Positions 1-64,000 of a DNA stretch of 64,000 nucleotides are shown here, piece by piece. Origin of the DNA: Sphaerochaetaceae bacterium (lineage in GTDB: Bacteria > Spirochaetota > Spirochaetia > Sphaerochaetales > Sphaerochaetaceae). Below the pieces are notes generated by a model. The model was not told the origin of the DNA. It searched no databases and saw only the letters and a program-made list of their open reading frames with translations. Position 1 is the first letter of the stretch; each line of letters opens with the position of its first letter. Position numbers and translations under genes: made by a program. The stretch lies in the NCBI GenBank assembly GCA_028532915.1, contig JAQQAI010000089.1, positions 124,001-188,000 of the forward strand, given 5' to 3'.

Positions 1-38
1 AAAGCAGGAAGTCTAAGGCAATTCAAACCGACAACCTT

Positions 39-68
39 ATTATCTTATATAATATGGCAGATTGTCAA
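39..68 (-). promoter_or_regulatory. Sigma70-type promoter pointing out of the window
   Basis: On the minus strand, TTGACA (63-68) is followed by an 18-base spacer and GATAAT (39-44), a -35/-10 pair with one mismatch. It would start a leftward transcript near position 32, for a gene beyond the window edge. A perfect palindrome, TATACA-CA-TGTATA (85-98), lies 16 bases upstream of the -35. The target gene is not visible. Confidence 0.6.
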
Positions 69-136
69 GGAAAGGTAAAATGAATATACACATGTATAGT
101 ATATAAGGAATAATCACAGATAGGGGGCTATCTTCA

Positions 137-799
137 TCATGATTGGAGCAGTTTGAACACACTTTCCTTTGTGTCCGGTTTACCAACTATCACCAGCATA
201 TCATTTGCTTTCAGAGGTTCATCAGGACCGGGAGATAGCAGTATTTTATATTGCCGTCTGATAGCGATGACTGTAGCTTTCGTTATCTGCCAGAAATTGA
301 GGGCGCTGAGTGTTTTTCCTATGCAGAGCGAGTGTTCCGGAACCGAACATTCATAGGTGTAAAAAGGATTGCTTGCAATGAAATGCTCAGTTGAATCGAC
401 AAGAGAATTTGTGAGGTCCATCAGCTCTTCATAGGCGTCTTTCTGGGATTTGTAGATCTCATGCATTCGTTTGAGCAGCTCTCTTCTTTTATCTCTGGTA
501 GAATTGCGTTCCACATAACGCGAAGCGTTCTCCTTTGATTTGACGACAACACCGCTGTTCTGATGAACACTGACAACTTTCATATCTTCAAGAAGAGAGA
601 AAGAGCGGCGTATCGTCTCGGGTGAAACACCGTATTCACTGCTCATGATCGATCGTCCGGATAACCGTTTGCCTTCATGAATATCACCGTTGGCGATGCG
701 ATGAGCGATATCCTGTGCTATCTTCACATAGGTAGGATCCTGATCACGTTTCTTTCTTCTCGGTTTGTCGATTGATGTGATATTCTTGTGTTCTTCCAT
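137..799 (-). CDS. GntR-type regulator with RCK_C domain, BusR-like (predicted c-di-AMP sensor)
   Basis: A 220-residue cytoplasmic transcription factor. Residues about 22-90 form a GntR winged helix (SGRSIMSSEYGVSPETIRRS is the recognition region). Residues 95-142 are helical and charged, probably the dimerising coiled coil. Residues 148-218 match a TrkA-C/RCK_C fold, ending in the usual pattern LLSPGPDEPLKANDMLVIVG. This order is that of BusR, which in lactococci and streptococci represses the glycine-betaine transporter busAB when bound to c-di-AMP. c-di-AMP binding here is inferred from architecture only. I chose the ATG at 799 because AAGGTG lies 8 bases upstream; a GTG at 808 is the alternative. 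It follows the binding-protein gene by about a dozen bases and is the last gene of that run. Its target could be that operon or the gene left of the window. Confidence 0.8.
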   Translation of the reverse strand: MEEHKNITSIDKPRRKKRDQDPTYVKIAQDIAHRIANGDIHEGKRLSGRSIMSSEYGVSPETIRRSFSLLEDMKVVSVHQNSGVVVKSKENASRYVERNSTRDKRRELLKRMHEIYKSQKDAYEELMDLTNSLVDSTEHFIASNPFYTYECSVPEHSLCIGKTLSALNFWQITKATVIAIRRQYKILLSPGPDEPLKANDMLVIVGKPDTKESVFKLLQS

Positions 800-811
800 C
801 GTTTGCACACC

Positions 812-2344
812 TTATGGACTGACTTGATCTACCGTGACATTCTTATAGACCGGCAGCATTGTCACCGGCTGTTCATATCCTTCGATATTTTCCTTCATTG
901 CAACAAGATAAGGTACTTGTATATTCAGAAGTGGTCCATTCTCATAAAAATAGTTCTGTAGTTCATCATAGAGCTGCTGTCTTTTGTCATTATGAACCTC
1001 GCGGGAAATAGAATCAATAAGTTCGTCAAGATAAGGTTCGGCGAGTTTTGATTCATTCCACGGAGCATCTGAGACAAATGCGAGTCTCAGCAGCATCGAC
1101 GGATCGACTCTGACACCCCAGGTAGTAAGTGAGAGGGGGACGTTCAGCCAGTACTGCGCGAAGTAGATATCCCTGGGATATCCTTTGAGGATGATTTCAA
1201 TTCCGGCATCTTTGGCCAGTTCTTTGATGGTCTGGGCAATATTCTGATTATAGACGTGATCAGAAGCATAGGTAAGCTCAATAGTAAGTCCGTCTGGGTA
1301 GCCGGCTTCACTGAGAAGCTGTTTTGCCTTTTCCACATCTCTCTTTCGATATGGAATTTCCGAGTACTGGGGTAGGGCGCTCATGATAGGAGTTTCGCTG
1401 TATTCTATTCCTTCATGCAGTGTGAGGGTAGTGGCTCTCGCAAGAATCTGGGGGTCCATCGCATATTTGAGAGCCAACCGAACTCTGTTGTCCTCAAACG
1501 GGGCTCTGTCTGCAGCCATCGAGATAAACCTCTGGTCCATATAGGGAATAACGACTTTCAACTCTTCTTCCTCTTTTAGACGATCGACCATGACCGGAGT
1601 GATGAATGGGACGATATCGACTTTATCATTGAGAAGCATGGCGAGAGAGACTTCCACATCGGAATTGAAATATATGTGAAGTTCATCGATGTAAGGTTTC
1701 CCTTCTTCCCAATAGTCTTCATTCTTGACCAGCAGTGCGGATTCTTTTGAAATGAGGGATTCAACCTTGAATGGTCCGGTTCCCATAGGTGCTGTTTCTC
1801 CGAGTTTATCGTAATCATATCCAGATGAGAGCATAGCCATATTGAAGTCGGTCATCTGATACATGAAAGTGGGAAGGACTGTATCCAGATATATCGCTAC
1901 AGTGTATTCGTCTATCTTCTCAATTTTTGTGACGGTTGAAAAATCTTCTTTCTTTGAATGTCCGACAGAAGGATCCTGCGTACGTTCAAGAGTGAAAATG
2001 ACATCATCCGCGGTAAAGGAGGTCCCGTCATGGAATCTCACACCTTTTCTCAGTGAGATCTCCCAGCGGTCACCGCCATCGGTTCTCCAACTTGTTGCCA
2101 GAGATGGATTCAACTCTCCTGTTTCAGGATCCAGTGATACTAGATAATCATAGACGGAAGAATTGAGACTGAAAACCTGTCCGTTCCAGACTCCGGGCGT
2201 AATAAGGCCAGGCATGTTATCGGCAATTCTGACAATAGTTTTGTCTGATTGTTCATTTTCCATCTGACCTGAGGAAAAAACCGGGCAGGGCAGCAGGGCG
2301 GCAAAAAACATGAAACATGTGATAAAGGTCGCTGTATTTTTCAT
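812..2344 (-). CDS. ABC transporter substrate-binding protein, family 5 (peptide/nickel type)
   Basis: A 510-residue periplasmic solute-binding protein of the SBP_bac_5 (DppA/OppA) family, which presents oligopeptides or similar ligands to an ABC permease. Residues 1-25 are a signal peptide (hydrophobic core CFMFFAALLP, then PVFSSGQ). A cysteine is present in the core but lacks a good lipobox. The family signature lies near residues 80-125 (SLATSWRTDGGDRWEISLRK, then GVRFHDGTSFTADDVIFTLE). The ATG at 2344 has AAAAGGGG upstream. No permease or ATPase genes are adjacent, so this is an orphan binding protein or uses a transporter encoded elsewhere. It sits between mazG and the BusR-like gene on the same strand. 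Substrate cannot be told from sequence. Confidence 0.88.
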   Translation of the reverse strand: MKNTATFITCFMFFAALLPCPVFSSGQMENEQSDKTIVRIADNMPGLITPGVWNGQVFSLNSSVYDYLVSLDPETGELNPSLATSWRTDGGDRWEISLRKGVRFHDGTSFTADDVIFTLERTQDPSVGHSKKEDFSTVTKIEKIDEYTVAIYLDTVLPTFMYQMTDFNMAMLSSGYDYDKLGETAPMGTGPFKVESLISKESALLVKNEDYWEEGKPYIDELHIYFNSDVEVSLAMLLNDKVDIVPFITPVMVDRLKEEEELKVVIPYMDQRFISMAADRAPFEDNRVRLALKYAMDPQILARATTLTLHEGIEYSETPIMSALPQYSEIPYRKRDVEKAKQLLSEAGYPDGLTIELTYASDHVYNQNIAQTIKELAKDAGIEIILKGYPRDIYFAQYWLNVPLSLTTWGVRVDPSMLLRLAFVSDAPWNESKLAEPYLDELIDSISREVHNDKRQQLYDELQNYFYENGPLLNIQVPYLVAMKENIEGYEQPVTMLPVYKNVTVDQVSP

Positions 2345-2419
2345 ATCATACCCCTTTTATGTGAAAAGCCTATCATCCCTGCAGCGAAATTTCCATGTTA
2401 AAAAGGATTGTTTTGACAA

Positions 2420-3229
2420 TTATTCCATTTTTTTTGCTTCTTCCCACAGAACATTCAGAGCATCTGCATGATCCATATCAAAAGGTATACCACGTTCTTT
2501 CGCTAGGTCAGAGACGATATTGAACCTGTTCATGACCTTGTTGTTCGATCTTCGAAGGGCTACTACAGGATTGACATGGACATATCGTGAAAGATTAACG
2601 ACGGAGAAGAGCAGATCTCCGATTTCTTCCTCCAGATGATCCTTAGAATCATCGAGAGCACCGGTAACCTCGTCGAATTCCTCACGAATCTTATCGACGA
2701 CACCGGAAATATCCGGCCATTCAAAACCGACTTTCTTGAGGCTTTTTTGAATCTCATATGCATGAAGGAGTTCAGGAAGGGACGAAGGTATCTTCCTGAA
2801 TATATTATTCTCATCCACGGTCCTGCCTTCAACGGTCCGTTTCACTTCGTTCCACAAAGAAAGGACCTCAGTGCTGTCGGCTGCCTCGGCATCGCTGAAA
2901 ACATGGGGATGTCTCCTAATGAGTTTCTCGCATACACTGTGGATTGAGGATACCGGTGAGAAATCATCATATTCCTGATGGATTCTCAATGCCATCATGA
3001 CATTGAGCAAAACATCTCCGATTTCTTCACTACAATGTTGGATGTCCTTTTTCAGTATCGCATCAAGATATTCGAAGGTTTCATCGATGATCGCTCCGCT
3101 GACATCTTTCGGAGTCTGCTCCCGGTCCCATGGACATCCGTTTTCGCTTCTCAGCAGGGAGATTATCTCATAGAGATTAGAAAGAGCCTGTTCAATTGTC
3201 TTTGGTGTTTTCAATGAATAAGTGATCAT
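2420..3229 (-). CDS. mazG: Nucleoside triphosphate pyrophosphohydrolase MazG
   Basis: A 269-residue all-alpha NTP pyrophosphatase that hydrolyses (d)NTPs to monophosphates and PPi, cleaning the nucleotide pool. Two MazG repeats are visible. The first has CPWDREQT (about 33-40) and the metal-binding pairs DETFEYLDAI and SEEIGDVLLNV. The second has EEFDEVTGAL and EEEIGDLLFSVVNLSRY (about 190-215). The length matches the E. coli enzyme. AAGGAA precedes the ATG. It is the first gene of a run with the binding protein and the BusR-like regulator, behind a TTGACA-containing promoter region. Confidence 0.93.
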   Translation of the reverse strand: MITYSLKTPKTIEQALSNLYEIISLLRSENGCPWDREQTPKDVSGAIIDETFEYLDAILKKDIQHCSEEIGDVLLNVMMALRIHQEYDDFSPVSSIHSVCEKLIRRHPHVFSDAEAADSTEVLSLWNEVKRTVEGRTVDENNIFRKIPSSLPELLHAYEIQKSLKKVGFEWPDISGVVDKIREEFDEVTGALDDSKDHLEEEIGDLLFSVVNLSRYVHVNPVVALRRSNNKVMNRFNIVSDLAKERGIPFDMDHADALNVLWEEAKKME

Positions 3230-3270
3230 AGCGTTCCTTAATTACAGTGCCTAGTTTACAGAATATACAT

Positions 3271-3301
3271 TATATACATACTAGCACTTCTTGTGTGTCA
3301 A
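3271..3301 (-). promoter_or_regulatory. Candidate promoter of the mazG run
   Basis: TTGACA on the minus strand (3296-3301) lies upstream of an AT-rich block reading TATGTATATAAT. The exact -10 register is uncertain: TGTATA at a 17-base and TATATA at a 19-base spacing are both possible. The site lies between the lipoprotein stop and mazG. Confidence 0.45.
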
Positions 3302-3305
3302 CGAT

Positions 3306-4196
3306 CTAATACAGTTTTATCGTTGTTATCTCATTCAAGGTGGACCAGAAGATGTTGTTGAAATCACCTTCACCACCGCTCATAGCAGCCCAGATATGAA
3401 GATACAGAGAATTTGTGTCCGATACGGTCAGATAATCATAGAATTCTCCATCATCATAATAATCATGCAGCTCACCGATATACTCAGAAAGATCTCCAGT
3501 ATTTCCGATAAAAGCATTTTTCCTGAAATCCTTCAGATAATACTCATCATCAGGTGTGAGGATCTTGAGAGAGGTCTCTTCGCCACTGTTATCGAATTCG
3601 AAACTGAAGGTCGTATCGTAGGAGGTCCCGTTGGAAGTGAAATCAGCAAGATCAATGTCAAAGTCATAACTTGGAAAGGTTCCGAAAACATAGGTGCCGT
3701 CTTCGGTTTCACTCTGTGAGAAAGTCCCTACGACAAGAGATTCGTCATATCCGTCAAGATCGGGATCATCTATCGAATAAGAAAGAGACGATGCACCTTC
3801 CTTCACATAGATGAACCACCCTTCCGCACTGCTGCCCGAAAGATTTGACCATGCAGTACCGTTTCCGCCAGAGCCTTTGTAAAGGGATTTGAAGGCCGAC
3901 GACATAGATGAAGAAGAACCTTCCTCTAATGGCCAGGTTGCCTGCAACGGTTCTGTCGTGAGGATGTAGAATAATTTTACGGAGGGAGTCGAATTCATCG
4001 AGACATATTCTGCGTAGGCATCATAGTCCAATGAGACTTCTATCTCACAGGAAGTATCCGTCTGAGTTACTTCTGTGAAGATATCATCATCATCATAATA
4101 GAAGTATGTCGGTATTCCGCAGGAGGTGAACATTAAGAGAAAAAGCGCCAGAATGAGTGGTGTCGGTAACATACTCATACAATGGCGCTTTATCAT
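3306..4196 (-). CDS. Predicted lipoprotein of unknown function
   Basis: A 296-residue exported protein. Residues 1-26 are a lipoprotein signal peptide with lipobox MFTSC (Cys26). The mature part is very rich in Asp, Ser, Tyr and Thr, starting with CGIPTYFYYDDDD and containing many alternating polar/aromatic stretches that suggest a beta-sandwich or adhesin-like fold. No family is recognised. The start at 4196 is supported by GGAGGG nine bases upstream; a second ATG at 4178 is possible. It is the last gene of the scpA-to-lipoprotein run, 33 bases after the TPR protein. An acidic Tyr/Asp-rich lipoprotein of similar style is encoded at 58525-59577, but I see no clear homology between the two. 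Confidence 0.7.
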   Translation of the reverse strand: MIKRHCMSMLPTPLILALFLLMFTSCGIPTYFYYDDDDIFTEVTQTDTSCEIEVSLDYDAYAEYVSMNSTPSVKLFYILTTEPLQATWPLEEGSSSSMSSAFKSLYKGSGGNGTAWSNLSGSSAEGWFIYVKEGASSLSYSIDDPDLDGYDESLVVGTFSQSETEDGTYVFGTFPSYDFDIDLADFTSNGTSYDTTFSFEFDNSGEETSLKILTPDDEYYLKDFRKNAFIGNTGDLSEYIGELHDYYDDGEFYDYLTVSDTNSLYLHIWAAMSGGEGDFNNIFWSTLNEITTIKLY

Positions 4197-4229
4197 CTGC
4201 TCTAACCCTCCAAGGGTGAAAAAATCTTA

Positions 4230-4913
4230 TTAAAGAATCACAAGTCTGGATTGTGCGAGCTTTGCATATTCGGAATTCGGGTATTCGTCTGCCAGCTGCT
4301 GCAAAACAGCTTCTGCCAGTTCGATATCACCGCTTTCTTCATAGAGCCGGCCCACGTTGAACAGAGCTCTTGCCGATTCGGCAGCCTGTCCCTGTGTATC
4401 ATCATACACTCTCTGATAATATTCGAGTGCCTTGAGAGTGTCTCCCAGTTTTTCGCTTGTCACAGCGGCATTGAATAAAGAGAGCGGAGAAAGATAGGAA
4501 TCCTTCCCTTTTTCAGCTGCAGTCAAGAAATAATCGAGAGCCGTCTCGTAAGATTCCAACCGGGTTTCAATCAGACCCAACAGATAGTTGGCCTTGACGG
4601 TTGCATAAGAACTCCCTGTGCGTCCGGCCAGATCGGTCAGGTCCTCTTTGAGGACTGCCAATGCATCTGCTGCCTCTTCACTCGAGAGATCTTCCATAGA
4701 TACCCACTCGGTATATTGTTCACCGAGAGTATCGATGGATTCCTGTAATGAAGAACGGTTACTGGAGCTTACGCTCAGACCAATCCATAAACCCACCAGG
4801 ATAACAAGTAATGCTACCCCGGTGATGATAATTGCCTTTGTATTTCTCTTTACAAATGAAGCTACACTATTCTCAACTTTATTTTGAAAAGAAGGTTCCT
4901 TTTTGTCAGCCAT
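4230..4913 (-). CDS. Membrane-anchored tetratricopeptide-repeat protein
   Basis: A 227-residue protein with a cytoplasmic N-terminus, one transmembrane helix (about 28-50, AIIITGVALLVILVGLWIGL) and an outward-facing TPR region. TPR-like helices are clear from about 90: YATVKANYLLGLIETRLESY, then ALDYFLTAAEKGKDS, ALEYYQRVYDDTQGQAAESA and ELAEAVLQQLADEYPNSEYA. The layout resembles YfgM/YbgF-like envelope chaperone partners, but identity is not established. It follows cmk-rpsA by 12 bases, which suggests co-transcription. TPR proteins usually serve as scaffolds; the partner here is unknown. Confidence 0.8.
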   Translation of the reverse strand: MADKKEPSFQNKVENSVASFVKRNTKAIIITGVALLVILVGLWIGLSVSSSNRSSLQESIDTLGEQYTEWVSMEDLSSEEAADALAVLKEDLTDLAGRTGSSYATVKANYLLGLIETRLESYETALDYFLTAAEKGKDSYLSPLSLFNAAVTSEKLGDTLKALEYYQRVYDDTQGQAAESARALFNVGRLYEESGDIELAEAVLQQLADEYPNSEYAKLAQSRLVIL

Positions 4914-4925
4914 TATGTCTCTCCG

Positions 4926-7358
4926 TTATTCAGAATCTTTTTCTCTTGAACGCATCAGGTCCCCGAATGTGAATGTATCACTGTCTTCAGAATCATGGAT
5001 GTATTTAGAGATTTCCGATTGCTGAGATTTTCTGATCTTCTCTTTGATGGAAAGACTCAATTTCTGGGTAGAAGGATTGATCTCGACAACTGCTGCTGAA
5101 ATAGGATCTCCTACTTTGAATTTAGTCAGAACTGAATCGTTATACTCTTCATCCGGACCGATGAGATTGTATTTGGAGATAAGACCTTCAATATCGCCGA
5201 GAACACGTACGAACACACCGAAATCTGTCACATTGGTGACTTCACCGCTGATGATCGAGCCCTTAGGATAAGACTGTTTCAGTGTAGTCCACGGATTACC
5301 TTCCAGCTGTTTGACACCGAGTCTGATATGTCTTGTCTGAGGATCGACTCTTGTGACGACGACATCGATGACATCGCCTTCTTTACAGAAATCGTTCATA
5401 TTGCGGATCTTCTTCGTCCATGAGATATCATCTATATGGAGGAAGCCGTCGATTCCGTCTTCAAGGTTGATGAATGCACCGCTGTTTGTGATCTTGACCA
5501 CAGGTTTGGTGACTGTCATTCCCTGAGGATAGCGGACGTCGATCGTGTCCCAGGGATTCTCTTCAAGCTGCTTGAGCCCGAGTGAAACTCTTTTCTTATC
5601 GAGGTCATAACCGAGGATCTTTGCTTCTACGACATCGCCGATACTGAGCAATTCTTTCGGGTTGTTGATTCTCTTTGTCCATGAGAGCTCGGAAATATGG
5701 GCGAGCCCTTCGATTCCCGGTTCGATCTCGATGAATACACCGAACGTAGTGATCTTCGTGACCGGAGCCTTGATGATATCATCAACTGCATAACGTTCCT
5801 CGAATGTATTCCAGGGGTCTGCAGACATATGTTTGAGTGAAAGATTGATCTTTTGTGAAACAGGATCGATGTTGATAAGGCGAAGATGGATAACCTCCCC
5901 TTTCGATACGAAATCCTTAGGTTTAGTCACATGCCCCCAGCTCATATCATTGATATGCAGCAGGCCGTCAAACCCTCCCAGATCGATGAATGCACCGAAA
6001 CTGGTGAAACTCTTTACCGTTCCTTCAACAACATCACCGATTTTGACTGTCGAGAAGAACTTTTCCTTGTTCTCTTTGATCTTCTTCTCGAGATATTCTC
6101 TTCGAGAGACGACTGACTTGAGCTTCATTCCTGTATGGAACTTGTCAATGATGAAATAATCAGCGATACCGATCATAGTCTCAGGTTCTTCCACCCTGAC
6201 TACGTCAGCTTTGCTGAGCGGGCAGAATCCCAAGAACTCATTGCCCAGGTCGACTTCAAAGCCGCCCTTAATTACCTTTACGAACTTACCCATAACCGGT
6301 TCACGGTTTTCGGCAGCTACCTTTAGAACTTCCGTACGTTCCTTGATGTCAGCGCGCTTTTTTGAAATGACGATCTGGCCGCCCTTTCCTTCCTTGTTGA
6401 CAATCATAACCTTGACTTCGTCGCCGACGGCGGGAACAGTGGAAAACTCATCAATGGCAATTCTGCCCTCTGATTTGTATCCCACATCCACAAACACATA
6501 CTCGTTATTGACCTGAACTACAGTACCGGTAACAAGCTGACCGTCTTCAATTTCATCAAGAGATTTAAGGTAATGTTCCTGCAACATCGTTTGCATGTCA
6601 GCCTTCTTCTGCTGCAGTTCGTCTTGTGTTTCCAACACTTCCTTTACGTCTTCCACTGTATTCTCCTGATCCTTATTTATCCGCTCAAAACGAGCGAATA
6701 TAGCATGTAACACTTTTACATAAACTTCATCTATGGTCAAGTATGAGGAGTCAATATATAGCGCATCTGGAGCAATCTTTAGTGCTCCAACCGCTTTATT
6801 CTTGTCTATCTCATCCCTTTCACGTATCATTTGTGCTATTTGTTCAAACGAAAAATCGGTCTGCTGCTGCTCGTATCTCCTGCGCGCCCTCACTTCTACC
6901 GAAGCATCGAGGTATATTTTGCACAGAGCATCCGGGAAAACCACCGTCGTGATATCTCTTCCCTCTGCAACGAGTGAAAGTCCGTTTTCTGCGAGTTTTC
7001 TCAGATGCTGATTCACGATCGTGCGGAGGGCGGTGATGGCACTGTGCGCAGCAACCCACCTGTCGATCCGGTCATTGTGCAGATACGGCTCGACGGATTT
7101 ATCGGATATATGGAGTTTTCCCTCTCTGAGATTGAGATCGAGCGTCTGTGCCGTCTCGATGATCTTCTTCTCATCTTCAGGATCAATCCCCTTTTCCAAA
7201 ACAGTGTATGTAATCGCTCTGTAGAAGTTTCCTGAATTCAGGAAATAATAATCCAATGAATCACTGAGCATTTTTGCCAGAGAACTTTTCCCGACACCTG
7301 CGGGGCCGTCAATCGCGATGACCACCCCTTCTTCCTTTTTTAGATCCTCAATCGTCAT
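4926..7358 (-). CDS. cmk-rpsA: Cytidylate kinase fused to ribosomal protein S1
   Basis: One 810-residue polypeptide joins two enzymes normally encoded by neighbouring genes. Residues 11-225 are a CMP kinase: P-loop GPAGVGKSS (18-26), NSGNFYRA (41-48), and EGRDITTVVFPDA (132-144), which phosphorylates CMP/dCMP. Residues 272-772 hold six S1 RNA-binding repeats (about 272-335, 353-418, 440-510, 526-596, 613-683 and 700-772), as in the S1 protein that recruits mRNA to the 30S subunit. The linker 226-270 is charged and helical. The reading frame is uninterrupted, so this is a true fusion and not a frameshift artefact; such fusions are known in spirochaetes. The start overlaps the rluB stop as ATGA. 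Confidence 0.95.
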   Translation of the reverse strand: MTIEDLKKEEGVVIAIDGPAGVGKSSLAKMLSDSLDYYFLNSGNFYRAITYTVLEKGIDPEDEKKIIETAQTLDLNLREGKLHISDKSVEPYLHNDRIDRWVAAHSAITALRTIVNQHLRKLAENGLSLVAEGRDITTVVFPDALCKIYLDASVEVRARRRYEQQQTDFSFEQIAQMIRERDEIDKNKAVGALKIAPDALYIDSSYLTIDEVYVKVLHAIFARFERINKDQENTVEDVKEVLETQDELQQKKADMQTMLQEHYLKSLDEIEDGQLVTGTVVQVNNEYVFVDVGYKSEGRIAIDEFSTVPAVGDEVKVMIVNKEGKGGQIVISKKRADIKERTEVLKVAAENREPVMGKFVKVIKGGFEVDLGNEFLGFCPLSKADVVRVEEPETMIGIADYFIIDKFHTGMKLKSVVSRREYLEKKIKENKEKFFSTVKIGDVVEGTVKSFTSFGAFIDLGGFDGLLHINDMSWGHVTKPKDFVSKGEVIHLRLINIDPVSQKINLSLKHMSADPWNTFEERYAVDDIIKAPVTKITTFGVFIEIEPGIEGLAHISELSWTKRINNPKELLSIGDVVEAKILGYDLDKKRVSLGLKQLEENPWDTIDVRYPQGMTVTKPVVKITNSGAFINLEDGIDGFLHIDDISWTKKIRNMNDFCKEGDVIDVVVTRVDPQTRHIRLGVKQLEGNPWTTLKQSYPKGSIISGEVTNVTDFGVFVRVLGDIEGLISKYNLIGPDEEYNDSVLTKFKVGDPISAAVVEINPSTQKLSLSIKEKIRKSQQSEISKYIHDSEDSDTFTFGDLMRSREKDSE

Positions 7359-8080
7359 CTATGTTTTCCATCCAGTAATTGTGATATCTCTCCTTTCGAG
7401 AGCTGCCGGTACCGGCCTTCCTTAAGAGAGCCTAATTCAATAGTGCCAATTCGTATCCGCACAAGCTGGTCAATCGTATAGCCCAGATAGGTGAAGATCT
7501 TTCTCAGTTCCCTGTTCTTCCCCTCCTTAAGTGTGACATATACCCATTTTTTTGATTTGATCGAGAATCTTGTGATCGTATATGGTTTCTGACTGTCTAT
7601 GAACAGACCCTTTGTTGCTTTTTGAAGATCTTCCATATGAAGAGTTTCTTTAGTGGAGACAGCATATTCCTTTTCGATCTCGTATGAAGGGTGTGTGATC
7701 TTCTGAGCGGCATTTCCGTCATTCGTATAGAGTATAAGTCCGCTTGATTCCTTGTCGAGACGCCCCACATGGAACAAAAGATTTTTCTCGGGAATCGTGA
7801 TCAGGTCTCTGGCATACAACGTCTCATTGGGATCGTAATTTGTGCACACGTACCCTCTCGGTTTGTTGAGTGCATAGTAAAGGGTTTTATCGGATGCTTC
7901 AGCGAGAACGCCGTCTACGGTGATCACATCGTCTTCATTGACCTTGGTCCCCATCTCGGTCACTGCACTGAGATTCACCTGAACTCTCCCCTCTTTGATC
8001 AATGTCTCGCATGATCTTCTCGAGCCGAATCCGCTTTTGGCGAGATAGCTCTGCAATCGTATCGGATATTCAATTTTCAT
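7355..8080 (-). CDS. rluB: Ribosomal large-subunit pseudouridine synthase, RluB/RsuA family
   Basis: A 241-residue RsuA-family enzyme that isomerises uridine in rRNA. An N-terminal S4 RNA-binding domain (about 6-60, LQSYLAKSGFGSRRSCETLI) precedes the catalytic domain with YYALNKPRGYVCT and the active-site motif GRLDKESSGLILYTNDG, whose Asp (about 109) is the nucleophile. KEGKNRELRKIF is the family's third motif. The substrate (23S position 2605 versus 16S 516) is inferred from the rluB position next to scpB, the usual bacterial arrangement. The ATG at 8080 is preferred because GAGGAG lies 8 bases upstream within the scpB end; a GTG at 8089 would overlap scpB. Confidence 0.9.
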   Translation of the reverse strand: MKIEYPIRLQSYLAKSGFGSRRSCETLIKEGRVQVNLSAVTEMGTKVNEDDVITVDGVLAEASDKTLYYALNKPRGYVCTNYDPNETLYARDLITIPEKNLLFHVGRLDKESSGLILYTNDGNAAQKITHPSYEIEKEYAVSTKETLHMEDLQKATKGLFIDSQKPYTITRFSIKSKKWVYVTLKEGKNRELRKIFTYLGYTIDQLVRIRIGTIELGSLKEGRYRQLSKGEISQLLDGKHR

Positions 8081-8085
8081 ATCGG

Positions 8086-8631
8086 TCACTCCTCAAGTTG
8101 TATGAACCTCTGCCGGTCAATGTCAGACAGCTTCGGTAGAGAGGCTATACTGGAAAGATTGAATTCATACAGGAACTTCTTCGTTGTTCCCAGCAGACTC
8201 GGATGCCCGGGGACATCCTTTTTGCCGACTACTTTAATATAGTCTCTGTCAAGCAGCAGTCGGATGATCGTATCGGATGAGACTCCCCTGATGCTCTCCA
8301 CATCACGCCGCGTGACTGGTTGAGCATATGCTATGATCGAAAGTGTTTCAAGTGCCGCTCTGCTCAATCGTTTGTCAACTTTTTTTCCATAGGCGACGCG
8401 CAGCACCTCATGAAAATCTTCATGAGGTGCGATCTGATACCGTCCGTTGTTCTCTGTGATGACCAGGGCATGAGAATGCTCCCTATAATGAGCGTTCAGT
8501 TCATCAAAGGCTGTAAGTATCTGTTCCCTGCTTAAAGATGTCAACCTTTCCAGCTGCACCAGCGTGACAGGTTCGTTCTCAAGATAGAGAAGCACTTCGA
8601 TCAATCGTGCCGATTCACTCAACTTGTCCAT
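8086..8631 (-). CDS. scpB: Segregation and condensation protein B
   Basis: A 181-residue ScpB, the winged-helix dimer that binds ScpA to form the SMC condensin complex for chromosome compaction and segregation. Two winged-helix units are visible: residues about 5-75 (IEVLLYLENEPVTLVQLERL) and 85-160, containing the hallmark LETLSIIAYAQPVTRRDVES and IRGVSSDTIIRLLLDRDYIK. The start codon shares one base with the scpA stop (TAATG), indicating translational coupling. Confidence 0.94.
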   Translation of the reverse strand: MDKLSESARLIEVLLYLENEPVTLVQLERLTSLSREQILTAFDELNAHYREHSHALVITENNGRYQIAPHEDFHEVLRVAYGKKVDKRLSRAALETLSIIAYAQPVTRRDVESIRGVSSDTIIRLLLDRDYIKVVGKKDVPGHPSLLGTTKKFLYEFNLSSIASLPKLSDIDRQRFIQLEE

Positions 8632-9557
8632 TATTGATCCTCCTCTGTCAGCTCTATGATCAATTCATCATCATCGTCCTCAATCTCTTCTACCAGTATT
8701 TCCTTCTGTTCGTCCGCGACATATCGTTCGATCTCAACATCGATTGAATCACTGTTCAGATCAGAGTGAAGAATCTCTTCTTTGTAGATGATACTTTCAT
8801 CAATCTGTGCAGAACGGGTGATCTGAATATCACCGAAGAGGCGGTGCTGTTCTATCACGATCATGTTGAATTTCACAGCTTCAAGGATCGCAAGAAACGC
8901 GCAGATGATTTCCAAAGGAGAGGTCTTGTCGACAAGAAGATCACTGAACGTAATCGACTCTTTCTGACCGAAGAGCTCATTCATCAGCGTGATCTTCTGT
9001 TTGACTGTGACTTCTTCGTAAACGTTGAACACCTGGTCTACGCTGAGGTTGTTCAATATGGAGGAGAATGTCTTGAGCAGATCCCATACGGAGATCTCGG
9101 ACCACAGCTGATCATCGGTGAACGGAAGCATGAATTGACTCTTTTTCCTCTGAATAAACAGCTGATCACCCTGATTCTTCTGTGCAAGAAGAACACTGTA
9201 CTTCTTATATTTCTGATATTCGAGCAGCTGCTGGACAAGCTCATCCCTCCCGTCATCGAAATCATCATCTTCTGCGAGTTCTCTGGGAAGAAGCATATTG
9301 CTTTTAATAAAAAGAAGCTGGGCCGCCATATGATAGAAATCGGTCAGATCCTCGAGATCAATGCGTTTTGCCATCTCGAGATATTCGAGAAACTGATCTG
9401 TGATCTCAGCTATCGGGATCGAATAGATGCTCACCTGTGATTTCTGGATGAGGTGAAGGAGCAGGTCAAGAGGCCCTTCGAACTGCTGGACACTGTAGGT
9501 GAGATGGTTTCTGTTTGCTTCACTGAATAAGGTTTCACCGGCACCGGAAATTTCCAT
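8631..9557 (-). CDS. scpA: Segregation and condensation protein A
   Basis: A 308-residue kleisin that bridges the SMC heads. The N-terminal region has the family signature FEGPLDLLLHLIQKSQVSIY (about 25-44) followed by IPIAEITDQFLEYL. LTDFYHMAAQLLFIKSNMLL continues the helical N-terminal domain, and the C-terminal winged helix lies near 225-270. It is somewhat longer than the usual 240-260 residues because of an acidic, Glu/Asp-rich tail. No Shine-Dalgarno is present before the ATG; instead TATACT sits seven bases upstream, so the transcript may be leaderless. It is the first gene of the run to the lipoprotein at 3306. Confidence 0.93.
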   Translation of the reverse strand: MEISGAGETLFSEANRNHLTYSVQQFEGPLDLLLHLIQKSQVSIYSIPIAEITDQFLEYLEMAKRIDLEDLTDFYHMAAQLLFIKSNMLLPRELAEDDDFDDGRDELVQQLLEYQKYKKYSVLLAQKNQGDQLFIQRKKSQFMLPFTDDQLWSEISVWDLLKTFSSILNNLSVDQVFNVYEEVTVKQKITLMNELFGQKESITFSDLLVDKTSPLEIICAFLAILEAVKFNMIVIEQHRLFGDIQITRSAQIDESIIYKEEILHSDLNSDSIDVEIERYVADEQKEILVEEIEDDDDELIIELTEEDQ

Positions 9558-9570
9558 AAACGTAAGTATA
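9558..9570 (-). promoter_or_regulatory. -10 box for a probably leaderless scpA transcript
   Basis: TATACT on the minus strand (9565-9570) is followed by seven bases (TACGTTT) and the scpA ATG. A transcript starting 6-8 bases after the -10 would begin at or next to the start codon. The -35 candidate (TTACCC, 17-base spacing) is weak and falls within the recA terminator stem. Confidence 0.45.
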
Positions 9571-9575
9571 ACCTG

Positions 9576-9613
9576 AAAAAATGCATAGGGTAAAGAGAAT
9601 GTTACCCTATGCA
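9576..9613 (-). terminator. Rho-independent terminator of recA
   Basis: Perfect 12-bp stem: TGCATAGGGTAA (9582-9593) pairs with TTACCCTATGCA (9602-9613), loop of 8. Read on the minus strand it is followed by TTTTTT (9576-9581). It lies just after the recA stop codon. Confidence 0.9.
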
Positions 9614-9620
9614 GGTCTCT

Positions 9621-10697
9621 CTATTTTTCAGCTTTTTTTTCGTTCTTCTTGTTTTCGTTCGGGAACATGATCTGACGCAGAGAGCTTTCTAGTGCCGCTG
9701 TGATATCAGCATTGCTCTTCAGGAAATTGATGGCGTTTTCACGTCCCTGCCCGATCTTCTCGGTATTGTATGAATACCATGAACCGCTTTTGTTAACCAG
9801 ATCGTATTTCAGAGAAGCATCGAGAATTGAACCGTAGTAGCTCAGACCCTCACCGAACAGCATATCAAGTTCTATCCGTTTGAACGGAGGAGCAACTTTA
9901 TTCTTCACGATCTTGATTCTGACCCTGTTGCCGACGATATCATCCGCACTCTTGCTGATAGCTTCGATCTTTCTGACTTCGATTCTTATGGAAGAATAGA
10001 ATTTGAGAGCATTCCCCCCTGTCGTCGTCTCCGGATTACCGAACATGACCCCGATTTTCATCCTGATCTGATTGATGAATATGATGGTTGTGTTGCTCTT
10101 AGCCAAAATACCGGTGAGTTTTCGCAGTGCCTGGCTCATCAGACGTGCCTGAAGTCCCATATGGGAATCGCCCATGTCTCCGTCGATCTCTGCCTGCGGA
10201 GTAAGAGCGGCGACAGAGTCAACTACGATGATGTCTACAGCTCCCGACCGGACGAGGGATTCGGTGATTTCCAATGCCTGTTCACCATTGTCAGGCTGGC
10301 TGATCCACAGTTCATCGGTGTTTACACCGAGTTTCCTTGCATAGGTCGGATCAAGTGCATGCTCTGCATCAATGAAGGCTGCGATTCCTCCAGCCTTCTG
10401 GGCTTCGGCGATCGCATGAAGAGACAATGTAGTCTTTCCTGAAGATTCGGGACCGTATATCTCTATGACACGTCCTTTCGGGTATCCCCCTACTCCCAAT
10501 GCCTCATCAAGCAGGATCGATCCTGAGGAGATCACTCCCATGGAAGAATCTACCGGATTGTCCGACAGTTTCATAAGAGCACCTTTTCCGTACTGTTTAT
10601 CTATCTGATTCCTTGCCGCTTCAAGAGCAATGAGTTTCTCTTTGGTATCGGCACCTTTCAACGCCGAGTTTACCGAAGGGCTGCTGTTCTTTGCCAT
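9621..10697 (-). CDS. recA: Recombinase RecA
   Basis: A 358-residue DNA-dependent ATPase that forms the presynaptic filament for homologous recombination. Walker A is GPESSGKTT (82-90). [20 protein letters not shown] is the Walker B region, followed by loop L1 ([15 protein letters not shown]). [20 protein letters not shown] spans the conserved loop L2 region. The length and order are those of ordinary bacterial RecA; there is no intein. It appears to be monocistronic, with its own terminator and a 56-base upstream spacer that carries a palindrome overlapping a -10-like box. AAGGAG precedes the start. Confidence 0.98.
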
Positions 10698-10725
10698 ATT
10701 GTATTTTTCTCCTTACTAATCACCT

Positions 10726-10742
10726 ATAGTAACATACGTTAC
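10726..10742 (-). promoter_or_regulatory. recA promoter region with 14-bp palindrome, candidate operator
   Basis: GTAAC-ATAC-GTTAC (10729-10742) is an inverted repeat with 5-bp arms. It overlaps TACTAT (10726-10731, minus strand), the best -10 candidate for recA. The -35 is not convincing. An operator overlapping the -10 of recA is where a LexA-type repressor would act; the sequence is not one of the LexA boxes I know, so this is inference. Confidence 0.4.
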
Positions 10743-10753
10743 ATCCTGATCGT

Positions 10754-11206
10754 TTACTTCACGACCTCTTTTGAATCAAGCCAGATGGTAACAGGTCCTT
10801 CGTTCGTGTAGTTTACTTTCATAGAAGCCTGGAAAATTCCGGTTTCAACTCTCAATCCCTCCTCTTGCAACATTCTGATGGCTCTAAGATAATAATCTTT
10901 TGCCATCACGGCAGGTGCCGCATTGTTGAAAGAAGGACGGTTCCCTTTTGTCGTGACGGCACAGAGGGTGAACTGGCTCACGATCAGAATTTCTTTTGTC
11001 TCATCCATCACACAACGGTTCATCTTCCCCTGTCCGTCGGTGAAGATCCTCAAAGAACGGATCTTTCTGACGATATATTCCAGATCCTTTTCGCTGTCGT
11101 CACAACAGACTCCAAGATAGACGAGCAGACCTGAAGAAATGGAACCTGTGACCTGACTGTCAACGGTAACCGATGCGCCAGATACCCTCTGAACGACCGC
11201 CCTCAT
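10754..11206 (-). CDS. dtd: D-aminoacyl-tRNA deacylase
   Basis: A 150-residue Dtd that hydrolyses D-amino acids (and glycine mischarged on tRNA-Ala) from tRNA. It starts with the conserved MRAVVQRVSGASVTVD and carries the active-site motifs SQFTLCAVTTKGNRPSF (the SQFTL signature) and NEGPVTI (the Gly-Pro motif used as the chirality filter in this family). The length is standard. The start overlaps the rpe stop as ATGA, so the two are translationally coupled. Confidence 0.96.
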   Translation of the reverse strand: MRAVVQRVSGASVTVDSQVTGSISSGLLVYLGVCCDDSEKDLEYIVRKIRSLRIFTDGQGKMNRCVMDETKEILIVSQFTLCAVTTKGNRPSFNNAAPAVMAKDYYLRAIRMLQEEGLRVETGIFQASMKVNYTNEGPVTIWLDSKEVVK

Positions 11207-11874
11207 GAGCGCTCACACGAATGCAGAAGTTCTACGATCCCCTTTTTGTCATCACTGTGGAAGAAGGTCGTCCCTACAACGAGAACATCGGCTCCGCTGT
11301 CGATGATCTTCTGAGCATTGTTCGCATTGACCCCTCCGTCTACGGATATAAGGAAATCGAGGTTTCTCTCTTTTCTGATCGCATCAAGCTGCATTATCTT
11401 TTTAAGTGAGAAATCAATGAAGGACTGCCCTCCGAATCCGGGATTGACGCTCATCACCAGTACCAGGTCTATCTCTTCGAGCATCAATTCGATAGAAGAT
11501 ACTTCGGTTGAAGGTACAATGGAGATTCCTGCCTTTATACCGTGCTGATGAATGGTATTGACGGTCCTGTGAAGATGGGTGCACGCTTCTGCATGAACGG
11601 TGATGTAATCACTTCCCGCATCGACGAATTCCTTTATGAGAATGTCGGGATTGCTCATCATAAGGTGTGTATCAAAAGGAAGAGACGTCTCTTTCCTTAT
11701 ATCTTTGATGAATTTCGGACCGAAGGAGATGTTCGGGACGAATGAACCGTCCATCACATCAAGATGGACCCAGTCCGCATTGCTTTCATTGATGAGACAG
11801 ATTCCCTGACCTGCACGGGAAAAGTCAGCCGATAACATTGAAGGTGCCACAATACAACTATTATTACTTTTCAT
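11203..11874 (-). CDS. rpe: Ribulose-phosphate 3-epimerase
   Basis: A 223-residue TIM-barrel enzyme interconverting ribulose-5-phosphate and xylulose-5-phosphate in the pentose phosphate pathway. Motifs are APSMLSADF near the start, VHLDVMDGSFVPNISFGP (metal and catalytic Asp), HLMMSNP, VMSVNPGFGGQSF and SVDGGVN with the second catalytic Asp. I place the start at the ATG at 11874 because the family begins just before this conserved region; the frame stays open upstream to 11934. No Shine-Dalgarno is seen there; GATAAA lies nine bases upstream. It is divergent from greA. Confidence 0.93.
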   Translation of the reverse strand: MKSNNSCIVAPSMLSADFSRAGQGICLINESNADWVHLDVMDGSFVPNISFGPKFIKDIRKETSLPFDTHLMMSNPDILIKEFVDAGSDYITVHAEACTHLHRTVNTIHQHGIKAGISIVPSTEVSSIELMLEEIDLVLVMSVNPGFGGQSFIDFSLKKIMQLDAIRKERNLDFLISVDGGVNANNAQKIIDSGADVLVVGTTFFHSDDKKGIVELLHSCERS

Positions 11875-11956
11875 ATGTATAGTTTTATCAGAATAGGACC
11901 TTTTTGTTAAGTCAAAAAACAGCATGAGCATCATTGTCCTGTGAAATTGGTAGTTG

Positions 11957-11985
11957 TTGCACCCGATTGCTTTTTAAGGTATACT
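11957..11985 (+). promoter_or_regulatory. greA promoter
   Basis: TTGCAC (11957-11962), a 17-base spacer and TATACT (11980-11985). The expected start near 11992 gives a leader of about 120 bases before the greA ATG. Confidence 0.65.
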
Positions 11986-12022
11986 ATGGAGAGTAAAATT
12001 AGCATATTCTCACCGAAAACAC

Positions 12023-12063
12023 CTGAGCTGTTATACATCCTGTGTTCCGGGATAATAGCTCAG
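12023..12063 (+). promoter_or_regulatory. Long hairpin in the greA leader
   Basis: CTGAGCTGTTAT (12023-12034) pairs with ATAATAGCTCAG (12052-12063) over 12 bp with one G-U pair, around a 17-base loop. It is followed by TTATTTATTGTTT. It lies 50 bases before the start codon, within the predicted leader. It could be an attenuator or an RNA stability element. Confidence 0.55.
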
Positions 12064-12113
12064 TTATTTATTGTTTACCTAGCCAAATCAGCAAAATGAT
12101 TAAGGAGCGCCTA

Positions 12114-14798
12114 ATGAACGAAGAAACCATCAAAACCCTGTTGACTGAAGAGAAATGGACGAGAGCTTCAATTAACACCTATACAGTCCCAGCTTTCCAG
12201 GAAATTGATGAGACACTGAAAGAGTATACTGCAAATGACGATCTGCTTGAAATGAAAGCGGTCTGTGAAGAACATATTAAGAAAAACAAGAACAGTATCA
12301 TTGCGATGTATGTTTCCGGTAGCGTTTCTCTGAGCAGAAAATCGCTGGATTACGGGAATATCACTTCTCTTATAGAGATGTTCAATGAGAATAACAAACC
12401 TAACGTTGTCGAATTTCTTTGTGAAAAGGTTTTGAAGAATTTCGAAGACAAATATGTGCTTCGGGTTCTTGCTTCCGTATATGAGAAAGCTCATAAGGAA
12501 GAAGCGATGTACGAATTGTACGAACGTCTTGTCGCGGTCGATTTTGAAGAGACCGACCTGCTGCTCGTCATAGCAAAACGGTATCTGCAGAACGGTGACA
12601 AGAACGGCGCACTCTCTTTCTACAAGAAGGCATTCCAGCGCTATCTCAATGTACAGAACTTCCAGGCAGTTCAGGATGTCTGGGATCTTCTGCTCACTCT
12701 TATCCCCGATGATTTCTCATACCTTCTCGGTCTTGCTCACAAGATCATCGATCGTTTCAACGGTGAGGGAGGCATGAAGGTTCTGACTCAGCTTTTCCAG
12801 CTGAGTATCGAGAAAGACAATCTTGATCAGGCAATTACGTCACTGAAGCTCATGCTTGCAACCGAACCTCACTCTGAATGGGCGAGAGAGCAGCTCGTAT
12901 CGATCTACAGAAAAAAATATGCCGGACACAGCAGACTCGAATCGTGCATCGATCTGAGTAACCTGGACAAATCATACAGGGATATACATCTCGCCATAGA
13001 CGAGTTCGAAAAGAATATCGCTTTCGATAAAGGTTCCTTCGTATATCATAAGACCTGGTCGATCGGAAGAATACAGGAAATCACACATGAGAAGGTCATT
13101 ATCGATTTCGCCTCGAAAAGAGACCACGTAATGTCTCTCTCGATGGCATTCTCCTCTCTTCAGGTTCTTCCCAAACAACATATCTGGGTCCTCAAGAGTG
13201 TCTTCCCGAAAGATAAGCTTAAAGCTAAATTCATCCAGGATATCCCATGGGGTTTGAGGACTCTCATTACTTCGAACAACAATGCTGCTACGATGAAAGA
13301 GATGAAAAGTGAGATCGTTCCCTCTATTCTGACAGCAAAAGAATGGACAAGCTGGCTCAACAAGGCGAAAAAAGTACTCATGAGCGATCCTCTCATCGGA
13401 TTTCTTCCAAACGAAAATGATGTATATACCGTGCGCGATACTCCGATAAGCTATGAAGAGAAGTCTCTGGTTATCTTCAGGAACGAGAAGAGATTCTACC
13501 AGAAAGTGAAAGTCATCAGAGATTTTCTCGAACATGGAGATGTCGAATCTGATTTCTTCATCGAGATGGTGAAATATTTCAGAGACCAGTGCAGCATGTA
13601 TCAGGGAGTCAATGACCAGGTTATATCTTCACTCCTGCTCGTTCAGGACCTGAGTGCCCGTTACCCGTTCATCCATGAGATCGATAACACGAGCTTCAAA
13701 CACCTGTATGGCCTGCTCGATTCCGTTCCTCAGACATTCAAGGCGATCGAGGACTCGGAACTGAAAAAAGCTTTCATATCCCAGGTCGTCGTCACAGAGG
13801 ATCCGGAGAAGGTTCCCTATGTTCTTGTTTCTCTTTACCCATACTATCTCACAAGTTTCATCATGGACACACTCAGAGAACAGGGAAAGAAAAAAGTCAT
13901 TGAGGATATGTTCAAAAAGGCATGCAGGAACTACAAGGAAAATGCAGACCTGTTTACCTACCTTTCCAGAACCTATGACAAGAAGTTCTGGGAGAAGAAG
14001 ATAAAGATCCCGTTCGAGACTCTGGTGACGAGTCAGCTTCAGCTTCTCGATTTTGCCTTCAACGCGATCGAGGCAAAAAAATCGACCGTTGAGAATAAAA
14101 AGATAGCGAAGACGCTTCTTACCATACTTTTCGAAGAGAGAACCCTTTTTGACTACCTTTCAACCTGTAACGAAGGTCAGGCTCAAAGAATAAACTTCAT
14201 CATTCAGAGGATGCAGGGTCTTGATCCATCCAGGAAGATCGAAGTCAAGCATGCGATTCTCGAACGTTTCCCAGAATTCACCTTCCTCGGAGAGGAGATG
14301 TCTTCCACTGAGATGGTAAGCAGCGGACTTCTTGTTACCAAACAGAGATATATCGATAAACAGAATGAACTTGAAAGGATCATGAATGTCGACATCCCGG
14401 AAAACTCGAAGGAGATCGGTGAAGCTCTTGCCCTCGGAGATCTGAGAGAGAACTCAGAGTTCAAGGCAGCTAAGGAAAAACAGGGTATTCTCAACACCAC
14501 AATGATGCGTCTGACAGATGAGATCTCGAAGGCAACTGTGGTGACAACCGAGAATGTTGATGATTCCAAGATATCCTTCGGAACCCTCGCTACTTTGAAG
14601 AACAATATCACCGGAGATACTGTACAATACAAGATTCTGGGACCATGGGAATCAGAACCGAAAGACAACATCATCAGTTATCTAGCACCTTTCGGTGCCA
14701 AATTGCTGAACAAGAAGGAAGGCGAACAGTTCACTTTCGAAATCAACGAACAGCCGTATGACTTCACAGTCATTTCGATCGAAAAACTGCAGCTGTAG
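12114..14798 (+). CDS. greA: Transcription elongation factor GreA with giant N-terminal extension
   Basis: An 894-residue protein. The last 163 residues (about 732-894) are a complete GreA: a coiled-coil hairpin ending in ALGDLRENSEFKAAKEKQG, which keeps the acidic tip Asp and Glu that promote RNA-polymerase transcript cleavage, then the FKBP-like C-terminal domain. The preceding 730 residues are alpha-helical and repeat-like (for instance AMYELYERLVAVDFEETDLL and KNGALSFYKKAFQRYLNV), resembling TPR/HEAT arrays, with a possible beta segment near residue 310. Such long GreA proteins are known in spirochaetes; the role of the extension is unclear. The start at 12114 is fixed by AAGGAG (12102-12107) six bases upstream. 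The gene stands alone on the plus strand with a structured leader. Confidence 0.93.
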   Translation: MNEETIKTLLTEEKWTRASINTYTVPAFQEIDETLKEYTANDDLLEMKAVCEEHIKKNKNSIIAMYVSGSVSLSRKSLDYGNITSLIEMFNENNKPNVVEFLCEKVLKNFEDKYVLRVLASVYEKAHKEEAMYELYERLVAVDFEETDLLLVIAKRYLQNGDKNGALSFYKKAFQRYLNVQNFQAVQDVWDLLLTLIPDDFSYLLGLAHKIIDRFNGEGGMKVLTQLFQLSIEKDNLDQAITSLKLMLATEPHSEWAREQLVSIYRKKYAGHSRLESCIDLSNLDKSYRDIHLAIDEFEKNIAFDKGSFVYHKTWSIGRIQEITHEKVIIDFASKRDHVMSLSMAFSSLQVLPKQHIWVLKSVFPKDKLKAKFIQDIPWGLRTLITSNNNAATMKEMKSEIVPSILTAKEWTSWLNKAKKVLMSDPLIGFLPNENDVYTVRDTPISYEEKSLVIFRNEKRFYQKVKVIRDFLEHGDVESDFFIEMVKYFRDQCSMYQGVNDQVISSLLLVQDLSARYPFIHEIDNTSFKHLYGLLDSVPQTFKAIEDSELKKAFISQVVVTEDPEKVPYVLVSLYPYYLTSFIMDTLREQGKKKVIEDMFKKACRNYKENADLFTYLSRTYDKKFWEKKIKIPFETLVTSQLQLLDFAFNAIEAKKSTVENKKIAKTLLTILFEERTLFDYLSTCNEGQAQRINFIIQRMQGLDPSRKIEVKHAILERFPEFTFLGEEMSSTEMVSSGLLVTKQRYIDKQNELERIMNVDIPENSKEIGEALALGDLRENSEFKAAKEKQGILNTTMMRLTDEISKATVVTTENVDDSKISFGTLATLKNNITGDTVQYKILGPWESEPKDNIISYLAPFGAKLLNKKEGEQFTFEINEQPYDFTVISIEKLQL

Positions 14799-14818
14799 AC
14801 ATTCCTGCCGTCATAAGA

Positions 14819-14846
14819 GAGCGTGATTCATTCACGCTCCTTATTT
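14819..14846 (+). terminator. Bidirectional terminator between greA and murJ
   Basis: GAGCGTGA (14819-14826) pairs with TCACGCTC (14832-14839), loop TTCAT, then CTTATTTTT on the plus strand. The right half lies inside the last codons of murJ, whose stop is at 14828. The minus-strand side has only a weak U-tract. Confidence 0.75.
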
Positions 14847-16390
14847 TTAAAGAAGATTCCTATATCTATTTTGAATATGCGGTAGACGCCGAGTGTCATC
14901 AGAGCGGATGTCAGATAGATGCCGGCCAGAATCAGAAATGATGAAAAGGAGCTTCCATTTATCCACCATGAATTTCCGACAGTCATCTTCATCAGATAAG
15001 AAATTGCCGCAAGCGGTATGTTCACCGAAATAATCTTCGCAAGCTTTTTAAGCAGCGATATGTTGAGAAGACTGTAGATGTGTGAGCGTGAGAGGACTAA
15101 GGTATAGATCACAAGACCGGCTGATAAGGCGATAGTATTTGCCAGTGCGATGGAAGAAACATCGTTCGTTCGTCCAAGCAGGAAGATCGTCAGGAGAATA
15201 TCACAGATAGAGACAACGAAAGCTATATAGACTGTCATTCTGAATCTATCTGCTGAATAAGAGAGTCTCTGCAGAAAACCGTACACGGCAATGAAAGGCA
15301 TTCCTATTGCAAAATAGAGGAGAACTTCACCCGTCTTCACGGCGTCTTCTACACTGTAATTCCCGCCGCTGAAAAGAACTGCGCAGCTTTCACTTCTCCA
15401 AACGATAAGCAAAATTGCCGAAGGAATGAGAAATGAAAGAAGATAAGCTATCCCCTCATCGGATAGTTCATGCAGCCTCTGTCTGTTATTCTGATTGAAT
15501 GCGATAGACAAAGACGGGAAAAATGCTGTCGCGATAGCTGCATAGAAGATACCATAAGGAGCCTGATACACGATGATGGCATTGCTGAACGCGGTGACAC
15601 TCCCTTCCTGCAGTGTTGTCGCAAAATAATAGGCTGCCTGCTGGGTAACTATCGCGATAAGGGATGAAAATGTGACCGGCACCCATCGTCTCAGCACTCT
15701 TCTAACATCAGGAGACCTGAAATTGAAGGATATTCTGATATCATAATCGAGACTTCTGACTTTCGCCACGGTGAACAGCACCTGTCCCGCTCCCCCGATG
15801 ATCACTCCGATGACCATCGAGTACGGGCCGTAATATCGTGAGAGATACGAAACCGATGCGATCACACATACAGAGAATATCAACGGGGCTATCGAAGCGA
15901 CCAGAAAAGTCTGGTGGGACTGCAGAACTCCTGCAAACAGTGAATAAAAAGTGATAAGAGCAAGATAGATCGAAAAATAAGCCAACAGATTGCCGGCAAG
16001 GATCAGCGACTGGTCGCCGGAAAAGTCACTGAGAAAGACAATGATGGGCCGGCGGAAGATGAAGGTGAGAATGATCAGCGGCAACATGATGACAAACTGG
16101 AAACCGAGCAGATTCCTCAACAGCTCCTTCTCTCCCCTCTTTTCGACTATCAGGCGGGTGAATTCAGGGATGAAGGCACTGTTGAATGCTCCTTCCGCAA
16201 ACAATTTTCTGAAATTGTTCGGAATATTGAAGGTGAAATTTATGATATCGGCGGTTCCTGTGAGTCCGAATACAGTGGCGATCACCCTGGCTTTTACGAT
16301 GCCGAGGATTCTGGAGATGAGGGTGAAGATCATCAGCACTAAAGAGTTCTTTCTTGCTAGTGTAAGATCCTTTCCCTCATGGTTATCCAT
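14828..16390 (-). CDS. murJ: Lipid II flippase MurJ (MviN)
   Basis: A 520-residue inner-membrane protein with about 14 predicted helices that flips lipid-linked peptidoglycan precursor across the membrane. The N-terminus (ARKNSLVLMIFTLISRILGI, then VKARVIATVFGLTGTADI) matches the MurJ/MviN signature with the conserved Arg in SRILG. INFTFNIPNNFRKLFAEGAF follows, also typical, as does FNSAFIPEF. The ATG at 16390 is preferred; it overlaps the tgt end by eight bases, and a longer reading to 16450 would cut deep into tgt. It is the last gene of the long rimP-to-murJ unit. Confidence 0.95.
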   Translation of the reverse strand: MDNHEGKDLTLARKNSLVLMIFTLISRILGIVKARVIATVFGLTGTADIINFTFNIPNNFRKLFAEGAFNSAFIPEFTRLIVEKRGEKELLRNLLGFQFVIMLPLIILTFIFRRPIIVFLSDFSGDQSLILAGNLLAYFSIYLALITFYSLFAGVLQSHQTFLVASIAPLIFSVCVIASVSYLSRYYGPYSMVIGVIIGGAGQVLFTVAKVRSLDYDIRISFNFRSPDVRRVLRRWVPVTFSSLIAIVTQQAAYYFATTLQEGSVTAFSNAIIVYQAPYGIFYAAIATAFFPSLSIAFNQNNRQRLHELSDEGIAYLLSFLIPSAILLIVWRSESCAVLFSGGNYSVEDAVKTGEVLLYFAIGMPFIAVYGFLQRLSYSADRFRMTVYIAFVVSICDILLTIFLLGRTNDVSSIALANTIALSAGLVIYTLVLSRSHIYSLLNISLLKKLAKIISVNIPLAAISYLMKMTVGNSWWINGSSFSSFLILAGIYLTSALMTLGVYRIFKIDIGIFFKNKERE

Positions 16391-17498
16391 AGTATCTTTC
16401 CAGATATGATTTCTTGAATTGAGCGAATCTGTCTTCCCTGATCGATTCACGGATTCTTTCCATGAAATTATACAGATAGGTCAGATTATGCTCTGTCGCC
16501 AGCATACCGGCGATCATCTCTTTGGCCTTGAACACATGGCGCAGATACCCTCTCGAATACCCCCTACAGGCGGTACAGGTACATCCTTCCACGATGGGAG
16601 AATCGTCGAATTCGTGTGCTGCTTTCTTGAGCTGGATCATTCCGTCATCGGTAAAGACCGAACCGTTTCTTCCGCTTCGCGTTGCAAGGACACAATCGAA
16701 CAGGTCGATTCCGTTCCCGACAGCCTCGAGAATATAATCGGGAGTACCGATGCCCATCACGTACCGGGGTCGCTGTACAGGAAGGAACTGTGTAGTATAT
16801 GCAAGATACTCTGCAAACTGTTCACTTGTCTCCCCTACCGATAGGCCTCCTATGGCAAGTCCGGGAAAGTCTATCTCACTGAGAGCTAGTGCACTTTCCT
16901 TCCTGAGGTCCTTGTAGAAATTTCCCTGAACGATACCGAACAAATTCCCCCTCTCTCCATGTTCCACCCAGTGGTCATATGAGCGTCTGGCCCAGTTTCT
17001 CGTGGTCTCCCATGCCTTTTTCGCTTCTTTGTAGGGAATGTCGGGAGCTGTACATACATCAAGACACATCATAATGTCGGAACCTATGATGTTCTGTATA
17101 TCGACGACCTTCTCCGGAGTTAGCTGATGGCGGGAGCCGTCAATATGTGACTGAAAGATGACCCCTTCCTCTTTGATCTTCCGAAGCTGAGAAAGACTGA
17201 ATACCTGAAAACCGCCGCTGTCGGTGAGAATGTTATAATCCCAGTTGCTGAAGCGGTGAAGACCATCGAAAGCTTTAAGGACCTGCGTTCCCGGTCTGAG
17301 ATAAAGATGGTAGGTGTTGGCCAATATGAGGCGGTAACCTATATCGCTGACACTTTTATGATACATCCCTTTGACCGTCCCGTTGGTTCCCACCGGCATG
17401 AACGAGGGAGTGATCACATCCCCATGAGGTAATGACAGTATTCCGGTTCTCGCTGATGTAAAAGCGTCTGTATCTGTTAGTGTAAAAATCTTTTTCAT
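16383..17498 (-). CDS. tgt: Queuine/preQ1 tRNA-guanine transglycosylase
   Basis: A 371-residue TIM-barrel enzyme that exchanges guanine-34 of GUN-anticodon tRNAs for preQ1, a step of queuosine synthesis. Visible motifs are PVGTNGTVKGM, NTYHLYLRPG, LTDSGGFQVFSL (catalytic Asp), ESALALSEIDFPGLAIGGLS, DCVLATRSGRNG (second catalytic Asp) and the zinc site CTCTACRGYSRGYLRH. queA, the next pathway step, is at 41192-42223. The gene follows lptG by nine bases. Confidence 0.97.
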   Translation of the reverse strand: MKKIFTLTDTDAFTSARTGILSLPHGDVITPSFMPVGTNGTVKGMYHKSVSDIGYRLILANTYHLYLRPGTQVLKAFDGLHRFSNWDYNILTDSGGFQVFSLSQLRKIKEEGVIFQSHIDGSRHQLTPEKVVDIQNIIGSDIMMCLDVCTAPDIPYKEAKKAWETTRNWARRSYDHWVEHGERGNLFGIVQGNFYKDLRKESALALSEIDFPGLAIGGLSVGETSEQFAEYLAYTTQFLPVQRPRYVMGIGTPDYILEAVGNGIDLFDCVLATRSGRNGSVFTDDGMIQLKKAAHEFDDSPIVEGCTCTACRGYSRGYLRHVFKAKEMIAGMLATEHNLTYLYNFMERIRESIREDRFAQFKKSYLERYYG

Positions 17499-17507
17499 GA
17501 AAATTCC

Positions 17508-18584
17508 TTAATTTTTCTGTAATGCAAGAGATAATGAGCTTATCAAAGCCAGAAGTACCAACGGTCCTGCCGATCCGTAAAGAGGCTTTATAACCTGCTG
17601 TGAAGACAGTATCGACCCTGCCAGAAGCAGAACGTAGTATATAACGGCAATCGAAATGCTTGTGATGATACTAAGCAATAATATATTTTTTTTCCACGGA
17701 AAAACAGTGCTGCAGGAAATCAAAAGAAGGATAAATGGAGAAAAATTTCTGAATATCCGATCATAAGTCTGAGATGCGACTGAAAAGTACTCGGAAGAAC
17801 CGCTCTTTCTTACAGCTTCAACATAAGAAAGGGCAGAATCGAGAGGAAGAGTCGAAATCTCATTCGTCCTGTTTTCAAACACAGTTATCGGGATGAGTAT
17901 ATCATCTAAGACGATCTTATCTAATCTTTTGACATCAACATGATCTTCTTTGATGGTATAGATGACAGCCTGTCTGAAAATCCAGGATGGATCATTGTAT
18001 TGTGCAGATGAGGAATCGAGACGGAAAAGCAGTTCTCCTTCATCGTCGAACCTGAACAGAGTCACTGCATTGAGTTGTTTCTCCTTACTCAGATACCGTT
18101 TCGCATGCATCACATTGAGCCTGTCTTCACTGTAAAGAGTAACATCTTTCGAATCCTGAGAGTAATCGACAGACAGCAGCTCCTCCATATACTCCTGTTT
18201 GGCGTTTTTTGATGATACAACCAGGCTCTCATTGAGCGAAAACTGCAGCGCACTGAGAATCAGACCGGTAAGGAGCAGAGGCAATATGATTCTGACGAAG
18301 GAAAACCCCGAATTTTTCAGAATGATCATCTCATTGTTCGCATGTAATGTTGAAAGAAGGAAAGTTGAAGCGAACAGCGCCGATGGAGGAAAGGCGAAGA
18401 CGACAGCTTCAGGAACGTACAGTAGAGATGACCATAGTATCTGGCCGAGTGTAGAACTGTATTGAAGATAACGGTCGAGATTGGAAAAAGTATCAAAGAG
18501 TATCAGAATAAATGAAAGAAGAGAAAGTGTGACGATGAATATTCTGAGAAAGCCGGAAAGAAGATAGCGGTCGAATACTTTCAT
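17508..18584 (-). CDS. lptG: LptF/LptG-family permease, second copy (LptG-like)
   Basis: A 358-residue YjgP/YjgQ-family inner-membrane protein with three N-terminal transmembrane helices (about 10-35, 55-75, 95-115), a periplasmic beta-jellyroll of about 150 residues and three C-terminal helices. The family LptFG permeases, with LptB, extract lipopolysaccharide from the inner membrane. ANNEMIILKNSGFSFVRIIL is the coupling-helix region that contacts the ATPase. The ATG at 18584 overlaps the stop of the first permease as ATGA. Which of the two is LptF and which LptG is assigned by order only. Some spirochaetes lack classical LPS, so the substrate is uncertain. Confidence 0.85.
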   Translation of the reverse strand: MKVFDRYLLSGFLRIFIVTLSLLSFILILFDTFSNLDRYLQYSSTLGQILWSSLLYVPEAVVFAFPPSALFASTFLLSTLHANNEMIILKNSGFSFVRIILPLLLTGLILSALQFSLNESLVVSSKNAKQEYMEELLSVDYSQDSKDVTLYSEDRLNVMHAKRYLSKEKQLNAVTLFRFDDEGELLFRLDSSSAQYNDPSWIFRQAVIYTIKEDHVDVKRLDKIVLDDILIPITVFENRTNEISTLPLDSALSYVEAVRKSGSSEYFSVASQTYDRIFRNFSPFILLLISCSTVFPWKKNILLLSIITSISIAVIYYVLLLAGSILSSQQVIKPLYGSAGPLVLLALISSLSLALQKN

Positions 18585-19828
18585 AGACGCCTCATAAACA
18601 ACAGAATACACAGAGTCGTACCTACGATGAGAGCATTGGGGGCCCAGATAAGGAAACCCGGATGGAATGCATACCTTATGATCTGGCTTTGCGCAACGAA
18701 CAGAAGAGCCCAGTAGAGGGCCGCCACAAGCAAGGAAAGACCGAAGCCGAATAATCTTCCATGTTTTATCTTGAGAAAAGAGAGCGGAAAGGAGATGAAT
18801 GCAAGAATGAGACAGCTGAGCGAAAGAGCTATTTTCTTATGAAGTTCGGCCCTGTAGTACTGCAGATAGAAGTTGATGGGTTTCTGATTCTTCAGCATTT
18901 CTATCTGCTCTGAAAGATCGCTTATCTTGTCGCTCCCTTCTGCTTCTTCGAGAGACATTTCGAGTTCGGTTATCTTTTTCTCTCTCTGGGTATTGAGTCT
19001 TTCAAGATCATCGAGTCTCTCATCTATTTTAGCGATCAGTTCCTTTGAATTCATCTTGGATGGACTGAGATCGTTTATCTGATTGAGCTGACTTGAGAAA
19101 TCGAGATAGTAGGTCATCCTTTCGGCTGTTGCATAGGTGTACTCGTTCAGTGATGTTCTACTGTTGGAAAGAAGCTGAACATCATAGAGGTTCAATCTGT
19201 AGATGAACGATGACAGATCGATCAGTTCGAGTGTCCCCTGTTTCGCTCTGATGATCTCTCTGTCGTCTGAATTGCTCGTATCGAAAACGACAAGATCGGA
19301 AATAAGGCCGTCTTTCACCTCTCCGGTAACGACAGTGATGTCTCCTATGGTATTGATCGCGTAACTTTTCACTTCCAGTGTCGGTATCTCCTGCAGCAGC
19401 GAGGTATACAGTTTCTTGAATCGTACATTTGTGTAGGGAATAAGAAAATCGGCAATACTGTAGGTAAGTGCGACCAGAACAAGTGATATGGCAGCAATCA
19501 TTTTGAACATCTTCCACAAGGAGATACCCGCAGAGCGCAGGGCTATGATCTCATTGTTGGCAGAAAATTCACCTATAACCATTGATGAGGCACTGAGTGT
19601 CGAAAAAGGAATCGTATAGAGAAATATCTGGGGCATCGATAGCAGTACCAGCGTGATCATCGATTTAAACGGTACCTGCTTTATCAGTATCCTCTGTGCA
19701 TACAGCAGTATCTGATTAATAAAGAAAATAAAGAAGAAAAAGGCGAATGCAACGATGAATGACAGAAGAAACTGTTTTGCTACATAGCTGTATAGAATCC
19801 TGTAGGAACGTACTGCCCCTCTTTCCAT
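18581..19828 (-). CDS. lptF: LptF/LptG-family permease with coiled-coil insertion (LptF-like)
   Basis: A 415-residue YjgP/YjgQ permease, longer than the usual 360 or so. Three N-terminal helices (about 20-45, 58-75, 108-132) and three C-terminal helices (about 335-355, 362-382, 395-412) flank the periplasmic domain. Residues about 262-315 form a strongly charged heptad-like stretch (ELIAKIDERLDDLERLNTQR followed by KKITELEMSLEEAEGSDKIS) predicted as a coiled coil, just before the fourth helix; this is an insertion relative to E. coli LptF. The coupling segment is SANNEIIALRSAGISLWKMF. The ATG at 19828 is two bases after the dut stop; a GTG at 19834 would overlap it. Confidence 0.85.
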   Translation of the reverse strand: MERGAVRSYRILYSYVAKQFLLSFIVAFAFFFFIFFINQILLYAQRILIKQVPFKSMITLVLLSMPQIFLYTIPFSTLSASSMVIGEFSANNEIIALRSAGISLWKMFKMIAAISLVLVALTYSIADFLIPYTNVRFKKLYTSLLQEIPTLEVKSYAINTIGDITVVTGEVKDGLISDLVVFDTSNSDDREIIRAKQGTLELIDLSSFIYRLNLYDVQLLSNSRTSLNEYTYATAERMTYYLDFSSQLNQINDLSPSKMNSKELIAKIDERLDDLERLNTQREKKITELEMSLEEAEGSDKISDLSEQIEMLKNQKPINFYLQYYRAELHKKIALSLSCLILAFISFPLSFLKIKHGRLFGFGLSLLVAALYWALLFVAQSQIIRYAFHPGFLIWAPNALIVGTTLCILLFMRRL

Positions 19829-19830
19829 GA

Positions 19831-20277
19831 TCACACTCCAGTGGAGCCGAAGCCGCCTTTTCCCCGCTGTGTCGATGATGTGAATGTGGTGGGAATGAAA
19901 AGAGATCTGATCACAGGAGCTATGACCAGCTGGGCGATCCTGTCACCGTCGTGGATGACAAAATCCTCACTCCCGTGGTTGATCAGTATGATTTTGACTT
20001 CGCCTCTGTAATCGCTGTCTATAGTACCCGGAGAATTAAGAACGGTAAGGCCGTATTTTGCGGCAAGACCGCTTCTCGGCCGTACCTGTCCTTCATACCC
20101 CTGGGGAATTTCAAGAATAAGTCCGGTGGGAATCAGAGCTCTGCCCCCGCCGGATGCCAAAATTACCGGTTGATCAGGAAGGAAGGCTCTCAGATCTGCT
20201 CCTGCCGCATCCGATGAACCGAATTCAGGCAGACTTGCTCCCTGAGAAACCTTTACACGTACTGTCAAACCTTCCAT
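19831..20277 (-). CDS. dut: dUTP diphosphatase
   Basis: A 148-residue trimeric dUTPase converting dUTP to dUMP, which keeps uracil out of DNA and feeds thymidylate synthesis. All five motifs are present: DAAGADLRA, RPRSGLAAKYGL, GTIDSDYRGEVKIIL, GDRIAQLVI and RGKGGFGSTG at the flexible C-terminus. The ATG at 20277 has GGGAG nine bases upstream; a TTG three bases earlier is less likely. It lies 15 bases after pnp. Confidence 0.96.
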   Translation of the reverse strand: MEGLTVRVKVSQGASLPEFGSSDAAGADLRAFLPDQPVILASGGGRALIPTGLILEIPQGYEGQVRPRSGLAAKYGLTVLNSPGTIDSDYRGEVKIILINHGSEDFVIHDGDRIAQLVIAPVIRSLFIPTTFTSSTQRGKGGFGSTGV

Positions 20278-20292
20278 CAATTTTCTCCCGGT

Positions 20293-22407
20293 TTATTTCT
20301 TATCTTTCTCTTCAGCTTCCAGAGCATCGATGTATGACAGGTTCAATCTGCCCATTCTATCGATCTCGATGAGTTTCACAGGAATTTCCTGGTTGAGAGT
20401 GAGAACATCATTCACATTGTTCACCCTCTTTCGCGCCATCTTGGAAATGTGACACAGTCCCTCTTTGCCGGGAAGAATCTCAATGAAAGCACCGAAGTCC
20501 ATGATCCGTTTTACGGTTCCATGGTAGATTGTACCGACTTCGGGTTCTTCGACAATCGATTTTACAAGAGCGAGAGCCTTGTTGGCGGATTCACTGTTCT
20601 TACCGTAAATGGTCACAGTCCCGTCATTGTCGATGTTCAACTCGGCTCCTGTTGATTCCGCGATTCCTTTGATAGTCTTACCGCCGGTGCCAATGACTGC
20701 GCCGATCTTTTCTTCATCGACTTTCACGGTGAGGATCTTCGGAGCATATTCGCTGATCTCGGCTCTGGGGGTCTTGATCGTCTTTTCCATGATGGAAAGA
20801 ATATGCATTCTTCCCTCTTTTGCCTGATCCAGAGCTTTGGACATGATCTCACTGGTAACACCTGCGATTTTGATATCCATCTGGAAGGCGGTTATTCCTT
20901 TTCTTGATCCTGCCACTTTAAAGTCCATATCACCAAGGTGGTCTTCTTCACCGAGAATATCACTCAATACCACATATTTCTCATAGTCCTCACCTTCGGT
21001 GATCAGACCCATTGCGATACCCGCTACAGGCTGATCAATAGGGACGCCTGCATCCATCAGCGACAGACAACCGCCGCAGACACTTGCCATCGACGAAGAA
21101 CCGTTCGATTCGAGAATCTCTGAGACGATACGGGTCGTATACGGGAATTTCTCCTTGGAAGGAAGAATCCCGGCGATGGCACGCTGTGCAAGATGGCCGT
21201 GACCGATCTCTCTTCTTCCTGTCGAAAGTCTTCCGGTTTCTCCGACACTGAATGGAGGGAAATTATAGTGGAGCATGAAGTTGCTGAAATGTTTTTCTCC
21301 ATCGATGGTATCGAACATCTGTTCGTCTGAAGCTGTTCCAAGCGTACTTGTGGCGAGTGCCTGAGTCTCACCTCTTGTAAAAAGTGCAGACCCGTGGGCA
21401 CGGGGTAGAACACCTACCTCACAGGTGATAGGTCTGATCTCATTGACCTTTCTTCCGTCAGTCCTCACTCCGTCGTTGAGGATGGACGAGCGTAGAATCG
21501 TATATTCGAGATCTTCGAACATAGCACCGATCTTATCGGCTTTATCGCTATCTTCGAGTTCCTTCTCAAATTTCTCGATGACCTGCTGTTTCACTTGTGC
21601 GAGCGCCGCATAACGTTCCATCTTGCCCTTTACGAAACTCGCCTCTTTATAGAGAGGATATGCATACTCTCTGATGGGATCGAGGAATGAAAGGTCTTCT
21701 TCGATTTCCATGAGGGGAAGCTTCTCTTTTCCTGCTATTTTTGCCAGTTCAAGCTGAATCTTACACAGATCGGCTATAACAGGCTGTGCTGTCTCGATAG
21801 CCTTGAGCATTGTCTCCTCTGAGACCTGTTTTGCTCCGCCTTCAACCATGGTGATACCTTTTTCAGTACCCGCAACGATGATTTCAAGAGCGGCATCCTG
21901 AATCTGCTGGAAAGTCGGATTCACCACATACTCATCCTGAATCAAGGCGATTCTTACAGCTGCTATGGGTCCGTTGAAAGGAATATCACTGATGGTAACT
22001 GCAGCAGATGAGGCAATCATAGCAACAATATCGGGGGGATTGATCATATCGGTTGAGACGACTGTGGGGACGACCTGGATCTCTCTTCCGAATGCTTTAT
22101 CGAAAAGAGGTCTCATCGGACGGTCGATCAGTCTGGATACGAGAATCTCCTTATCCTTCGGTCTTCCTTCTCTTTTCAAAAAACCACCGGGAATCTTCCC
22201 TGCAGCGTAATATTTTTCATTGTATTCAACCTGAAGCGGTACATAATCGAGAGGAGTCTCGGGGGCCCTGCCGCTGCAGACTGTTGCGAGTACAGCCGAT
22301 CCGCCTAATGTGGCATAGACTGCACCATTGGCCTGTTTGGCCATTTTTCCGGTTTCAAGTACCAGCGTACCTGAATTCAAGGTAATTTCTACTTTTTTCG
22401 TTGTCAT
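20293..22407 (-). CDS. pnp: Polyribonucleotide nucleotidyltransferase (PNPase)
   Basis: A 704-residue 3'-5' phosphorolytic exoribonuclease, the core of the RNA degradosome. Two RNase PH domains flank a helical linker: the first has [20 protein letters not shown] and [20 protein letters not shown], and the second has [35 protein letters not shown] and [23 protein letters not shown] domain (about 555-615, [15 protein letters not shown]) and an S1 domain (about 625-695, [20 protein letters not shown]) end the protein. The upstream spacer to rpsO carries a long hairpin, the position where PNPase autoregulation acts in E. coli. Confidence 0.97.
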
Positions 22408-22450
22408 TTCTTCCTACTTCTTTTGTTCTTTTAAACTTCGTCGCAATAGA

Positions 22451-22497
22451 AAAACAGCCTCAAAAAGCCATATGATCATATGGTTCAAGGCTGTTTT
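22451..22497 (-). terminator. Long hairpin between rpsO and pnp (terminator or RNase III-type site)
   Basis: AAAACAGCCT (22451-22460) pairs with AGGCTGTTTT (22488-22497); inside lies the 16-bp palindrome CCATATGATCATATGG (22468-22483). On the minus strand the outer stem runs into TTTTTC, so it can act as an intrinsic terminator that trims pnp expression. In E. coli the rpsO-pnp spacer holds both a terminator and an RNase III hairpin; the parallel is inference. Confidence 0.75.
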
Positions 22498-22528
22498 CAT
22501 TCTATCACTTAATTTTCTTCATACGATA

Positions 22529-22795
22529 TTATTTTCTCAATCCGAGACGCTGGATAAGTTCGCGGTAACGGTTTACGTCATTAACACGCACATATTTCAG
22601 AAGTCTTCGTCTTGCTCCGACCATCTTCAGCAGACCACGTCGTGATGCATGATCCTTCGGGAATTTATTGAAATGTTCCTGCAGATCTTTGATCCGTGCT
22701 GTAAGAAGTGCGATCTGCACTTCTGCTGAACCGGTATTAGTGTTTGATCCACCGTATGTTTCAATGATTTCCTGTTTTGCTTCTTTAGTTAACAT
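22529..22795 (-). CDS. rpsO: 30S ribosomal protein S15
   Basis: An 88-residue primary 16S rRNA-binding protein of the small-subunit platform. The family sequence is clear: [40 protein letters not shown] and [20 protein letters not shown]. The ATG overlaps the ribF stop by seven bases. It is followed by the hairpin spacer and pnp, the classical bacterial pair. Confidence 0.98.
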
Positions 22796-23649
22796 GTTGT
22801 ATGCAACTCCTTTACAAATTCTAAACTATCGTATCGATAGGATCCATCCCGTATCAGATGAGCGATCTCCATGCCATTTTCATCGGCGGCGGCGAGTGAA
22901 AGCCGACTGTCATCGAGCGTACACTTCACCGCGAATGAACGATCACTGTGCATCTTAAGAAATGCTTCATACACCCCTGGTGGCGGCAGGAGCTGCACAA
23001 ATGATTCTATCGAAACACACAAAGGCCATTCATTTTTCCTGGAAGGTATATGGGCCAAGTCCAATGAATAGTCTCTGCCGAGCAAAGCCGAAACTTCGGT
23101 CATTTTGCCCTTCATCAGTGCAGTACGTATAAGCGTACTGCTATCTTCAGTACCGTCGGTCAGACGATACATCTTTGGTACAATCAGTTCTGCGCTGTCA
23201 GTATAACGGTGAAGAAAGGACTTGATCGCATTAACATCGGTATCGGCCTTCTGACCGCACCTGAAGTTCTCACCTACGACGAGTGCCTTCACATCGAACA
23301 ACTCACAACATTTCGCAATAAACTCTTCTCCTGTAAGTTTACTGAAATCAGGGGAAAAGTCAATCACCACAACTTTATCAACACCCAGTGATTCATATAG
23401 TGTGGAAGACAGCCTCAAAGAGAGGAGAGGCAGATTGAACTGGGTTCGCTTGAGCATCATCTTTGGATTCTGGGCAAATGTGAATACGACCACATCACTC
23501 CCGTTTCGGCTCTTCGCTTCTGAAACAGCCTGCCTGATAATGTGCTGATGTCCGAGATGGAGGCCGTCAAATACTCCTATCGATGCAACAGCTTTCCTGT
23601 GTGCGAATTTCCCGGAGATATAGAGCTGGTCGAAATCATAAAATTCCAT
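22789..23649 (-). CDS. ribF: FAD synthetase (RibF) with degenerate riboflavin-kinase half
   Basis: A 286-residue protein. The N-terminal nucleotidyltransferase (FMN adenylyltransferase, about 15-160) is intact, with [10 protein letters not shown] (25-34), the HxGH-type site, and [30 protein letters not shown] (about 175-194) marks the usual junction. The C-terminal half (about 195-286) aligns in position with riboflavin kinase, keeping [11 protein letters not shown], but the diagnostic G-x-P-T-A-N loop before it is absent ([20 protein letters not shown] instead). The kinase activity is therefore doubtful, and another source of FMN may exist. It sits between truB and rpsO. Confidence 0.85.
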
Positions 23650-23652
23650 TAT

Positions 23653-24555
23653 CTACTCATTCTCCTGTTTCAATATCGCTACAGATTTTCCGATCTTCCC
23701 GATAGAGTCGACAGTCACGACAGCCAGCATGGTTCCCTCTTTGTCTAAAATCAAAGCATACTCATCACCACATGAGAGCTTCCTGCTGACGATATACTCC
23801 TCTTTGGGAAGATTTCCATGCATCATAGGGACACGTGCCTTATCTGCGATTTCAATAATGCCCGTCTTAGGCAGAACACCGAGAAGTTCACGAGTTCTAG
23901 CAGTCATGGCGGACAAGGATTCTTTATCATCAACAGAGACCGCATCTGAGATGCTGTAGGGGCCGATGGATATCCTCTCCAATTGAGTGACGTATCCACG
24001 ACTGCCTGCAGCCAGAGCAATATCTCTTGCAAGAGATCGCACATAGGTTCCCTTCGAGCAGTGAATTTTTACAGTGAGGTACGGCTTTTCCCAACTGATG
24101 ATATCGAGGCTGTAGATTGTGACCTTTCTGCTTTCGAGCGTAACTTCCATATTGGAACGTGCAAGAGCGTATGAGCGTTTTCCATTCACATGGACTGCCG
24201 AATAGACGGGCGGTATCTGGTCTATCTCCCCGGTGAACGAATCTTTGATCACAGCGGACAGAGTTTCCAAATCGGGGACGTCTGATTCAGCGATGATATT
24301 CCCCTCAGGATCGAGGGTATCGGTCTGTTTACCGAATTCGAACGTGGCGATGTAGGTCTTATCAAGAGTAGAGAAGAGGGTATTCAATTTGGTGAATCTG
24401 CCGGTAAGTGCTATGACCAGTCCATGAGCGAACTTGTCGAGCGTACCGGCATGCCCTACTTTCCTGTCAATCGTTCTTTTTACCGGCGATAAAACGGAAA
24501 AGCTTGTGATTCCGCTCGGTTTATCTATCAGAAGTATTGAAGAAGTATTACCCAT
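23653..24555 (-). CDS. truB: tRNA pseudouridine(55) synthase TruB
   Basis: A 300-residue enzyme making the universal pseudouridine-55 in the tRNA T-loop. The catalytic motif is VGHAGTLDKFAHGLV with nucleophile Asp40. TYIATFEFGKQTDTLDPEG and QIPPVYSAVHVNGKRSYALA are family hallmarks, as is CSKGTYVRSLARDI. A small C-terminal PUA-like region follows. It lies three bases... close behind rbfA (gap of two bases) and four bases before ribF. Confidence 0.96.
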   Translation of the reverse strand: MGNTSSILLIDKPSGITSFSVLSPVKRTIDRKVGHAGTLDKFAHGLVIALTGRFTKLNTLFSTLDKTYIATFEFGKQTDTLDPEGNIIAESDVPDLETLSAVIKDSFTGEIDQIPPVYSAVHVNGKRSYALARSNMEVTLESRKVTIYSLDIISWEKPYLTVKIHCSKGTYVRSLARDIALAAGSRGYVTQLERISIGPYSISDAVSVDDKESLSAMTARTRELLGVLPKTGIIEIADKARVPMMHGNLPKEEYIVSRKLSCGDEYALILDKEGTMLAVVTVDSIGKIGKSVAILKQENE

Positions 24556-24557
24556 AG

Positions 24558-24902
24558 TTATTCTAATGAATCTATCAGATCACTCATTCTCTTGGCCTCG
24601 GCGATGGAAGTATCAGCCTTGAAGGTAAGATGAGGAGTATTCCTTGTAGTAAGAATCTTACCAAGACGACTCTGGATATAACCGCTCGAGTGCTGAAGAG
24701 CGTCTACGGATCTACCCAGTTTCTCATCCTCCACGAAAGATGAGATATATACTGTAGCATATGCTTTGTCTTTCGAGAGCACAACATCGGTGACCGAGAC
24801 GAATGGACTTAAAAGAGGGTGTTTTATCTCTTTTGTCACTATCATCGTCCCGATCGCCTGGGCGATTCTCTTTTCAAGACGTTCATGAACATGATTAATC
24901 AT
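24558..24902 (-). CDS. rbfA: Ribosome-binding factor A
   Basis: A 114-residue KH-fold factor needed for late 30S maturation and cold growth. Family features are RLEKRIAQAIGTMI near the start, FVSVTDVVLSKDKAYATVYI and the C-terminal RTTP-like region (RNTPHLTFKADTSI). The ATG lies inside the infB end, overlapping it by eight bases, so the two are coupled. Confidence 0.95.
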   Translation of the reverse strand: MINHVHERLEKRIAQAIGTMIVTKEIKHPLLSPFVSVTDVVLSKDKAYATVYISSFVEDEKLGRSVDALQHSSGYIQSRLGKILTTRNTPHLTFKADTSIAEAKRMSDLIDSLE

Positions 24903-27627
24903 TTCGCTTTAATTGCCTCTTTTTCTCAACAACATCGATCACTTCGAGGATGTCTCCCGGACGCAGATCCTGGAAATTCTCCAGTCCGACACCGCATTCG
25001 AATCCTTCAGCTACATCTCTCGCATCATCTTTGAAACGTTTCAGTGAAGATATTTTACCTGTGTAGACTTTTATGCTATCACGAATCACATTCACCTGAG
25101 CATTTCGCCTGATCTTACCGCTGGTAACGTAACAACCTGCGATAGTACCGATTTTCGGAACCTTGAAGGTATCTCTCACTTCGACTTCACCTATGACGAC
25201 TTCACTTCTTTCAGGTGCAAGCATACCTTCCATCGCATCTCTGATATCATCGACTGCATCGTAGATGATATTGTATTTTCTGATCTCAATCTTCTCACGT
25301 TCGGCAAGAGTCTGAGCTCTCGGTGTCGGCCTTACATTGAAACCGAGCACCAGTGCATTCGAAGCGATAGCAAGGTTGATGTCATCTTCGATGATCGCCC
25401 CTGCGGATGCCCGAATAGCATTGAGCCTTATCTCATCGGTCGACAGTTTCTCGAGAGCATGCTGAACAGCTTCTACTGATCCCTGTACATCACCTTTGAT
25501 TATGACATTGAATTCCTGAATCGTCCCGTCATGCAATTTATCGAAGATATTGTCCAACGTGACTTTCTTGACATTTTTCGCCTGGCCGAGGCGTTCCAGT
25601 TCCTGACGCTTGCTTCCTACCTGGCGAGCCTGCTTTTCGTTCTCGGTGACCTGGAAAGGATCTCCTGCCCCGGGGATATCGCTCAGTCCGATGATTTCCA
25701 CGGGAGTTGCAGGTCCGGCCTCGCTAATCTTCTTACCGCGATCGTCGAACATGGCACGAACTTTACCCGGATAGATTCCTGCAACGAAGTTGTCTCCCTG
25801 ATGCAGAGTTCCCCGTTCGACGATGATCGAAGCAACAATACCTCTTCCCTGATCAATCCGCGATTCAAGGACCTTCCCTTCAGCGCGAACTTTCGGATTG
25901 GCTTTCAGTTCAAGCATCTCGGCCTGAAGCAAAATAGTATCAAGAAGATCCTCTATACCGATTTTCTTCAATGCAGATAATTCACAGTAGAGGGTCGTTC
26001 CGCCCCAGTCTTCGGGCATGAGTCCATGATCTGAAAGCTGCTGCTTCACTCTGTCGATATTCGCATCAACAAGGTCGATCTTGTTTACTGCTACGATGAT
26101 AGGCACTTTTGCAGCCTTCGCATGATCGATAGCCTCGATAGTCTGAGGCATCACTCCGTCATTAGCCGCAACCACAAGAACAACGATGTCGGTAACCTGA
26201 GCACCGCGTGCTCTCATCAGTGTAAAAGCCGCGTGACCTGGAGTATCGAGGAATACGATATTTCCCTTATCTGCGAGTGAGACCTTATATGCACCGATAT
26301 GCTGTGTGATTCCGCCGAACTCATCGGCAACGACATCGGTAGACCTGATCGCATCCAGCAGTTTAGTCTTTCCGTGGTCTACATGTCCCATGATCGTAAC
26401 GATCGGAGCTCTGGGGATCACATCCTGTTCGGCATCATCTTCGGTCTGTATCAATGTCTCATCATACAACGAGACAATATTGACTTCACAATTGTATTCG
26501 TTCGCTATCAATGTCGCCACATCAGAATCAATCTGCTGGTTGATAGTTACCATCATACCCATCTTAAGAAGCTTGCCGATCACTTCAGAAGCCTTGAGAT
26601 TCATCTTCTTCGCGAGATCACTGACTGTGATGACCTCCATGATATCGATCTTCTTCGGAACAGGATTTGCTCTGTGAACATCTTTTCTCTTGATCTGGAA
26701 GTCTTTTTCGTTATCCCGTTCGGGTCTCTGGAAGTTTTTCCGTTTCTTGAAGACCTTCTTGCTTGTCTTCTGCGCGATATTCTCGTCTCTTGGCGGTCCG
26801 CCCGCACCGGGTCTTTGTGGTCTGGGTCCCCTGTTGTTGAAACTGTTTGGTCTTCCGCTGTTGTTATAGGGTGGACGGCTTCCGTTGTTATTGTAATTCG
26901 GTCGACCCGAGTTATAAGGAGGGCGCTGTCCGTTTCTGTTCGAATTGAACGGAGGTCTGCCCTGACCGTCCCTGTTCTGGTACGGCGGCCTGGATCCCGG
27001 AGCTCCGCCTCTGTTATTCTGGTATGGAGGGCGTGAACCTCTGTCATTATTCTGAGGCCGGTTCTGAAATCCGCCGACCTGGCCTACCTGTCGTGACCCA
27101 GTGGATTCCTTCGGTTTGAGAGAATGCTGATTATTCTTTCTCCACTCAACATGGTCGTGTGCAGTCTGTCCCTGTCCCGGTACCGGCGGCAGGTCTTTAG
27201 GATCGATCACTTTAGGTGTAGAGACACCTGCATTGGGTGTTCTTCTGAACGGTTCATGAGTGTTTTTAACTCTTCTTGTTCGAATAGTCGGGTGTTCGTG
27301 CTTGACTACAGTACTTTTTGGAGAACCTTCCATTTTAGGCTTTTCAGGTTCGGTACTCTTCTCCGTCAGAGTATCTTTTGCCGGTTTTTTCCCGGTAGAG
27401 GTTTTGGAGCTGTCCGCTTCAGGTGTTTTCACCTCTTCAGTGGACGGTTTTGCCTGGGGTTTGACCACAACGACCCGCTTTTTTACCACAACAACCTTCT
27501 TCTTTTCGCCAGGACGTGAATGAGACGAGCCTTCCTTTTTCGCAGGCTGAGTCTCATTGGGTGTCTCTGTTGAATTCTTAGTGTGTTTAATCAAGGTTGT
27601 TTTCGGCTTTTTATCTTCTTCATTCAT
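24895..27627 (-). CDS. infB: Translation initiation factor IF-2
   Basis: A 910-residue GTPase that brings fMet-tRNA to the 30S subunit. The G domain starts near residue 408 with G1 GHVDHGKT (414-421), then DTPGHAAF (G3) and NKID (G4). IF2_N is near 330-385 (ITVSDLAKKMNLKASEVIGK). Domains II-IV follow to the C-terminus (EGFECGVGLENFQDLRPGDI). Residues 1-180 are Lys/Pro/Thr-rich, and 187-283 are a low-complexity run of repeated R-P-P-Y/F-[QN]-N units with Gly and Arg. Long disordered N-termini are normal in IF-2; this Arg-Pro-Tyr-Asn composition is unusual. It follows nusA by 12 bases. Confidence 0.97.
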   Translation of the reverse strand: MNEEDKKPKTTLIKHTKNSTETPNETQPAKKEGSSHSRPGEKKKVVVVKKRVVVVKPQAKPSTEEVKTPEADSSKTSTGKKPAKDTLTEKSTEPEKPKMEGSPKSTVVKHEHPTIRTRRVKNTHEPFRRTPNAGVSTPKVIDPKDLPPVPGQGQTAHDHVEWRKNNQHSLKPKESTGSRQVGQVGGFQNRPQNNDRGSRPPYQNNRGGAPGSRPPYQNRDGQGRPPFNSNRNGQRPPYNSGRPNYNNNGSRPPYNNSGRPNSFNNRGPRPQRPGAGGPPRDENIAQKTSKKVFKKRKNFQRPERDNEKDFQIKRKDVHRANPVPKKIDIMEVITVSDLAKKMNLKASEVIGKLLKMGMMVTINQQIDSDVATLIANEYNCEVNIVSLYDETLIQTEDDAEQDVIPRAPIVTIMGHVDHGKTKLLDAIRSTDVVADEFGGITQHIGAYKVSLADKGNIVFLDTPGHAAFTLMRARGAQVTDIVVLVVAANDGVMPQTIEAIDHAKAAKVPIIVAVNKIDLVDANIDRVKQQLSDHGLMPEDWGGTTLYCELSALKKIGIEDLLDTILLQAEMLELKANPKVRAEGKVLESRIDQGRGIVASIIVERGTLHQGDNFVAGIYPGKVRAMFDDRGKKISEAGPATPVEIIGLSDIPGAGDPFQVTENEKQARQVGSKRQELERLGQAKNVKKVTLDNIFDKLHDGTIQEFNVIIKGDVQGSVEAVQHALEKLSTDEIRLNAIRASAGAIIEDDINLAIASNALVLGFNVRPTPRAQTLAEREKIEIRKYNIIYDAVDDIRDAMEGMLAPERSEVVIGEVEVRDTFKVPKIGTIAGCYVTSGKIRRNAQVNVIRDSIKVYTGKISSLKRFKDDARDVAEGFECGVGLENFQDLRPGDILEVIDVVEKKRQLKRND

Positions 27628-27639
27628 ATTGTCTTGTAC

Positions 27640-29103
27640 TTACTCCTCATCGACTTCCACTTCTTCAAAACTCAATCCGACGCCACAATTGGGACAACTT
27701 GTCATCTCCGGGTTGAGCGGCTCTCCACATTCAGGGCAGAGGAACTGCTGTTCGACCTCTCCTTCTGCCTCTTCTTCTACAATATCCACGTACTCAGATA
27801 GAATCTGCATGGCATTGCTTATCTCTTCTTCTGAGATGTCTTCTAATGTCGAAATCTCTTCATCGCTGAGATTTACGAACTCTTCGACAGTATAGATGTC
27901 ATAGTAGTGCAATTTCTGAAGAAGTTTGCGGTCGAATTCCTCGATATCTCCGAGTTCGATCTCCTCTTCTTCATATTCCTGTTCGACATATTCCTGATCA
28001 TCTTCTACGAACAGTGCATCAAGCCGTTCCTTGGTCTCCAGATCAAGATCAAGTTCCCTATACTGCTCCATTGTCTTGACGTCAATAATCCAGTCGGCAA
28101 GTTTATTAGCCAGTCTGACGTTTATCCCCTGCTTTCCGATCGCCAGTGACAGCTGAGAATCTTCTACGACAGCAATGGCTGTCCGTTTGACCTCGTCTAG
28201 AATGACGACCTTCTTGATATCTGCCGGTGAAAGACAATTCTTGATATACTCAATCGGATTAGGGTCATATCGAAGTACATCGATTCTCTCCCCTTCCATC
28301 TCTCTCATGATAGTCTGAACTCTGATTCCTTTCAACCCGACACAAGCCCCTACCGGATCTAAATCATTTCGTTGTGAATAGACTGCTACCTTGGTTCTGT
28401 AACCGGGCTCTCTGACGATCTTATGGATTTCGATAGAATGGTCATATATTTCGGGAACTTCAAGTTCGAAGAGCTTTCTCACGAACTCGGAATGGGTTCT
28501 TGAGAGTTCCACTCTCAGGTCGCCCCTTTCAGGCTTCTCAACTCTATAGACATAACATTTTATCTTGTCATTCTTTCTGTAGACTTCTCTGGGACTCTGG
28601 AAGCTCTTCGGAAGAATACCTTCAATCTTTCCCAGATCAATGATCATATCACCGTTTTTACTTTCACGCTGATAATAACCGATGATCATTTCACCTTCTT
28701 TCGTTTTGTATTCGGAATAGAGAGTATCTTTCTGAATCTCTCTCAGTTCCTGTTTCGCCTTCTGCTTGGCACTCTGAACCGAGATTCTGTCGAATGTCTT
28801 CGGATCGATGGGAATAAGGACTTCGTCTCCGAGTTCACATTCCGGATGGAGCTCTTTTGCATCGGACAATGAGATCTCATCAATCATTCCGTCAAATTCG
28901 TCATCTTCTACGATCATTTTCTTTGCGAAAAGTTCCACATTGTCAAGTGCGTCATTGAATTGGACGACTGCATTGTCGCTCGTCCCGAATTTTCTCTTAT
29001 AGGCAGCGAGAAGAACATCGGTGATGGTCTCTATTACTACATCTTCAGAAATTCCCCGCTCATTCACTAAAGAACGGATTGCTTCTCCTAATTCATTGGA
29101 CAT
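27640..29103 (-). CDS. nusA: Transcription factor NusA with C-terminal zinc ribbon
   Basis: A 487-residue RNA-polymerase-binding elongation/termination factor. The N-terminal domain (1-125) is followed by an S1 domain (about 130-200, GYYQRESKNGDMIIDLGKIE), then KH1 and KH2 (about 230-345, VGACVGLKGIRVQTIM and LAIGKQGINVRLANKLADWI). A very acidic stretch (about 365-390) precedes a helix-hairpin-helix-like segment (LQKLHYYDIYTVEEFVNLSD). The last 35 residues hold a four-cysteine ribbon, Cys456/459/470/473 (CPECG...CPNCG), not a standard part of NusA. The ATG at 29103 shares one base with the rimP stop (TAATG). Confidence 0.96.
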   Translation of the reverse strand: MSNELGEAIRSLVNERGISEDVVIETITDVLLAAYKRKFGTSDNAVVQFNDALDNVELFAKKMIVEDDEFDGMIDEISLSDAKELHPECELGDEVLIPIDPKTFDRISVQSAKQKAKQELREIQKDTLYSEYKTKEGEMIIGYYQRESKNGDMIIDLGKIEGILPKSFQSPREVYRKNDKIKCYVYRVEKPERGDLRVELSRTHSEFVRKLFELEVPEIYDHSIEIHKIVREPGYRTKVAVYSQRNDLDPVGACVGLKGIRVQTIMREMEGERIDVLRYDPNPIEYIKNCLSPADIKKVVILDEVKRTAIAVVEDSQLSLAIGKQGINVRLANKLADWIIDVKTMEQYRELDLDLETKERLDALFVEDDQEYVEQEYEEEEIELGDIEEFDRKLLQKLHYYDIYTVEEFVNLSDEEISTLEDISEEEISNAMQILSEYVDIVEEEAEGEVEQQFLCPECGEPLNPEMTSCPNCGVGLSFEEVEVDEE

Positions 29104-29591
29104 TATGAAATATCCTCCCATGCATATGTTAATTTAGCCTTCTGAATACGGCTGTATGGTATTTGGTGTGTACCGATTTTTTCTTTGTTATCTTCACGCT
29201 CGGCTTGTGCAAGAGTGACCTGATGTTCATCGGCACTTTCAATTATTCCGACGATCCACCCGTTCTCATCAGATTCGTATATACGGCATCTCCTTGATGT
29301 AAAAACTTCAAATTCGTAGACATCTCTGATATTACGCTGGATGCCAGGAGTCGATACCTCCATGTCGATATCCCTGTCGTTCTCAAGCAGTGTCAATCGT
29401 GTCTGAAGCAGCCTGTGTGCTTTTGAACATTCATCGATTCCCGCGGTATGATCTTCATTCGTGATGGTGATGGTATATCTCACACTTGAGGAAAGCTCGT
29501 CCCTCCTCACATCAACCAATGTAAGACCTATCGGCTTTAAGATAGGCGCAATCGCCTTGAAACTGGAATCATTTCGTAATCTATCTCTCAT
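29103..29591 (-). CDS. rimP: Ribosome maturation factor RimP
   Basis: A 162-residue YhbC-family factor for 30S assembly. The alpha/beta N-terminal domain includes LKPIGLTLVDVRRDELSSSV, and the motif DRDIDMEVSTPGIQRNIRDV (the conserved V-S-S/T-P-G) links to the SH3-like C-terminal domain. The ATG at 29591 has GGAG five bases upstream; the open frame to 29684 crosses the promoter and is not coding. It is the first gene of the nusA-infB operon, its standard place in bacteria. Confidence 0.94.
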   Translation of the reverse strand: MRDRLRNDSSFKAIAPILKPIGLTLVDVRRDELSSSVRYTITITNEDHTAGIDECSKAHRLLQTRLTLLENDRDIDMEVSTPGIQRNIRDVYEFEVFTSRRCRIYESDENGWIVGIIESADEHQVTLAQAEREDNKEKIGTHQIPYSRIQKAKLTYAWEDIS

Positions 29592-29600
29592 ATTTCTCCA

Positions 29601-29631
29601 TAAAAAAGGGACCGGCTTCAAGCGATCCCCC
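29601..29631 (-). terminator. Terminator-like hairpin in the rimP leader
   Basis: On the minus strand GGGATC (29625-29630) pairs with GGTCCC (29608-29613, one G-U), with an inner GCTT/AAGC helix, followed immediately by TTTTTT (29602-29607). It lies between the promoter at 29656-29684 and the rimP ribosome-binding site. It could stop readthrough from the mutS run, attenuate the nusA operon, or both. Confidence 0.65.
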
Positions 29632-29655
29632 AAAAAACAAACTCTAACTAGGACT

Positions 29656-29684
29656 ATAGTAGGGTATTTAGCTATACATGTCAA
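29656..29684 (-). promoter_or_regulatory. Promoter of the rimP-nusA-infB operon
   Basis: Minus strand TTGACA (29679-29684), exactly 17 bases, TACTAT (29656-29661). The start near 29649 gives a leader of about 58 bases containing the terminator-like hairpin. This is the best promoter in the window. Confidence 0.85.
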
Positions 29685-29698
29685 TCAGATCACATCTA

Positions 29699-30190
29699 TT
29701 ATATGAATGTAATGAATCCGGCATGTTTCGACCGCTGTGAAGGATATCTCACCGCAAGGAAACGGAAACTCGGGGATTCTCTCCTGCAAAGTTCAAAACC
29801 GTTCACATAATTGCAAACATTCACAAGAAAAGGGAAATAATCACTTTCTGAGTCGTCTGCAGTCAAAGCATATCCGAAAGGGAGAAGGACCTCTCCGATC
29901 TGACGGACAGTCTCCTTGTGAAATCCTTTTTCCACAGAATCAAAAAAAGTACTCACGACTATTGTCTTTCTGAATACTGTCAGATGAAACGTACTGTTTC
30001 GGCAGGTACAGACACTGTTCTCGTGTATAAGATACGAGCCGCAGACTCTGCAGTATCCGTGAAGATATCGAATCAGCATCTCCTCTTTCAGCAGCGCTAG
30101 ACACTTTTCACACAATCCGGTGCTCTCTTTCCGGCACAGCGGACAAAGATATGAGATCATATCATATAATACGTATTCAAGAGTGTTCAT
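29699..30190 (-). CDS. Zinc-ribbon protein with ComF-like N-terminus
   Basis: A 163-residue protein with two four-cysteine knuckles: Cys16/19/27/30 (CPLCRKESTGLCEKC) and Cys47/50/61/63 (CRVCG...CTC). This double ribbon resembles the N-terminus of ComFC-type phosphoribosyltransferases, where an LCxxC knuckle is followed by a CRxCG knuckle. The rest (64-163) has no PRPP-binding motif (no VDDxxTTG pattern), so the transferase part is absent or degenerated beyond recognition. The start overlaps the mutS stop as ATGA. It is the last gene of the tamB-bamA-mutS run. I do not know its function; a decayed ComF or an independent zinc protein are both possible. Confidence 0.6.
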   Translation of the reverse strand: MNTLEYVLYDMISYLCPLCRKESTGLCEKCLALLKEEMLIRYLHGYCRVCGSYLIHENSVCTCRNSTFHLTVFRKTIVVSTFFDSVEKGFHKETVRQIGEVLLPFGYALTADDSESDYFPFLVNVCNYVNGFELCRRESPSFRFLAVRYPSQRSKHAGFITFI

Positions 30191-32772
30191 GCTTCATCTT
30201 CAAGGACTTTCTTCAGTTCCTCCACAAACAGCATTGCCTGCATTGGAGTCGAATTCTCAAGAGGAAAAGCTTCTATCATATCTTTTAGAGGATTGCTTTC
30301 TGATTCATTCGGATGCGATGTGAACAGATCGAGTTGAGGAGTGTTTGAACCGAATGAATAGGATGCATAATGATTCTGCTGAAAATAAGATGCTGTCTGA
30401 AGCACATCTTTTGGCATTCCTGCCATTTTCGCCACATGAAGTCCGTAGGAAGAATTTGCTATCCCTTCAATGACTTTTCGGAGAAATATGATATCTTTTC
30501 TGTATTCCTTTACAGCAAGTGTCAGCAGCTGCATCCCCTCCGTATCGAGCATGGTAAGTTCATGGTAATGAGTTGCGAACAGCGTACAGGTCTTGAGTTC
30601 CACCATCTTTCTCATTACGGCATATGCGATAGACATTCCATCCTGTGTGCTGGTCCCCCTTCCTATCTCATCCATGATCACCAGAGAACGTGTTGTCGCC
30701 TTCCTCAGTATATAGGATGTCTCCTGCATCTCTATGAGAAATGTCGATTCCCCCCTGGCAAGGTTGTCGGATGCTCCGACTCTGCAGAAAAGAGCGTCAG
30801 TCAGCCCGATCCGGGCCGAATCGGCAGGGACGAACGATCCGATATGGGCAAGCAGTACAATAAGAGCGCTCTGCCTCAGGTATGTCGATTTTCCCGCCAT
30901 ATTCGGACCGGTGATGAGGCAGAATCGACCTTTCGAGTCATTCAGGTAGAGCGAGTTCGCGATGAACGATCCTTTCTCAAGAAATTGTTCTACTACAGGG
31001 TGCCTTCCGTTCACGATGTGGTAATCAGTATTCTCATTGATTTGAGGCCTGCAGTAGGAATATTTTACTGCAGTATGGGCGAAACTCTGAAGACAATCGA
31101 GGGTTGAGAGAAATGCACCTATCATATGAAGATGAATACGTTCCTCGTTCACCATACCAACTATCTGATCATACAGTTCTCTTTCCTTATCTGCAGCTCT
31201 CTGCTCGCTCTCTCTGATCTTCATCTCCAGCTCAACAAGGTGTTCGGTCGTATATCTCTCTGCGTTTACCAGAGTCTGCTTCCTGTAAAAATAATCCGGG
31301 ACTTTCGCACTGTGAGTTTTCGTTATCTCAAGATAGTGACCGATGATCTTGTTGTGTGACAGCTTTATCTGCGGTATAGAAGTCTCTTCCTTCAGTGCAT
31401 CAACATATTCTTTGAGAGTATCTCCTCCGTGACGGTATAATGATCTGTACTCGTCGAGCGTCTCGTCGTAAGAGTCCGCTATCACCTTGTGGGGAGTATA
31501 GATCCCGCTGCACATCTGATGAACGCCGCTATTGAGAGTCTTCAACAGGTCCATGAGGTTGTTGAGAACCTCATCGTCGATTTCACGATCGAGCATCTGC
31601 GTATAGAACTCGGGTTCATTCCGAATAATCTTAAAGAACTGTGTAAGAGTCGCCGCTATCGCAAGCAGATCCTGAGGTGTATTCCTTTTGAGTGAGATTC
31701 GCGAAGTCAGTCGTATAAGGTCCCTGCTTTCCTTCAGAAGGGAACGTACTCTGTGGTGTTCCTCCCCGTTAGCTATAAACCAGCTTACTTTATCCTGTCT
31801 GGATGTGATCTGTTCAATTGAACGCAACGGAGATGATATCCATTCTTTCAGTAATCGGGAACCACCCGAAGTGCACGTCTGATTGATGGCGGAAAACAGG
31901 GTACGCTGATGAGAGTTGTCCTGCTGATTGCAGATGAGCTCGAGATTCCTTCTTGTCGATTCATCGATGTTCATCGTCCTGGATGAAGTCACATGGATCA
32001 GTGAATAGAGATTCTGCAGCTGCTGCCTGCTCGTTGATTCTATGTAATGTATCAGCGCACCGGCAGCAACGAGAGCGACAGAGTCACTCTGCAGTCCGAA
32101 GGGTTTGAGATTCACTGTAGAGAAGGCTTCACACAATTTCTCGAATCCCGATATGAGTGAGAAATGCCAGGAAGGGAGCTTGTCTATCATGATATCATAC
32201 TGATTGAGAGTATCGCTGAATTGTGAATTCTCATAGAAGACCGTCTCGTCGACAATGATCTCCTTCGGTCTCAACTGTTCGATAAGTGATCTCAGGTCGC
32301 TGAGTTTCCCGTCATATTCGAGATCTGTCGTATAGAAGGTGGAACTTGAAATGTCGCAATAGGCACAGGAAAGCTTTTGTTCGAAGATGGTCACACTCAG
32401 AAGATAGTTGGAATCATGATCTTCGAGAAACTCCTCCTCGACGACCGTACCGGGACTGATTACCTGAACGACCTCTCTTGTCGCGATAGCCCCGCTTTCT
32501 TCGGGCATTTTCACCTGCTCGCATATCGCGATCTTCTTTCCCTCATCTAGCAGCCGTTTGATGTATGTCTTCGCGGCATGGTACGGGATACCGCACATCA
32601 TGATGCCGTTGCGGTGAGTCAGTGTAAGATTGAGCAGTCTGGAGACTTCTTTCGCATCATCCAGGAACATCTCGTAGAAATCACCGAGACGGAAGAACAA
32701 CACCTCGTCGGCATACTCGCGTTTAATGTCGAGGTATTGTTTCATCATGGGAGTGATCTTCTTTTCTGCCAT
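30187..32772 (-). CDS. mutS: DNA mismatch repair protein MutS
   Basis: An 861-residue mismatch-recognition ATPase. The N-terminal mismatch-binding domain has the Phe-X-Glu wedge in RLGDFYEMF (Phe32, Glu34). Connector, lever and clamp domains follow. In the C-terminal third Walker A is GPNMAGKSTYLRQ, the signature loop is ARGESTFLIEMQE, Walker B is SLVIMDEIGRGTSTQDG and the H-motif is TCTLFATHYHELT. The size is that of a MutS1. No mutL is in the window. It begins 11 bases after bamA. Confidence 0.97.
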   Translation of the reverse strand: MAEKKITPMMKQYLDIKREYADEVLFFRLGDFYEMFLDDAKEVSRLLNLTLTHRNGIMMCGIPYHAAKTYIKRLLDEGKKIAICEQVKMPEESGAIATREVVQVISPGTVVEEEFLEDHDSNYLLSVTIFEQKLSCAYCDISSSTFYTTDLEYDGKLSDLRSLIEQLRPKEIIVDETVFYENSQFSDTLNQYDIMIDKLPSWHFSLISGFEKLCEAFSTVNLKPFGLQSDSVALVAAGALIHYIESTSRQQLQNLYSLIHVTSSRTMNIDESTRRNLELICNQQDNSHQRTLFSAINQTCTSGGSRLLKEWISSPLRSIEQITSRQDKVSWFIANGEEHHRVRSLLKESRDLIRLTSRISLKRNTPQDLLAIAATLTQFFKIIRNEPEFYTQMLDREIDDEVLNNLMDLLKTLNSGVHQMCSGIYTPHKVIADSYDETLDEYRSLYRHGGDTLKEYVDALKEETSIPQIKLSHNKIIGHYLEITKTHSAKVPDYFYRKQTLVNAERYTTEHLVELEMKIRESEQRAADKERELYDQIVGMVNEERIHLHMIGAFLSTLDCLQSFAHTAVKYSYCRPQINENTDYHIVNGRHPVVEQFLEKGSFIANSLYLNDSKGRFCLITGPNMAGKSTYLRQSALIVLLAHIGSFVPADSARIGLTDALFCRVGASDNLARGESTFLIEMQETSYILRKATTRSLVIMDEIGRGTSTQDGMSIAYAVMRKMVELKTCTLFATHYHELTMLDTEGMQLLTLAVKEYRKDIIFLRKVIEGIANSSYGLHVAKMAGMPKDVLQTASYFQQNHYASYSFGSNTPQLDLFTSHPNESESNPLKDMIEAFPLENSTPMQAMLFVEELKKVLEDEA

Positions 32773-32783
32773 GAGTCCCTTTA

Positions 32784-35774
32784 TCAGTAGATAGTAGATG
32801 TGATAGCCAACACGAGCTTGAGCCCGCTGGTGTCATCATCATCATCTGCGAAAATCGTACCGCCATCCCATTCGAATGCGCCGCCGTCTTCGATCAATGC
32901 ATTCTTGACGAGATACAGACCGAGCGGGAACCCCGGGATGTCGAGTTTTATACCGACTCCGGCTGCGAAATACCAGTCAAGGGGGTCGGTTCCCACCGTA
33001 GAAAGAGAACCTGATACACCTGTGGCACTCACAAAGGCTTCACCCCAAAGGATATTCTCCGCAATCTGCACACTCAGTTCAAGAGATGAATCCCACAGGA
33101 ATTCCTTGTAGAACTGTGGGTCGATACCACGTGCGATCGTCATACCGTCGATATACAGATATTCATATAATGAAGCACTGATACCTGTCGTCCATGCTCC
33201 ATCATCGTAGTAGAGCTGGTCAAACATGAATGAAACTGTCGAGTTCAGACTTGCAACCACGGGGATGGGATCTTCCGAAGGTATATCAAAGAGTTTAAGA
33301 TAGGCCGAAGCGCTCGTTGTACTCTTCATATAATTGCTGAGTCCTCCGAGAATTCCTCCGGCATAGGTGAGATTTTGTTTGAGAAGATATCCTTTGGTCG
33401 TATTGTTGATAAGGTCCCTTCCATCCCAGGTTACTGCGAAACTGAGTCTGTTCGAGAACTGCCAGGCTTCGTTGTATTTGCCTATGAGATAATCGTACGG
33501 CGTATACAGAGACTCATCGTAGTAGGCTCTGTTGAGTGTGAATGTGGGACCGGCAGCCACAGAGAGTCTGCCCGCATCGAACATGAAGGTGTATCCTGTA
33601 TTGTATCCGAGGGAGAACTTATATGAAGTGTAGGGCATAAGATACTCGGAATCGGGCGTGTTCTGTCCGCTGTTCACCCAGTCTTCATATGATTCGTACG
33701 GATACGGATAAGCCTCGTTATCGGTACTTTCGGTCGTTTCAGAACCGTCTCCCAGAATCATCGCACTTGATACGGTGCTTCTGCTGAACGAGAAGGTGAG
33801 AGCATTGGCCCAGCGTTTACCTCTGAGCCAGTCATCCGAGAAACTCACCGATACACTCTGACTCGTGCTGGAAAGCTCTGTGGAAACGGTAAGGTCCCTT
33901 CCGGTTCCTCCAAGGTTGGAATCTTCCCACGAAAGGAAACCGCTGATGGGGAAACCTTCAACATCACCTCCAAAGGTCGCGCCGAAGCCGACATTCATCT
34001 GATTTCCTTCGGTAACGGTATAGGTGACAACAAGAGTGTTTTCTTCGGTACCGTAGGTAATAGTTGGAACTACATCGGTAAGAAGGCCTGTATTATAGAG
34101 GTTCTGAGCACTCTGAATATATTTCTGTTTGCTGAAGACATCGCCTTCATTCAAAGAAAGCTCTCTGCGCAGTACATATTCTTTTGTCTTGGTCAGCCCG
34201 TTTATAACCACCTTCTCGACGGTAGCCTGTTCCCGTTCCACGATCGAGACCGTATAGGCAACAGTCTTGTTCTCTTCATCTCTCTTTTCTTTGATATCGA
34301 TACTGTTTTCGACATACCCTTCATTCCAGTAGAGGTCCGCAATATTACTGATATCGGCCTGGACTTTGGTCGTGTCAAGGACATCGCCGCTTTTGACCGA
34401 GATTACTTTCCTGAAATCCTCATCCGTGAATATCTCGTTTCCTTCGATGTAGATGTCATCAAGATACCATTTATCACCTTCCTGAACGACGAAAGTGACC
34501 CTCAGCTTCTTGAGAAGCGGGTTGTCCTGTTCTACTTCCTCGTAGCGCACTTCAGTGACTTTCGCATCAATGAATCCCATCTGCTGATACGTCATAACGA
34601 TCTGCTGGCGGTCTTTCTCTATGACTGCTTCCTCGAAGTTCCCTGAATTGAACAGTGACTGAACTTTCGTCTGAAGCACTTTTCTGATTGTCGATTCCGG
34701 AACCTGATTGATCCCCTCGAAAAGAATCTCTTCAACCTTGCTCTGTCTGTTTTCGATACAGTTATAGGTAAGGACGATCGTGTTTGTCTGATCATCGATC
34801 TTGTATGATGATCTCACCTCTGCATCCGCATATCCTCTGCTGTTATAGGCTGCAGTCAGTTCGGCACTTCCATCTTTCACTTTGGAAAGCGTGAGGAAAT
34901 CACCCACTTTTATGGACAGTTCTTTCAGTAGTGTATTGTCTCTCACTGTTGCATTGTTTGTGAACTCTATGCTGGCTATGACAGGAAGTTCCGTGAAATT
35001 GAAATCGATGATAAGATCGGTCTTGCCTAATCCTCCCCTCACCGCCTCAGCTTCAAAGAGGCTGAATTTATTGAGATTGTTGAGCTTCGTCTCGAGTTCC
35101 TTATAAAGAGCCTGAGTGAAAGGTTTTCCGAGATATTCGTAGGTGATATCTTCTATCACGCTCTGTTCTACATTTTTCAGATTCTGGTAGGTGAAACCCT
35201 TTATCGGTTTGTTGATATACCAGTCATACTCGGTGATCGAGAATGTGATTTCGATCGAGGTGTTATCGCTGTCTGGTCCCCATTCATAGAATATATCAAC
35301 GGTGTCATATCCGTTTTCGCGGTACACATCCTTCAGATGTTCGACTGCATTCTCAGCCTGTGAAACGGAGAAGATAGCATCTATCTCAAGAGGGAGGTCC
35401 TTTTTGAGGACTTCTGTCGGCAGCAGCTTGTTTCCTTCGAATGTAATCTTTCCGAGCGGGAGAGATTCGACGACCTCGAGAAAAAGTATGAGTGAACTCT
35501 TCTGTTCGTCGACAGGAGACGGAAACACATCTATGCTGATGAAGTTCTCTGTCTCCATAAGCTCTTCTATGACAGCATCGACTTTCTGCTGATCATAATC
35601 GGAATTCACGAGTTTTTCAGTGATGGGAGAAACGTCGTTCTCCTCGACGTTTTCAAGATTTGCAAAGATAACCTCATCTATCGGTCTGCCTTCCCACCAC
35701 GGAGCGAGTTCCTCGCCGAACAGAGGTGAGAATAAGGCGATGAGCATCACAAGCGGTAATAATTTCTTGAACAT
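32784..35774 (-). CDS. bamA: Outer membrane protein assembly factor BamA
   Basis: A 996-residue Omp85 protein that inserts beta-barrels into the outer membrane. A signal peptide (1-20) precedes POTRA repeats, seen as repeated blocks such as ITFEGNKLLPTEVLKKDLPL, EEILFEGINQVPESTIRKVL and DIYIEGNEIFTDEDFRKVIS (at least five, to about 590). The 16-strand barrel fills the rest, ending in ITSTIY. The conserved L6 V-R-G-F motif reads as ARGID here, keeping the Arg-Gly. It is about 190 residues longer than E. coli BamA, mostly extracellular loops. It is between tamB and mutS. Confidence 0.94.
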   Translation of the reverse strand: MFKKLLPLVMLIALFSPLFGEELAPWWEGRPIDEVIFANLENVEENDVSPITEKLVNSDYDQQKVDAVIEELMETENFISIDVFPSPVDEQKSSLILFLEVVESLPLGKITFEGNKLLPTEVLKKDLPLEIDAIFSVSQAENAVEHLKDVYRENGYDTVDIFYEWGPDSDNTSIEITFSITEYDWYINKPIKGFTYQNLKNVEQSVIEDITYEYLGKPFTQALYKELETKLNNLNKFSLFEAEAVRGGLGKTDLIIDFNFTELPVIASIEFTNNATVRDNTLLKELSIKVGDFLTLSKVKDGSAELTAAYNSRGYADAEVRSSYKIDDQTNTIVLTYNCIENRQSKVEEILFEGINQVPESTIRKVLQTKVQSLFNSGNFEEAVIEKDRQQIVMTYQQMGFIDAKVTEVRYEEVEQDNPLLKKLRVTFVVQEGDKWYLDDIYIEGNEIFTDEDFRKVISVKSGDVLDTTKVQADISNIADLYWNEGYVENSIDIKEKRDEENKTVAYTVSIVEREQATVEKVVINGLTKTKEYVLRRELSLNEGDVFSKQKYIQSAQNLYNTGLLTDVVPTITYGTEENTLVVTYTVTEGNQMNVGFGATFGGDVEGFPISGFLSWEDSNLGGTGRDLTVSTELSSTSQSVSVSFSDDWLRGKRWANALTFSFSRSTVSSAMILGDGSETTESTDNEAYPYPYESYEDWVNSGQNTPDSEYLMPYTSYKFSLGYNTGYTFMFDAGRLSVAAGPTFTLNRAYYDESLYTPYDYLIGKYNEAWQFSNRLSFAVTWDGRDLINNTTKGYLLKQNLTYAGGILGGLSNYMKSTTSASAYLKLFDIPSEDPIPVVASLNSTVSFMFDQLYYDDGAWTTGISASLYEYLYIDGMTIARGIDPQFYKEFLWDSSLELSVQIAENILWGEAFVSATGVSGSLSTVGTDPLDWYFAAGVGIKLDIPGFPLGLYLVKNALIEDGGAFEWDGGTIFADDDDDTSGLKLVLAITSTIY

Positions 35775-35785
35775 GGAGACTCCTT

Positions 35786-38700
35786 TTAAAACTCGAAATT
35801 CTTGGTTACACTAAATCCCATAGTATCGAATAAATTGAAAATCGACAACTCTTCTGGCTGTGTAAAGAAACTAAAAGTAGCTAAATCATTTAACCATTCA
35901 ATATTCAATTCCGTATCTATCGCAAGATCAGAGGCGAGAAATGACGAGCGTTCCCCGGTGGTATCTCTCCTTAATGTGAGCAATCCCTGAAGATACAATT
36001 CATCCTGGAAATATTTGCCGAGGTAGATGGTCGTATTATCGAGATAGCGGGAGAAAGGACTGCCTGTATCATCACCTGTAAGTCCCGGGATCGCATCGAG
36101 AAGGAGATTCTGTATGAGATTGCTTCTGATAGTGAAGACATCGAGTCCGAACGAATCCTTGATAATCGATGAGAAACCGAAAGAGACGCCGGTACCTTCG
36201 ATGATTCCAAGACGGGATATCACATCGGTTGCCGCAGTCGCTGCGGTAAGTACGGAAGAGATTCCTGATGCATCCGTGTCAGTTGCATTTGAGGCTATCA
36301 AATTCTGACCGAGAAGTTGTAGGATTTCGTTCGTCGATCTTGACGGAATCGATTCGAAACGCGGATTGATGTCGGTGAACGAGTTATTCTGAAGGATCAG
36401 ATAAATATCGATCCGTTCAGAATCTGCATCGAACTTTCTTAATCTGGCTCTCAGATTTATCTTCGGCTCACTCGACTCTATGTTCTGGTTCCTTACTTTC
36501 GGGAAGATGATCGATCCTTCTGTGATGTAGAAATTTTCCTGGACATAATAGATCTCACCGCTTCTGAGATTAAAATCTCCCTCGACAGCGAACGTCATTG
36601 CAGGTGCAGTGAGAGAGATAGAGAATTTCTGATTGTCGGCGAGAATTGCGCTTAAAATCGGGGAATCGGCATTCGGATATACGAAACTGACATTCCTCCC
36701 GGAAGTGAAATCCATATCGATACTCGTTCGTGTTTTCGGATTATACCAGGAGGGAAGATCTTCTATTCCGAAACCGACAAGACCGCTTTCCACATAGATG
36801 TCTCCGTACAACAGCTCCCCGGTCAATGATCCTGTCATTCTGAAATCACCTTTCGCCTCGGCTTCTATCACCATATCTATGGCAGGAATCGGAACATATA
36901 TGGAGATCGTTCCATCGTCGATGAGAGCCTGCAGTCTATACTGCGATAAGTTCCAGTTTTCGAAATCAGCCTCAAGAGAGAACATTCCCTCTGTGAGTGT
37001 CCCGTCATCACCGATCGATACCGTTTTCGTCAGCGGCAGGGTGAAGACCTGCCCGTAGAGAGAGATCACGGGGTTTTTCACGGTCAGTGTCTGATTTGGA
37101 GCCCAAAAGAGAGACACGGAAACAGCGTTCGAACTCATTGTCCCGAAATACTGCGGATTGTTCAGAGGCCCTTCTATCAGGACATCTCCTGTAAATGTTC
37201 CTTCTTCAAACATAATGCTCGGCTCAGTGAACAATGCATTGAGATATGTAAAATCAATTGAGACGGGACTGAGTTCGACAGAAATGAAGTCCCGGTCGAT
37301 ATACCCGGAGGCTTTCATAGGAAACAGAAAATCGTCATCGGCTGTGAACTCTATCTCATGAGTGACAAGATCATAGTCCCCTTCCAGAAATCCTTCTCCC
37401 CCGGAACGTATACTGACCTTATCATCCTGCAGCGATATGACATGTTTGCCGTCTTTCTGCTCTATCATCCCCAGAAGAACGGTATTGCTGTTTGATACGG
37501 TCACCTCTCTGACAGAAAGAATCTGCCGTATCGAATCGTTCATCCACGTAAAGAGATTATCAGTCGGATCTATTTCGGCCGCAATGCTCAAAGATGATAC
37601 TGTCGATGCATCTCTGAAGATCAGCTGCTTTTCAGAAACGAAATCGAAAGAGGCAAGAATATCTCCTGAAAAAGGAATTTCCACAGCCGCGTTCCCGATA
37701 TACGTATTACCTTTCTGGATATTTCCGTTACTCAGAAATATCCCATCTTCCAGAAGAGAGATATCGATCGTCCCTTCTAGTCCTTCACTGTCATTATCAT
37801 TGAACTCAAGTTTTCCTTCGCCATCAACGAAAGAAATACCGTCACTGACTGCAGCTATCATGAAAGAACTTGAAAAGGAAGATAGCGATGGACTGAAGCG
37901 TTCAAGAGACAGACCGCTGATATCTACTGTGCCGAAGGCGACAGACGGGTCTTCCTCGTCAGCGATCGTGGTAACACGCAGCTGCTCACCCTTGTCTCCG
38001 CTCAGGTATAGTTTTATCTTCGGATCATTGAGCTCTCTTTTGAGAAATGAGATAAATGAATCATTCGAGATCTCCCCTTCTCCGGCGAGCGTCCCGAATT
38101 CATCACGGTATACGATATCCTCGATGATGAACTGATTTCTGTCGGTTATGAATGAAAGAGAAAGTGAAGCATCTTCAACATTCAGATAATCGATATGAGA
38201 TATGGTGACGCCTTCCCCTGCAAACAGATAGATTCCGTCGGCGAGAGCAAGGTCACCTATGACTGTACCATCAAAAGTAAGTTCATCACTGTAGCGGACA
38301 GGAAGGTCGAAATCAAAAGCGTCCAGCGTAAAGGCTATATGTGATGGATTGCTCAGATAATCTACCGTCAGATCCAGACCCGTGAGGTTGAAATCGATCT
38401 TTCCTGTATTTCCGTTAAATGAGGAGGTCATAGGATATAAACGGTCATTGAACATCAGAGTTCCGACAGTGCTGATCTCATCGAGAGTATTGTATTTTCC
38501 TACTCCCTTCACAAACAATGAAGGAACAACAGAAGTGCTGATCGAATAGCCTACCTGCTGGTCCTGACTCTGCACGAAAGAGACTGAGACCAGAGATCTT
38601 CCGGTTTCGACCTCGGCGGCTTCCAGAATTCCTCTGGGGTATAGAGTCCTGCGGTCAACCGATCCCTCATAGGAGATTCTGAACCCTTCGGTCGTCAATG

Positions 38701-40465
38701 TCGCCAGATCCACGGTAAAACTATCACCATCCATCGAGGCGAGTAATGTTGTGGCGACATTGAATGGAACATCACCGATAAGAATATCTGACAATGCCAG
38801 AGAACTATTCGTCTTTCCTTCAGTGAATGATGTGTCGACCTCTCCGTTCACATTTCCCGAAAGCATGGTGTTTGCTCCGATCGAAGGTACAGCTGAGGGT
38901 AGAAAATGAGAGATGATCGTATCAAAGCCTGCAATGGGCACTGTATTCAAATCAAGGGAGAATTCTCCTTTTTCAGTCTTCATGTTGAAAGAATACGTAC
39001 CGGAAAGATTTTCCCCATCATCAAAGGAAAAACTTAAAGGATATTTATCATCCGATGCATTCATATTCAACACTACCGAGTATGTAAACGGAAGCAGTGT
39101 AGATGAGAACTCTTCGAAGACCACATTGAGATAGTCTATCTCCTGCGTCTCGATGTTGATATTTCCATCACCTATGAATGATGCCGATATCCCCTGAGGT
39201 AATTCGTATGAGATATCTGTGAAAATATCTGAACTGGACTCGAAAAAGATTTCGCTGCTTCCAGTCTCTTTTGACACCAGAAGATAGGGATTTGTCATGG
39301 ATACAGAATCTATCCACGAAATATCGAACATTCTTTCGGTAAAGTTCGGATCAGAAAGAGAAAGCTCCTCTCCGGTTATTTTCAGCGATTGTCTTAATTG
39401 ATCCGAACGGAATGTCGTTTCAATACGTGTTCCCTCAACGATCTTTCGATACCCTTCATACAGTTGGACTTCCGTCAAAAATGACGCTGTCCCTCCCTTC
39501 TCATTTCGATCGTAGAAGGCGTTGACAGTATCGCCTGTGATTGAAAAATCATCGAAGGCGACTTTGAAGGGTGCTGAATCCACAGTCACATTTTCAATGC
39601 TCATCTCATCGAAAAGAGCACTCACACCGAGCGAATCGGAATCTGCCGAAACTTCTAGATCATCAACGACAGTCGTTACATGAAGTTCATCCGCTTCGAG
39701 ATCGAGCAATCCGGAATTCCATTGTTCTTCCCAACTGTATATCAGGTTGAACGACTGAGTAAAAAGGTCTGCATTCATATCATCTTTCATATGCCCCGAA
39801 AGGGATGAGCCTGTCACCTCTGCCTCAGATTTACCGTCTTCAACAGCTGAACTGTCTATCGTAAGAGAAAATGCCTGAACAGCCGCCGTATCGTTGTTGA
39901 AATCAAGGATCTCTGCCTCGACGGATAAATTTTTCAGAAGGTTCTGCTCGAGTTCGGCATATCCCGATGGGATGACGGTAAAAAGGGATGTACCCATGTA
40001 GTCCACGCTAAAGTCCATGCCGATGATACTCACAGAGATGTCGGGTAGTTCTAAAGGGTCGGACTGAGTATCAGCGGCTTCAAGCAGATGTTCCAGAGTC
40101 TTCGAAGTAGCAGATATCTCTACATTTTCGATGGTTACGGGCAGCGGTTGTTTAAACAGTCTCCTCCCGATGAGTCTGTACCACGGAAGATCAATACGTA
40201 CTGAATCGATCTGTATGAATGTATTGTCGCCGTAGGTTGCTTTTATATCTGATATGCGGATGTTCTCGAATATATTACTTTCAATATGACCTGTCTCTAT
40301 GGTGATACCATAGGTCGTTTCTAATCTTAACAGCGAATTCACGATAAACGGACGATCTATGGGAAAAGGTGATATGGAAAGGGGAAGAAGTACTACGAGC
40401 AAAGAGACCGCAAGTAACACGAGCAGGGAAATGATACGAGTCGATGCGGTAGTATGAAATTTCAT
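35786..40465 (-). CDS. tamB: TamB-family translocation and assembly protein
   Basis: A 1559-residue AsmA/TamB protein spanning the periplasm. Residues 12-33 are an uncleaved membrane anchor (IISLLVLLAVSLLVVLLPLS). The long beta-taco body has repetitive strand pattern, and the C-terminal TamB (DUF490) domain is recognisable: GEIYYVQENFYITEGSIIFP, NEILQLLGQNL, and the final VTKNFEF. Family members work with BamA/TamA-type barrels or move lipids between membranes; adjacency to bamA (11 bases) fits. The ATG has no Shine-Dalgarno but has TATAAT seven bases upstream. Confidence 0.92.
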   Translation of the reverse strand: MKFHTTASTRIISLLVLLAVSLLVVLLPLSISPFPIDRPFIVNSLLRLETTYGITIETGHIESNIFENIRISDIKATYGDNTFIQIDSVRIDLPWYRLIGRRLFKQPLPVTIENVEISATSKTLEHLLEAADTQSDPLELPDISVSIIGMDFSVDYMGTSLFTVIPSGYAELEQNLLKNLSVEAEILDFNNDTAAVQAFSLTIDSSAVEDGKSEAEVTGSSLSGHMKDDMNADLFTQSFNLIYSWEEQWNSGLLDLEADELHVTTVVDDLEVSADSDSLGVSALFDEMSIENVTVDSAPFKVAFDDFSITGDTVNAFYDRNEKGGTASFLTEVQLYEGYRKIVEGTRIETTFRSDQLRQSLKITGEELSLSDPNFTERMFDISWIDSVSMTNPYLLVSKETGSSEIFFESSSDIFTDISYELPQGISASFIGDGNINIETQEIDYLNVVFEEFSSTLLPFTYSVVLNMNASDDKYPLSFSFDDGENLSGTYSFNMKTEKGEFSLDLNTVPIAGFDTIISHFLPSAVPSIGANTMLSGNVNGEVDTSFTEGKTNSSLALSDILIGDVPFNVATTLLASMDGDSFTVDLATLTTEGFRISYEGSVDRRTLYPRGILEAAEVETGRSLVSVSFVQSQDQQVGYSISTSVVPSLFVKGVGKYNTLDEISTVGTLMFNDRLYPMTSSFNGNTGKIDFNLTGLDLTVDYLSNPSHIAFTLDAFDFDLPVRYSDELTFDGTVIGDLALADGIYLFAGEGVTISHIDYLNVEDASLSLSFITDRNQFIIEDIVYRDEFGTLAGEGEISNDSFISFLKRELNDPKIKLYLSGDKGEQLRVTTIADEEDPSVAFGTVDISGLSLERFSPSLSSFSSSFMIAAVSDGISFVDGEGKLEFNDNDSEGLEGTIDISLLEDGIFLSNGNIQKGNTYIGNAAVEIPFSGDILASFDFVSEKQLIFRDASTVSSLSIAAEIDPTDNLFTWMNDSIRQILSVREVTVSNSNTVLLGMIEQKDGKHVISLQDDKVSIRSGGEGFLEGDYDLVTHEIEFTADDDFLFPMKASGYIDRDFISVELSPVSIDFTYLNALFTEPSIMFEEGTFTGDVLIEGPLNNPQYFGTMSSNAVSVSLFWAPNQTLTVKNPVISLYGQVFTLPLTKTVSIGDDGTLTEGMFSLEADFENWNLSQYRLQALIDDGTISIYVPIPAIDMVIEAEAKGDFRMTGSLTGELLYGDIYVESGLVGFGIEDLPSWYNPKTRTSIDMDFTSGRNVSFVYPNADSPILSAILADNQKFSISLTAPAMTFAVEGDFNLRSGEIYYVQENFYITEGSIIFPKVRNQNIESSEPKINLRARLRKFDADSERIDIYLILQNNSFTDINPRFESIPSRSTNEILQLLGQNLIASNATDTDASGISSVLTAATAATDVISRLGIIEGTGVSFGFSSIIKDSFGLDVFTIRSNLIQNLLLDAIPGLTGDDTGSPFSRYLDNTTIYLGKYFQDELYLQGLLTLRRDTTGERSSFLASDLAIDTELNIEWLNDLATFSFFTQPEELSIFNLFDTMGFSVTKNFEF

Positions 40466-40478
40466 ATAGACAATTATA
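40466..40478 (-). promoter_or_regulatory. -10 box for a probably leaderless tamB transcript
   Basis: TATAAT on the minus strand (40473-40478) is separated from the tamB ATG by seven bases (TGTCTAT). Transcription would start at or beside the AUG. No convincing -35 is seen. Confidence 0.5.
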
Positions 40479-40520
40479 ACTGGAAAAGCGAGGTTTACCT
40501 ACCCTTTTTCTTTATACGTG

Positions 40521-40548
40521 TTGCTAAATCGTCATACTTTGATATAAT
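40521..40548 (+). promoter_or_regulatory. tmk promoter
   Basis: TTGCTA (40521-40526), 16-base spacer, TATAAT (40543-40548). The start near 40555 gives a leader of about 22 bases containing AGGAG. Confidence 0.65.
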
Positions 40549-40576
40549 CAGGGAATCGGAAATACAGGAGAGTAAT

Positions 40577-41197
40577 ATGCAGGAAGTTTTGAAGAATTTC
40601 ATCGTTTTAGAAGGGTTGGACGGCGCCGGTACGACTACGCAGATGAAACGGGTCGTCGAGGAATTCGACAAGATGAACATCACCTGTCATGCGACCTTCG
40701 AACCGACATCTTCACCGATCGGAACATTGGTCCGTTCGGTCCTGAGAAAGGAGATCGTCACTACGCCACTGTCTCTGGCACTCCTGTTCTCTGCTGACCG
40801 TGAAGATCATCTCAATCATCCGATTACCGGTATTACACGGCGTCTCGACAAAGGTGAGATCGTCATAAGTGACCGCTATTTCTTTTCATCTCTGGCTTAT
40901 CAGTCAGTTCAGTGCGGATACGAGAAGGTCCTTTCGATCAACGATTTCCCATACCCTCAGTTCATTTTCTATCTCGACACCCCCGTAGATGACTGCATCA
41001 CCCGCATTGACGGGAGAGAAGAGGAGAAAGAGCTGTTCGAACAGCACGAGTTCCTTTCCACAGTGAGAGACAATTACGAACGGATATTCTCTTCACTGCC
41101 CGAGGAAGTGAAATGCATCAGAATCGATGGTCAACAAAGCAGAGAAGATATTACTGCGCGAATCATCAAAACACTCAGAGAGTACTCTCTTCTATAG
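40577..41197 (+). CDS. tmk: Thymidylate kinase with substituted P-loop lysine
   Basis: A 206-residue dTMP kinase giving dTDP for DNA synthesis. LEGLDGAGTTTQ (11-22) is the P-loop region, but position 19, the invariant Lys of GxxGxGK[ST], is Thr (codon ACG at 40631-40633). The rest is normal: FEPTSSPIG near 41-49, RVLxKE-like VRSVLRKE, LFSADREDH, SDRYFFSSLAYQ (98-109, the DRY motif) and a Gly-Arg-rich LID near 143-150. The start at 40577 is fixed by AGGAG (40566-40570); the frame open upstream to 40454 overlaps tamB and is not coding. The stop overlaps the queA stop tail to tail. Confidence 0.9.
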   Translation: MQEVLKNFIVLEGLDGAGTTTQMKRVVEEFDKMNITCHATFEPTSSPIGTLVRSVLRKEIVTTPLSLALLFSADREDHLNHPITGITRRLDKGEIVISDRYFFSSLAYQSVQCGYEKVLSINDFPYPQFIFYLDTPVDDCITRIDGREEEKELFEQHEFLSTVRDNYERIFSSLPEEVKCIRIDGQQSREDITARIIKTLREYSLL

Positions 41198-42223
41198 GAT
41201 CAGCATCGCATCGCCGTAACTGAAAAAATGATATTCCCTGTCGATGGCATGCTGATATGCTTTTTCGATCTCTTTTTTTCCCGCGAAAGCTGAGACGAGA
41301 ACAAGCAGTGTAGATTCCGGGGTGTGGAAGTTCGTCATCATATGAGTCACGAGACTGAAAGAGTATCCGGGAGTGATAAACAGCCTGGTATCTCCCTTTC
41401 CTGTTGTCAGATGCTCATTTTCCGCATCCCAGGCACTTTCAAGAGTCCTCACGCTGGTAGTACCCACTGCTATGATGGGACGTTTATCCCTGTATGCCTT
41501 ATCTACAGCCATTGAAGTCTCTTCAGACACTTCATAGAACTCTCTGTGCATCACATGATCCTCAAGATTCTGAGAACGCACCGGTAAGAATGTCCCCGGG
41601 CCGACATGCAGAGTGACAGGAGCGATCGTTATGTTCTTTCTTCTGATGGTTTCAAGTACGCTCTCTGTGAAATGGAGACCGGCAGTCGGTGCAGCAACCG
41701 AACCGCTGCTGCTGGCATAGACTGTCTGATACCGGTTCTCGTCACTGAACTCGTCGTCACGTTTGATATACGGTGGAAGCGGTACATGCCCGATTGTATC
41801 AAAAAACCATTCATCGAGGTCTCTGTCGAATTCGACGATCTTGCCATCGGCTGTTTCTTCAACTATCGTCCCTGTGACATGGTCCTCAGGCAATTCGAAC
41901 AGGTATGATTTACCTACCTTCTGTCTTTTGCTTTTTGAGACCATCGCGATCCATCTTGACGGAGATATCATGGAAAGAAAGAGAAACTCGACGTTTCCTC
42001 CGGTTTCGCTTTTTCCGTAGACTCTCGCTTTTCTGACCTTTGAATTGTTTATGACCAGAACGCTGTCTTCAGGAAGATATTGTGCTATTTCGGAAACTGA
42101 CGAGTCGACGAGGGTCCCCTTTTTTCGATCCATGACCAGCAGTCTTGATTCACCCCGTCTGTCGCTCGGATATTGAGCGATAAGATGCTGCGGCAGGTTA
42201 AAAGAGAATTCCTTGATTTCCAT
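41192..42223 (-). CDS. queA: S-adenosylmethionine:tRNA ribosyltransferase-isomerase
   Basis: A 343-residue enzyme that transfers the ribose of SAM to preQ1-tRNA, the penultimate step of queuosine synthesis, after Tgt. Hallmarks are [20 protein letters not shown] near the start, [27 protein letters not shown] and [19 protein letters not shown]. The ATG at 42223 overlaps the ruvB end by 26 bases and has AGGAG five bases upstream. It is the last gene of the lepB-to-queA unit, beside ruvB as in many bacteria. Confidence 0.96.
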
Positions 42224-43244
42224 CCATACTCCTATTCGGTTCAATCTGTAACAGTTGATACGCCAATGATGTGACCATCCTTCCCCGGGGTGTCCTCTTC
42301 AGATATCCTTTCTGAATAAGATACGGCTCATAAAAATCTTCAAGAGATTCGATCGCCTCTCCCACCGATATCGCCAGCGTCTCGGCGCCGACAGGACCTC
42401 CGTCATAGAATTCAATGATCGTCCTCAGAATATTTCTGTCCTGCTGTTCAAGCCCCTGAGCATCGATTCCGAGCCTTTCCATGCTCATGTGCACGATCTT
42501 CTCATCGATGATCCCGTTTCCGAGAACCGATGCATAATCTCGCAGCCTCCTCAGGAGTCTGTTCGCGATCCTGGGGGTGCCTCTTGCGCTCTGTGAAAGA
42601 AGTGTGATCGCATCATCTGTGATTTCAGTCTCGAGGATAGCTGCCGACCTTCTGATGATCCGGGCAAGTTCTTCTTCCTTATAGAATTCTATTCTGCAGG
42701 TAATACCGAATCTTGAATAAAGCGGAGACGATACCTGACCGGCTTTTGTCGTCGCACCGATGAGCGTGAATCGCGGTATAGGAATCCTGATCGTCCTCGC
42801 CGCGGGGCCCTGACCGATGATCCAGTCGATCTCGTAGTCCTCCATCGCGATGTAGAGCATTTCTTCGAGAGCAGGTCTCATGCGGTGAATCTCATCAATG
42901 AAGAAAATACTGTTTTCGGTGATATTCGTGAGTATTCCTGCAAGGTCCTTGGGCTTTTCGAGTGCGGGAGCACTGGTCATCCTTATCTCCGATCCCATCT
43001 CGTTTGCGATGATCGATGCGAGAGTCGTCTTTCCGAGTCCCGGAGGACCTATGAGAAATACATGATCGAGAGCATCTGAGCGTTCTTTTGCGGCTGTGAT
43101 GAAGACCGACAGATTATCCTTGATCCGCTGCTGTCCCTGAAAATCGGTGAGGGCCTTCGGACGAAGGATATTCTCATTGAGGTCGGTTTCCTGCTGGAAC
43201 GAGGAAGAAAGTAATGATGTCTCTTCGAAATGATCTGTATCCAC
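42198..43244 (-). CDS. ruvB: Holliday junction branch-migration ATPase RuvB
   Basis: A 348-residue hexameric AAA+ motor. Residues about 28-50 hold [18 protein letters not shown], followed by Walker [10 protein letters not shown], Walker B FIDEIHRM, sensor 1 IGATTKAG and the Arg finger region LYSRFGI. The C-terminal winged helix has [19 protein letters not shown]. The start is a GTG at 43244, two bases after the ruvA stop. ruvC, ruvA and ruvB are together, so the full resolvasome is encoded here. Confidence 0.97.
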
Positions 43245-43246
43245 AA

Positions 43247-43879
43247 TTACCCCAGTGCTATGATAGCGTGTTTGAAGATAAACTCTTCTATATCATGCAG
43301 ATTCTTGTTCTTCAACACTTCTTTATGCTCTTCAAGGAGTGTATTGACAGTCGAAATCACCTGTTTTTTATCATATCCCATATCATTTAATGCCGCAATA
43401 AGGTCCTTATATCTTGATTCACTTCCTTTGCGGTCCTTAGAAGAGTGAGCCGGTAAAGAATCCAGAACGATAGTGTCTCTCAATGCAAGAACGATCTTCT
43501 GACTCGTCTTGGGACCGATTCCGGGAATCGATGAGATGAAGGAAATGTCATTGTTGTCCAAAGCTTCGATAAATGCTTTAAGCTGTACACCGCTGAGTAT
43601 CTTCAGCGCTTGTTTCGCCCCTATTCCGTTCACTTTGATCAGTTCGAGAAAAACCTGCTTTTCCTTCTCATCGCTGAAGCCGAACAATGTCATGCTGTCT
43701 TCACGGTGCTGAAGATGGGTCAGCAGTCTGATCTCTCTTCTCGCTTCGCCGTTCAGCTGTGACAGTCTGCTTGCAAGCTGGGAAGAAATGAGAAGCTCAT
43801 ATTCCACCCCGCCGGCGGTTCTTATCACCGCTTTGGAAGAATCTACGTGAACAAGTTCACCGCTGATTGCATAGATCAT
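43247..43879 (-). CDS. ruvA: Holliday junction DNA-binding protein RuvA
   Basis: A 210-residue protein with an OB-fold (1-65), tandem helix-hairpin-helix motifs ([17 protein letters not shown] and [20 protein letters not shown]) and a C-terminal three-helix domain ([20 protein letters not shown]) that binds RuvB. I prefer the ATG at 43879, with AAGGTG close upstream; a GTG two codons earlier is possible. It begins 12 bases after ruvC. Confidence 0.96.
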
Positions 43880-43891
43880 ACTCACCTTCCC

Positions 43892-44383
43892 TTAATGTAG
43901 TTTCCTTTTGAAACTCTTGAGCTGCGAGGCCAGACAGATTGCCACCGCCAGCGAATCCGCTGCATGGTCAGGTCTGGGAATCTCCTCGAGTTTAAGCAGC
44001 AGACGCACCATCTGCTGCACCTGTTTTTTCTCTGCGGTCCCCATACCCGTCACCGCCATCTTTATCTGTAGCGGAGTGAATACGGCGACCTCGAGGCCAT
44101 TGAGCGTCATCTGCTGAATGACAGCTCCGATCACCTTTGCAACGGTGATTGCGGAAGAGACGTTCTGGGCAAAGAAAATGTCTTCTATGCCTACCAGATC
44201 GACCTCATACGAGGCACTCAGCTCGCCGAGCTTCCTTGCTATCGTGAAGATCCTCTCTTCTTTTCTCATCGAAGTCTTCGTTGTTATCGTTCCAAAAGAA
44301 ACAGGCCGGTAGCGTAGATTATTCTCTTCAATCACACCCCAGCCTGTATTAGCGAGACCTGGATCAATGCCCAGTATCCTCAT
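43892..44383 (-). CDS. ruvC: Crossover junction endodeoxyribonuclease RuvC
   Basis: A 163-residue RNase-H-fold resolvase that nicks Holliday junctions. Acidic active-site residues are visible in ILGIDPGLANTGWGV (Asp7), VGIEDIFFAQN (Glu) and DHAADSLAVAICLA (two Asp near the end). The ATG at 44383 directly follows the yebC stop; the frame open upstream runs into yebC and is not used. Confidence 0.96.
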   Translation of the reverse strand: MRILGIDPGLANTGWGVIEENNLRYRPVSFGTITTKTSMRKEERIFTIARKLGELSASYEVDLVGIEDIFFAQNVSSAITVAKVIGAVIQQMTLNGLEVAVFTPLQIKMAVTGMGTAEKKQVQQMVRLLLKLEEIPRPDHAADSLAVAICLASQLKSFKRKLH

Positions 44384-44384
44384 A

Positions 44385-45131
44385 TTATTCTCCGTCGTCT
44401 TGGAAGTCGTCACCGATCTCCAGATTGGATGAGACAAGCTGCACATCATCCAGCTCTTCCAGTCTGTCTATGATACGCAGGACTTTTCTGGTCTTCTCAT
44501 CATCGAGGGAGACCATCGTATCTGCAATCTTGTTCACTTCTGCACTGGATTCATTGAATCCTGCTGCCTGCATGCCCTCCAGAACGCTTGAAAAATCGGA
44601 AGGTTCAGTGAGAACCTCGATGATACCGTCCGAAGTGGAGATATCTTCCGCTCCGAGATCGAGTGCGGCTTCGAGAATCTCATCTTCCGTGTAGGTCTCT
44701 TCTTCATAGGTGATGATACCTTTTGTCTGGAACATGTATGAAACAGAGCCGCTGGTTCCTAAAGATCCACCGAGTTTGGTAAGTGTGGAACGGACATCGG
44801 CTGCTGTTCTGTTCTTGTTATCTGTAAGAGTATCTATGATAAGAGCGACCCCGCCGGGTGCATACCCTTCGTAGGTAAGTTCATAGTAGGTTGCATCATC
44901 CATCTCTCCGGTACCTTTTTTGATGGCCCGTTCGATATTATCCTTAGGCATATTCTCGGAACGTGCTTTCAAAATAGCAGTACGTAATCTTGCATTCGCT
45001 TCAGGATCTCCTCCGCCCATTTTTGCGGCAACTGAGATTTCTTTGATCAGTTTAGTGAATTTCTGGCCGCGTTTTGCATCAGCCACACCTTTTTTGTGTT
45101 TGATAGTTGCCCATTTACTATGCCCGGACAT
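44385..45131 (-). CDS. yebC: YebC/PmpR-family protein (TACO1 family)
   Basis: A 248-residue protein that begins with the family signature MSGHSKWATIKHKKGVADAK, followed by RGQKFTKLIKEISVAAKMGG and LRTAILKARSENMPKDNIER. Members act as transcriptional regulators or, as shown for TACO1 and some YebC, help translation of polyproline tracts. It is next to ruvC, the usual arrangement. First gene after a 72-base spacer from hemW; TTGACA (45209-45214, minus) lies there, but the -10 is poor. Confidence 0.94.
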   Translation of the reverse strand: MSGHSKWATIKHKKGVADAKRGQKFTKLIKEISVAAKMGGGDPEANARLRTAILKARSENMPKDNIERAIKKGTGEMDDATYYELTYEGYAPGGVALIIDTLTDNKNRTAADVRSTLTKLGGSLGTSGSVSYMFQTKGIITYEEETYTEDEILEAALDLGAEDISTSDGIIEVLTEPSDFSSVLEGMQAAGFNESSAEVNKIADTMVSLDDEKTRKVLRIIDRLEELDDVQLVSSNLEIGDDFQDDGE

Positions 45132-45203
45132 AAATAGTTACACCTCTTTATTTCTTAATTTCTTCATCTGTTATAGAGCGCTTTAGGTTACCACGCCCTA
45201 TTT

Positions 45204-46412
45204 TTACCTGTCAAGTGGGTCACTCAGATCAAAAACAGGGTCGGCAAACAGCTCTATGAAGGAATCACACAGCAGAAGGCCGTCTCTGAGCAGCCGGAAA
45301 TTGTCACGAGTATCGACTGTGATTGAACCGAACTGACGTTCTATCATTTTCAGCTGAGTTGAGAAGAATGTGGAAAAATCGATCGGGAACCTTTTGTTGA
45401 AATCGTTTTTATCAATCCCTTCGTTCTTCCTCAAAGAGACCAACAGGTACTCAAGAATCTGCTCTTTTGACGACAGCTCTTCAAAGATATACCTTTTCTC
45501 GTCATTTTCAGTGCAGTAGGTCTCTATATCCGAAACTCCGGTTCGCCGGATCACCGATTCTCCGTCGTGGAAGGTTCCCACTGCCGACGGCCCCACTCCG
45601 ATATAGTCAGACAGATTCCAGTATCTTTCGTTATGCAGGCATCTGGTTTCCTTCGTTCTCGAGAAGTTGGAGATCTCATACTGATGATATCCGTTTTCTT
45701 CCAGATAATCCCAGAGTGTGATGAGAAACTCCCTCTGCTGTACTTCTGCGATCGGGATAAGGCTGCCGCTCGAAAGACGTTCGGCTAGTTTCGTCCCCTC
45801 TTCATAGGTAAGGTTATACAGTGAAATATGGTCGACATGCCCCCGGCGGATGATCGTATCTATATCTGCGATCGTATCTTCGACTTTCTGTGACGGGATA
45901 CAGGTCATGAGATCTACACTGATGTCGGTGCCGTACCTGTCATGGTAATATGCAGTACGTTCAAGAGCTTTGAGTGTCGCACTTAAGGAGGCACTTCTCA
46001 TAAGAGTCTTCAGATGCCGTTCATCCAACGACTGGATGCCTATCGATAATCTGGTAACTTTCGAAGAGCTGAAAAGAACCTCCATGTCATCTGTGAGCGA
46101 TTCCGGGTTCATCTCGATCGTGAATTCTCTGACTTTCCCTTTCTCATTGAGAAGACGTGCGATCTTCATCAGACGTTCTGCTCCTAGAAGTCCGGGATTC
46201 CCTCCTCCGATGAAGACCGTTTCGAACGGTCGGTCTTTTGAAAAGACGATTTCATTCAACTCTTTGAATAGAGCATCAAAATATAGATTCACACTCTGAG
46301 CACTCTCATTATCTTTTGAGAAGAAGGGACAGTAATCGCATTTTCGGATACAGAACGGAACATGAATATAAAGAGAACAGCCCGAATACGAAGCGCAAGC
46401 GGGTGTTATCAC
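45204..46412 (-). CDS. hemW: HemW-like radical SAM protein (coproporphyrinogen oxidase family)
   Basis: A 402-residue radical SAM protein with the cluster motif CIRKCDYC (Cys21/25/28) just after SLYIHVPF, then FIGGGNPGLL, EMNPES, RLSIGIQSLDERHL and DLMTCIP. The fourth cysteine common in true HemN (CxxxCxxCxC) is Phe (CPF), which points to HemW, the heme chaperone, and not to the oxidase. The C-terminal HemN domain lies near 300-390. The start is a GTG overlapping the lepB stop (GTGA). No other heme gene is present in the window. Confidence 0.88.
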   Translation of the reverse strand: MITPACASYSGCSLYIHVPFCIRKCDYCPFFSKDNESAQSVNLYFDALFKELNEIVFSKDRPFETVFIGGGNPGLLGAERLMKIARLLNEKGKVREFTIEMNPESLTDDMEVLFSSSKVTRLSIGIQSLDERHLKTLMRSASLSATLKALERTAYYHDRYGTDISVDLMTCIPSQKVEDTIADIDTIIRRGHVDHISLYNLTYEEGTKLAERLSSGSLIPIAEVQQREFLITLWDYLEENGYHQYEISNFSRTKETRCLHNERYWNLSDYIGVGPSAVGTFHDGESVIRRTGVSDIETYCTENDEKRYIFEELSSKEQILEYLLVSLRKNEGIDKNDFNKRFPIDFSTFFSTQLKMIERQFGSITVDTRDNFRLLRDGLLLCDSFIELFADPVFDLSDPLDR

Positions 46413-47407
46413 CTGTTGATCACCGAAGCCCGGTTGAACGGCCAGAAGATGAACCTCACTTTCCCTATGATATCAGAGTTGCTCACGGGGCCGAAATAAC
46501 GTCCGTCCTGTGAATTGTCCCTGTTGTCACCAAGCGGAAGAGTATACCCTGCAGGAACATAGATGCCGTTTTCGTAGTGAGCGTATGCCGACCTTGCAGA
46601 AATATCTGAAGGGTCGATCTCCGAACTTGTTTTCTCTTTTGCCCTATTCACATCATAATAGTCGACAAGTCCGTTATAGGAGGATACAGTCTGATACCTG
46701 CTCAAAAGATAATTCGGCGACTGTTTTGAAAGTCCTTTTTCCTGATAAGCCAGAAGCTGACCATATGCATCGAATCCGCTGTAGAGTGACTGATCGATAG
46801 TCTGTTTCGGATTAGTGCTTAAATTATTGATTTTTCTGAATTCAGGATCTTCCACGCTCTCGCTCTGACCGAGACCTCTTATCGAGGCGGTACCGTTTGA
46901 AAAGGTGACGATATCCTGATTCAACGCCGCGGCCCTTTTCACATACAGTCTTTCTCTCGGGTTTCCGTTCTCATCTACATCGATATTCACCAGCGAGAAA
47001 GTGGCCATATAGAGCATCTGTGACAGAATGTCGAAAACAGGCCCTTTTGATTCATATTGAGGATTGTAGAATACGATGACATCGTCTCTCAGAGGTGCAG
47101 AGGGAAAAATCTTCGGACCGGTGGGATACAACTCGATCCCGTAACTGGTCTTGCTCACATAGACCCGGTCTTTTACCAGCAGGGTGTCGACCATCGAAGG
47201 GGTCGGGATCATGAACAGCTGGAAAAGGAACTGGTTGAGAATAAGAACGAATATCACTGCGAAGACGATCGCATCGACCCAGCTGAGAATCTCTCCTGTC
47301 AAAGTCTTTTTCTCCTGTTTCTTCACCTTTTCGGCTTCTTTGCGCCGTCTGCGCTCGGTGAGTCTTCTTTCGGTGAATTCTGTGATCCATTGTGCATATG
47401 AGCTCAT
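46409..47407 (-). CDS. lepB: Signal peptidase I
   Basis: A 332-residue membrane serine protease that cleaves signal peptides. A charged N-terminus (1-35) precedes one transmembrane helix (about 42-65). Catalytic Ser71 is in IPTPSMVDTLL, and the general-base Lys157 in RERLYVKRAAALNQD. Box E reads LPLGDNRDNSQDGRYFGPV near the end. A large insertion between the two domains makes it longer than a minimal enzyme. It diverges from the PEGA/FGE gene, and no strong Shine-Dalgarno precedes the ATG. Confidence 0.95.
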   Translation of the reverse strand: MSSYAQWITEFTERRLTERRRRKEAEKVKKQEKKTLTGEILSWVDAIVFAVIFVLILNQFLFQLFMIPTPSMVDTLLVKDRVYVSKTSYGIELYPTGPKIFPSAPLRDDVIVFYNPQYESKGPVFDILSQMLYMATFSLVNIDVDENGNPRERLYVKRAAALNQDIVTFSNGTASIRGLGQSESVEDPEFRKINNLSTNPKQTIDQSLYSGFDAYGQLLAYQEKGLSKQSPNYLLSRYQTVSSYNGLVDYYDVNRAKEKTSSEIDPSDISARSAYAHYENGIYVPAGYTLPLGDNRDNSQDGRYFGPVSNSDIIGKVRFIFWPFNRASVINR

Positions 47408-47435
47408 GAAGTTAACCTATCATAATAGCTTCATA

Positions 47436-47464
47436 TTGACAATAAGTGACTTCAAGAGTAATTT
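47436..47464 (+). promoter_or_regulatory. Promoter of the PEGA/FGE-smpB unit
   Basis: TTGACA (47436-47441), 17 bases, TAATTT (47459-47464). The expected start at about 47471-47472 is only a few bases before the ATG at 47476, so the transcript would be nearly leaderless for that start. A second in-frame ATG at 47542 has GGAGG (47534-47538) just upstream. Confidence 0.6.
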
Positions 47465-47475
47465 TGCATACATAC

Positions 47476-48918
47476 ATGAAAAAGAAAGAGACCAACGAAC
47501 AGTTAGAAGTAGAACCGGTTAGACTGAAACCGTGGAGGAACATGAGTGCCGCAACATATCTCACTATCATCTATGCGCTTGCAATCATCGTCATCGTCTT
47601 TGCGGTTGGTTTTCTTCCGGGAATCATTCATGGAGGAAGACAGGTATCCTTCAAAAGCTCCGTGAAGCCGAGTTCAGTCTATGTGGACTCCGCGTATGCG
47701 GGGACGACCCCGTTTACTGCATTTCTGAGTCCGGGGGAACATTCGGTTCGCTTTTCATACAAAGATATCGCTCAGGAGAGTTTCACAATAGAGGTGGATC
47801 ATCCTCTCTTTCTTACCTGGCTGATACCAAGAAAGATGGAGATTGCTTCCACATCTTATCTTGATGCAGAAGCAGCTGATTCTTATCTGAAATCAATGAT
47901 GGAAGAGATCGTCAGCTATTCGAAAGTAATCGATTACGGTGATTCATATCATTATCCTCCTCTATTCGAGATGGCGGCATATACTCTCTCCTCTATTGAA
48001 AATGCTGATCCTTCTCTCCTTTCCTATTTTATTGACGGAGCTCTTTTCATCACAAGTGAAACAATGCTCCAGGATTTCAGAAATGCGGTCGAAATCCTCG
48101 ACAAGGCCTCGTTCGATGTCTCGTCTTTGAAAGAAGCCGGTGAGTTGGTTTCTCTTCTGTTCGATGAAAATCAGACAGGTAAAAGCCCCTCGGTACGAAA
48201 TGACCTTATCGATACTGCTCTTTCGGTGGAGAAGATGGAGCACCCGTTTAACATCGAAGGCTACCGTTTTCCCGCTCAGAAATTCTACATGGGAAAAGAC
48301 AGTGACCTGCACTACCCCGGGGTTCAGCAGATGGGTGTTGAGACCGAAGTATCTTCTTTCGTTCTCTCCTCAAATGAGATTAGCGAATATCAGTGGGCGC
48401 TGTTTATAGAAGCTAACCCGATGTGGGCGAAATCAAACAGTGAGCAGCTGATTGAAATGAAATTGGTCGATGAATCATATCTCGACGGAGTCTATCCCAA
48501 TACAGCTATACAATCTGCATCACCTGTGAGAAACATCAGTTATCATGCGGCCTCGGCCTTTGCCGAATGGCTCAGTGAACAAAGCGGAAAAGAAGTGTTC
48601 CTTCCAACCGATTCCATGCTGGAGCTCGCCTCTCTTATGTCCGACGGCTTTTATCAGAGCACACTGCTTAACAGCTCTGGTAAGACAGACGGTCCCTTAT
48701 CTCTTCTCGGAGGGGTCTGGGAATTCACTTCGACAGAGTTCGTTCCGCTTTCACGGTATCTGGGAAGAACGGTAGAGACAGATATCACCGTTGATGATAT
48801 CGTTGTCAAAGGCGGATCATATCTGAACGATCCTGATCTGATCGACAGCAGTACTGTCGGTGTGTTGAACAAACTTCAATGCAGCGATACTGCAGGCTTC
48901 AGAATTGCGTGGAAATAA
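47476..48918 (+). CDS. Membrane-anchored PEGA and sulfatase-modifying-factor-like protein
   Basis: A 480-residue protein with a cytoplasmic tail, one transmembrane helix (about 27-50), a PEGA-type beta domain (about 57-108: GRQVSFKSSVKPSSVYVDSA, then YAGTTPF and LSPGEHSVRF), a helical middle, and a C-terminal FGE-sulfatase/C-type-lectin-like domain (about 255-480: FYMGKDS, EISEYQWALFIEANP, VRNISYHAASAFAEWLSEQS, GGVWEFTS, VVKGGSYLND, AGFRIAW). The copper-binding cysteine pair of true formylglycine-generating enzymes is not seen, so a non-catalytic or ligand-binding role is likelier. PEGA domains are often surface or cell-wall associated. Its stop overlaps the smpB start (TAATG). The start may instead be 47542. 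Confidence 0.8.
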   Translation: MKKKETNEQLEVEPVRLKPWRNMSAATYLTIIYALAIIVIVFAVGFLPGIIHGGRQVSFKSSVKPSSVYVDSAYAGTTPFTAFLSPGEHSVRFSYKDIAQESFTIEVDHPLFLTWLIPRKMEIASTSYLDAEAADSYLKSMMEEIVSYSKVIDYGDSYHYPPLFEMAAYTLSSIENADPSLLSYFIDGALFITSETMLQDFRNAVEILDKASFDVSSLKEAGELVSLLFDENQTGKSPSVRNDLIDTALSVEKMEHPFNIEGYRFPAQKFYMGKDSDLHYPGVQQMGVETEVSSFVLSSNEISEYQWALFIEANPMWAKSNSEQLIEMKLVDESYLDGVYPNTAIQSASPVRNISYHAASAFAEWLSEQSGKEVFLPTDSMLELASLMSDGFYQSTLLNSSGKTDGPLSLLGGVWEFTSTEFVPLSRYLGRTVETDITVDDIVVKGGSYLNDPDLIDSSTVGVLNKLQCSDTAGFRIAWK

Positions 48919-49382
48919 TGGCTAAAGAAAAAATAGAATTACTGCAGAAAAACAAGAAAGCATACTTCAACTATGAAGTGGTTGAGGACATAGAGTGCGG
49001 AATCTCACTTGTCGGAACAGAAGTAAAATCAATCCGTGCGAACAGATTCAGCTTCGGAGACAGTTATGTGAAGATAGTGGGCAACTCTCTCATTCTCGTT
49101 TCACTTCATATCAGTGCCTATACACATGCGAGTATCGAAAATCATGTTATAGAGCGAGACAGACGTCTTCTTGCCCATAAACAGGAGATCAAGCGTCTGA
49201 AAAGAAAAGTTGACGAGAAGGGAATGACACTTGTTCCCACACAGATCTATTTGAAAGGAAACCTTGTCAAAGTAAGAGTCAGTGTATGTCGAGGAAAGCA
49301 GGCTCACGATAAACGTAATGTCATAAAAGAGCGTGATATGAAGCGCGATCTGAGACGTGAGATGAAAAACTACAACAGATGA
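48918..49382 (+). CDS. smpB: SsrA-binding protein SmpB
   Basis: A 154-residue OB-fold protein that delivers tmRNA to stalled ribosomes. Features are KKAYFNYEVVEDIECGISLV, GTEVKSIRANRFSFGDSYVK, the turn DRRLLAHKQEIKRL and the C-terminal basic tail KRNVIKERDMKRDLRREMKN that mimics mRNA in the A site. The ATG at 48918 shares a base with the upstream stop. The tmRNA gene lies 54 bases downstream, so both partners of trans-translation are side by side. Confidence 0.97.
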   Translation: MAKEKIELLQKNKKAYFNYEVVEDIECGISLVGTEVKSIRANRFSFGDSYVKIVGNSLILVSLHISAYTHASIENHVIERDRRLLAHKQEIKRLKRKVDEKGMTLVPTQIYLKGNLVKVRVSVCRGKQAHDKRNVIKERDMKRDLRREMKNYNR

Positions 49383-49389
49383 TATCATC

Positions 49390-49418
49390 TTGATTCATTC
49401 TCATAAAATGAGTATTAT
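49390..49418 (+). promoter_or_regulatory. tmRNA promoter
   Basis: TTGATT (49390-49395), 17 bases, TATTAT (49413-49418), directly after the smpB stop. A short 5' leader of about 12 bases would be removed by RNase P to give the mature end at 49437. Confidence 0.6.
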
Positions 49419-49436
49419 CTGATCATACCCCTTCGC

Positions 49437-49807
49437 GGGGGTGTATCGGTTTCGACTGGCGGCAGATCATGCCAGTAGTTGCAAGCGGAGCGCCAACTCC
49501 TTAAACTAGCAAACAAATTAACTGCCAAGAAAGAAGACGAAGTCTCTTACGACGCAGAATACGCTCTCGCTGCTTAAGTAGTGTGAACGTACAGGCCTTA
49601 ATAGTGCCGCTCTTAACTATTAGGTGCTTGTAACAATAAGGGCTTACCCGCTCATCTGCCAGTGCTGTGCGGGGAAATCAAAGCTGGTGTAGAGAGGACA
49701 ACGTCGGTCGCCGGTCTTAGTTCTCTTGAAGTAATAAAACTGCGACTAAGCTTGTAGAGGCTACTGGGTGGCACGTTAGGACGGGGGTTCGACTCCCCCC
49801 ACCTCCA
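49437..49807 (+). ncRNA. ssrA: Transfer-messenger RNA (tmRNA)
   Basis: One-piece tmRNA of about 371 bases. The acceptor stem is GGGGGTG (49437-49443) pairing with CACCTCC (49800-49806, one G-U), discriminator A at 49807. The T arm is GGGGG-TTCGACT-CCCCC (49783-49799), and the D-side TATCGGTTTCGACTGG follows the 5' stem. CCA is not encoded (CTT follows). The tag frame runs from the resume codon GCA at 49509 to TAA at 49575-49577: 22 codons, beginning ANKLTAKKED and ending AEYALAA, with the LAA degron expected by ClpXP. Pseudoknot regions follow. Confidence 0.96.
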
Positions 49808-49819
49808 CTTATCAGCAAT

Positions 49820-49855
49820 AGACCGTTCCGTCGATGAGGATGGAACGGTCTTTTT
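49820..49855 (+). terminator. tmRNA terminator
   Basis: AGACCGTTCC (49820-49829) pairs with GGAACGGTCT (49842-49851), followed by TTTTT. A 10-bp perfect stem. It also lies between the convergent tmRNA and arsC genes. Confidence 0.92.
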
Positions 49856-49866
49856 CTATCTCCTTG

Positions 49867-50316
49867 TCAACTGATCAATGATTCCGGAAGTGTCTCAACA
49901 AAAGATCTGATCTGGTCGCGTACTTTGCGGTAGCAATTCATCTGCTCTTCTTCACCGTATCCTTTCTCAGCAAGTTCTTTCGCCATCTGTGGAGGATCTT
50001 CAAATCCTACGTGGGTAACCTTTCCTTTTCCGAGAAAGAGTGGACAGTGCTCTTTCGCATGGCCGCATACTGTTACGACATAATCGAAATCGATATCTTT
50101 CAGATCATTCACATGTTTGGACTGATGAGAAGAGATATCGACACCTGCTTCTTTCATCACCGCCACAGCCTTTTCGTTCAGCCCGTGAACTTCTATTCCT
50201 GCAGAATAAGCATCGATGAGATCACCTTTCAGATGTCTTGTCCAGCCTTCAGCCATCTGACTTCTGCATGAATTACCGGTACACAAAAATAAAATCTTGT
50301 ACTTTTTCTCCATCAT
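49867..50316 (-). CDS. arsC: Arsenate reductase, thioredoxin-coupled (LMW-phosphatase type)
   Basis: A 149-residue reductase of arsenate to arsenite. FLCTGNSCRSQMAEGW is the C-X5-R phosphatase loop. VTVCGHAKEHCPLFLG carries two cysteines seven residues apart, matching the Cys82/Cys89 relay of the pI258 thioredoxin-dependent enzyme. The start is the ATG at 50316 with AAAGGA just before; the frame open upstream overlaps arsR. No arsenite pump gene (arsB/acr3) is next to it, so efflux, if any, is encoded elsewhere. Confidence 0.93.
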   Translation of the reverse strand: MMEKKYKILFLCTGNSCRSQMAEGWTRHLKGDLIDAYSAGIEVHGLNEKAVAVMKEAGVDISSHQSKHVNDLKDIDFDYVVTVCGHAKEHCPLFLGKGKVTHVGFEDPPQMAKELAEKGYGEEEQMNCYRKVRDQIRSFVETLPESLIS

Positions 50317-50326
50317 AATTCCTTTA

Positions 50327-50668
50327 TCATATTTCTTGAGCAATACCACAATTGAGGTTCTTCACTGTGACAATATCCTGTTGCAGCTGACTGTCTTTCT
50401 CTATCATATCCCGTATCAGCGGAAAAAATAAATTCAGATATGAATTATCCCTGTTAAGACGATAGAAAACCCACCTGCCCTCTTTTGAAGAAGAGATAAG
50501 ATTGCAGTGCACAAGCTTCTGCAGATGCCGTGAAGATGTTGCCCCCTTCACGTTCAGAAGATCTGTGATCTGACAGGCACATAACCGTTCATGCGAGGTG
50601 AGGATGCAGATGATTCTGAATCTGTTTCTATCCGATAATGATTTGAATACCTGAAGCAGATCTTCCAT
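50327..50668 (-). CDS. arsR: ArsR-family metalloregulator
   Basis: A 113-residue winged-helix repressor. The metal site ERLCACQITDLL carries the ArsR-type C-x-C pair in the DNA-binding helix region, and SSRHLQKLVHCNLISSSKEG with WVFYRLN is the recognition helix and wing. Members bind arsenite and leave the operator. It is followed 10 bases later by arsC. Its own promoter (TATAAT, 50708-50713) overlaps a candidate operator. AGGAG is five bases upstream of the ATG. Confidence 0.93.
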   Translation of the reverse strand: MEDLLQVFKSLSDRNRFRIICILTSHERLCACQITDLLNVKGATSSRHLQKLVHCNLISSSKEGRWVFYRLNRDNSYLNLFFPLIRDMIEKDSQLQQDIVTVKNLNCGIAQEI

Positions 50669-50683
50669 AGAGCTCCTCTAGAA

Positions 50684-50713
50684 TTAGTCAATTAGCCAAC
50701 TGACTAAATTATA
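50684..50713 (-). promoter_or_regulatory. arsR-arsC promoter with inverted-repeat operator
   Basis: TATAAT on the minus strand (50708-50713) is followed at once by the inverted repeat TTAGTCA ... TGACTAA (arms 50684-50690 and 50701-50707), which covers the expected transcription start. This is the normal place for an ArsR operator; the motif itself is inferred. The -35 is weak. Confidence 0.6.
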
Positions 50714-50782
50714 CCTAAAAATAATCAAGATAACCACATCTTGAGTGTTAATTTTCTGTAAAAATCTTTGATATACGAAAAA

Positions 50783-51556
50783 TTACGGCCTGAATGAAAT
50801 ACTTATGCCGGCATTGACAGCTCTTCCGGAATGATCGAAAAGATCAAGAAGTCTCAGATCAGCCATCACATAGGTATTGGTGATGAATTCTATCGGAATC
50901 AGGCGCAGACCAACATTTAAAAGTCCACGGGAAGTAGCATCCCCCCCGCTCGGGTTTACCGAATAACTCACATTACCGAAATCAAGAAGGATATTCACCT
51001 TCTCTTTGAACCCTTTCTTCCATAACGGAGTTTCAAAAGCCATTGCGAAATCGATATCGCTATTCATTGTGTCATCGAAGGTATAACCGACGTAAACTGT
51101 TGTCTTCGAAGGAAAATCTACTATTGAACTCGAATAGGTCGCGGAGAAACCAGCCTGACCTGCAAAAGAGATAGAATTACCGATGTCCAGCCCCTGACCA
51201 TTGATAACAAAAGCGAAGGATGTGGTGTTTTTCTCGACAAACTGCCATTTTGCCTGCAGTATCATATCGACGGTATTGCTGATATCGACAGCCAGTGCCG
51301 TTTCAAAATCTTCTGCGAATCCAATCTGAAAATATGGAATATGGGAGAACTGTCCGCCGGTTGAGAACATTGCAGAGTATCCTGTGGTGACCACCGCATT
51401 TCTTGAAGAATCGACTACCCTGGCTGACGGGACCACAATATAACCCGTTGTCCCGCTCAACGTACTGTTTCCTTCTGTTGCTGCAGAAAAGACGGGAGTG
51501 AGAACTGCTATAAATATGACTGTTGAAATGATACGTGCGGTAAGCTTTCTGTTCAT
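50783..51556 (-). CDS. Predicted outer-membrane beta-barrel protein
   Basis: A 257-residue exported protein with a signal peptide (about 1-25, ending PVFSA). STLSGTTGYIVVPSARVVDS near the mature N-terminus resembles the start of YjbH-like barrels. The rest is alternating hydrophobic/polar strands with aromatic girdle residues and ends in NAGISISFRP. I do not recognise a specific family. The ATG at 51556 is chosen because GGAGG lies six bases upstream; an ATG at 51562 would be too close to it. It is monocistronic, between arsR and rpsD. Confidence 0.65.
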   Translation of the reverse strand: MNRKLTARIISTVIFIAVLTPVFSAATEGNSTLSGTTGYIVVPSARVVDSSRNAVVTTGYSAMFSTGGQFSHIPYFQIGFAEDFETALAVDISNTVDMILQAKWQFVEKNTTSFAFVINGQGLDIGNSISFAGQAGFSATYSSSIVDFPSKTTVYVGYTFDDTMNSDIDFAMAFETPLWKKGFKEKVNILLDFGNVSYSVNPSGGDATSRGLLNVGLRLIPIEFITNTYVMADLRLLDLFDHSGRAVNAGISISFRP

Positions 51557-51684
51557 GATCATCCTCCATGATTCTCGATTGGAATGCTTTAATCATACAA
51601 TAGATGGCAAGGATGGGGTATAGATAAATCGAAATTCTTGGAAATTTTTGTATTTATACCAATATCTTTTTACATTTCTCTATA

Positions 51685-51713
51685 TTGCAATTAATAATGT
51701 TTTCTGATATACC
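51685..51713 (+). promoter_or_regulatory. rpsD promoter
   Basis: TTGCAA (51685-51690), 17 bases, TATACC (51708-51713) with an upstream TG at the extended -10 position (TGA-TATACC). The start near 51720 gives a leader of about 53 bases. Confidence 0.65.
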
Positions 51714-51772
51714 TGAGGCTCAGAAGTTAGCATATGCTTACTTTAATGTTAATGTTAAGAGGTGACAATCCT

Positions 51773-52366
51773 ATGGCAATAGATCGAACTCCAATCAGAA
51801 AGAGGAGTAATTTTGTGGGAATCAATCCTGTCGTTCTCGGGTACGAACCCAAAAAGAAAGGCCGGGAGAAACAGTTTAAAAGAAGAAGACGGAAGGAAAG
51901 CGAATACGGCATCCAGCTCAAGGAGAAGCAGAAGGTGAAATTCGTCTACGGTGTATTGGAAAAACAGTTCCTTCTCACCTACAAGAAGGCCGAAAAGATG
52001 CCGGGAATCACCGGAGAGAATCTTCTTCGCCTTCTTGAAAGTCGGCTCGACAATGTCGTGTTCAGATCGGGACTTGCAAAGACACGGAAGATGGCAAGAC
52101 AGATGATATCTCACGGTCATATCAGAGTGAACGGTTCACGAGTGAACATTCCTTCCTACCAGGTATCGGTCGGCGATACCATTTCACCGGATACGACGAT
52201 GACCGGTCATCTCAGAGCTTTGAGGAGTTCCTATAGCCGAAGTCTTCCTCCATGGCTCTCACAGGACAGTGACACTCTTGAGTCCAGTGTGATCGGCACA
52301 TCCAGCCGTTCAGATATCGATTTCGATGTCGTGGAATCAAGAATAACAGAGCTGTATTCGAAATAG
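51773..52366 (+). CDS. rpsD: 30S ribosomal protein S4
   Basis: A 197-residue primary 16S rRNA binder. The core is clear: KESEYGIQLKEKQKVKFVYG, VTGENLL-like ITGENLLRLLESRLDNVVFR, ARQMISHGHIRVNGSRVNIP (the S4 RNA-binding domain) and ITELYSK at the end. The N-terminal 30 residues are divergent: the usual ARYxGPxCRLCR segment and any zinc cysteines are missing. It is a single transcription unit and not in an rpsM-rpsK-rpsD-rpoA cluster. I cannot exclude that another S4 copy exists elsewhere. The ATG at 51773 has GAGGTGA upstream. Confidence 0.93.
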   Translation: MAIDRTPIRKRSNFVGINPVVLGYEPKKKGREKQFKRRRRKESEYGIQLKEKQKVKFVYGVLEKQFLLTYKKAEKMPGITGENLLRLLESRLDNVVFRSGLAKTRKMARQMISHGHIRVNGSRVNIPSYQVSVGDTISPDTTMTGHLRALRSSYSRSLPPWLSQDSDTLESSVIGTSSRSDIDFDVVESRITELYSK

Positions 52367-52374
52367 ATTGGTTC

Positions 52375-52401
52375 TTGCCACATTTTTCTAGTTTGTATAT
52401 G
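52375..52401 (+). promoter_or_regulatory. Candidate yjbQ promoter
   Basis: TTGCCA (52375-52380), 15 bases, TATATG (52396-52401); the yjbQ ATG follows eight bases later. AGGAG (52404-52408) is only one base from the ATG, too close for normal use, so the transcript may be leaderless. Confidence 0.4.
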
Positions 52402-52409
52402 GTAGGAGT

Positions 52410-52805
52410 ATGTATCATACTCTTACCATTCAAACACAGAAAGACGGGTTTTATGATCTCACCGGCAAGGTGAGGGATATCGTTGCATCAAGCAAAATAG
52501 AAAGCGGAATCTGCGTAATCTATTCTCCGCACACTTCTTGTGGAATCACCATCAATGAAAATGCCGATCCCGATGTGCAGCACGATCTGAAGATCGCCTA
52601 CACTCAGGCTTTTCCCGAAGATTCCTCATACCGTCATAACGAAGGTAATTCGAGCGCCCATGCAAAAGTGAGTGCAATCGGCTCGTCAGCTACAGTATTC
52701 GTTGAAAAATGCGATCTGCTTCTCGGAATATGGCAGGCGGTCTACCTTGTAGAATTCGACGGACCGAGAACCAGACGTGTTTTCGTGAAGGTGATCGCTG
52801 AATAG
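52410..52805 (+). CDS. yjbQ: YjbQ/UPF0047-family protein
   Basis: A 131-residue conserved protein of the YjbQ family. The family signature is intact: IYSPHTSCGITINENADPDV in the middle, YRHNEGNSSAHAKVSAIGSS, and LGIWQAVYLVEFDGPRTRRV at the end. The conserved His/Asp/Asn cluster suggests a metal or phosphate site. E. coli YjbQ has weak thiamine-phosphate synthase activity in vivo, but its main role is not known. The stop codon lies inside the loop of a terminator hairpin. Confidence 0.93.
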   Translation: MYHTLTIQTQKDGFYDLTGKVRDIVASSKIESGICVIYSPHTSCGITINENADPDVQHDLKIAYTQAFPEDSSYRHNEGNSSAHAKVSAIGSSATVFVEKCDLLLGIWQAVYLVEFDGPRTRRVFVKVIAE

Positions 52806-52815
52806 CGAACACCTT
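52788..52815 (+). terminator. Terminator hairpin spanning the yjbQ stop codon
   Basis: AAGGTG-A-TCGCT (52788-52799) pairs with AGCGA-A-CACCTT (52804-52815) around a GAAT loop, 11 bp with one A-A mismatch. The stop TAG is at 52803-52805. The downstream U-tract is broken (CTTTCATT). On the minus strand it would also fold, serving uraA. Confidence 0.75.
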
Positions 52816-52824
52816 CTTTCATTC

Positions 52825-54060
52825 CTATTTTGTTGTTTTAGACGGTCTCAGAATCAGATTGAGGACGACTCCGAATATCGCAGCAAGACCAAGCCCCGAC
52901 AATTTAACCGGACCGATTTCAAAGGCAGCTCCGCCTAGTCCGAGAACAAGCATCGATGCGCTGATGATAAGCAGTTTCGGATTAGACAGATCCACTCTGG
53001 CATCCACCATATTCTTGATTCCAATTGAACTTATCATACCGAACAGAAGGATGCTGATTCCACCGATGACCGGTGCGGGTATCGTGGATATGATCGCCGT
53101 GAATTTCGGAATGAGAGAGAGGAAAATTGCGAAGAGTGCTGCAATTCGCATGATGATTGGATTCGATGCGCCTGTGAGTGCTACAGCTCCTGTATTCTCC
53201 GAATAGGTCGTGTTCGCCGGTCCTCCGATGAGAGCCGAGATGCTTGTCGCGATTCCGTCTCCGATGAGTGTCCTGTGGATACCCGGATCTTTGATAAAAT
53301 CTTTTCCGACCACATTTCCGATAGCAAGGACATCACCGAAATGTTCCACCATCGTAACGATCGCGATAGGGACCATCACGGTAATCGCTGAGAAAGAGAA
53401 TTTGGGAGTCTGAAAATGGGGAAGACCGATCCATGCCGCCTCCCGTATCGGAGTGAAGTCGGTGATTCCTATCACTATAGAGAACAGATACCCGCCTATA
53501 AGGGCGAAGAGTACCGGCAGATTAGAGGCGAACTTCCATCCGAACTTTTCGAAATATACTTTTACGAAGATACCAAGGGCAAAGGTGACAAAGGCCACCA
53601 GCCATGCAGTGGAGGATGCTATGTCCGGGCTATTGGTACCGTTAGCGTTCGCAACTGCTACAGGAGCAAGGATAAGGCCGATCATGATGATCATCGGACC
53701 GGTCACGTGAGGTGGAAGAATATCGTGGAGTCTGTCATAACTCACGAAACGGAATATCGATGCTACAATCAAATAGAGAAATCCTGCCACGAGGATTCCT
53801 CCGAGTGCGAATGCGATGTCTCCTTCACTCGCGGTAACTGAGATGATTCCCGGTATGAATGCGAACGAAGATCCAAGAAAGACAGGCACTTTGAATTTCG
53901 TGACAACATGAAATATCAAAGTCCCGATTCCCGCCGCAAACAAGGCAACAGAAATATCCAGTCCCGTCAAAATAGGAACAAGCACCGTTGCACCGAACAT
54001 CACAAAGGTATGTTGCAATCCTAAGATTACTGTTTTCGTACCAATTTTCTCTTTTGCCAC
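52825..54060 (-). CDS. uraA: Uracil/xanthine permease (NCS2 family, UraA-like)
   Basis: A 411-residue proton symporter with 14 predicted helices in a 7+7 inverted repeat. The opening ILGLQHTFVMFGATVLVPIL is the QH motif of NCS2 carriers, and the second half contains MVEHFGDVLAIGNVVGKDFI with the conserved Glu and ALIGGPANTTYSENTGAVAL (the NxT...E signature). The uracil preference is inferred from closeness to UraA. The start is a GTG at 54060 with GGAGG (54067-54071) six bases upstream; the reading from an ATG at 54105 has no such site. No pyrimidine genes are adjacent. Confidence 0.9.
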   Translation of the reverse strand: MAKEKIGTKTVILGLQHTFVMFGATVLVPILTGLDISVALFAAGIGTLIFHVVTKFKVPVFLGSSFAFIPGIISVTASEGDIAFALGGILVAGFLYLIVASIFRFVSYDRLHDILPPHVTGPMIIMIGLILAPVAVANANGTNSPDIASSTAWLVAFVTFALGIFVKVYFEKFGWKFASNLPVLFALIGGYLFSIVIGITDFTPIREAAWIGLPHFQTPKFSFSAITVMVPIAIVTMVEHFGDVLAIGNVVGKDFIKDPGIHRTLIGDGIATSISALIGGPANTTYSENTGAVALTGASNPIIMRIAALFAIFLSLIPKFTAIISTIPAPVIGGISILLFGMISSIGIKNMVDARVDLSNPKLLIISASMLVLGLGGAAFEIGPVKLSGLGLAAIFGVVLNLILRPSKTTK

Positions 54061-54191
54061 TGCTATCCTCCAATGATAGTCAAATTTATGCATATGTATA
54101 TTCACCCACTAACGTTGTGAATGTTGATATGAAACCTTTTTTTGTCCTGAGTTACTATTCGATTAGAAAAGATGCCCTATTTTTGATTAAA

Positions 54192-54206
54192 TTGCTAGGT
54201 TAGCAA
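54192..54206. repeat. Inverted repeat TTGCTA-GGT-TAGCAA upstream of uraA
   Basis: A perfect 6-bp inverted repeat in the 270-base divergent spacer between uraA and the SPFH gene, 132 bases from the uraA start and 47 bases before the SPFH -35. It could be an operator. I saw no purine riboswitch or PyrR anti-antiterminator in this spacer. Confidence 0.4.
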
Positions 54207-54252
54207 CATCAATTTTGCCGGAAATATGTAATTTTGCACATTTTTTTTTATG

Positions 54253-54281
54253 TTGACTTTTGATTCGGAATAAAATAATAT
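54253..54281 (+). promoter_or_regulatory. Promoter of the SPFH/RHH pair
   Basis: TTGACT (54253-54258), 17 bases, TAATAT (54276-54281). The start near 54289 gives a leader of about 42 bases with AAGGAG before the ATG. A T-tract lies just upstream. Confidence 0.7.
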
Positions 54282-54330
54282 CTTTATGATAGCATTTAGA
54301 TATCATTTTTTATGCAAAGGAGATTCTCAT

Positions 54331-55335
54331 ATGAAAACAAATAACCATGTCACGGAAGAAAAAAAAGCTCCCCATCTTCCAGGGATGCTTATGCTGTGGG
54401 TGCTGATCATCGCAGAGATTGCCTTCACTGTCCTGTTCATCTATTGTGTCTCTCAATTGAGTATCTACGGCGAAGATACTGTTGTGATCATCATCCTTAT
54501 CATCTCTGCACTTACAGCATTCGGTCTCCTTCCGGTATGTTTCATCGGATTGAAAGTGATAAAACCGAATGAAGCCATGGTTCTCACTCTTTTCGGCAGA
54601 TATTACGGTACATTGCAAGAAAGCGGTTTTTATTTCGTCAATCCTTTTGTCGCATCGGTCAACCCCTGCTCTGCAGATCAGGATGCCTCATCTTCCGTCC
54701 TCAATTCGATGAAGATCAAGGTGAACAGCAAATCTGTCCAGCTCAACAAAAAGATTTCTCTCAAAGCGATGACTCTCAATAATGACAAGCAGAAGATAAA
54801 TGATGCTCAGGGCAATCCTATCATCATCGGTATTGTTGTGATCTGGAAGGTGGTCAACACTGCAAAGGCGGTCTTCAATGTCGACAATTACATCGAGTAT
54901 CTATCGATTCAGACCGATGCCGCTTTGAGAAATATCGTCCGTCTCTATCCCTATGATGAAAATGACGCAGAAGGTGAGAAATCACTGAGGGGCTCGTCAT
55001 TGGAGGTGGCAGAAAAGTTGAAGGATGCTATACAGGAGAAAGCTGGAATCGCAGGTATAGAGATTCTTGAAGCGAGGATCACCCATCTTTCGTATGCACC
55101 TGAAATTGCCGCCGCCATGTTGCAAAGACAGCAGGCTTCTGCCATAATTGCAGCTCGATCGATGATAGTTGAAGGTGCTGTATCTATGGTCGAGATGGCA
55201 CTCGATGAATTGTCTGAAAAGGATATCGTTTCCCTGGATGAAGAACGAAAGGCCCAGATGGTAAGTAATCTGCTCGTCATCCTGTGCGGAAACAAGGATG
55301 CTCAGCCTATCGTCAATTCAGGATCGATCTATTAA
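54331..55335 (+). CDS. SPFH (stomatin/prohibitin/flotillin) domain membrane protein
   Basis: A 334-residue protein with two transmembrane helices (about 18-42 and 50-73) and an SPFH domain from about 76 ([20 protein letters not shown], then SGFYFVNPF). [20 protein letters not shown] and [14 protein letters not shown] are typical of the domain, followed by a helical segment ([40 protein letters not shown]). SPFH proteins oligomerise into membrane cages or microdomain scaffolds, often with FtsH or other proteases. The Shine-Dalgarno AAGGAG (54317-54322) sets the start. It is co-directional with the small RHH-like gene 15 bases downstream. Confidence 0.9.
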
Positions 55336-55350
55336 ATAAAAGGATTGGAG

Positions 55351-55545
55351 ATGGCTTCAAAGGATAACGATAAGAAACAGATAGTATTAAGGCTCTCGCC
55401 GACATTGTGGAAACAGGTAGCTTCATGGGCCGAGCAGGATTTCCGTTCTATCAATTCTCAGATCGAATATCTTTTGACCAAAGCAGTCAAAGATCACTAT
55501 AAGATTGATAAGGAACAGGATGAGGAAGAATCCTCCTCATCCTGA
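55351..55545 (+). CDS. Small Arc/RHH-like protein paired with the SPFH protein
   Basis: A 64-residue protein. KQIVLRLSPTLWKQVASWAE looks like a ribbon-helix-helix strand and first helix, followed by QDFRSINSQIEYLLTKAVKD, the second helix with the R-S-x-N-x-Q-I-E-x-L-L pattern seen in Arc-like domains. The tail is acidic and Ser-rich (DEEESSSS). The ATG at 55351 has AGGA six bases upstream; a TTG two codons earlier is less likely. RHH proteins usually bind DNA as dimers, but this one may instead be a partner of the SPFH protein. The last codons form a terminator stem. Confidence 0.75.
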   Translation: MASKDNDKKQIVLRLSPTLWKQVASWAEQDFRSINSQIEYLLTKAVKDHYKIDKEQDEEESSSS

Positions 55546-55554
55546 AATCTTTTT
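55517..55554 (+). terminator. Terminator formed by the 3' codons of the RHH-like gene
   Basis: AGGATGAGGA (55517-55526) pairs with TCCTCATCCT (55534-55543), a 10-bp perfect stem ending at the TGA stop (55543-55545), then a short AAATCTTTTT tract. It also lies before the miaB stop of the opposite strand. Confidence 0.8.
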
Positions 55555-56863
55555 ACAGCTGTATGCCTGTATAGGTATTCCCTGATATCTTCTTTAGCTG
55601 TACCTGCACTTCATCTCCGGCGATGAGTTGACCTTTCGGCTCGAATACGACCATCTCGCTGTGCTGAGATCTTCCCAGATACTGGTTCTCGTTCTTCTTC
55701 GAAAGAGATTCGACCAGGACCTCGACAATATCGTGACAATGCTGTTCCTTGTATGAGCGGGTGAGAACTCTCTGATTCTTTATCAGTCTGTTCAGTCTTT
55801 CAAGACGTATATCTACCGGCACCTGAGGCTCCATGTCTACAGCTTTCGTACCTTCTCTCGGGTTGAAATAATACATAAAAGCTTCGATGAACCCGATTTC
55901 GTTCATTGCCGAAAGTGTCTGCAGGAAATCATCCTCGGTTTCACCGGGGAATCCCACCATCACATCGGTTGTGAACGTCATATCGGGTACCGCCTTTTTT
56001 ATATCCTCTATAAGAGACAGAAACGACTCTCTCGTATATTTTCTTCTCATCGCATCAAGGATCCTTGTCGACCCGCTCTGCATCGGCACATGAAGATGAT
56101 GAGGAAGTTTTTTCTCCTGCCCGAGCAGAGAAATCAGCTCCTTCGAGAAATCTTTCGGATGAGGTGATTCGAAACGGACCCATTTGACCGAATCAAGAGT
56201 TCGCGTGATCTTTTCTAGAAGATCGGGAAAGCCGTATCTGATCCCATTGTCCGTAAAGCTGTAAGAATTCACATTCTGTCCGAGCAGTGTGATCTCCTTA
56301 ACTCCGAGATCCTCGAGACGTTTCACTTCATCCAGAATCGAATCCACAGAACGGGAGACCTCTCTTCCTCTCACATAGGGAACGATACAGTAGGAACAGA
56401 AGTTGTTGCAGCCGTTCATAATCGGAATGAATGAACTGATCTCCCCCTCTTTATGGTAATTGCGGGTAAACGTATATTCCTCTTTTCTCTCGTCCTTCGC
56501 TCCCGATAGGATCGCAGCAATACGGTATTTATCATTTGTTCCGACAACATGATCTACCGCTGGAGCCTGGTCGATGATCTGGTCATGAAGCCTTTCAGCC
56601 ATGCATCCTGTGATGATCAGCGTAAGGTCTCTGCTTTCTTTGAGATGTTTAAAAAATCCTATTCTTCCCCAGATCCTGTTTTCGGCAGTCTTTCTGACGC
56701 TGCAGGTATTGATGATGACGCAATCGGCATCCTCGACCTTTTCAGCCTTCCTGATATCCGCTTTCTGCAGTGAAATCTCGAGTGCATTTGATTCTGCGAT
56801 GTTCATCTGACAGCCGTAGGTCTCTATCCAGTACAAAGAGTGGCTCTTAGGCTGATCTTTCAT
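55553..56863 (-). CDS. miaB: tRNA-2-methylthio-N6-dimethylallyladenosine synthase MiaB
   Basis: A 436-residue radical SAM methylthiotransferase acting on i6A37 of tRNA. The auxiliary-cluster cysteines are in TYGCQMN (Cys18), NTCSVR and TGCMAE; the SAM cluster is CNNFCSYCIVPYVRGREVSR. LLGQNVNSY and HLHVPMQSGS identify the MiaB branch rather than RimO or MtaB. The C-terminal TRAM domain ends near 430. Its ATG directly abuts the folD stop. Confidence 0.95.
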   Translation of the reverse strand: MKDQPKSHSLYWIETYGCQMNIAESNALEISLQKADIRKAEKVEDADCVIINTCSVRKTAENRIWGRIGFFKHLKESRDLTLIITGCMAERLHDQIIDQAPAVDHVVGTNDKYRIAAILSGAKDERKEEYTFTRNYHKEGEISSFIPIMNGCNNFCSYCIVPYVRGREVSRSVDSILDEVKRLEDLGVKEITLLGQNVNSYSFTDNGIRYGFPDLLEKITRTLDSVKWVRFESPHPKDFSKELISLLGQEKKLPHHLHVPMQSGSTRILDAMRRKYTRESFLSLIEDIKKAVPDMTFTTDVMVGFPGETEDDFLQTLSAMNEIGFIEAFMYYFNPREGTKAVDMEPQVPVDIRLERLNRLIKNQRVLTRSYKEQHCHDIVEVLVESLSKKNENQYLGRSQHSEMVVFEPKGQLIAGDEVQVQLKKISGNTYTGIQL

Positions 56864-57745
56864 CTACTTTCTTCCTTCCATATGCAATTTTGCTGCTGAT
56901 AGCGTATTATACATCAACATGGCGATAGTCATAGGTCCCACTCCGCGGGGAACGGGAGTTATAGCAGTGCATTTCGAAGCTACAGAGTCGAAATCGACAT
57001 CACCTGTAAGACGATATCCCCGTTTCCTTGAAGCATCATCTACCCGGTTGATCCCTACATCTATAACGACGGCGCCATCTTTGACCATATCGGAGGTGAC
57101 AAAGTTCGCTCTTCCTATGGCGACGATGAGAATATCGGCAGAGCGGGTAAACGACGGAAGGTCGGCTGTTCTGCTGTGACACACTGTCACGGTCGCATCG
57201 CGTCCCTTTTGCATAAGAAGTGCAGCGATCGGCTTGCCCACTATTGCTGAGCGGCCTATAACGACCACATGCTTTCCCTTAGTCTCTATTTCATAATAAT
57301 CAAGCATTTTGAGGATCCCGTGCGGGGTGCACGAAATAAAGGTTTCCTCTTCTCTCACAAGGTGCCCCATGTTGGTAGGATGAAGTCCGTCTACATCTTT
57401 GCCGGCTGCTATCGAGTTTATCACCTTCGATTCATCCAGATGTGCGGGAAGAGGAAGCTGTACGAGAATCCCGTCGACCTCACTGTCCCTGTTCAGATCA
57501 TCTATATGACTGAGAAGAGTATTCTCATCGATATCTGCTGGAAGGGAGATATCCTTATGGCCGAAACCTAGCTCCAGAGCCTTTTTCTTCTTCGAAGAGA
57601 CGTATGCCATTGACGCAGGATCGGATCCCACGAGTATGACCGCCAATGTCGGTCTGTGTTGAAACTGTTCATACAGTCGTTTACTTTCGATCTCTATATT
57701 CTCGTAAATAGATGCGGCCACCTCTTTACCCGTAAGTTCTTTCAT
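56864..57745 (-). CDS. folD: Methylenetetrahydrofolate dehydrogenase/cyclohydrolase FolD
   Basis: A 293-residue bifunctional enzyme of one-carbon metabolism making 10-formyl-THF. SMAYVSSKKKKALELGF contains the catalytic Tyr and Lys, GILVQLPLPAHLDE the folate motif, VIGRSAIVGKPIAALLMQKG the NADP loop, and PVPRGVGPMTIAMLMYNT the C-terminal signature. GGAG precedes the ATG. A -10-like TATAAA lies upstream, but the -35 is weak. Confidence 0.96.
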   Translation of the reverse strand: MKELTGKEVAASIYENIEIESKRLYEQFQHRPTLAVILVGSDPASMAYVSSKKKKALELGFGHKDISLPADIDENTLLSHIDDLNRDSEVDGILVQLPLPAHLDESKVINSIAAGKDVDGLHPTNMGHLVREEETFISCTPHGILKMLDYYEIETKGKHVVVIGRSAIVGKPIAALLMQKGRDATVTVCHSRTADLPSFTRSADILIVAIGRANFVTSDMVKDGAVVIDVGINRVDDASRKRGYRLTGDVDFDSVASKCTAITPVPRGVGPMTIAMLMYNTLSAAKLHMEGRK

Positions 57746-57802
57746 ATCAACTCCATGAGTGTTAAATTGTTTATACTATTGTTATATCAAAAAATAGAAT
57801 TT

Positions 57803-57814
57803 ATGTGTACACAT
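57803..57814. repeat. 12-bp palindrome ATGTGTACACAT between folD and the outer-membrane gene
   Basis: A perfect palindrome in the 167-base divergent spacer. A related half-site, GTACACAGG, follows about 19 bases downstream. It may be an operator for either direction; nothing else identifies it. Confidence 0.35.
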
Positions 57815-57839
57815 TATGGCAAAGATGAGAGTACACAGG

Positions 57840-57868
57840 TTTTCAAACCGCACTAAAATGGATATGAT
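57840..57868 (+). promoter_or_regulatory. Promoter of the outer-membrane/lipoprotein pair
   Basis: TTTTCA (57840-57845), 17 bases, TATGAT (57863-57868). The start near 57876 gives a leader of about 37 bases with GAGGAG 12 bases before the ATG. Confidence 0.45.
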
Positions 57869-57912
57869 ATAGAGGTTCCAGATTTTGTTCTTATGAGGAG
57901 ATCGGCATTATT

Positions 57913-58515
57913 ATGAAAAGAGTTCTTAGCATCCTATTGATAACGATGATGGCACTTACCTGCATTGGAGCTGAAGATACCTCGGATATTTCGATTCCGA
58001 ACTACAGCATGGGTTCTCAGATCTTTACTTTCCGTTTTGGTCCCGAGGTGCCGACTTTTATGTATCGGCCTTCCCTCTCCCCTACCTGGCTCACTTTCTC
58101 CGATACCCATTTCAAAGTCGGCGGATACGGCTCCTTATCCTATCAGGGATTCTTATCAAGTCATCTGGCCATCGGAGGAGAACTCGGATATCTTTTCGAT
58201 TATGATCAGAGCGAATTGTTCACAAGCGTGCCGCTGCTGGCAAAACTCACGTATATACCGTTCCAGGGGACTTTTGAACTTCCCCTGAGTATCTCAATGG
58301 GATTTGCCTACAATTCGTATGATGAATCCTCCTACCTATCTCTTTTCACCTCAGCCGAGGTTGGACTCTCCTACTTCTTTACCGAATCATGGGGATTCAC
58401 ACTCAGCGGAGGCTTGCAGGTCATCCCTGAGATTTACTTTGACGACAAAGCAGATCAGACCACTTATACAGGATTCATGCCCATAACACTCGCAATATCT
58501 TACCGGACTAACTAG
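57913..58515 (+). CDS. Predicted small outer-membrane beta-barrel protein
   Basis: A 200-residue exported protein with a signal peptide (1-19, SILLITMMALTCIGA). The mature part has eight or so amphipathic strands with many aromatic residues (SYQGFLSSHLAIGGELGYLF, LPLSISMGFAYNSY, LSYFFTESWGFTLSGGLQVI) and ends in ITLAISYRTN, as expected for an 8-strand barrel of the OmpW/OmpA size class. The family is not certain. It is followed 9 bases later by a lipoprotein gene. Confidence 0.7.
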   Translation: MKRVLSILLITMMALTCIGAEDTSDISIPNYSMGSQIFTFRFGPEVPTFMYRPSLSPTWLTFSDTHFKVGGYGSLSYQGFLSSHLAIGGELGYLFDYDQSELFTSVPLLAKLTYIPFQGTFELPLSISMGFAYNSYDESSYLSLFTSAEVGLSYFFTESWGFTLSGGLQVIPEIYFDDKADQTTYTGFMPITLAISYRTN

Positions 58516-58524
58516 GAGCAGTAG

Positions 58525-59577
58525 ATGAAACACATAAAAAGAGAATCTTATATCACCCTCTTCCTATTCGGAATCATACTTCTCACCGTCGGGTGCAATC
58601 TTGATTACGACGGAATCTTCTATCAGGTATCCATTTCAGAGGAGACCGTTGAAGTCGGACAGGTCTACCTTGCAGGTATTGACTCAACGACCCTCTTTGC
58701 CTATACGACTGATGTCGGCATGCAGTCCTACGACACCGTCAGCGAGGAGTGGACCGAGATAGATACTTCAGATCATATTTCATCCAACATACTGCCGAGT
58801 CTCGTATCTAGTGATGGTACCAACATCTATTTTTCCACCAGAAGCGATGAAGGCGAGAACAACAAGATCTATACATTCCCCATGAATGACACGGACAATA
58901 TATCCGTACACAACTCAGACTACGACGTGATCACATTCGCAGCTCCGTTCGATCTTATGCTCACCAAAGACAGCAGTGACAATTACTACGTTCGCAGAAT
59001 TTCCAATCCTGCAACTCTTCTTACTACGATCCCCAGCGGATATGAAGCTGTGAAACTCATGGCCCAAAGCGATGATATCTTCCTGCTCAACGCATACACG
59101 ATGGATGACGATGATGAGAAAGAGTATGACTACTTTCTCTGCAACGGTTTAAATAAATCGACATTGACCCTCGACAGTGACGAATACAGCATCCGCGCAT
59201 TCTATGTCGATGAGACCAATGACAATATCGCAGTGATCACATCAGACGAGACAGTATATTATGATAACGATTTCGACATCGATTCTGATACCGACTTCAC
59301 ATTTGTCGAATCTGACGATACGGTATCACTCGAAACAACGACTGTTGAAGATTCAGCTCTGCCCGTCATCACCGACTATTCATCTGCTCTGTTCTATATT
59401 CAGGGTGACAACGATTATATCTATTCGATCGACAGTTCTACCGGAGAAGTCGAGGATGTCACGGATGATTACACCGTAAGCGTCAGTTCCATCACTATCA
59501 TCTCGTATCTGTATGACGATTCTACATCAACAGCCTATATCGGAACGATTGAAAACGGGGTGTACGAACTGTACTGA
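58525..59577 (+). CDS. Predicted acidic lipoprotein, possibly beta-propeller
   Basis: A 350-residue protein with lipobox LTVGC (Cys24). The mature part is very acidic (many Asp, Thr, Ser and Tyr) and shows a recurring strand pattern such as STTLFAYTTDVGMQSYDTVS, TNIYFSTRSDEGENNKIYTF, and ALFYIQGDNDYIYSIDSSTG, which suggests a beta-propeller. No family is recognised. It is the second gene of the outer-membrane/lipoprotein pair and ends just before a strong bidirectional terminator. Confidence 0.7.
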   Translation: MKHIKRESYITLFLFGIILLTVGCNLDYDGIFYQVSISEETVEVGQVYLAGIDSTTLFAYTTDVGMQSYDTVSEEWTEIDTSDHISSNILPSLVSSDGTNIYFSTRSDEGENNKIYTFPMNDTDNISVHNSDYDVITFAAPFDLMLTKDSSDNYYVRRISNPATLLTTIPSGYEAVKLMAQSDDIFLLNAYTMDDDDEKEYDYFLCNGLNKSTLTLDSDEYSIRAFYVDETNDNIAVITSDETVYYDNDFDIDSDTDFTFVESDDTVSLETTTVEDSALPVITDYSSALFYIQGDNDYIYSIDSSTGEVEDVTDDYTVSVSSITIISYLYDDSTSTAYIGTIENGVYELY

Positions 59578-59633
59578 TAATACATTCCCATCTTGAGCTT
59601 TACTGCTGAAAACCGGTGATGATCTCAGGATTC

Positions 59634-59670
59634 AAAAAAAAGATCCTTATTTTAAAGGATCTTTTTTTTT
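59634..59670. terminator. Strong bidirectional terminator
   Basis: A stretch of A residues with GATCCTT (59634-59648) pairs with AAGGATC and T residues (59555 side mirrored at 59655-59669), loop of six. Both strands end in long T-tracts. It separates the lipoprotein gene (plus) from the phosphoribosyltransferase gene (minus). Confidence 0.92.
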
Positions 59671-59692
59671 GCCCGATGGTTTCATTTCAATA

Positions 59693-60307
59693 TCAGTCAC
59701 ATCTCACATCGTGAAGGATGGCACGGACTGTGGGGTCTCCGTACTGCTGGTCTATCTCTTCGCTTGTCAGACCGATGAATTCATGGTTCATATAGTGAAT
59801 CCATGCTTCATCCTCCTGATTGTAAAGTTCATGCTTGCGGCAGTAGTAATCCGGCTGGATAGGAAGAGGTTCGGCATCTTTGTAATGAATGACCTTGTAA
59901 TCATACACTGCAACTTTGATGTCATTTCGGGGAATTCCCTTTGAGAGCATCACATTCACCAGAGCATTGACGGTCTTTCCAGTATCGAAGATGTCATCGA
60001 CTATAAGTATCTTATCTCCGGTGCGCAGATGCTCAGGAGAATATGTCCATCCATCGATCCTTACCTCGCTTTCCATTTTCATATTCTCATATGAGCGGGC
60101 CACCACTGCAGCATAGAAGACAGGTCTCTGATCGGCCTGCTTCCTGATCAGCTTATAATATTCGCTGAATACATTCCCCATATATACTCCTCCTCTGAGA
60201 GAGATATATATGATATCGGGAATGAACCCGTCTTCTTTATGCATTTTATAAACAAGCTTCAAAGCTGCATCACGCTGCATCTCAGGGGTAATGAACTCTT
60301 TTTTCAT
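59693..60307 (-). CDS. Purine-type phosphoribosyltransferase
   Basis: A 204-residue type I phosphoribosyltransferase. The PRPP-binding loop is ILIVDDIFDTGKTVNAL (about 100-116), and the N-terminal PPi loop is ISLRGGVYMGN. The pattern D-D-I-F-D-T-G-K-T and the size suit the hypoxanthine/xanthine/guanine salvage group (Gpt/Hpt), but the hood and the substrate cannot be assigned with certainty. It is the last gene of the tpiA-to-prt run, 18 bases after map. Confidence 0.85.
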   Translation of the reverse strand: MKKEFITPEMQRDAALKLVYKMHKEDGFIPDIIYISLRGGVYMGNVFSEYYKLIRKQADQRPVFYAAVVARSYENMKMESEVRIDGWTYSPEHLRTGDKILIVDDIFDTGKTVNALVNVMLSKGIPRNDIKVAVYDYKVIHYKDAEPLPIQPDYYCRKHELYNQEDEAWIHYMNHEFIGLTSEEIDQQYGDPTVRAILHDVRCD

Positions 60308-60325
60308 GTGTAAAACCTCTTAAAA

Positions 60326-61084
60326 TTATTCTGCCAGTGTAAGGATTTGGATCCCTTCATCGGTTATCGCGATGGTATGTTCCCAGTGAGCGGATGGTTC
60401 ACCGTCGGCAGTGACTACTGTCCAGCCGTTCTCGAGGACCTCTACTCTTTTTGTCCCGATGTTGATCATCGGTTCGATAGCAAGGACCATTCCCTCCCGA
60501 AGTCGGGGATTAGGTGAAAAAGTGCTCACATAATTGGGTATCTGTGGATCCTCATGCACCTCAAGACCTACTCCGTGACCGCAGTAATCTCTCACTACAG
60601 AAAATCCGTTACGCTCGGCATGTTTAGATATCGGAGATCCGATATCATGGATCCGCGCCCCTTTTTTCCCGGCACCTTCTATTCCCGCATTGAGGCATTC
60701 TTTCGTGACCTTTACGAGTTTCTGTACTTTAGAGGGGACCTTTGAACCTACAAGCAAGGTTCTCGCAGCATCACTGATGTAGCCGTTGAGATTGATACCG
60801 ATATCGAGAGAGACAATATCACCATCCTTTACCACACGGTCTGAAGGTATGCCGTGTATGACTTCTTCATTCACGCTGATGCAGCAGCTGGCAGGAAAGC
60901 CCATATAATTAAGAAATGCCGGTTTCCCCTTATGTCTTACAATATAATCATAAGCGAACCCGTCAATCTCTTTCGTGGTCATTCCCGGTTCCACGAACGT
61001 TTCCAGAGTATCATGCAGCTGTGCAAGAAGTCTGCAGGAATCGTGGATGTACTTTATCTGATCTTTTGTCTTCAACATGATCAT
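60326..61084 (-). CDS. map: Methionine aminopeptidase, type I
   Basis: A 252-residue metalloprotease that removes N-terminal Met. The five metal ligands are visible: Asp in SLDIGINLNGYISDAART (both Asp), His in DYCGHGVGLEVHEDPQIPNY, Glu in LAIEPMI, and Glu in HWEHTIAIT. No N-terminal zinc-finger extension. The start overlaps the nusB stop as ATGA; the second ATG two codons on is possible. Confidence 0.97.
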   Translation of the reverse strand: MIMLKTKDQIKYIHDSCRLLAQLHDTLETFVEPGMTTKEIDGFAYDYIVRHKGKPAFLNYMGFPASCCISVNEEVIHGIPSDRVVKDGDIVSLDIGINLNGYISDAARTLLVGSKVPSKVQKLVKVTKECLNAGIEGAGKKGARIHDIGSPISKHAERNGFSVVRDYCGHGVGLEVHEDPQIPNYVSTFSPNPRLREGMVLAIEPMINIGTKRVEVLENGWTVVTADGEPSAHWEHTIAITDEGIQILTLAE

Positions 61085-61503
61085 CTCAACTGTTTCTCCA
61101 TTGAATCGAGAATACCGTTGATGAATTTATAGTTGACTTCCCTGCTGTATTCCTGTGATAGTCTTACACCTTCGGTTATAACGACATGTGAAGGGATATC
61201 TTTATCATACAGCAGAGAGAAGATGCTCATTCTGAGGATATTCCGATCAATAATATCTATCTTATCTAAAGGACGATTGATTGAATATTTGGTGATCATG
61301 GAATCGATCTCTTTTAGATGTTCTAATGTGCCTGCCAGCAAATATTTGGCAAATATTACCGTTTCCGGATTCAATGCTTCCCGTTCCTCATCAGTGAGAG
61401 TCGGGAACTCTTCGAATTCGGGATTCTCATAGATGACTTTGTGGAAATCCAGAGAATAGAGAGTCGTCAGGGCTAATTCTCGTGCCATGTGTCGGGAGCT
61501 CAA
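61081..61503 (-). CDS. nusB: Transcription antitermination factor NusB
   Basis: A 140-residue all-helical RNA-binding protein that, with NusE (S10), binds boxA in rRNA leaders. ARELALTTLYSLDF near the start and ILRMSIFSLLYDKDIPSHVV, ITEGVRLSQEYSREVNYKFI with NGILDS at the end are the family hallmarks. The start is a TTG at 61503, chosen because MSSRHMARELA matches the usual start and AGGAG lies ten bases upstream; the next ATG (61488) has no ribosome-binding site. It overlaps the parvulin stop (TTGA). Confidence 0.93.
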   Translation of the reverse strand: MSSRHMARELALTTLYSLDFHKVIYENPEFEEFPTLTDEEREALNPETVIFAKYLLAGTLEHLKEIDSMITKYSINRPLDKIDIIDRNILRMSIFSLLYDKDIPSHVVITEGVRLSQEYSREVNYKFINGILDSMEKQLR

Positions 61504-62558
61504 CTGTTATCATCTCCTGTATACTCGATTTTGATCTCTGCCTGACTGCGTAGAGTTTCAACCAGAGTATCGATGGCTTTCAGATACGCTGATTGTTTGT
61601 AGCGTGCACTCAGAGTCTGGGCGATGTACTGTTTTACTGTGGTCGTAGACTCAGGATTGATCCTGTCATCTATCGACAGAAGTTTCGGTTCGGTGTGAGT
61701 TGTGACTTTCACGATATGATACCCGCTCGGCGATTCGATCACGCCGGAAGGTTTTCCAAGCTGAAGAGAGAAAACTTCTTCAAAGAACTGATCGCCGAGA
61801 ACTTTTCTCAGATCGGCATCATCATAGGAAAGCCATCCGATGTCTCCGCCTTTCAGAGCAGAATCGGCATCTTTGGAATATTTGGGTACAAGTTCTTCGA
61901 ACGTATAGGTGTTGTATTTTAAATAACGGGCAAGCTGGTCCATCTGCTTTTTCACATCAGCTTTATCCTCGTTCTCGAACGGCATGAAAATATGAGAGAT
62001 CCTTACCAGTTCCGGGTTCATGAACTGAGCCCTGTTGGCACGGTAGAATGCAGAGATCTCCTCCTCTGTAGGTTCTCTATACGATTCGATAACAGCATTC
62101 TGAGTACCTCTCACGTACCTGTCTACAGAAGATGAATCCTGGAGGGTCTTCTTGAATTCGTCCAAAGTCAGACCGTAACTCTGCTTTACCGCAAGTTCGA
62201 ACTGCTGATCTGTAATACTCTGACCGGCCTGCTGTTCGAGATAGGCCTTCTGTTGAGCCACAAGAGTGTCAGCCTGAGCGTCTGTTACTGCATATCCATC
62301 ACGCTGAGCGCCTTGTATGACAAGAAGATCGTTGATCATCACATTCAGTACATCAATGGGCTTAATAGTGATGTTCGATCCGGCCGCCGCCGCTTCTTTC
62401 ACATACTGCTGATATCTCTGTTCAAGTTCCGATACACTGACACTCTCTTTTCTCGTAAGCTCGACAGTCGCCGCAACTTCTTCTGCAGACACTGTAAAGA
62501 TAGTGACAGACACCATGATCATCAGTAAGAATAATGTCCGTATGATATTCTTCTTCAT
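61500..62558 (-). CDS. Periplasmic peptidyl-prolyl isomerase, SurA/PrsA parvulin type
   Basis: A 352-residue exported protein. The signal peptide (1-25) ends near TVSA. The N-terminal SurA-like helices (about 40-170) include IKPIDVLNVMINDLLVIQGA and GLTLDEFKKTLQDS. A single parvulin domain (about 185-290) has VRISHIFMPF, SKDADSALKGGDIGWLSYDD and PSGVIESPSGYHIVKV. It likely assists outer-membrane protein folding together with BamA. The ATG at 62558 has GGAG six bases upstream. Confidence 0.9.
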   Translation of the reverse strand: MKKNIIRTLFLLMIMVSVTIFTVSAEEVAATVELTRKESVSVSELEQRYQQYVKEAAAAGSNITIKPIDVLNVMINDLLVIQGAQRDGYAVTDAQADTLVAQQKAYLEQQAGQSITDQQFELAVKQSYGLTLDEFKKTLQDSSSVDRYVRGTQNAVIESYREPTEEEISAFYRANRAQFMNPELVRISHIFMPFENEDKADVKKQMDQLARYLKYNTYTFEELVPKYSKDADSALKGGDIGWLSYDDADLRKVLGDQFFEEVFSLQLGKPSGVIESPSGYHIVKVTTHTEPKLLSIDDRINPESTTTVKQYIAQTLSARYKQSAYLKAIDTLVETLRSQAEIKIEYTGDDNS

Positions 62559-62573
62559 ATTATACTCCATAGA

Positions 62574-62987
62574 TTAGCCAAGTTTGATTCGTTTGCCGCT
62601 CTCTGTCGCGATCTGGTTGTTAGCAAGAACATCCGAATAGGTCAGATACATCCCCTGAGCTTCCATGAGCTTGAACAAAGCTTGAAGTGTCTTTGTAGAA
62701 CGGATGGAACCTTTGGAGATGAATGCGGCACTTCTCTTGCCGCTTATCGTACCGCATTGTCGCAAAAAGGTTCCTGTAGCTTCTGGAACTTTCCCTCCCC
62801 ATAAAGAAGCCGGGGGAACGATAACAGCAATATAATCGTAATAGGAGATGATCTTTCCGGTTTCCTTTCCCATATCGACAATATCACAATCCTCACCCTG
62901 TTTCATGATGCCAGAAGCAAAAGATGAAGCCAGATCCTTACAGGTATTTGAAGATTGTTTGTCGTAATAGAGAACACATACTTTCAT
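62574..62987 (-). CDS. Flavodoxin-fold protein of unknown function
   Basis: A 137-residue protein that begins MKVCVLYYDKQSSNTCKDLA, a flavodoxin-like first strand and phosphate loop, though without the usual T-x-T-x-x-T/S pattern. YDYIAVIVPPASLWGGKVPE looks like the loop that in flavodoxins binds the isoalloxazine ring. FMN binding is therefore possible but not shown. The ATG at 62987 has GAGG a few bases upstream. It lies between secG and the parvulin gene. Confidence 0.7.
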   Translation of the reverse strand: MKVCVLYYDKQSSNTCKDLASSFASGIMKQGEDCDIVDMGKETGKIISYYDYIAVIVPPASLWGGKVPEATGTFLRQCGTISGKRSAAFISKGSIRSTKTLQALFKLMEAQGMYLTYSDVLANNQIATESGKRIKLG

Positions 62988-63063
62988 TTCATACTCCTCA
63001 TTAAACAGGTAAGACCGCATAATACTATGCGGTCATATTTCCTATTTAAGAATAGTTTTATTG

Positions 63064-63381
63064 TTAATCAGCATTAGAATCGTTCCACCATTCCGTCGTT
63101 GTCTGGACCTGTTCCGTGGTAATGGAATCGGTCAGAGAATCAGTAGAAGGTGTTTTATTGACCACAGCAAGCAGCAGAGCGATCACCAGAAATGAACCGC
63201 CTAAGATCGCAGTGATCTTTGTGAGGACCTTGTTTGACTGGCTGCCGAATGTGGAATCACTTCCTCCTCCGAACACTCCGCCGAGCCCGGTACCGCCTTC
63301 GGTCTGGATAGCTACAAGAAAAACGAGTAGAAGACTTGCGATTACGAACAATACCAATAGAATAATGCTAATTACACCCAT
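63064..63381 (-). CDS. secG: Preprotein translocase subunit SecG
   Basis: A 105-residue subunit of SecYEG with two transmembrane helices (about 4-24 and 50-72) joined by the Gly-rich loop EGGTGLGGVFGGGSDSTFGS, the SecG hallmark, and TKITAILGGSFLVIALLLAV. The tail is Thr/Ser-rich. The ATG at 63381 has GGAG six bases upstream; a TTG four codons earlier is weaker. It follows tpiA by about a dozen bases, a common arrangement. Confidence 0.95.
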   Translation of the reverse strand: MGVISIILLVLFVIASLLLVFLVAIQTEGGTGLGGVFGGGSDSTFGSQSNKVLTKITAILGGSFLVIALLLAVVNKTPSTDSLTDSITTEQVQTTTEWWNDSNAD

Positions 63382-63393
63382 CGTGAACTCCAA

Positions 63394-64000
63394 TTAATCG
63401 TTATACCGCACAATAGGAGCGAAATTCTCAACTGAAAGTGAAGCTCCACCCACGAGTGCGCCATCGATATGTTCCATTGCCATTAATGACTTCACATTCG
63501 ATGGTTTTACTGAACCACCATACTGTATTATTACCGAATTAGCAACACCTTCGTTAAGCATTTCGGCAACTACACCGCGAATAAATGCATGAGCACTATT
63601 GGCATCATCTCCGGTTGCTGTCTTTCCGGTACCGATAGCCCATACAGGTTCATATGCAATTATAACACGGGACATGTCATTTGGGCTAACATCTTTTAAC
63701 CCTTCTGTGACCTGACGTTTCAGAACAGTCTCAAGCTGCCCGTTCTCGCGCTCCTCAAGCGTCTCTCCGACACACAGGATGACATCAAGCCCCTTTTCAA
63801 GGGCAAGGAGCACCTTTCTGTTGATGAATGCATCATCTTCCTTGTAGAGGGCTCTTCTTTCACTGTGTCCGAGGATGACGATCGATACACCTGCATCAAG
63901 AAGCATATCAGCAGAGACTTCACCCGTGAAGGCGCCGCTCTCTTTATCGCTCATATTCTGTGCTGCAACTTTGATATTGCTGTTTTTCACCTGCTCCACA
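63394..64000 (-). CDS. tpiA: Triosephosphate isomerase, 5' end outside the window
   Basis: At least 201 residues of a glycolytic TIM barrel; the start lies beyond position 64000. Present are VAAQNMSDKESGAFTGEVSA, the electrophilic His in ILGHSERR, the catalytic Glu in IAYEPVWAIGTGKTAT (Glu-Pro-Val-Trp-Ala loop 6) and IQYGGSVKPSN plus DGALVGGASL for the phosphate site. About 45-50 residues are missing compared with the usual 250, including the Asn-Lys motif near the start. Confidence 0.97.
   Translation of the reverse strand, partial: VEQVKNSNIKVAAQNMSDKESGAFTGEVSADMLLDAGVSIVILGHSERRALYKEDDAFINRKVLLALEKGLDVILCVGETLEERENGQLETVLKRQVTEGLKDVSPNDMSRVIIAYEPVWAIGTGKTATGDDANSAHAFIRGVVAEMLNEGVANSVIIQYGGSVKPSNVKSLMAMEHIDGALVGGASLSVENFAPIVRYND

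Follow-up and report, generated by a model that had tools for sequence, protein, structure and literature searches.

A probable C-terminal C4 zinc ribbon conserved in NusA through much of the Spirochaetota and absent from sampled proteins with a second acidic-repeat domain

The nusA gene of a Sphaerochaetaceae bacterium encodes a protein ending in four cysteines spaced like those of a zinc ribbon. This raises the question of whether such an ending is a genuine part of NusA, how far it is spread, and what it might do during transcription. The gene lies in the window, by which we mean the whole stretch of 64,000 nucleotides that was analysed, and all coordinates below refer to it. The following features were assigned:

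29103-27640, minus strand: nusA, 487 aa, between rimP and infB
28726..29094, minus strand: NusA N-terminal domain (PF08529, 108.9 bits, cut-off 23.8), polymerase-binding in E. coli
28525..28656, minus strand: S1 domain, a partial match (PF00575, 21.9 bits, just below the cut-off of 22)
28201..28407, minus strand: NusA-type KH domain (PF13184, 87.1 bits, cut-off 27)
27784..27963, minus strand: single acidic-repeat (AR) domain of the HhH kind, residues 381-440, with profile matches to E. coli AR1 and AR2
27748..27783, minus strand: acidic linker, residues 441-452, of low model confidence
27664..27747, minus strand: C4 zinc ribbon, residues 453-480, including the conserved Phe479
27643..27663, minus strand: acidic C-terminal tail, residues 481-487

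The reading frame that carries the ribbon is an ordinary one. Translation starts at ATG 29103, preceded by a Shine-Dalgarno-like GGAGG at 29118-29114, and ends at the stop codon 27642-27640; the rimP stop and the nusA start overlap by one base (TAATG). The list of open reading frames also offers a start six codons upstream (ATG 29121, 493 aa), which is unlikely because this ATG overlaps the Shine-Dalgarno-like stretch. The start, the stop and the Shine-Dalgarno-like stretch are all normal, the first two as had been claimed in the original prediction, and a broken gene is thereby ruled out. An assembly or frame artefact as the source of the ribbon tail was also ruled out, since the tail recurs in many genomes. 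The protein passes the equivalog model TIGR01953 (396.3 bits, cut-off 253.4) and is alone in the genome in matching the NusA_N family at E 0.001. The minus-strand frames of the window, in which a family search was made for nusA alone and the neighbours were named by reading, include pnp, rpsO, ribF, truB, rbfA, infB, nusA and rimP; the rimP-nusA-infB order matches that of E. coli and represents the usual nusA-infB cluster. Between rimP and mutS, the minus strand also holds a frame of 163 aa (29699-30190) with a Cys-rich N-terminus and a weak likeness to the double zinc ribbon family DZR_2 (14.2 bits, cut-off 27), which presumably resembles ComF-type proteins.

The final residues of the window NusA are FLCPECGEPLNPEMTSCPNCGVGLSFEEVEVDEE, and they contain the pattern C-x2-C-x10-C-x2-C at Cys456, Cys459, Cys470 and Cys473 (numbered from the MSN start), encoded at 27738-27736, 27729-27727, 27696-27694 and 27687-27685. 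Both the codon positions and the numbering agree exactly with the four-cysteine ribbon first proposed for the interval 27685-27738. When the eight cysteines of the protein were placed at random, this exact spacing arose in 2 of 100000 trials. In the Pfam search, the tail resembled two families with paired CxxC motifs and exceeded both cut-offs when taken alone: PF13248 Zn_ribbon_3 (cut-off 27) gave 31.3 bits with the 42-residue tail and 28.7 bits with a 109-residue tail, and PF13240 Zn_Ribbon_1 (cut-off 25) gave 26.0 bits. Whole NusA stays below both (26.1 and 21.0 bits, respectively). These families are generic short ribbons, whereas the consensus ITxDMTxCPNCGVGLSFE obtained from 104 ribbon-bearing rows is particular to the spirochaete group, in which 99 of the 104 tails match Zn_ribbon_3 at E 0.01 in a family scan.

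The segment before the ribbon had been described as acidic and HhH-like; it is now identified as one NusA AR domain, as a profile of residues 381-440 detects the two ARs of E. coli NusA, with 12.2 bits for AR1 and 22.3 bits for AR2. The window NusA has one such domain, not two. In the AlphaFold2 model built on a 56-row alignment, the AR is helical (pLDDT 85-93) and the ribbon is modelled with a pLDDT of 82-91, both read by blocks of ten residues, and linker residues 443-450 fall below 50, which suggests a floppy linker before the ribbon. A model of the 109-residue tail (104 rows) was less confident, with a mean pLDDT of 80.9 and a pTM of 0.49.

Such a ribbon had been held to lie outside standard NusA, and the comparisons bear this out. 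The TIGR01953 match spans residues 11-353 only, and the tail of E. coli NusA, read directly, contains no CxxC pair. E. coli NusA (NTD-S1-KH1-KH2-AR1-AR2) shares the core, the gene position between rimP and infB and a related AR; it differs in having AR2 at the place where the window NusA has its C4 ribbon after a single AR. Among solved chains matching the window NusA (17 sequences, E 0.001), all matches stop by query residue 435, short of the ribbon. The core matched T. maritima NusA (1hh2) and 9a74_B, which we take to be B. subtilis NusA, over model residues 1-350 and 1-387, respectively, and these chains, of 344 and 371 residues, are too short for an AR plus a ribbon. Foldseek with the tail model had no match at E 0.001, and no solved relative of the ribbon emerged from the fold searches, whose results were taken up by the NusA core or the AR; one search with the tail model covered residues 1-64, which is the AR. 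A profile search of the PDB with the tails found the AR chains 1wcl, 1wcn, 2jzb_B and 6ib8_C and also matched alpha-CTD; its further hits, on ribosomal L32 and generic zinc fingers, were taken as unspecific. A title and abstract search of the open-access literature, with subscription papers mostly outside its scope, found no description of a zinc ribbon on NusA, and an earlier mention is possible.

The taxonomic survey proposed along with the original prediction demonstrated that the ribbon is widespread in Spirochaetota and conserved through much of the phylum. Among 61 related genomes, 58 gave a NusA match, and 52 of the 57 NusA ends read from them carry the ribbon, which is missing in L031, L034, L045, L054 and L056; C456, C459, C470, C473 and F479 are each at least 90% conserved among 56 aligned NusAs. 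Of the two observations that would have spoken against the original prediction, the same tail was thus not seen in E. coli NusA or reached by the matches to solved chains, and the cysteines proved to be conserved in relatives. Through the phylum, NusA was matched in 290 of 296 genomes, and the ribbon is present in 104 of 142 distinct NusAs, a non-random sample made up of the nearest relatives and, for each further family, mostly a single genome or a few. This sample leaves out duplicate genomes (L002, L059, L060, L061, L062, L068, L070, L078, L087, L136 and L150), fragmentary or partially re-fetched loci (L058, L154, L157 and L158), two loci from other phyla (L159 and L160) and L123, in which an in-frame TGA falls exactly at the fourth ribbon cysteine and the frame runs on for about 30 codons, owing to a sequencing error, a truncation or recoding. 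In the 104 rows, the first, third and fourth cysteines are invariant, with conservation of 90% or more at the second; the spacing between the second and third is 10 residues in 100 rows, 11 in three and 15 in one. Two members are unusual: L127, counted among the 104, has Ser in place of the second cysteine (CPES) and an extra cysteine right after the last pair, and L129 carries a tandem pair of ribbons at its C-terminus. In a quick tree, 19 of the 31 rows that have one AR and no ribbon fall in one group. The ribbon-bearing NusAs presumably include Borrelia-, Treponema- and Brachyspira-like ones; as to individual genomes, we take L138 to be Treponema pallidum, L052 Borrelia turicatae, L132 Brachyspira murdochii, L034 Sphaerochaeta coccoides and L074/L150 Spirochaeta africana.

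Beyond this phylum, a pattern scan of a collection of genomes from 84,980 species, requiring an LxGW-type KH2 motif followed by a C4 ribbon, gave two matches, and both were rejected as chance: in L159 the cysteine pattern lies beyond the NusA stop, and in L160 it does not lie in the NusA frame, where the tail is free of cysteine. As a control, a near-identical pattern (spirochaete DW) recovered 24 of 161 loci, which after removal of five duplicates are 19 of the 104 ribbon NusAs; the sensitivity of the scan is thus low, and ribbons elsewhere are possible. Profile searches in the phyla of L159 and L160 matched NusA in 136 genomes out of 140 and in 94 out of 96, and the main NusA matches among those listed end by profile position 452 of 486, which is a measure of alignment reach. 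From these sequence comparisons, the ribbon looks confined to Spirochaetota.

The distribution of AR domains provided a clue to what the ribbon may stand for. The 142 NusAs divide into 104 with a ribbon and one AR, 31 with one AR and no ribbon, and seven with two ARs, the number found in E. coli, and no ribbon (L031, L045, L074, L080, L083, L140 and L151). No protein combines a ribbon with two ARs; ARs were counted at a threshold of 8 bits, and listing down to 3 bits adds no further one. The ribbon and a second AR are clearly mutually exclusive in this sample. The two-AR proteins share the core and an AR with the window NusA and differ from it in having a second AR and no ribbon. As ribbon NusAs have one AR and two-AR NusAs have no ribbon, the ribbon occupies the place that AR2 has in E. 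coli. With the single AR, E. coli AR2 gives a higher score than AR1 does, so that this AR could itself be the AR2 equivalent.

How often one module may have given way to the other is a separate matter. In the quick tree, six two-AR rows fall in a 102-row part that holds 92 ribbon rows, and the remaining one, L140, is grouped as a pair with the ribbon row L118; the two-AR label needs 4 changes there, at least 3 of them forced by starred branches. The careful tree of 46 rows leaves the order open and forces only 1 change of the label, and it is compatible with the six Spirochaetia-type two-AR rows having arisen once (AU p 0.196), which weakens the idea of several independent swaps from ribbon to AR2. 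Ribbon loss coincided with a second AR in 3 of 6 independent pairs (p 0.25). Because of this AU value and these pairs, any "replacement" rests on few events. L034, with one AR and no ribbon, represents a well-supported loss within a ribbon-bearing group in the careful tree; this loss, together with the 31 of 142 NusAs that have neither a ribbon nor a second AR, indicates that the module is not indispensable.

Based on this evidence, we carefully suggest that the ribbon may be a flexibly tethered knob, stabilised by zinc and used for docking proteins, which would correspond in Spirochaetota to E. coli AR2, a tentative reading to which we give slightly less than an even chance. NusA would bind the polymerase through its N-terminal domain and RNA through S1-KH1-KH2, and the knob, placed past one AR and the floppy acidic linker, would engage a partner that sits on the elongation complex, using its acidic face together with the conserved Phe that follows the last cysteine; this contact may affect pausing or termination. 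Such a partner could be the alpha-CTD, NusG or a factor of termination or antitermination; it could also be the KH1 domain of NusA itself, comparable to the autoinhibition in E. coli. Passages in PMC7171158 and PMC6614801 describe E. coli AR2 as recruiting the alpha-CTD, the NusG N-terminal domain, SuhB and lambda Q, and as covering KH1 in free NusA. A passage in PMC12297416 gives AR1 and KH2 of E. coli NusA as the predicted, cross-link-supported contact of initiation factor IF2, and the region that adjoins the ribbon thus serves for docking in E. coli. The genome carries genes for the alpha-CTD, NusG and the inositol-phosphatase family, and partners of the AR2 type may therefore exist; the last of these says little, because the family is present in 14 of 14 control genomes. 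Besides the main NusG, the genome has a second NusG-family match (L171, contig C70) at 33.9 bits, over the cut-off. As stated in part of PMC7237435, NusA is among the proteins that co-purify with Borrelia RNA polymerase.

The nearest rival of the docking knob, which we regard as unlikely, is that the acidic ribbon folds onto the RNA-binding surface of KH1/S1 as an intramolecular lid, autoinhibiting NusA until it is released on the polymerase, with no need of an outside partner. E. coli AR2 acts in this way, and W490 and F491 form part of the contact in a modelled autoinhibited NusA, according to a passage in PMC7171158; the spirochaete ribbon is likewise acidic, the linker is predicted to be flexible, and an aromatic residue follows within eight residues of the fourth cysteine in 104 of 104 rows. 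A contact of the ribbon with the core, however, cannot be judged from the whole-NusA model, which has a pTM of 0.59 and comes without an error matrix, and the two-AR spirochaete NusA ends inspected do not finish in an aromatic pair. For the latter reason, the suggestion that the conserved ribbon Phe copies W490/F491 was dropped.

The ribbon might also be a passive stabilising cap that has no specific partner, and the 31 NusAs that manage without either module would fit such a role. The codon comparisons of the window NusA with nine relatives speak against it and make the cap rather improbable: the ribbon had 2-9 amino-acid-changing codons among its 28, the AR 20-32 among about 60 and the core 32-103 among about 344, and in 9 of 9 comparisons the share of such codons in the ribbon was below that in the AR. 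Judged by this measure, constraint on the ribbon exceeds that on the AR and is similar to, or somewhat below, that on the core.

RNA polymerase, nucleic acid and a partner protein had all been named in the original prediction as possible targets of the ribbon, and of these three, nucleic acid is the least likely. Many zinc ribbons of transcription proteins bind nucleic acid, and NusA is located near the RNA exit, which would place the ribbon within reach of nascent RNA or upstream DNA. Its composition points the other way: the ribbon core of about 24 residues contains on average 0.84 Lys plus Arg and 2.70 Asp plus Glu over the 104 rows, 83 of the 104 have no or one Lys/Arg in the core, and 102 of the 104 are net acidic from the ribbon to the C-terminus. 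This poverty in basic residues and net acidity speak against RNA or DNA binding, and we consider a nucleic-acid-binding ribbon improbable. A zinc or redox sensor, in which loss of zinc or oxidation of the cysteines would unfold the knob and alter termination genome-wide, is the least probable reading and quite remote, as four conserved cysteines on the flexible end of a protein that acts at most transcription units would be in keeping with it, but three invariant cysteines and one near-invariant one suit a plain structural site equally well.

Returning to the docking knob, its wider form would be that the protein-recruiting end of NusA has been remodelled in Spirochaetota, that the zinc ribbon and the second AR are unrelated, interchangeable docking modules at one place, and that a factor or polymerase surface recruited by the ribbon governs pausing and termination in spirochaetes in a way not found in E. 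coli or B. subtilis. We consider this doubtful as it stands; the exclusive pairing of the ribbon with the second AR nevertheless turns swapped docking modules into a directly testable claim. The seven two-AR Spirochaetota NusAs widen the distribution to which a 2020 paper confines two-AR NusA. The agents of Lyme disease and syphilis presumably belong to ribbon-bearing lineages. In Borrelia burgdorferi, NusA and NusG are annotated but unstudied according to a 2023 paper (PMC10319736), which also raises the question of whether, with few canonical intrinsic terminators predicted, termination is due to protein factors. As NusA is a core elongation factor, an extra domain conserved across much of the phylum provides a concrete handle on pausing and termination in spirochaetes.
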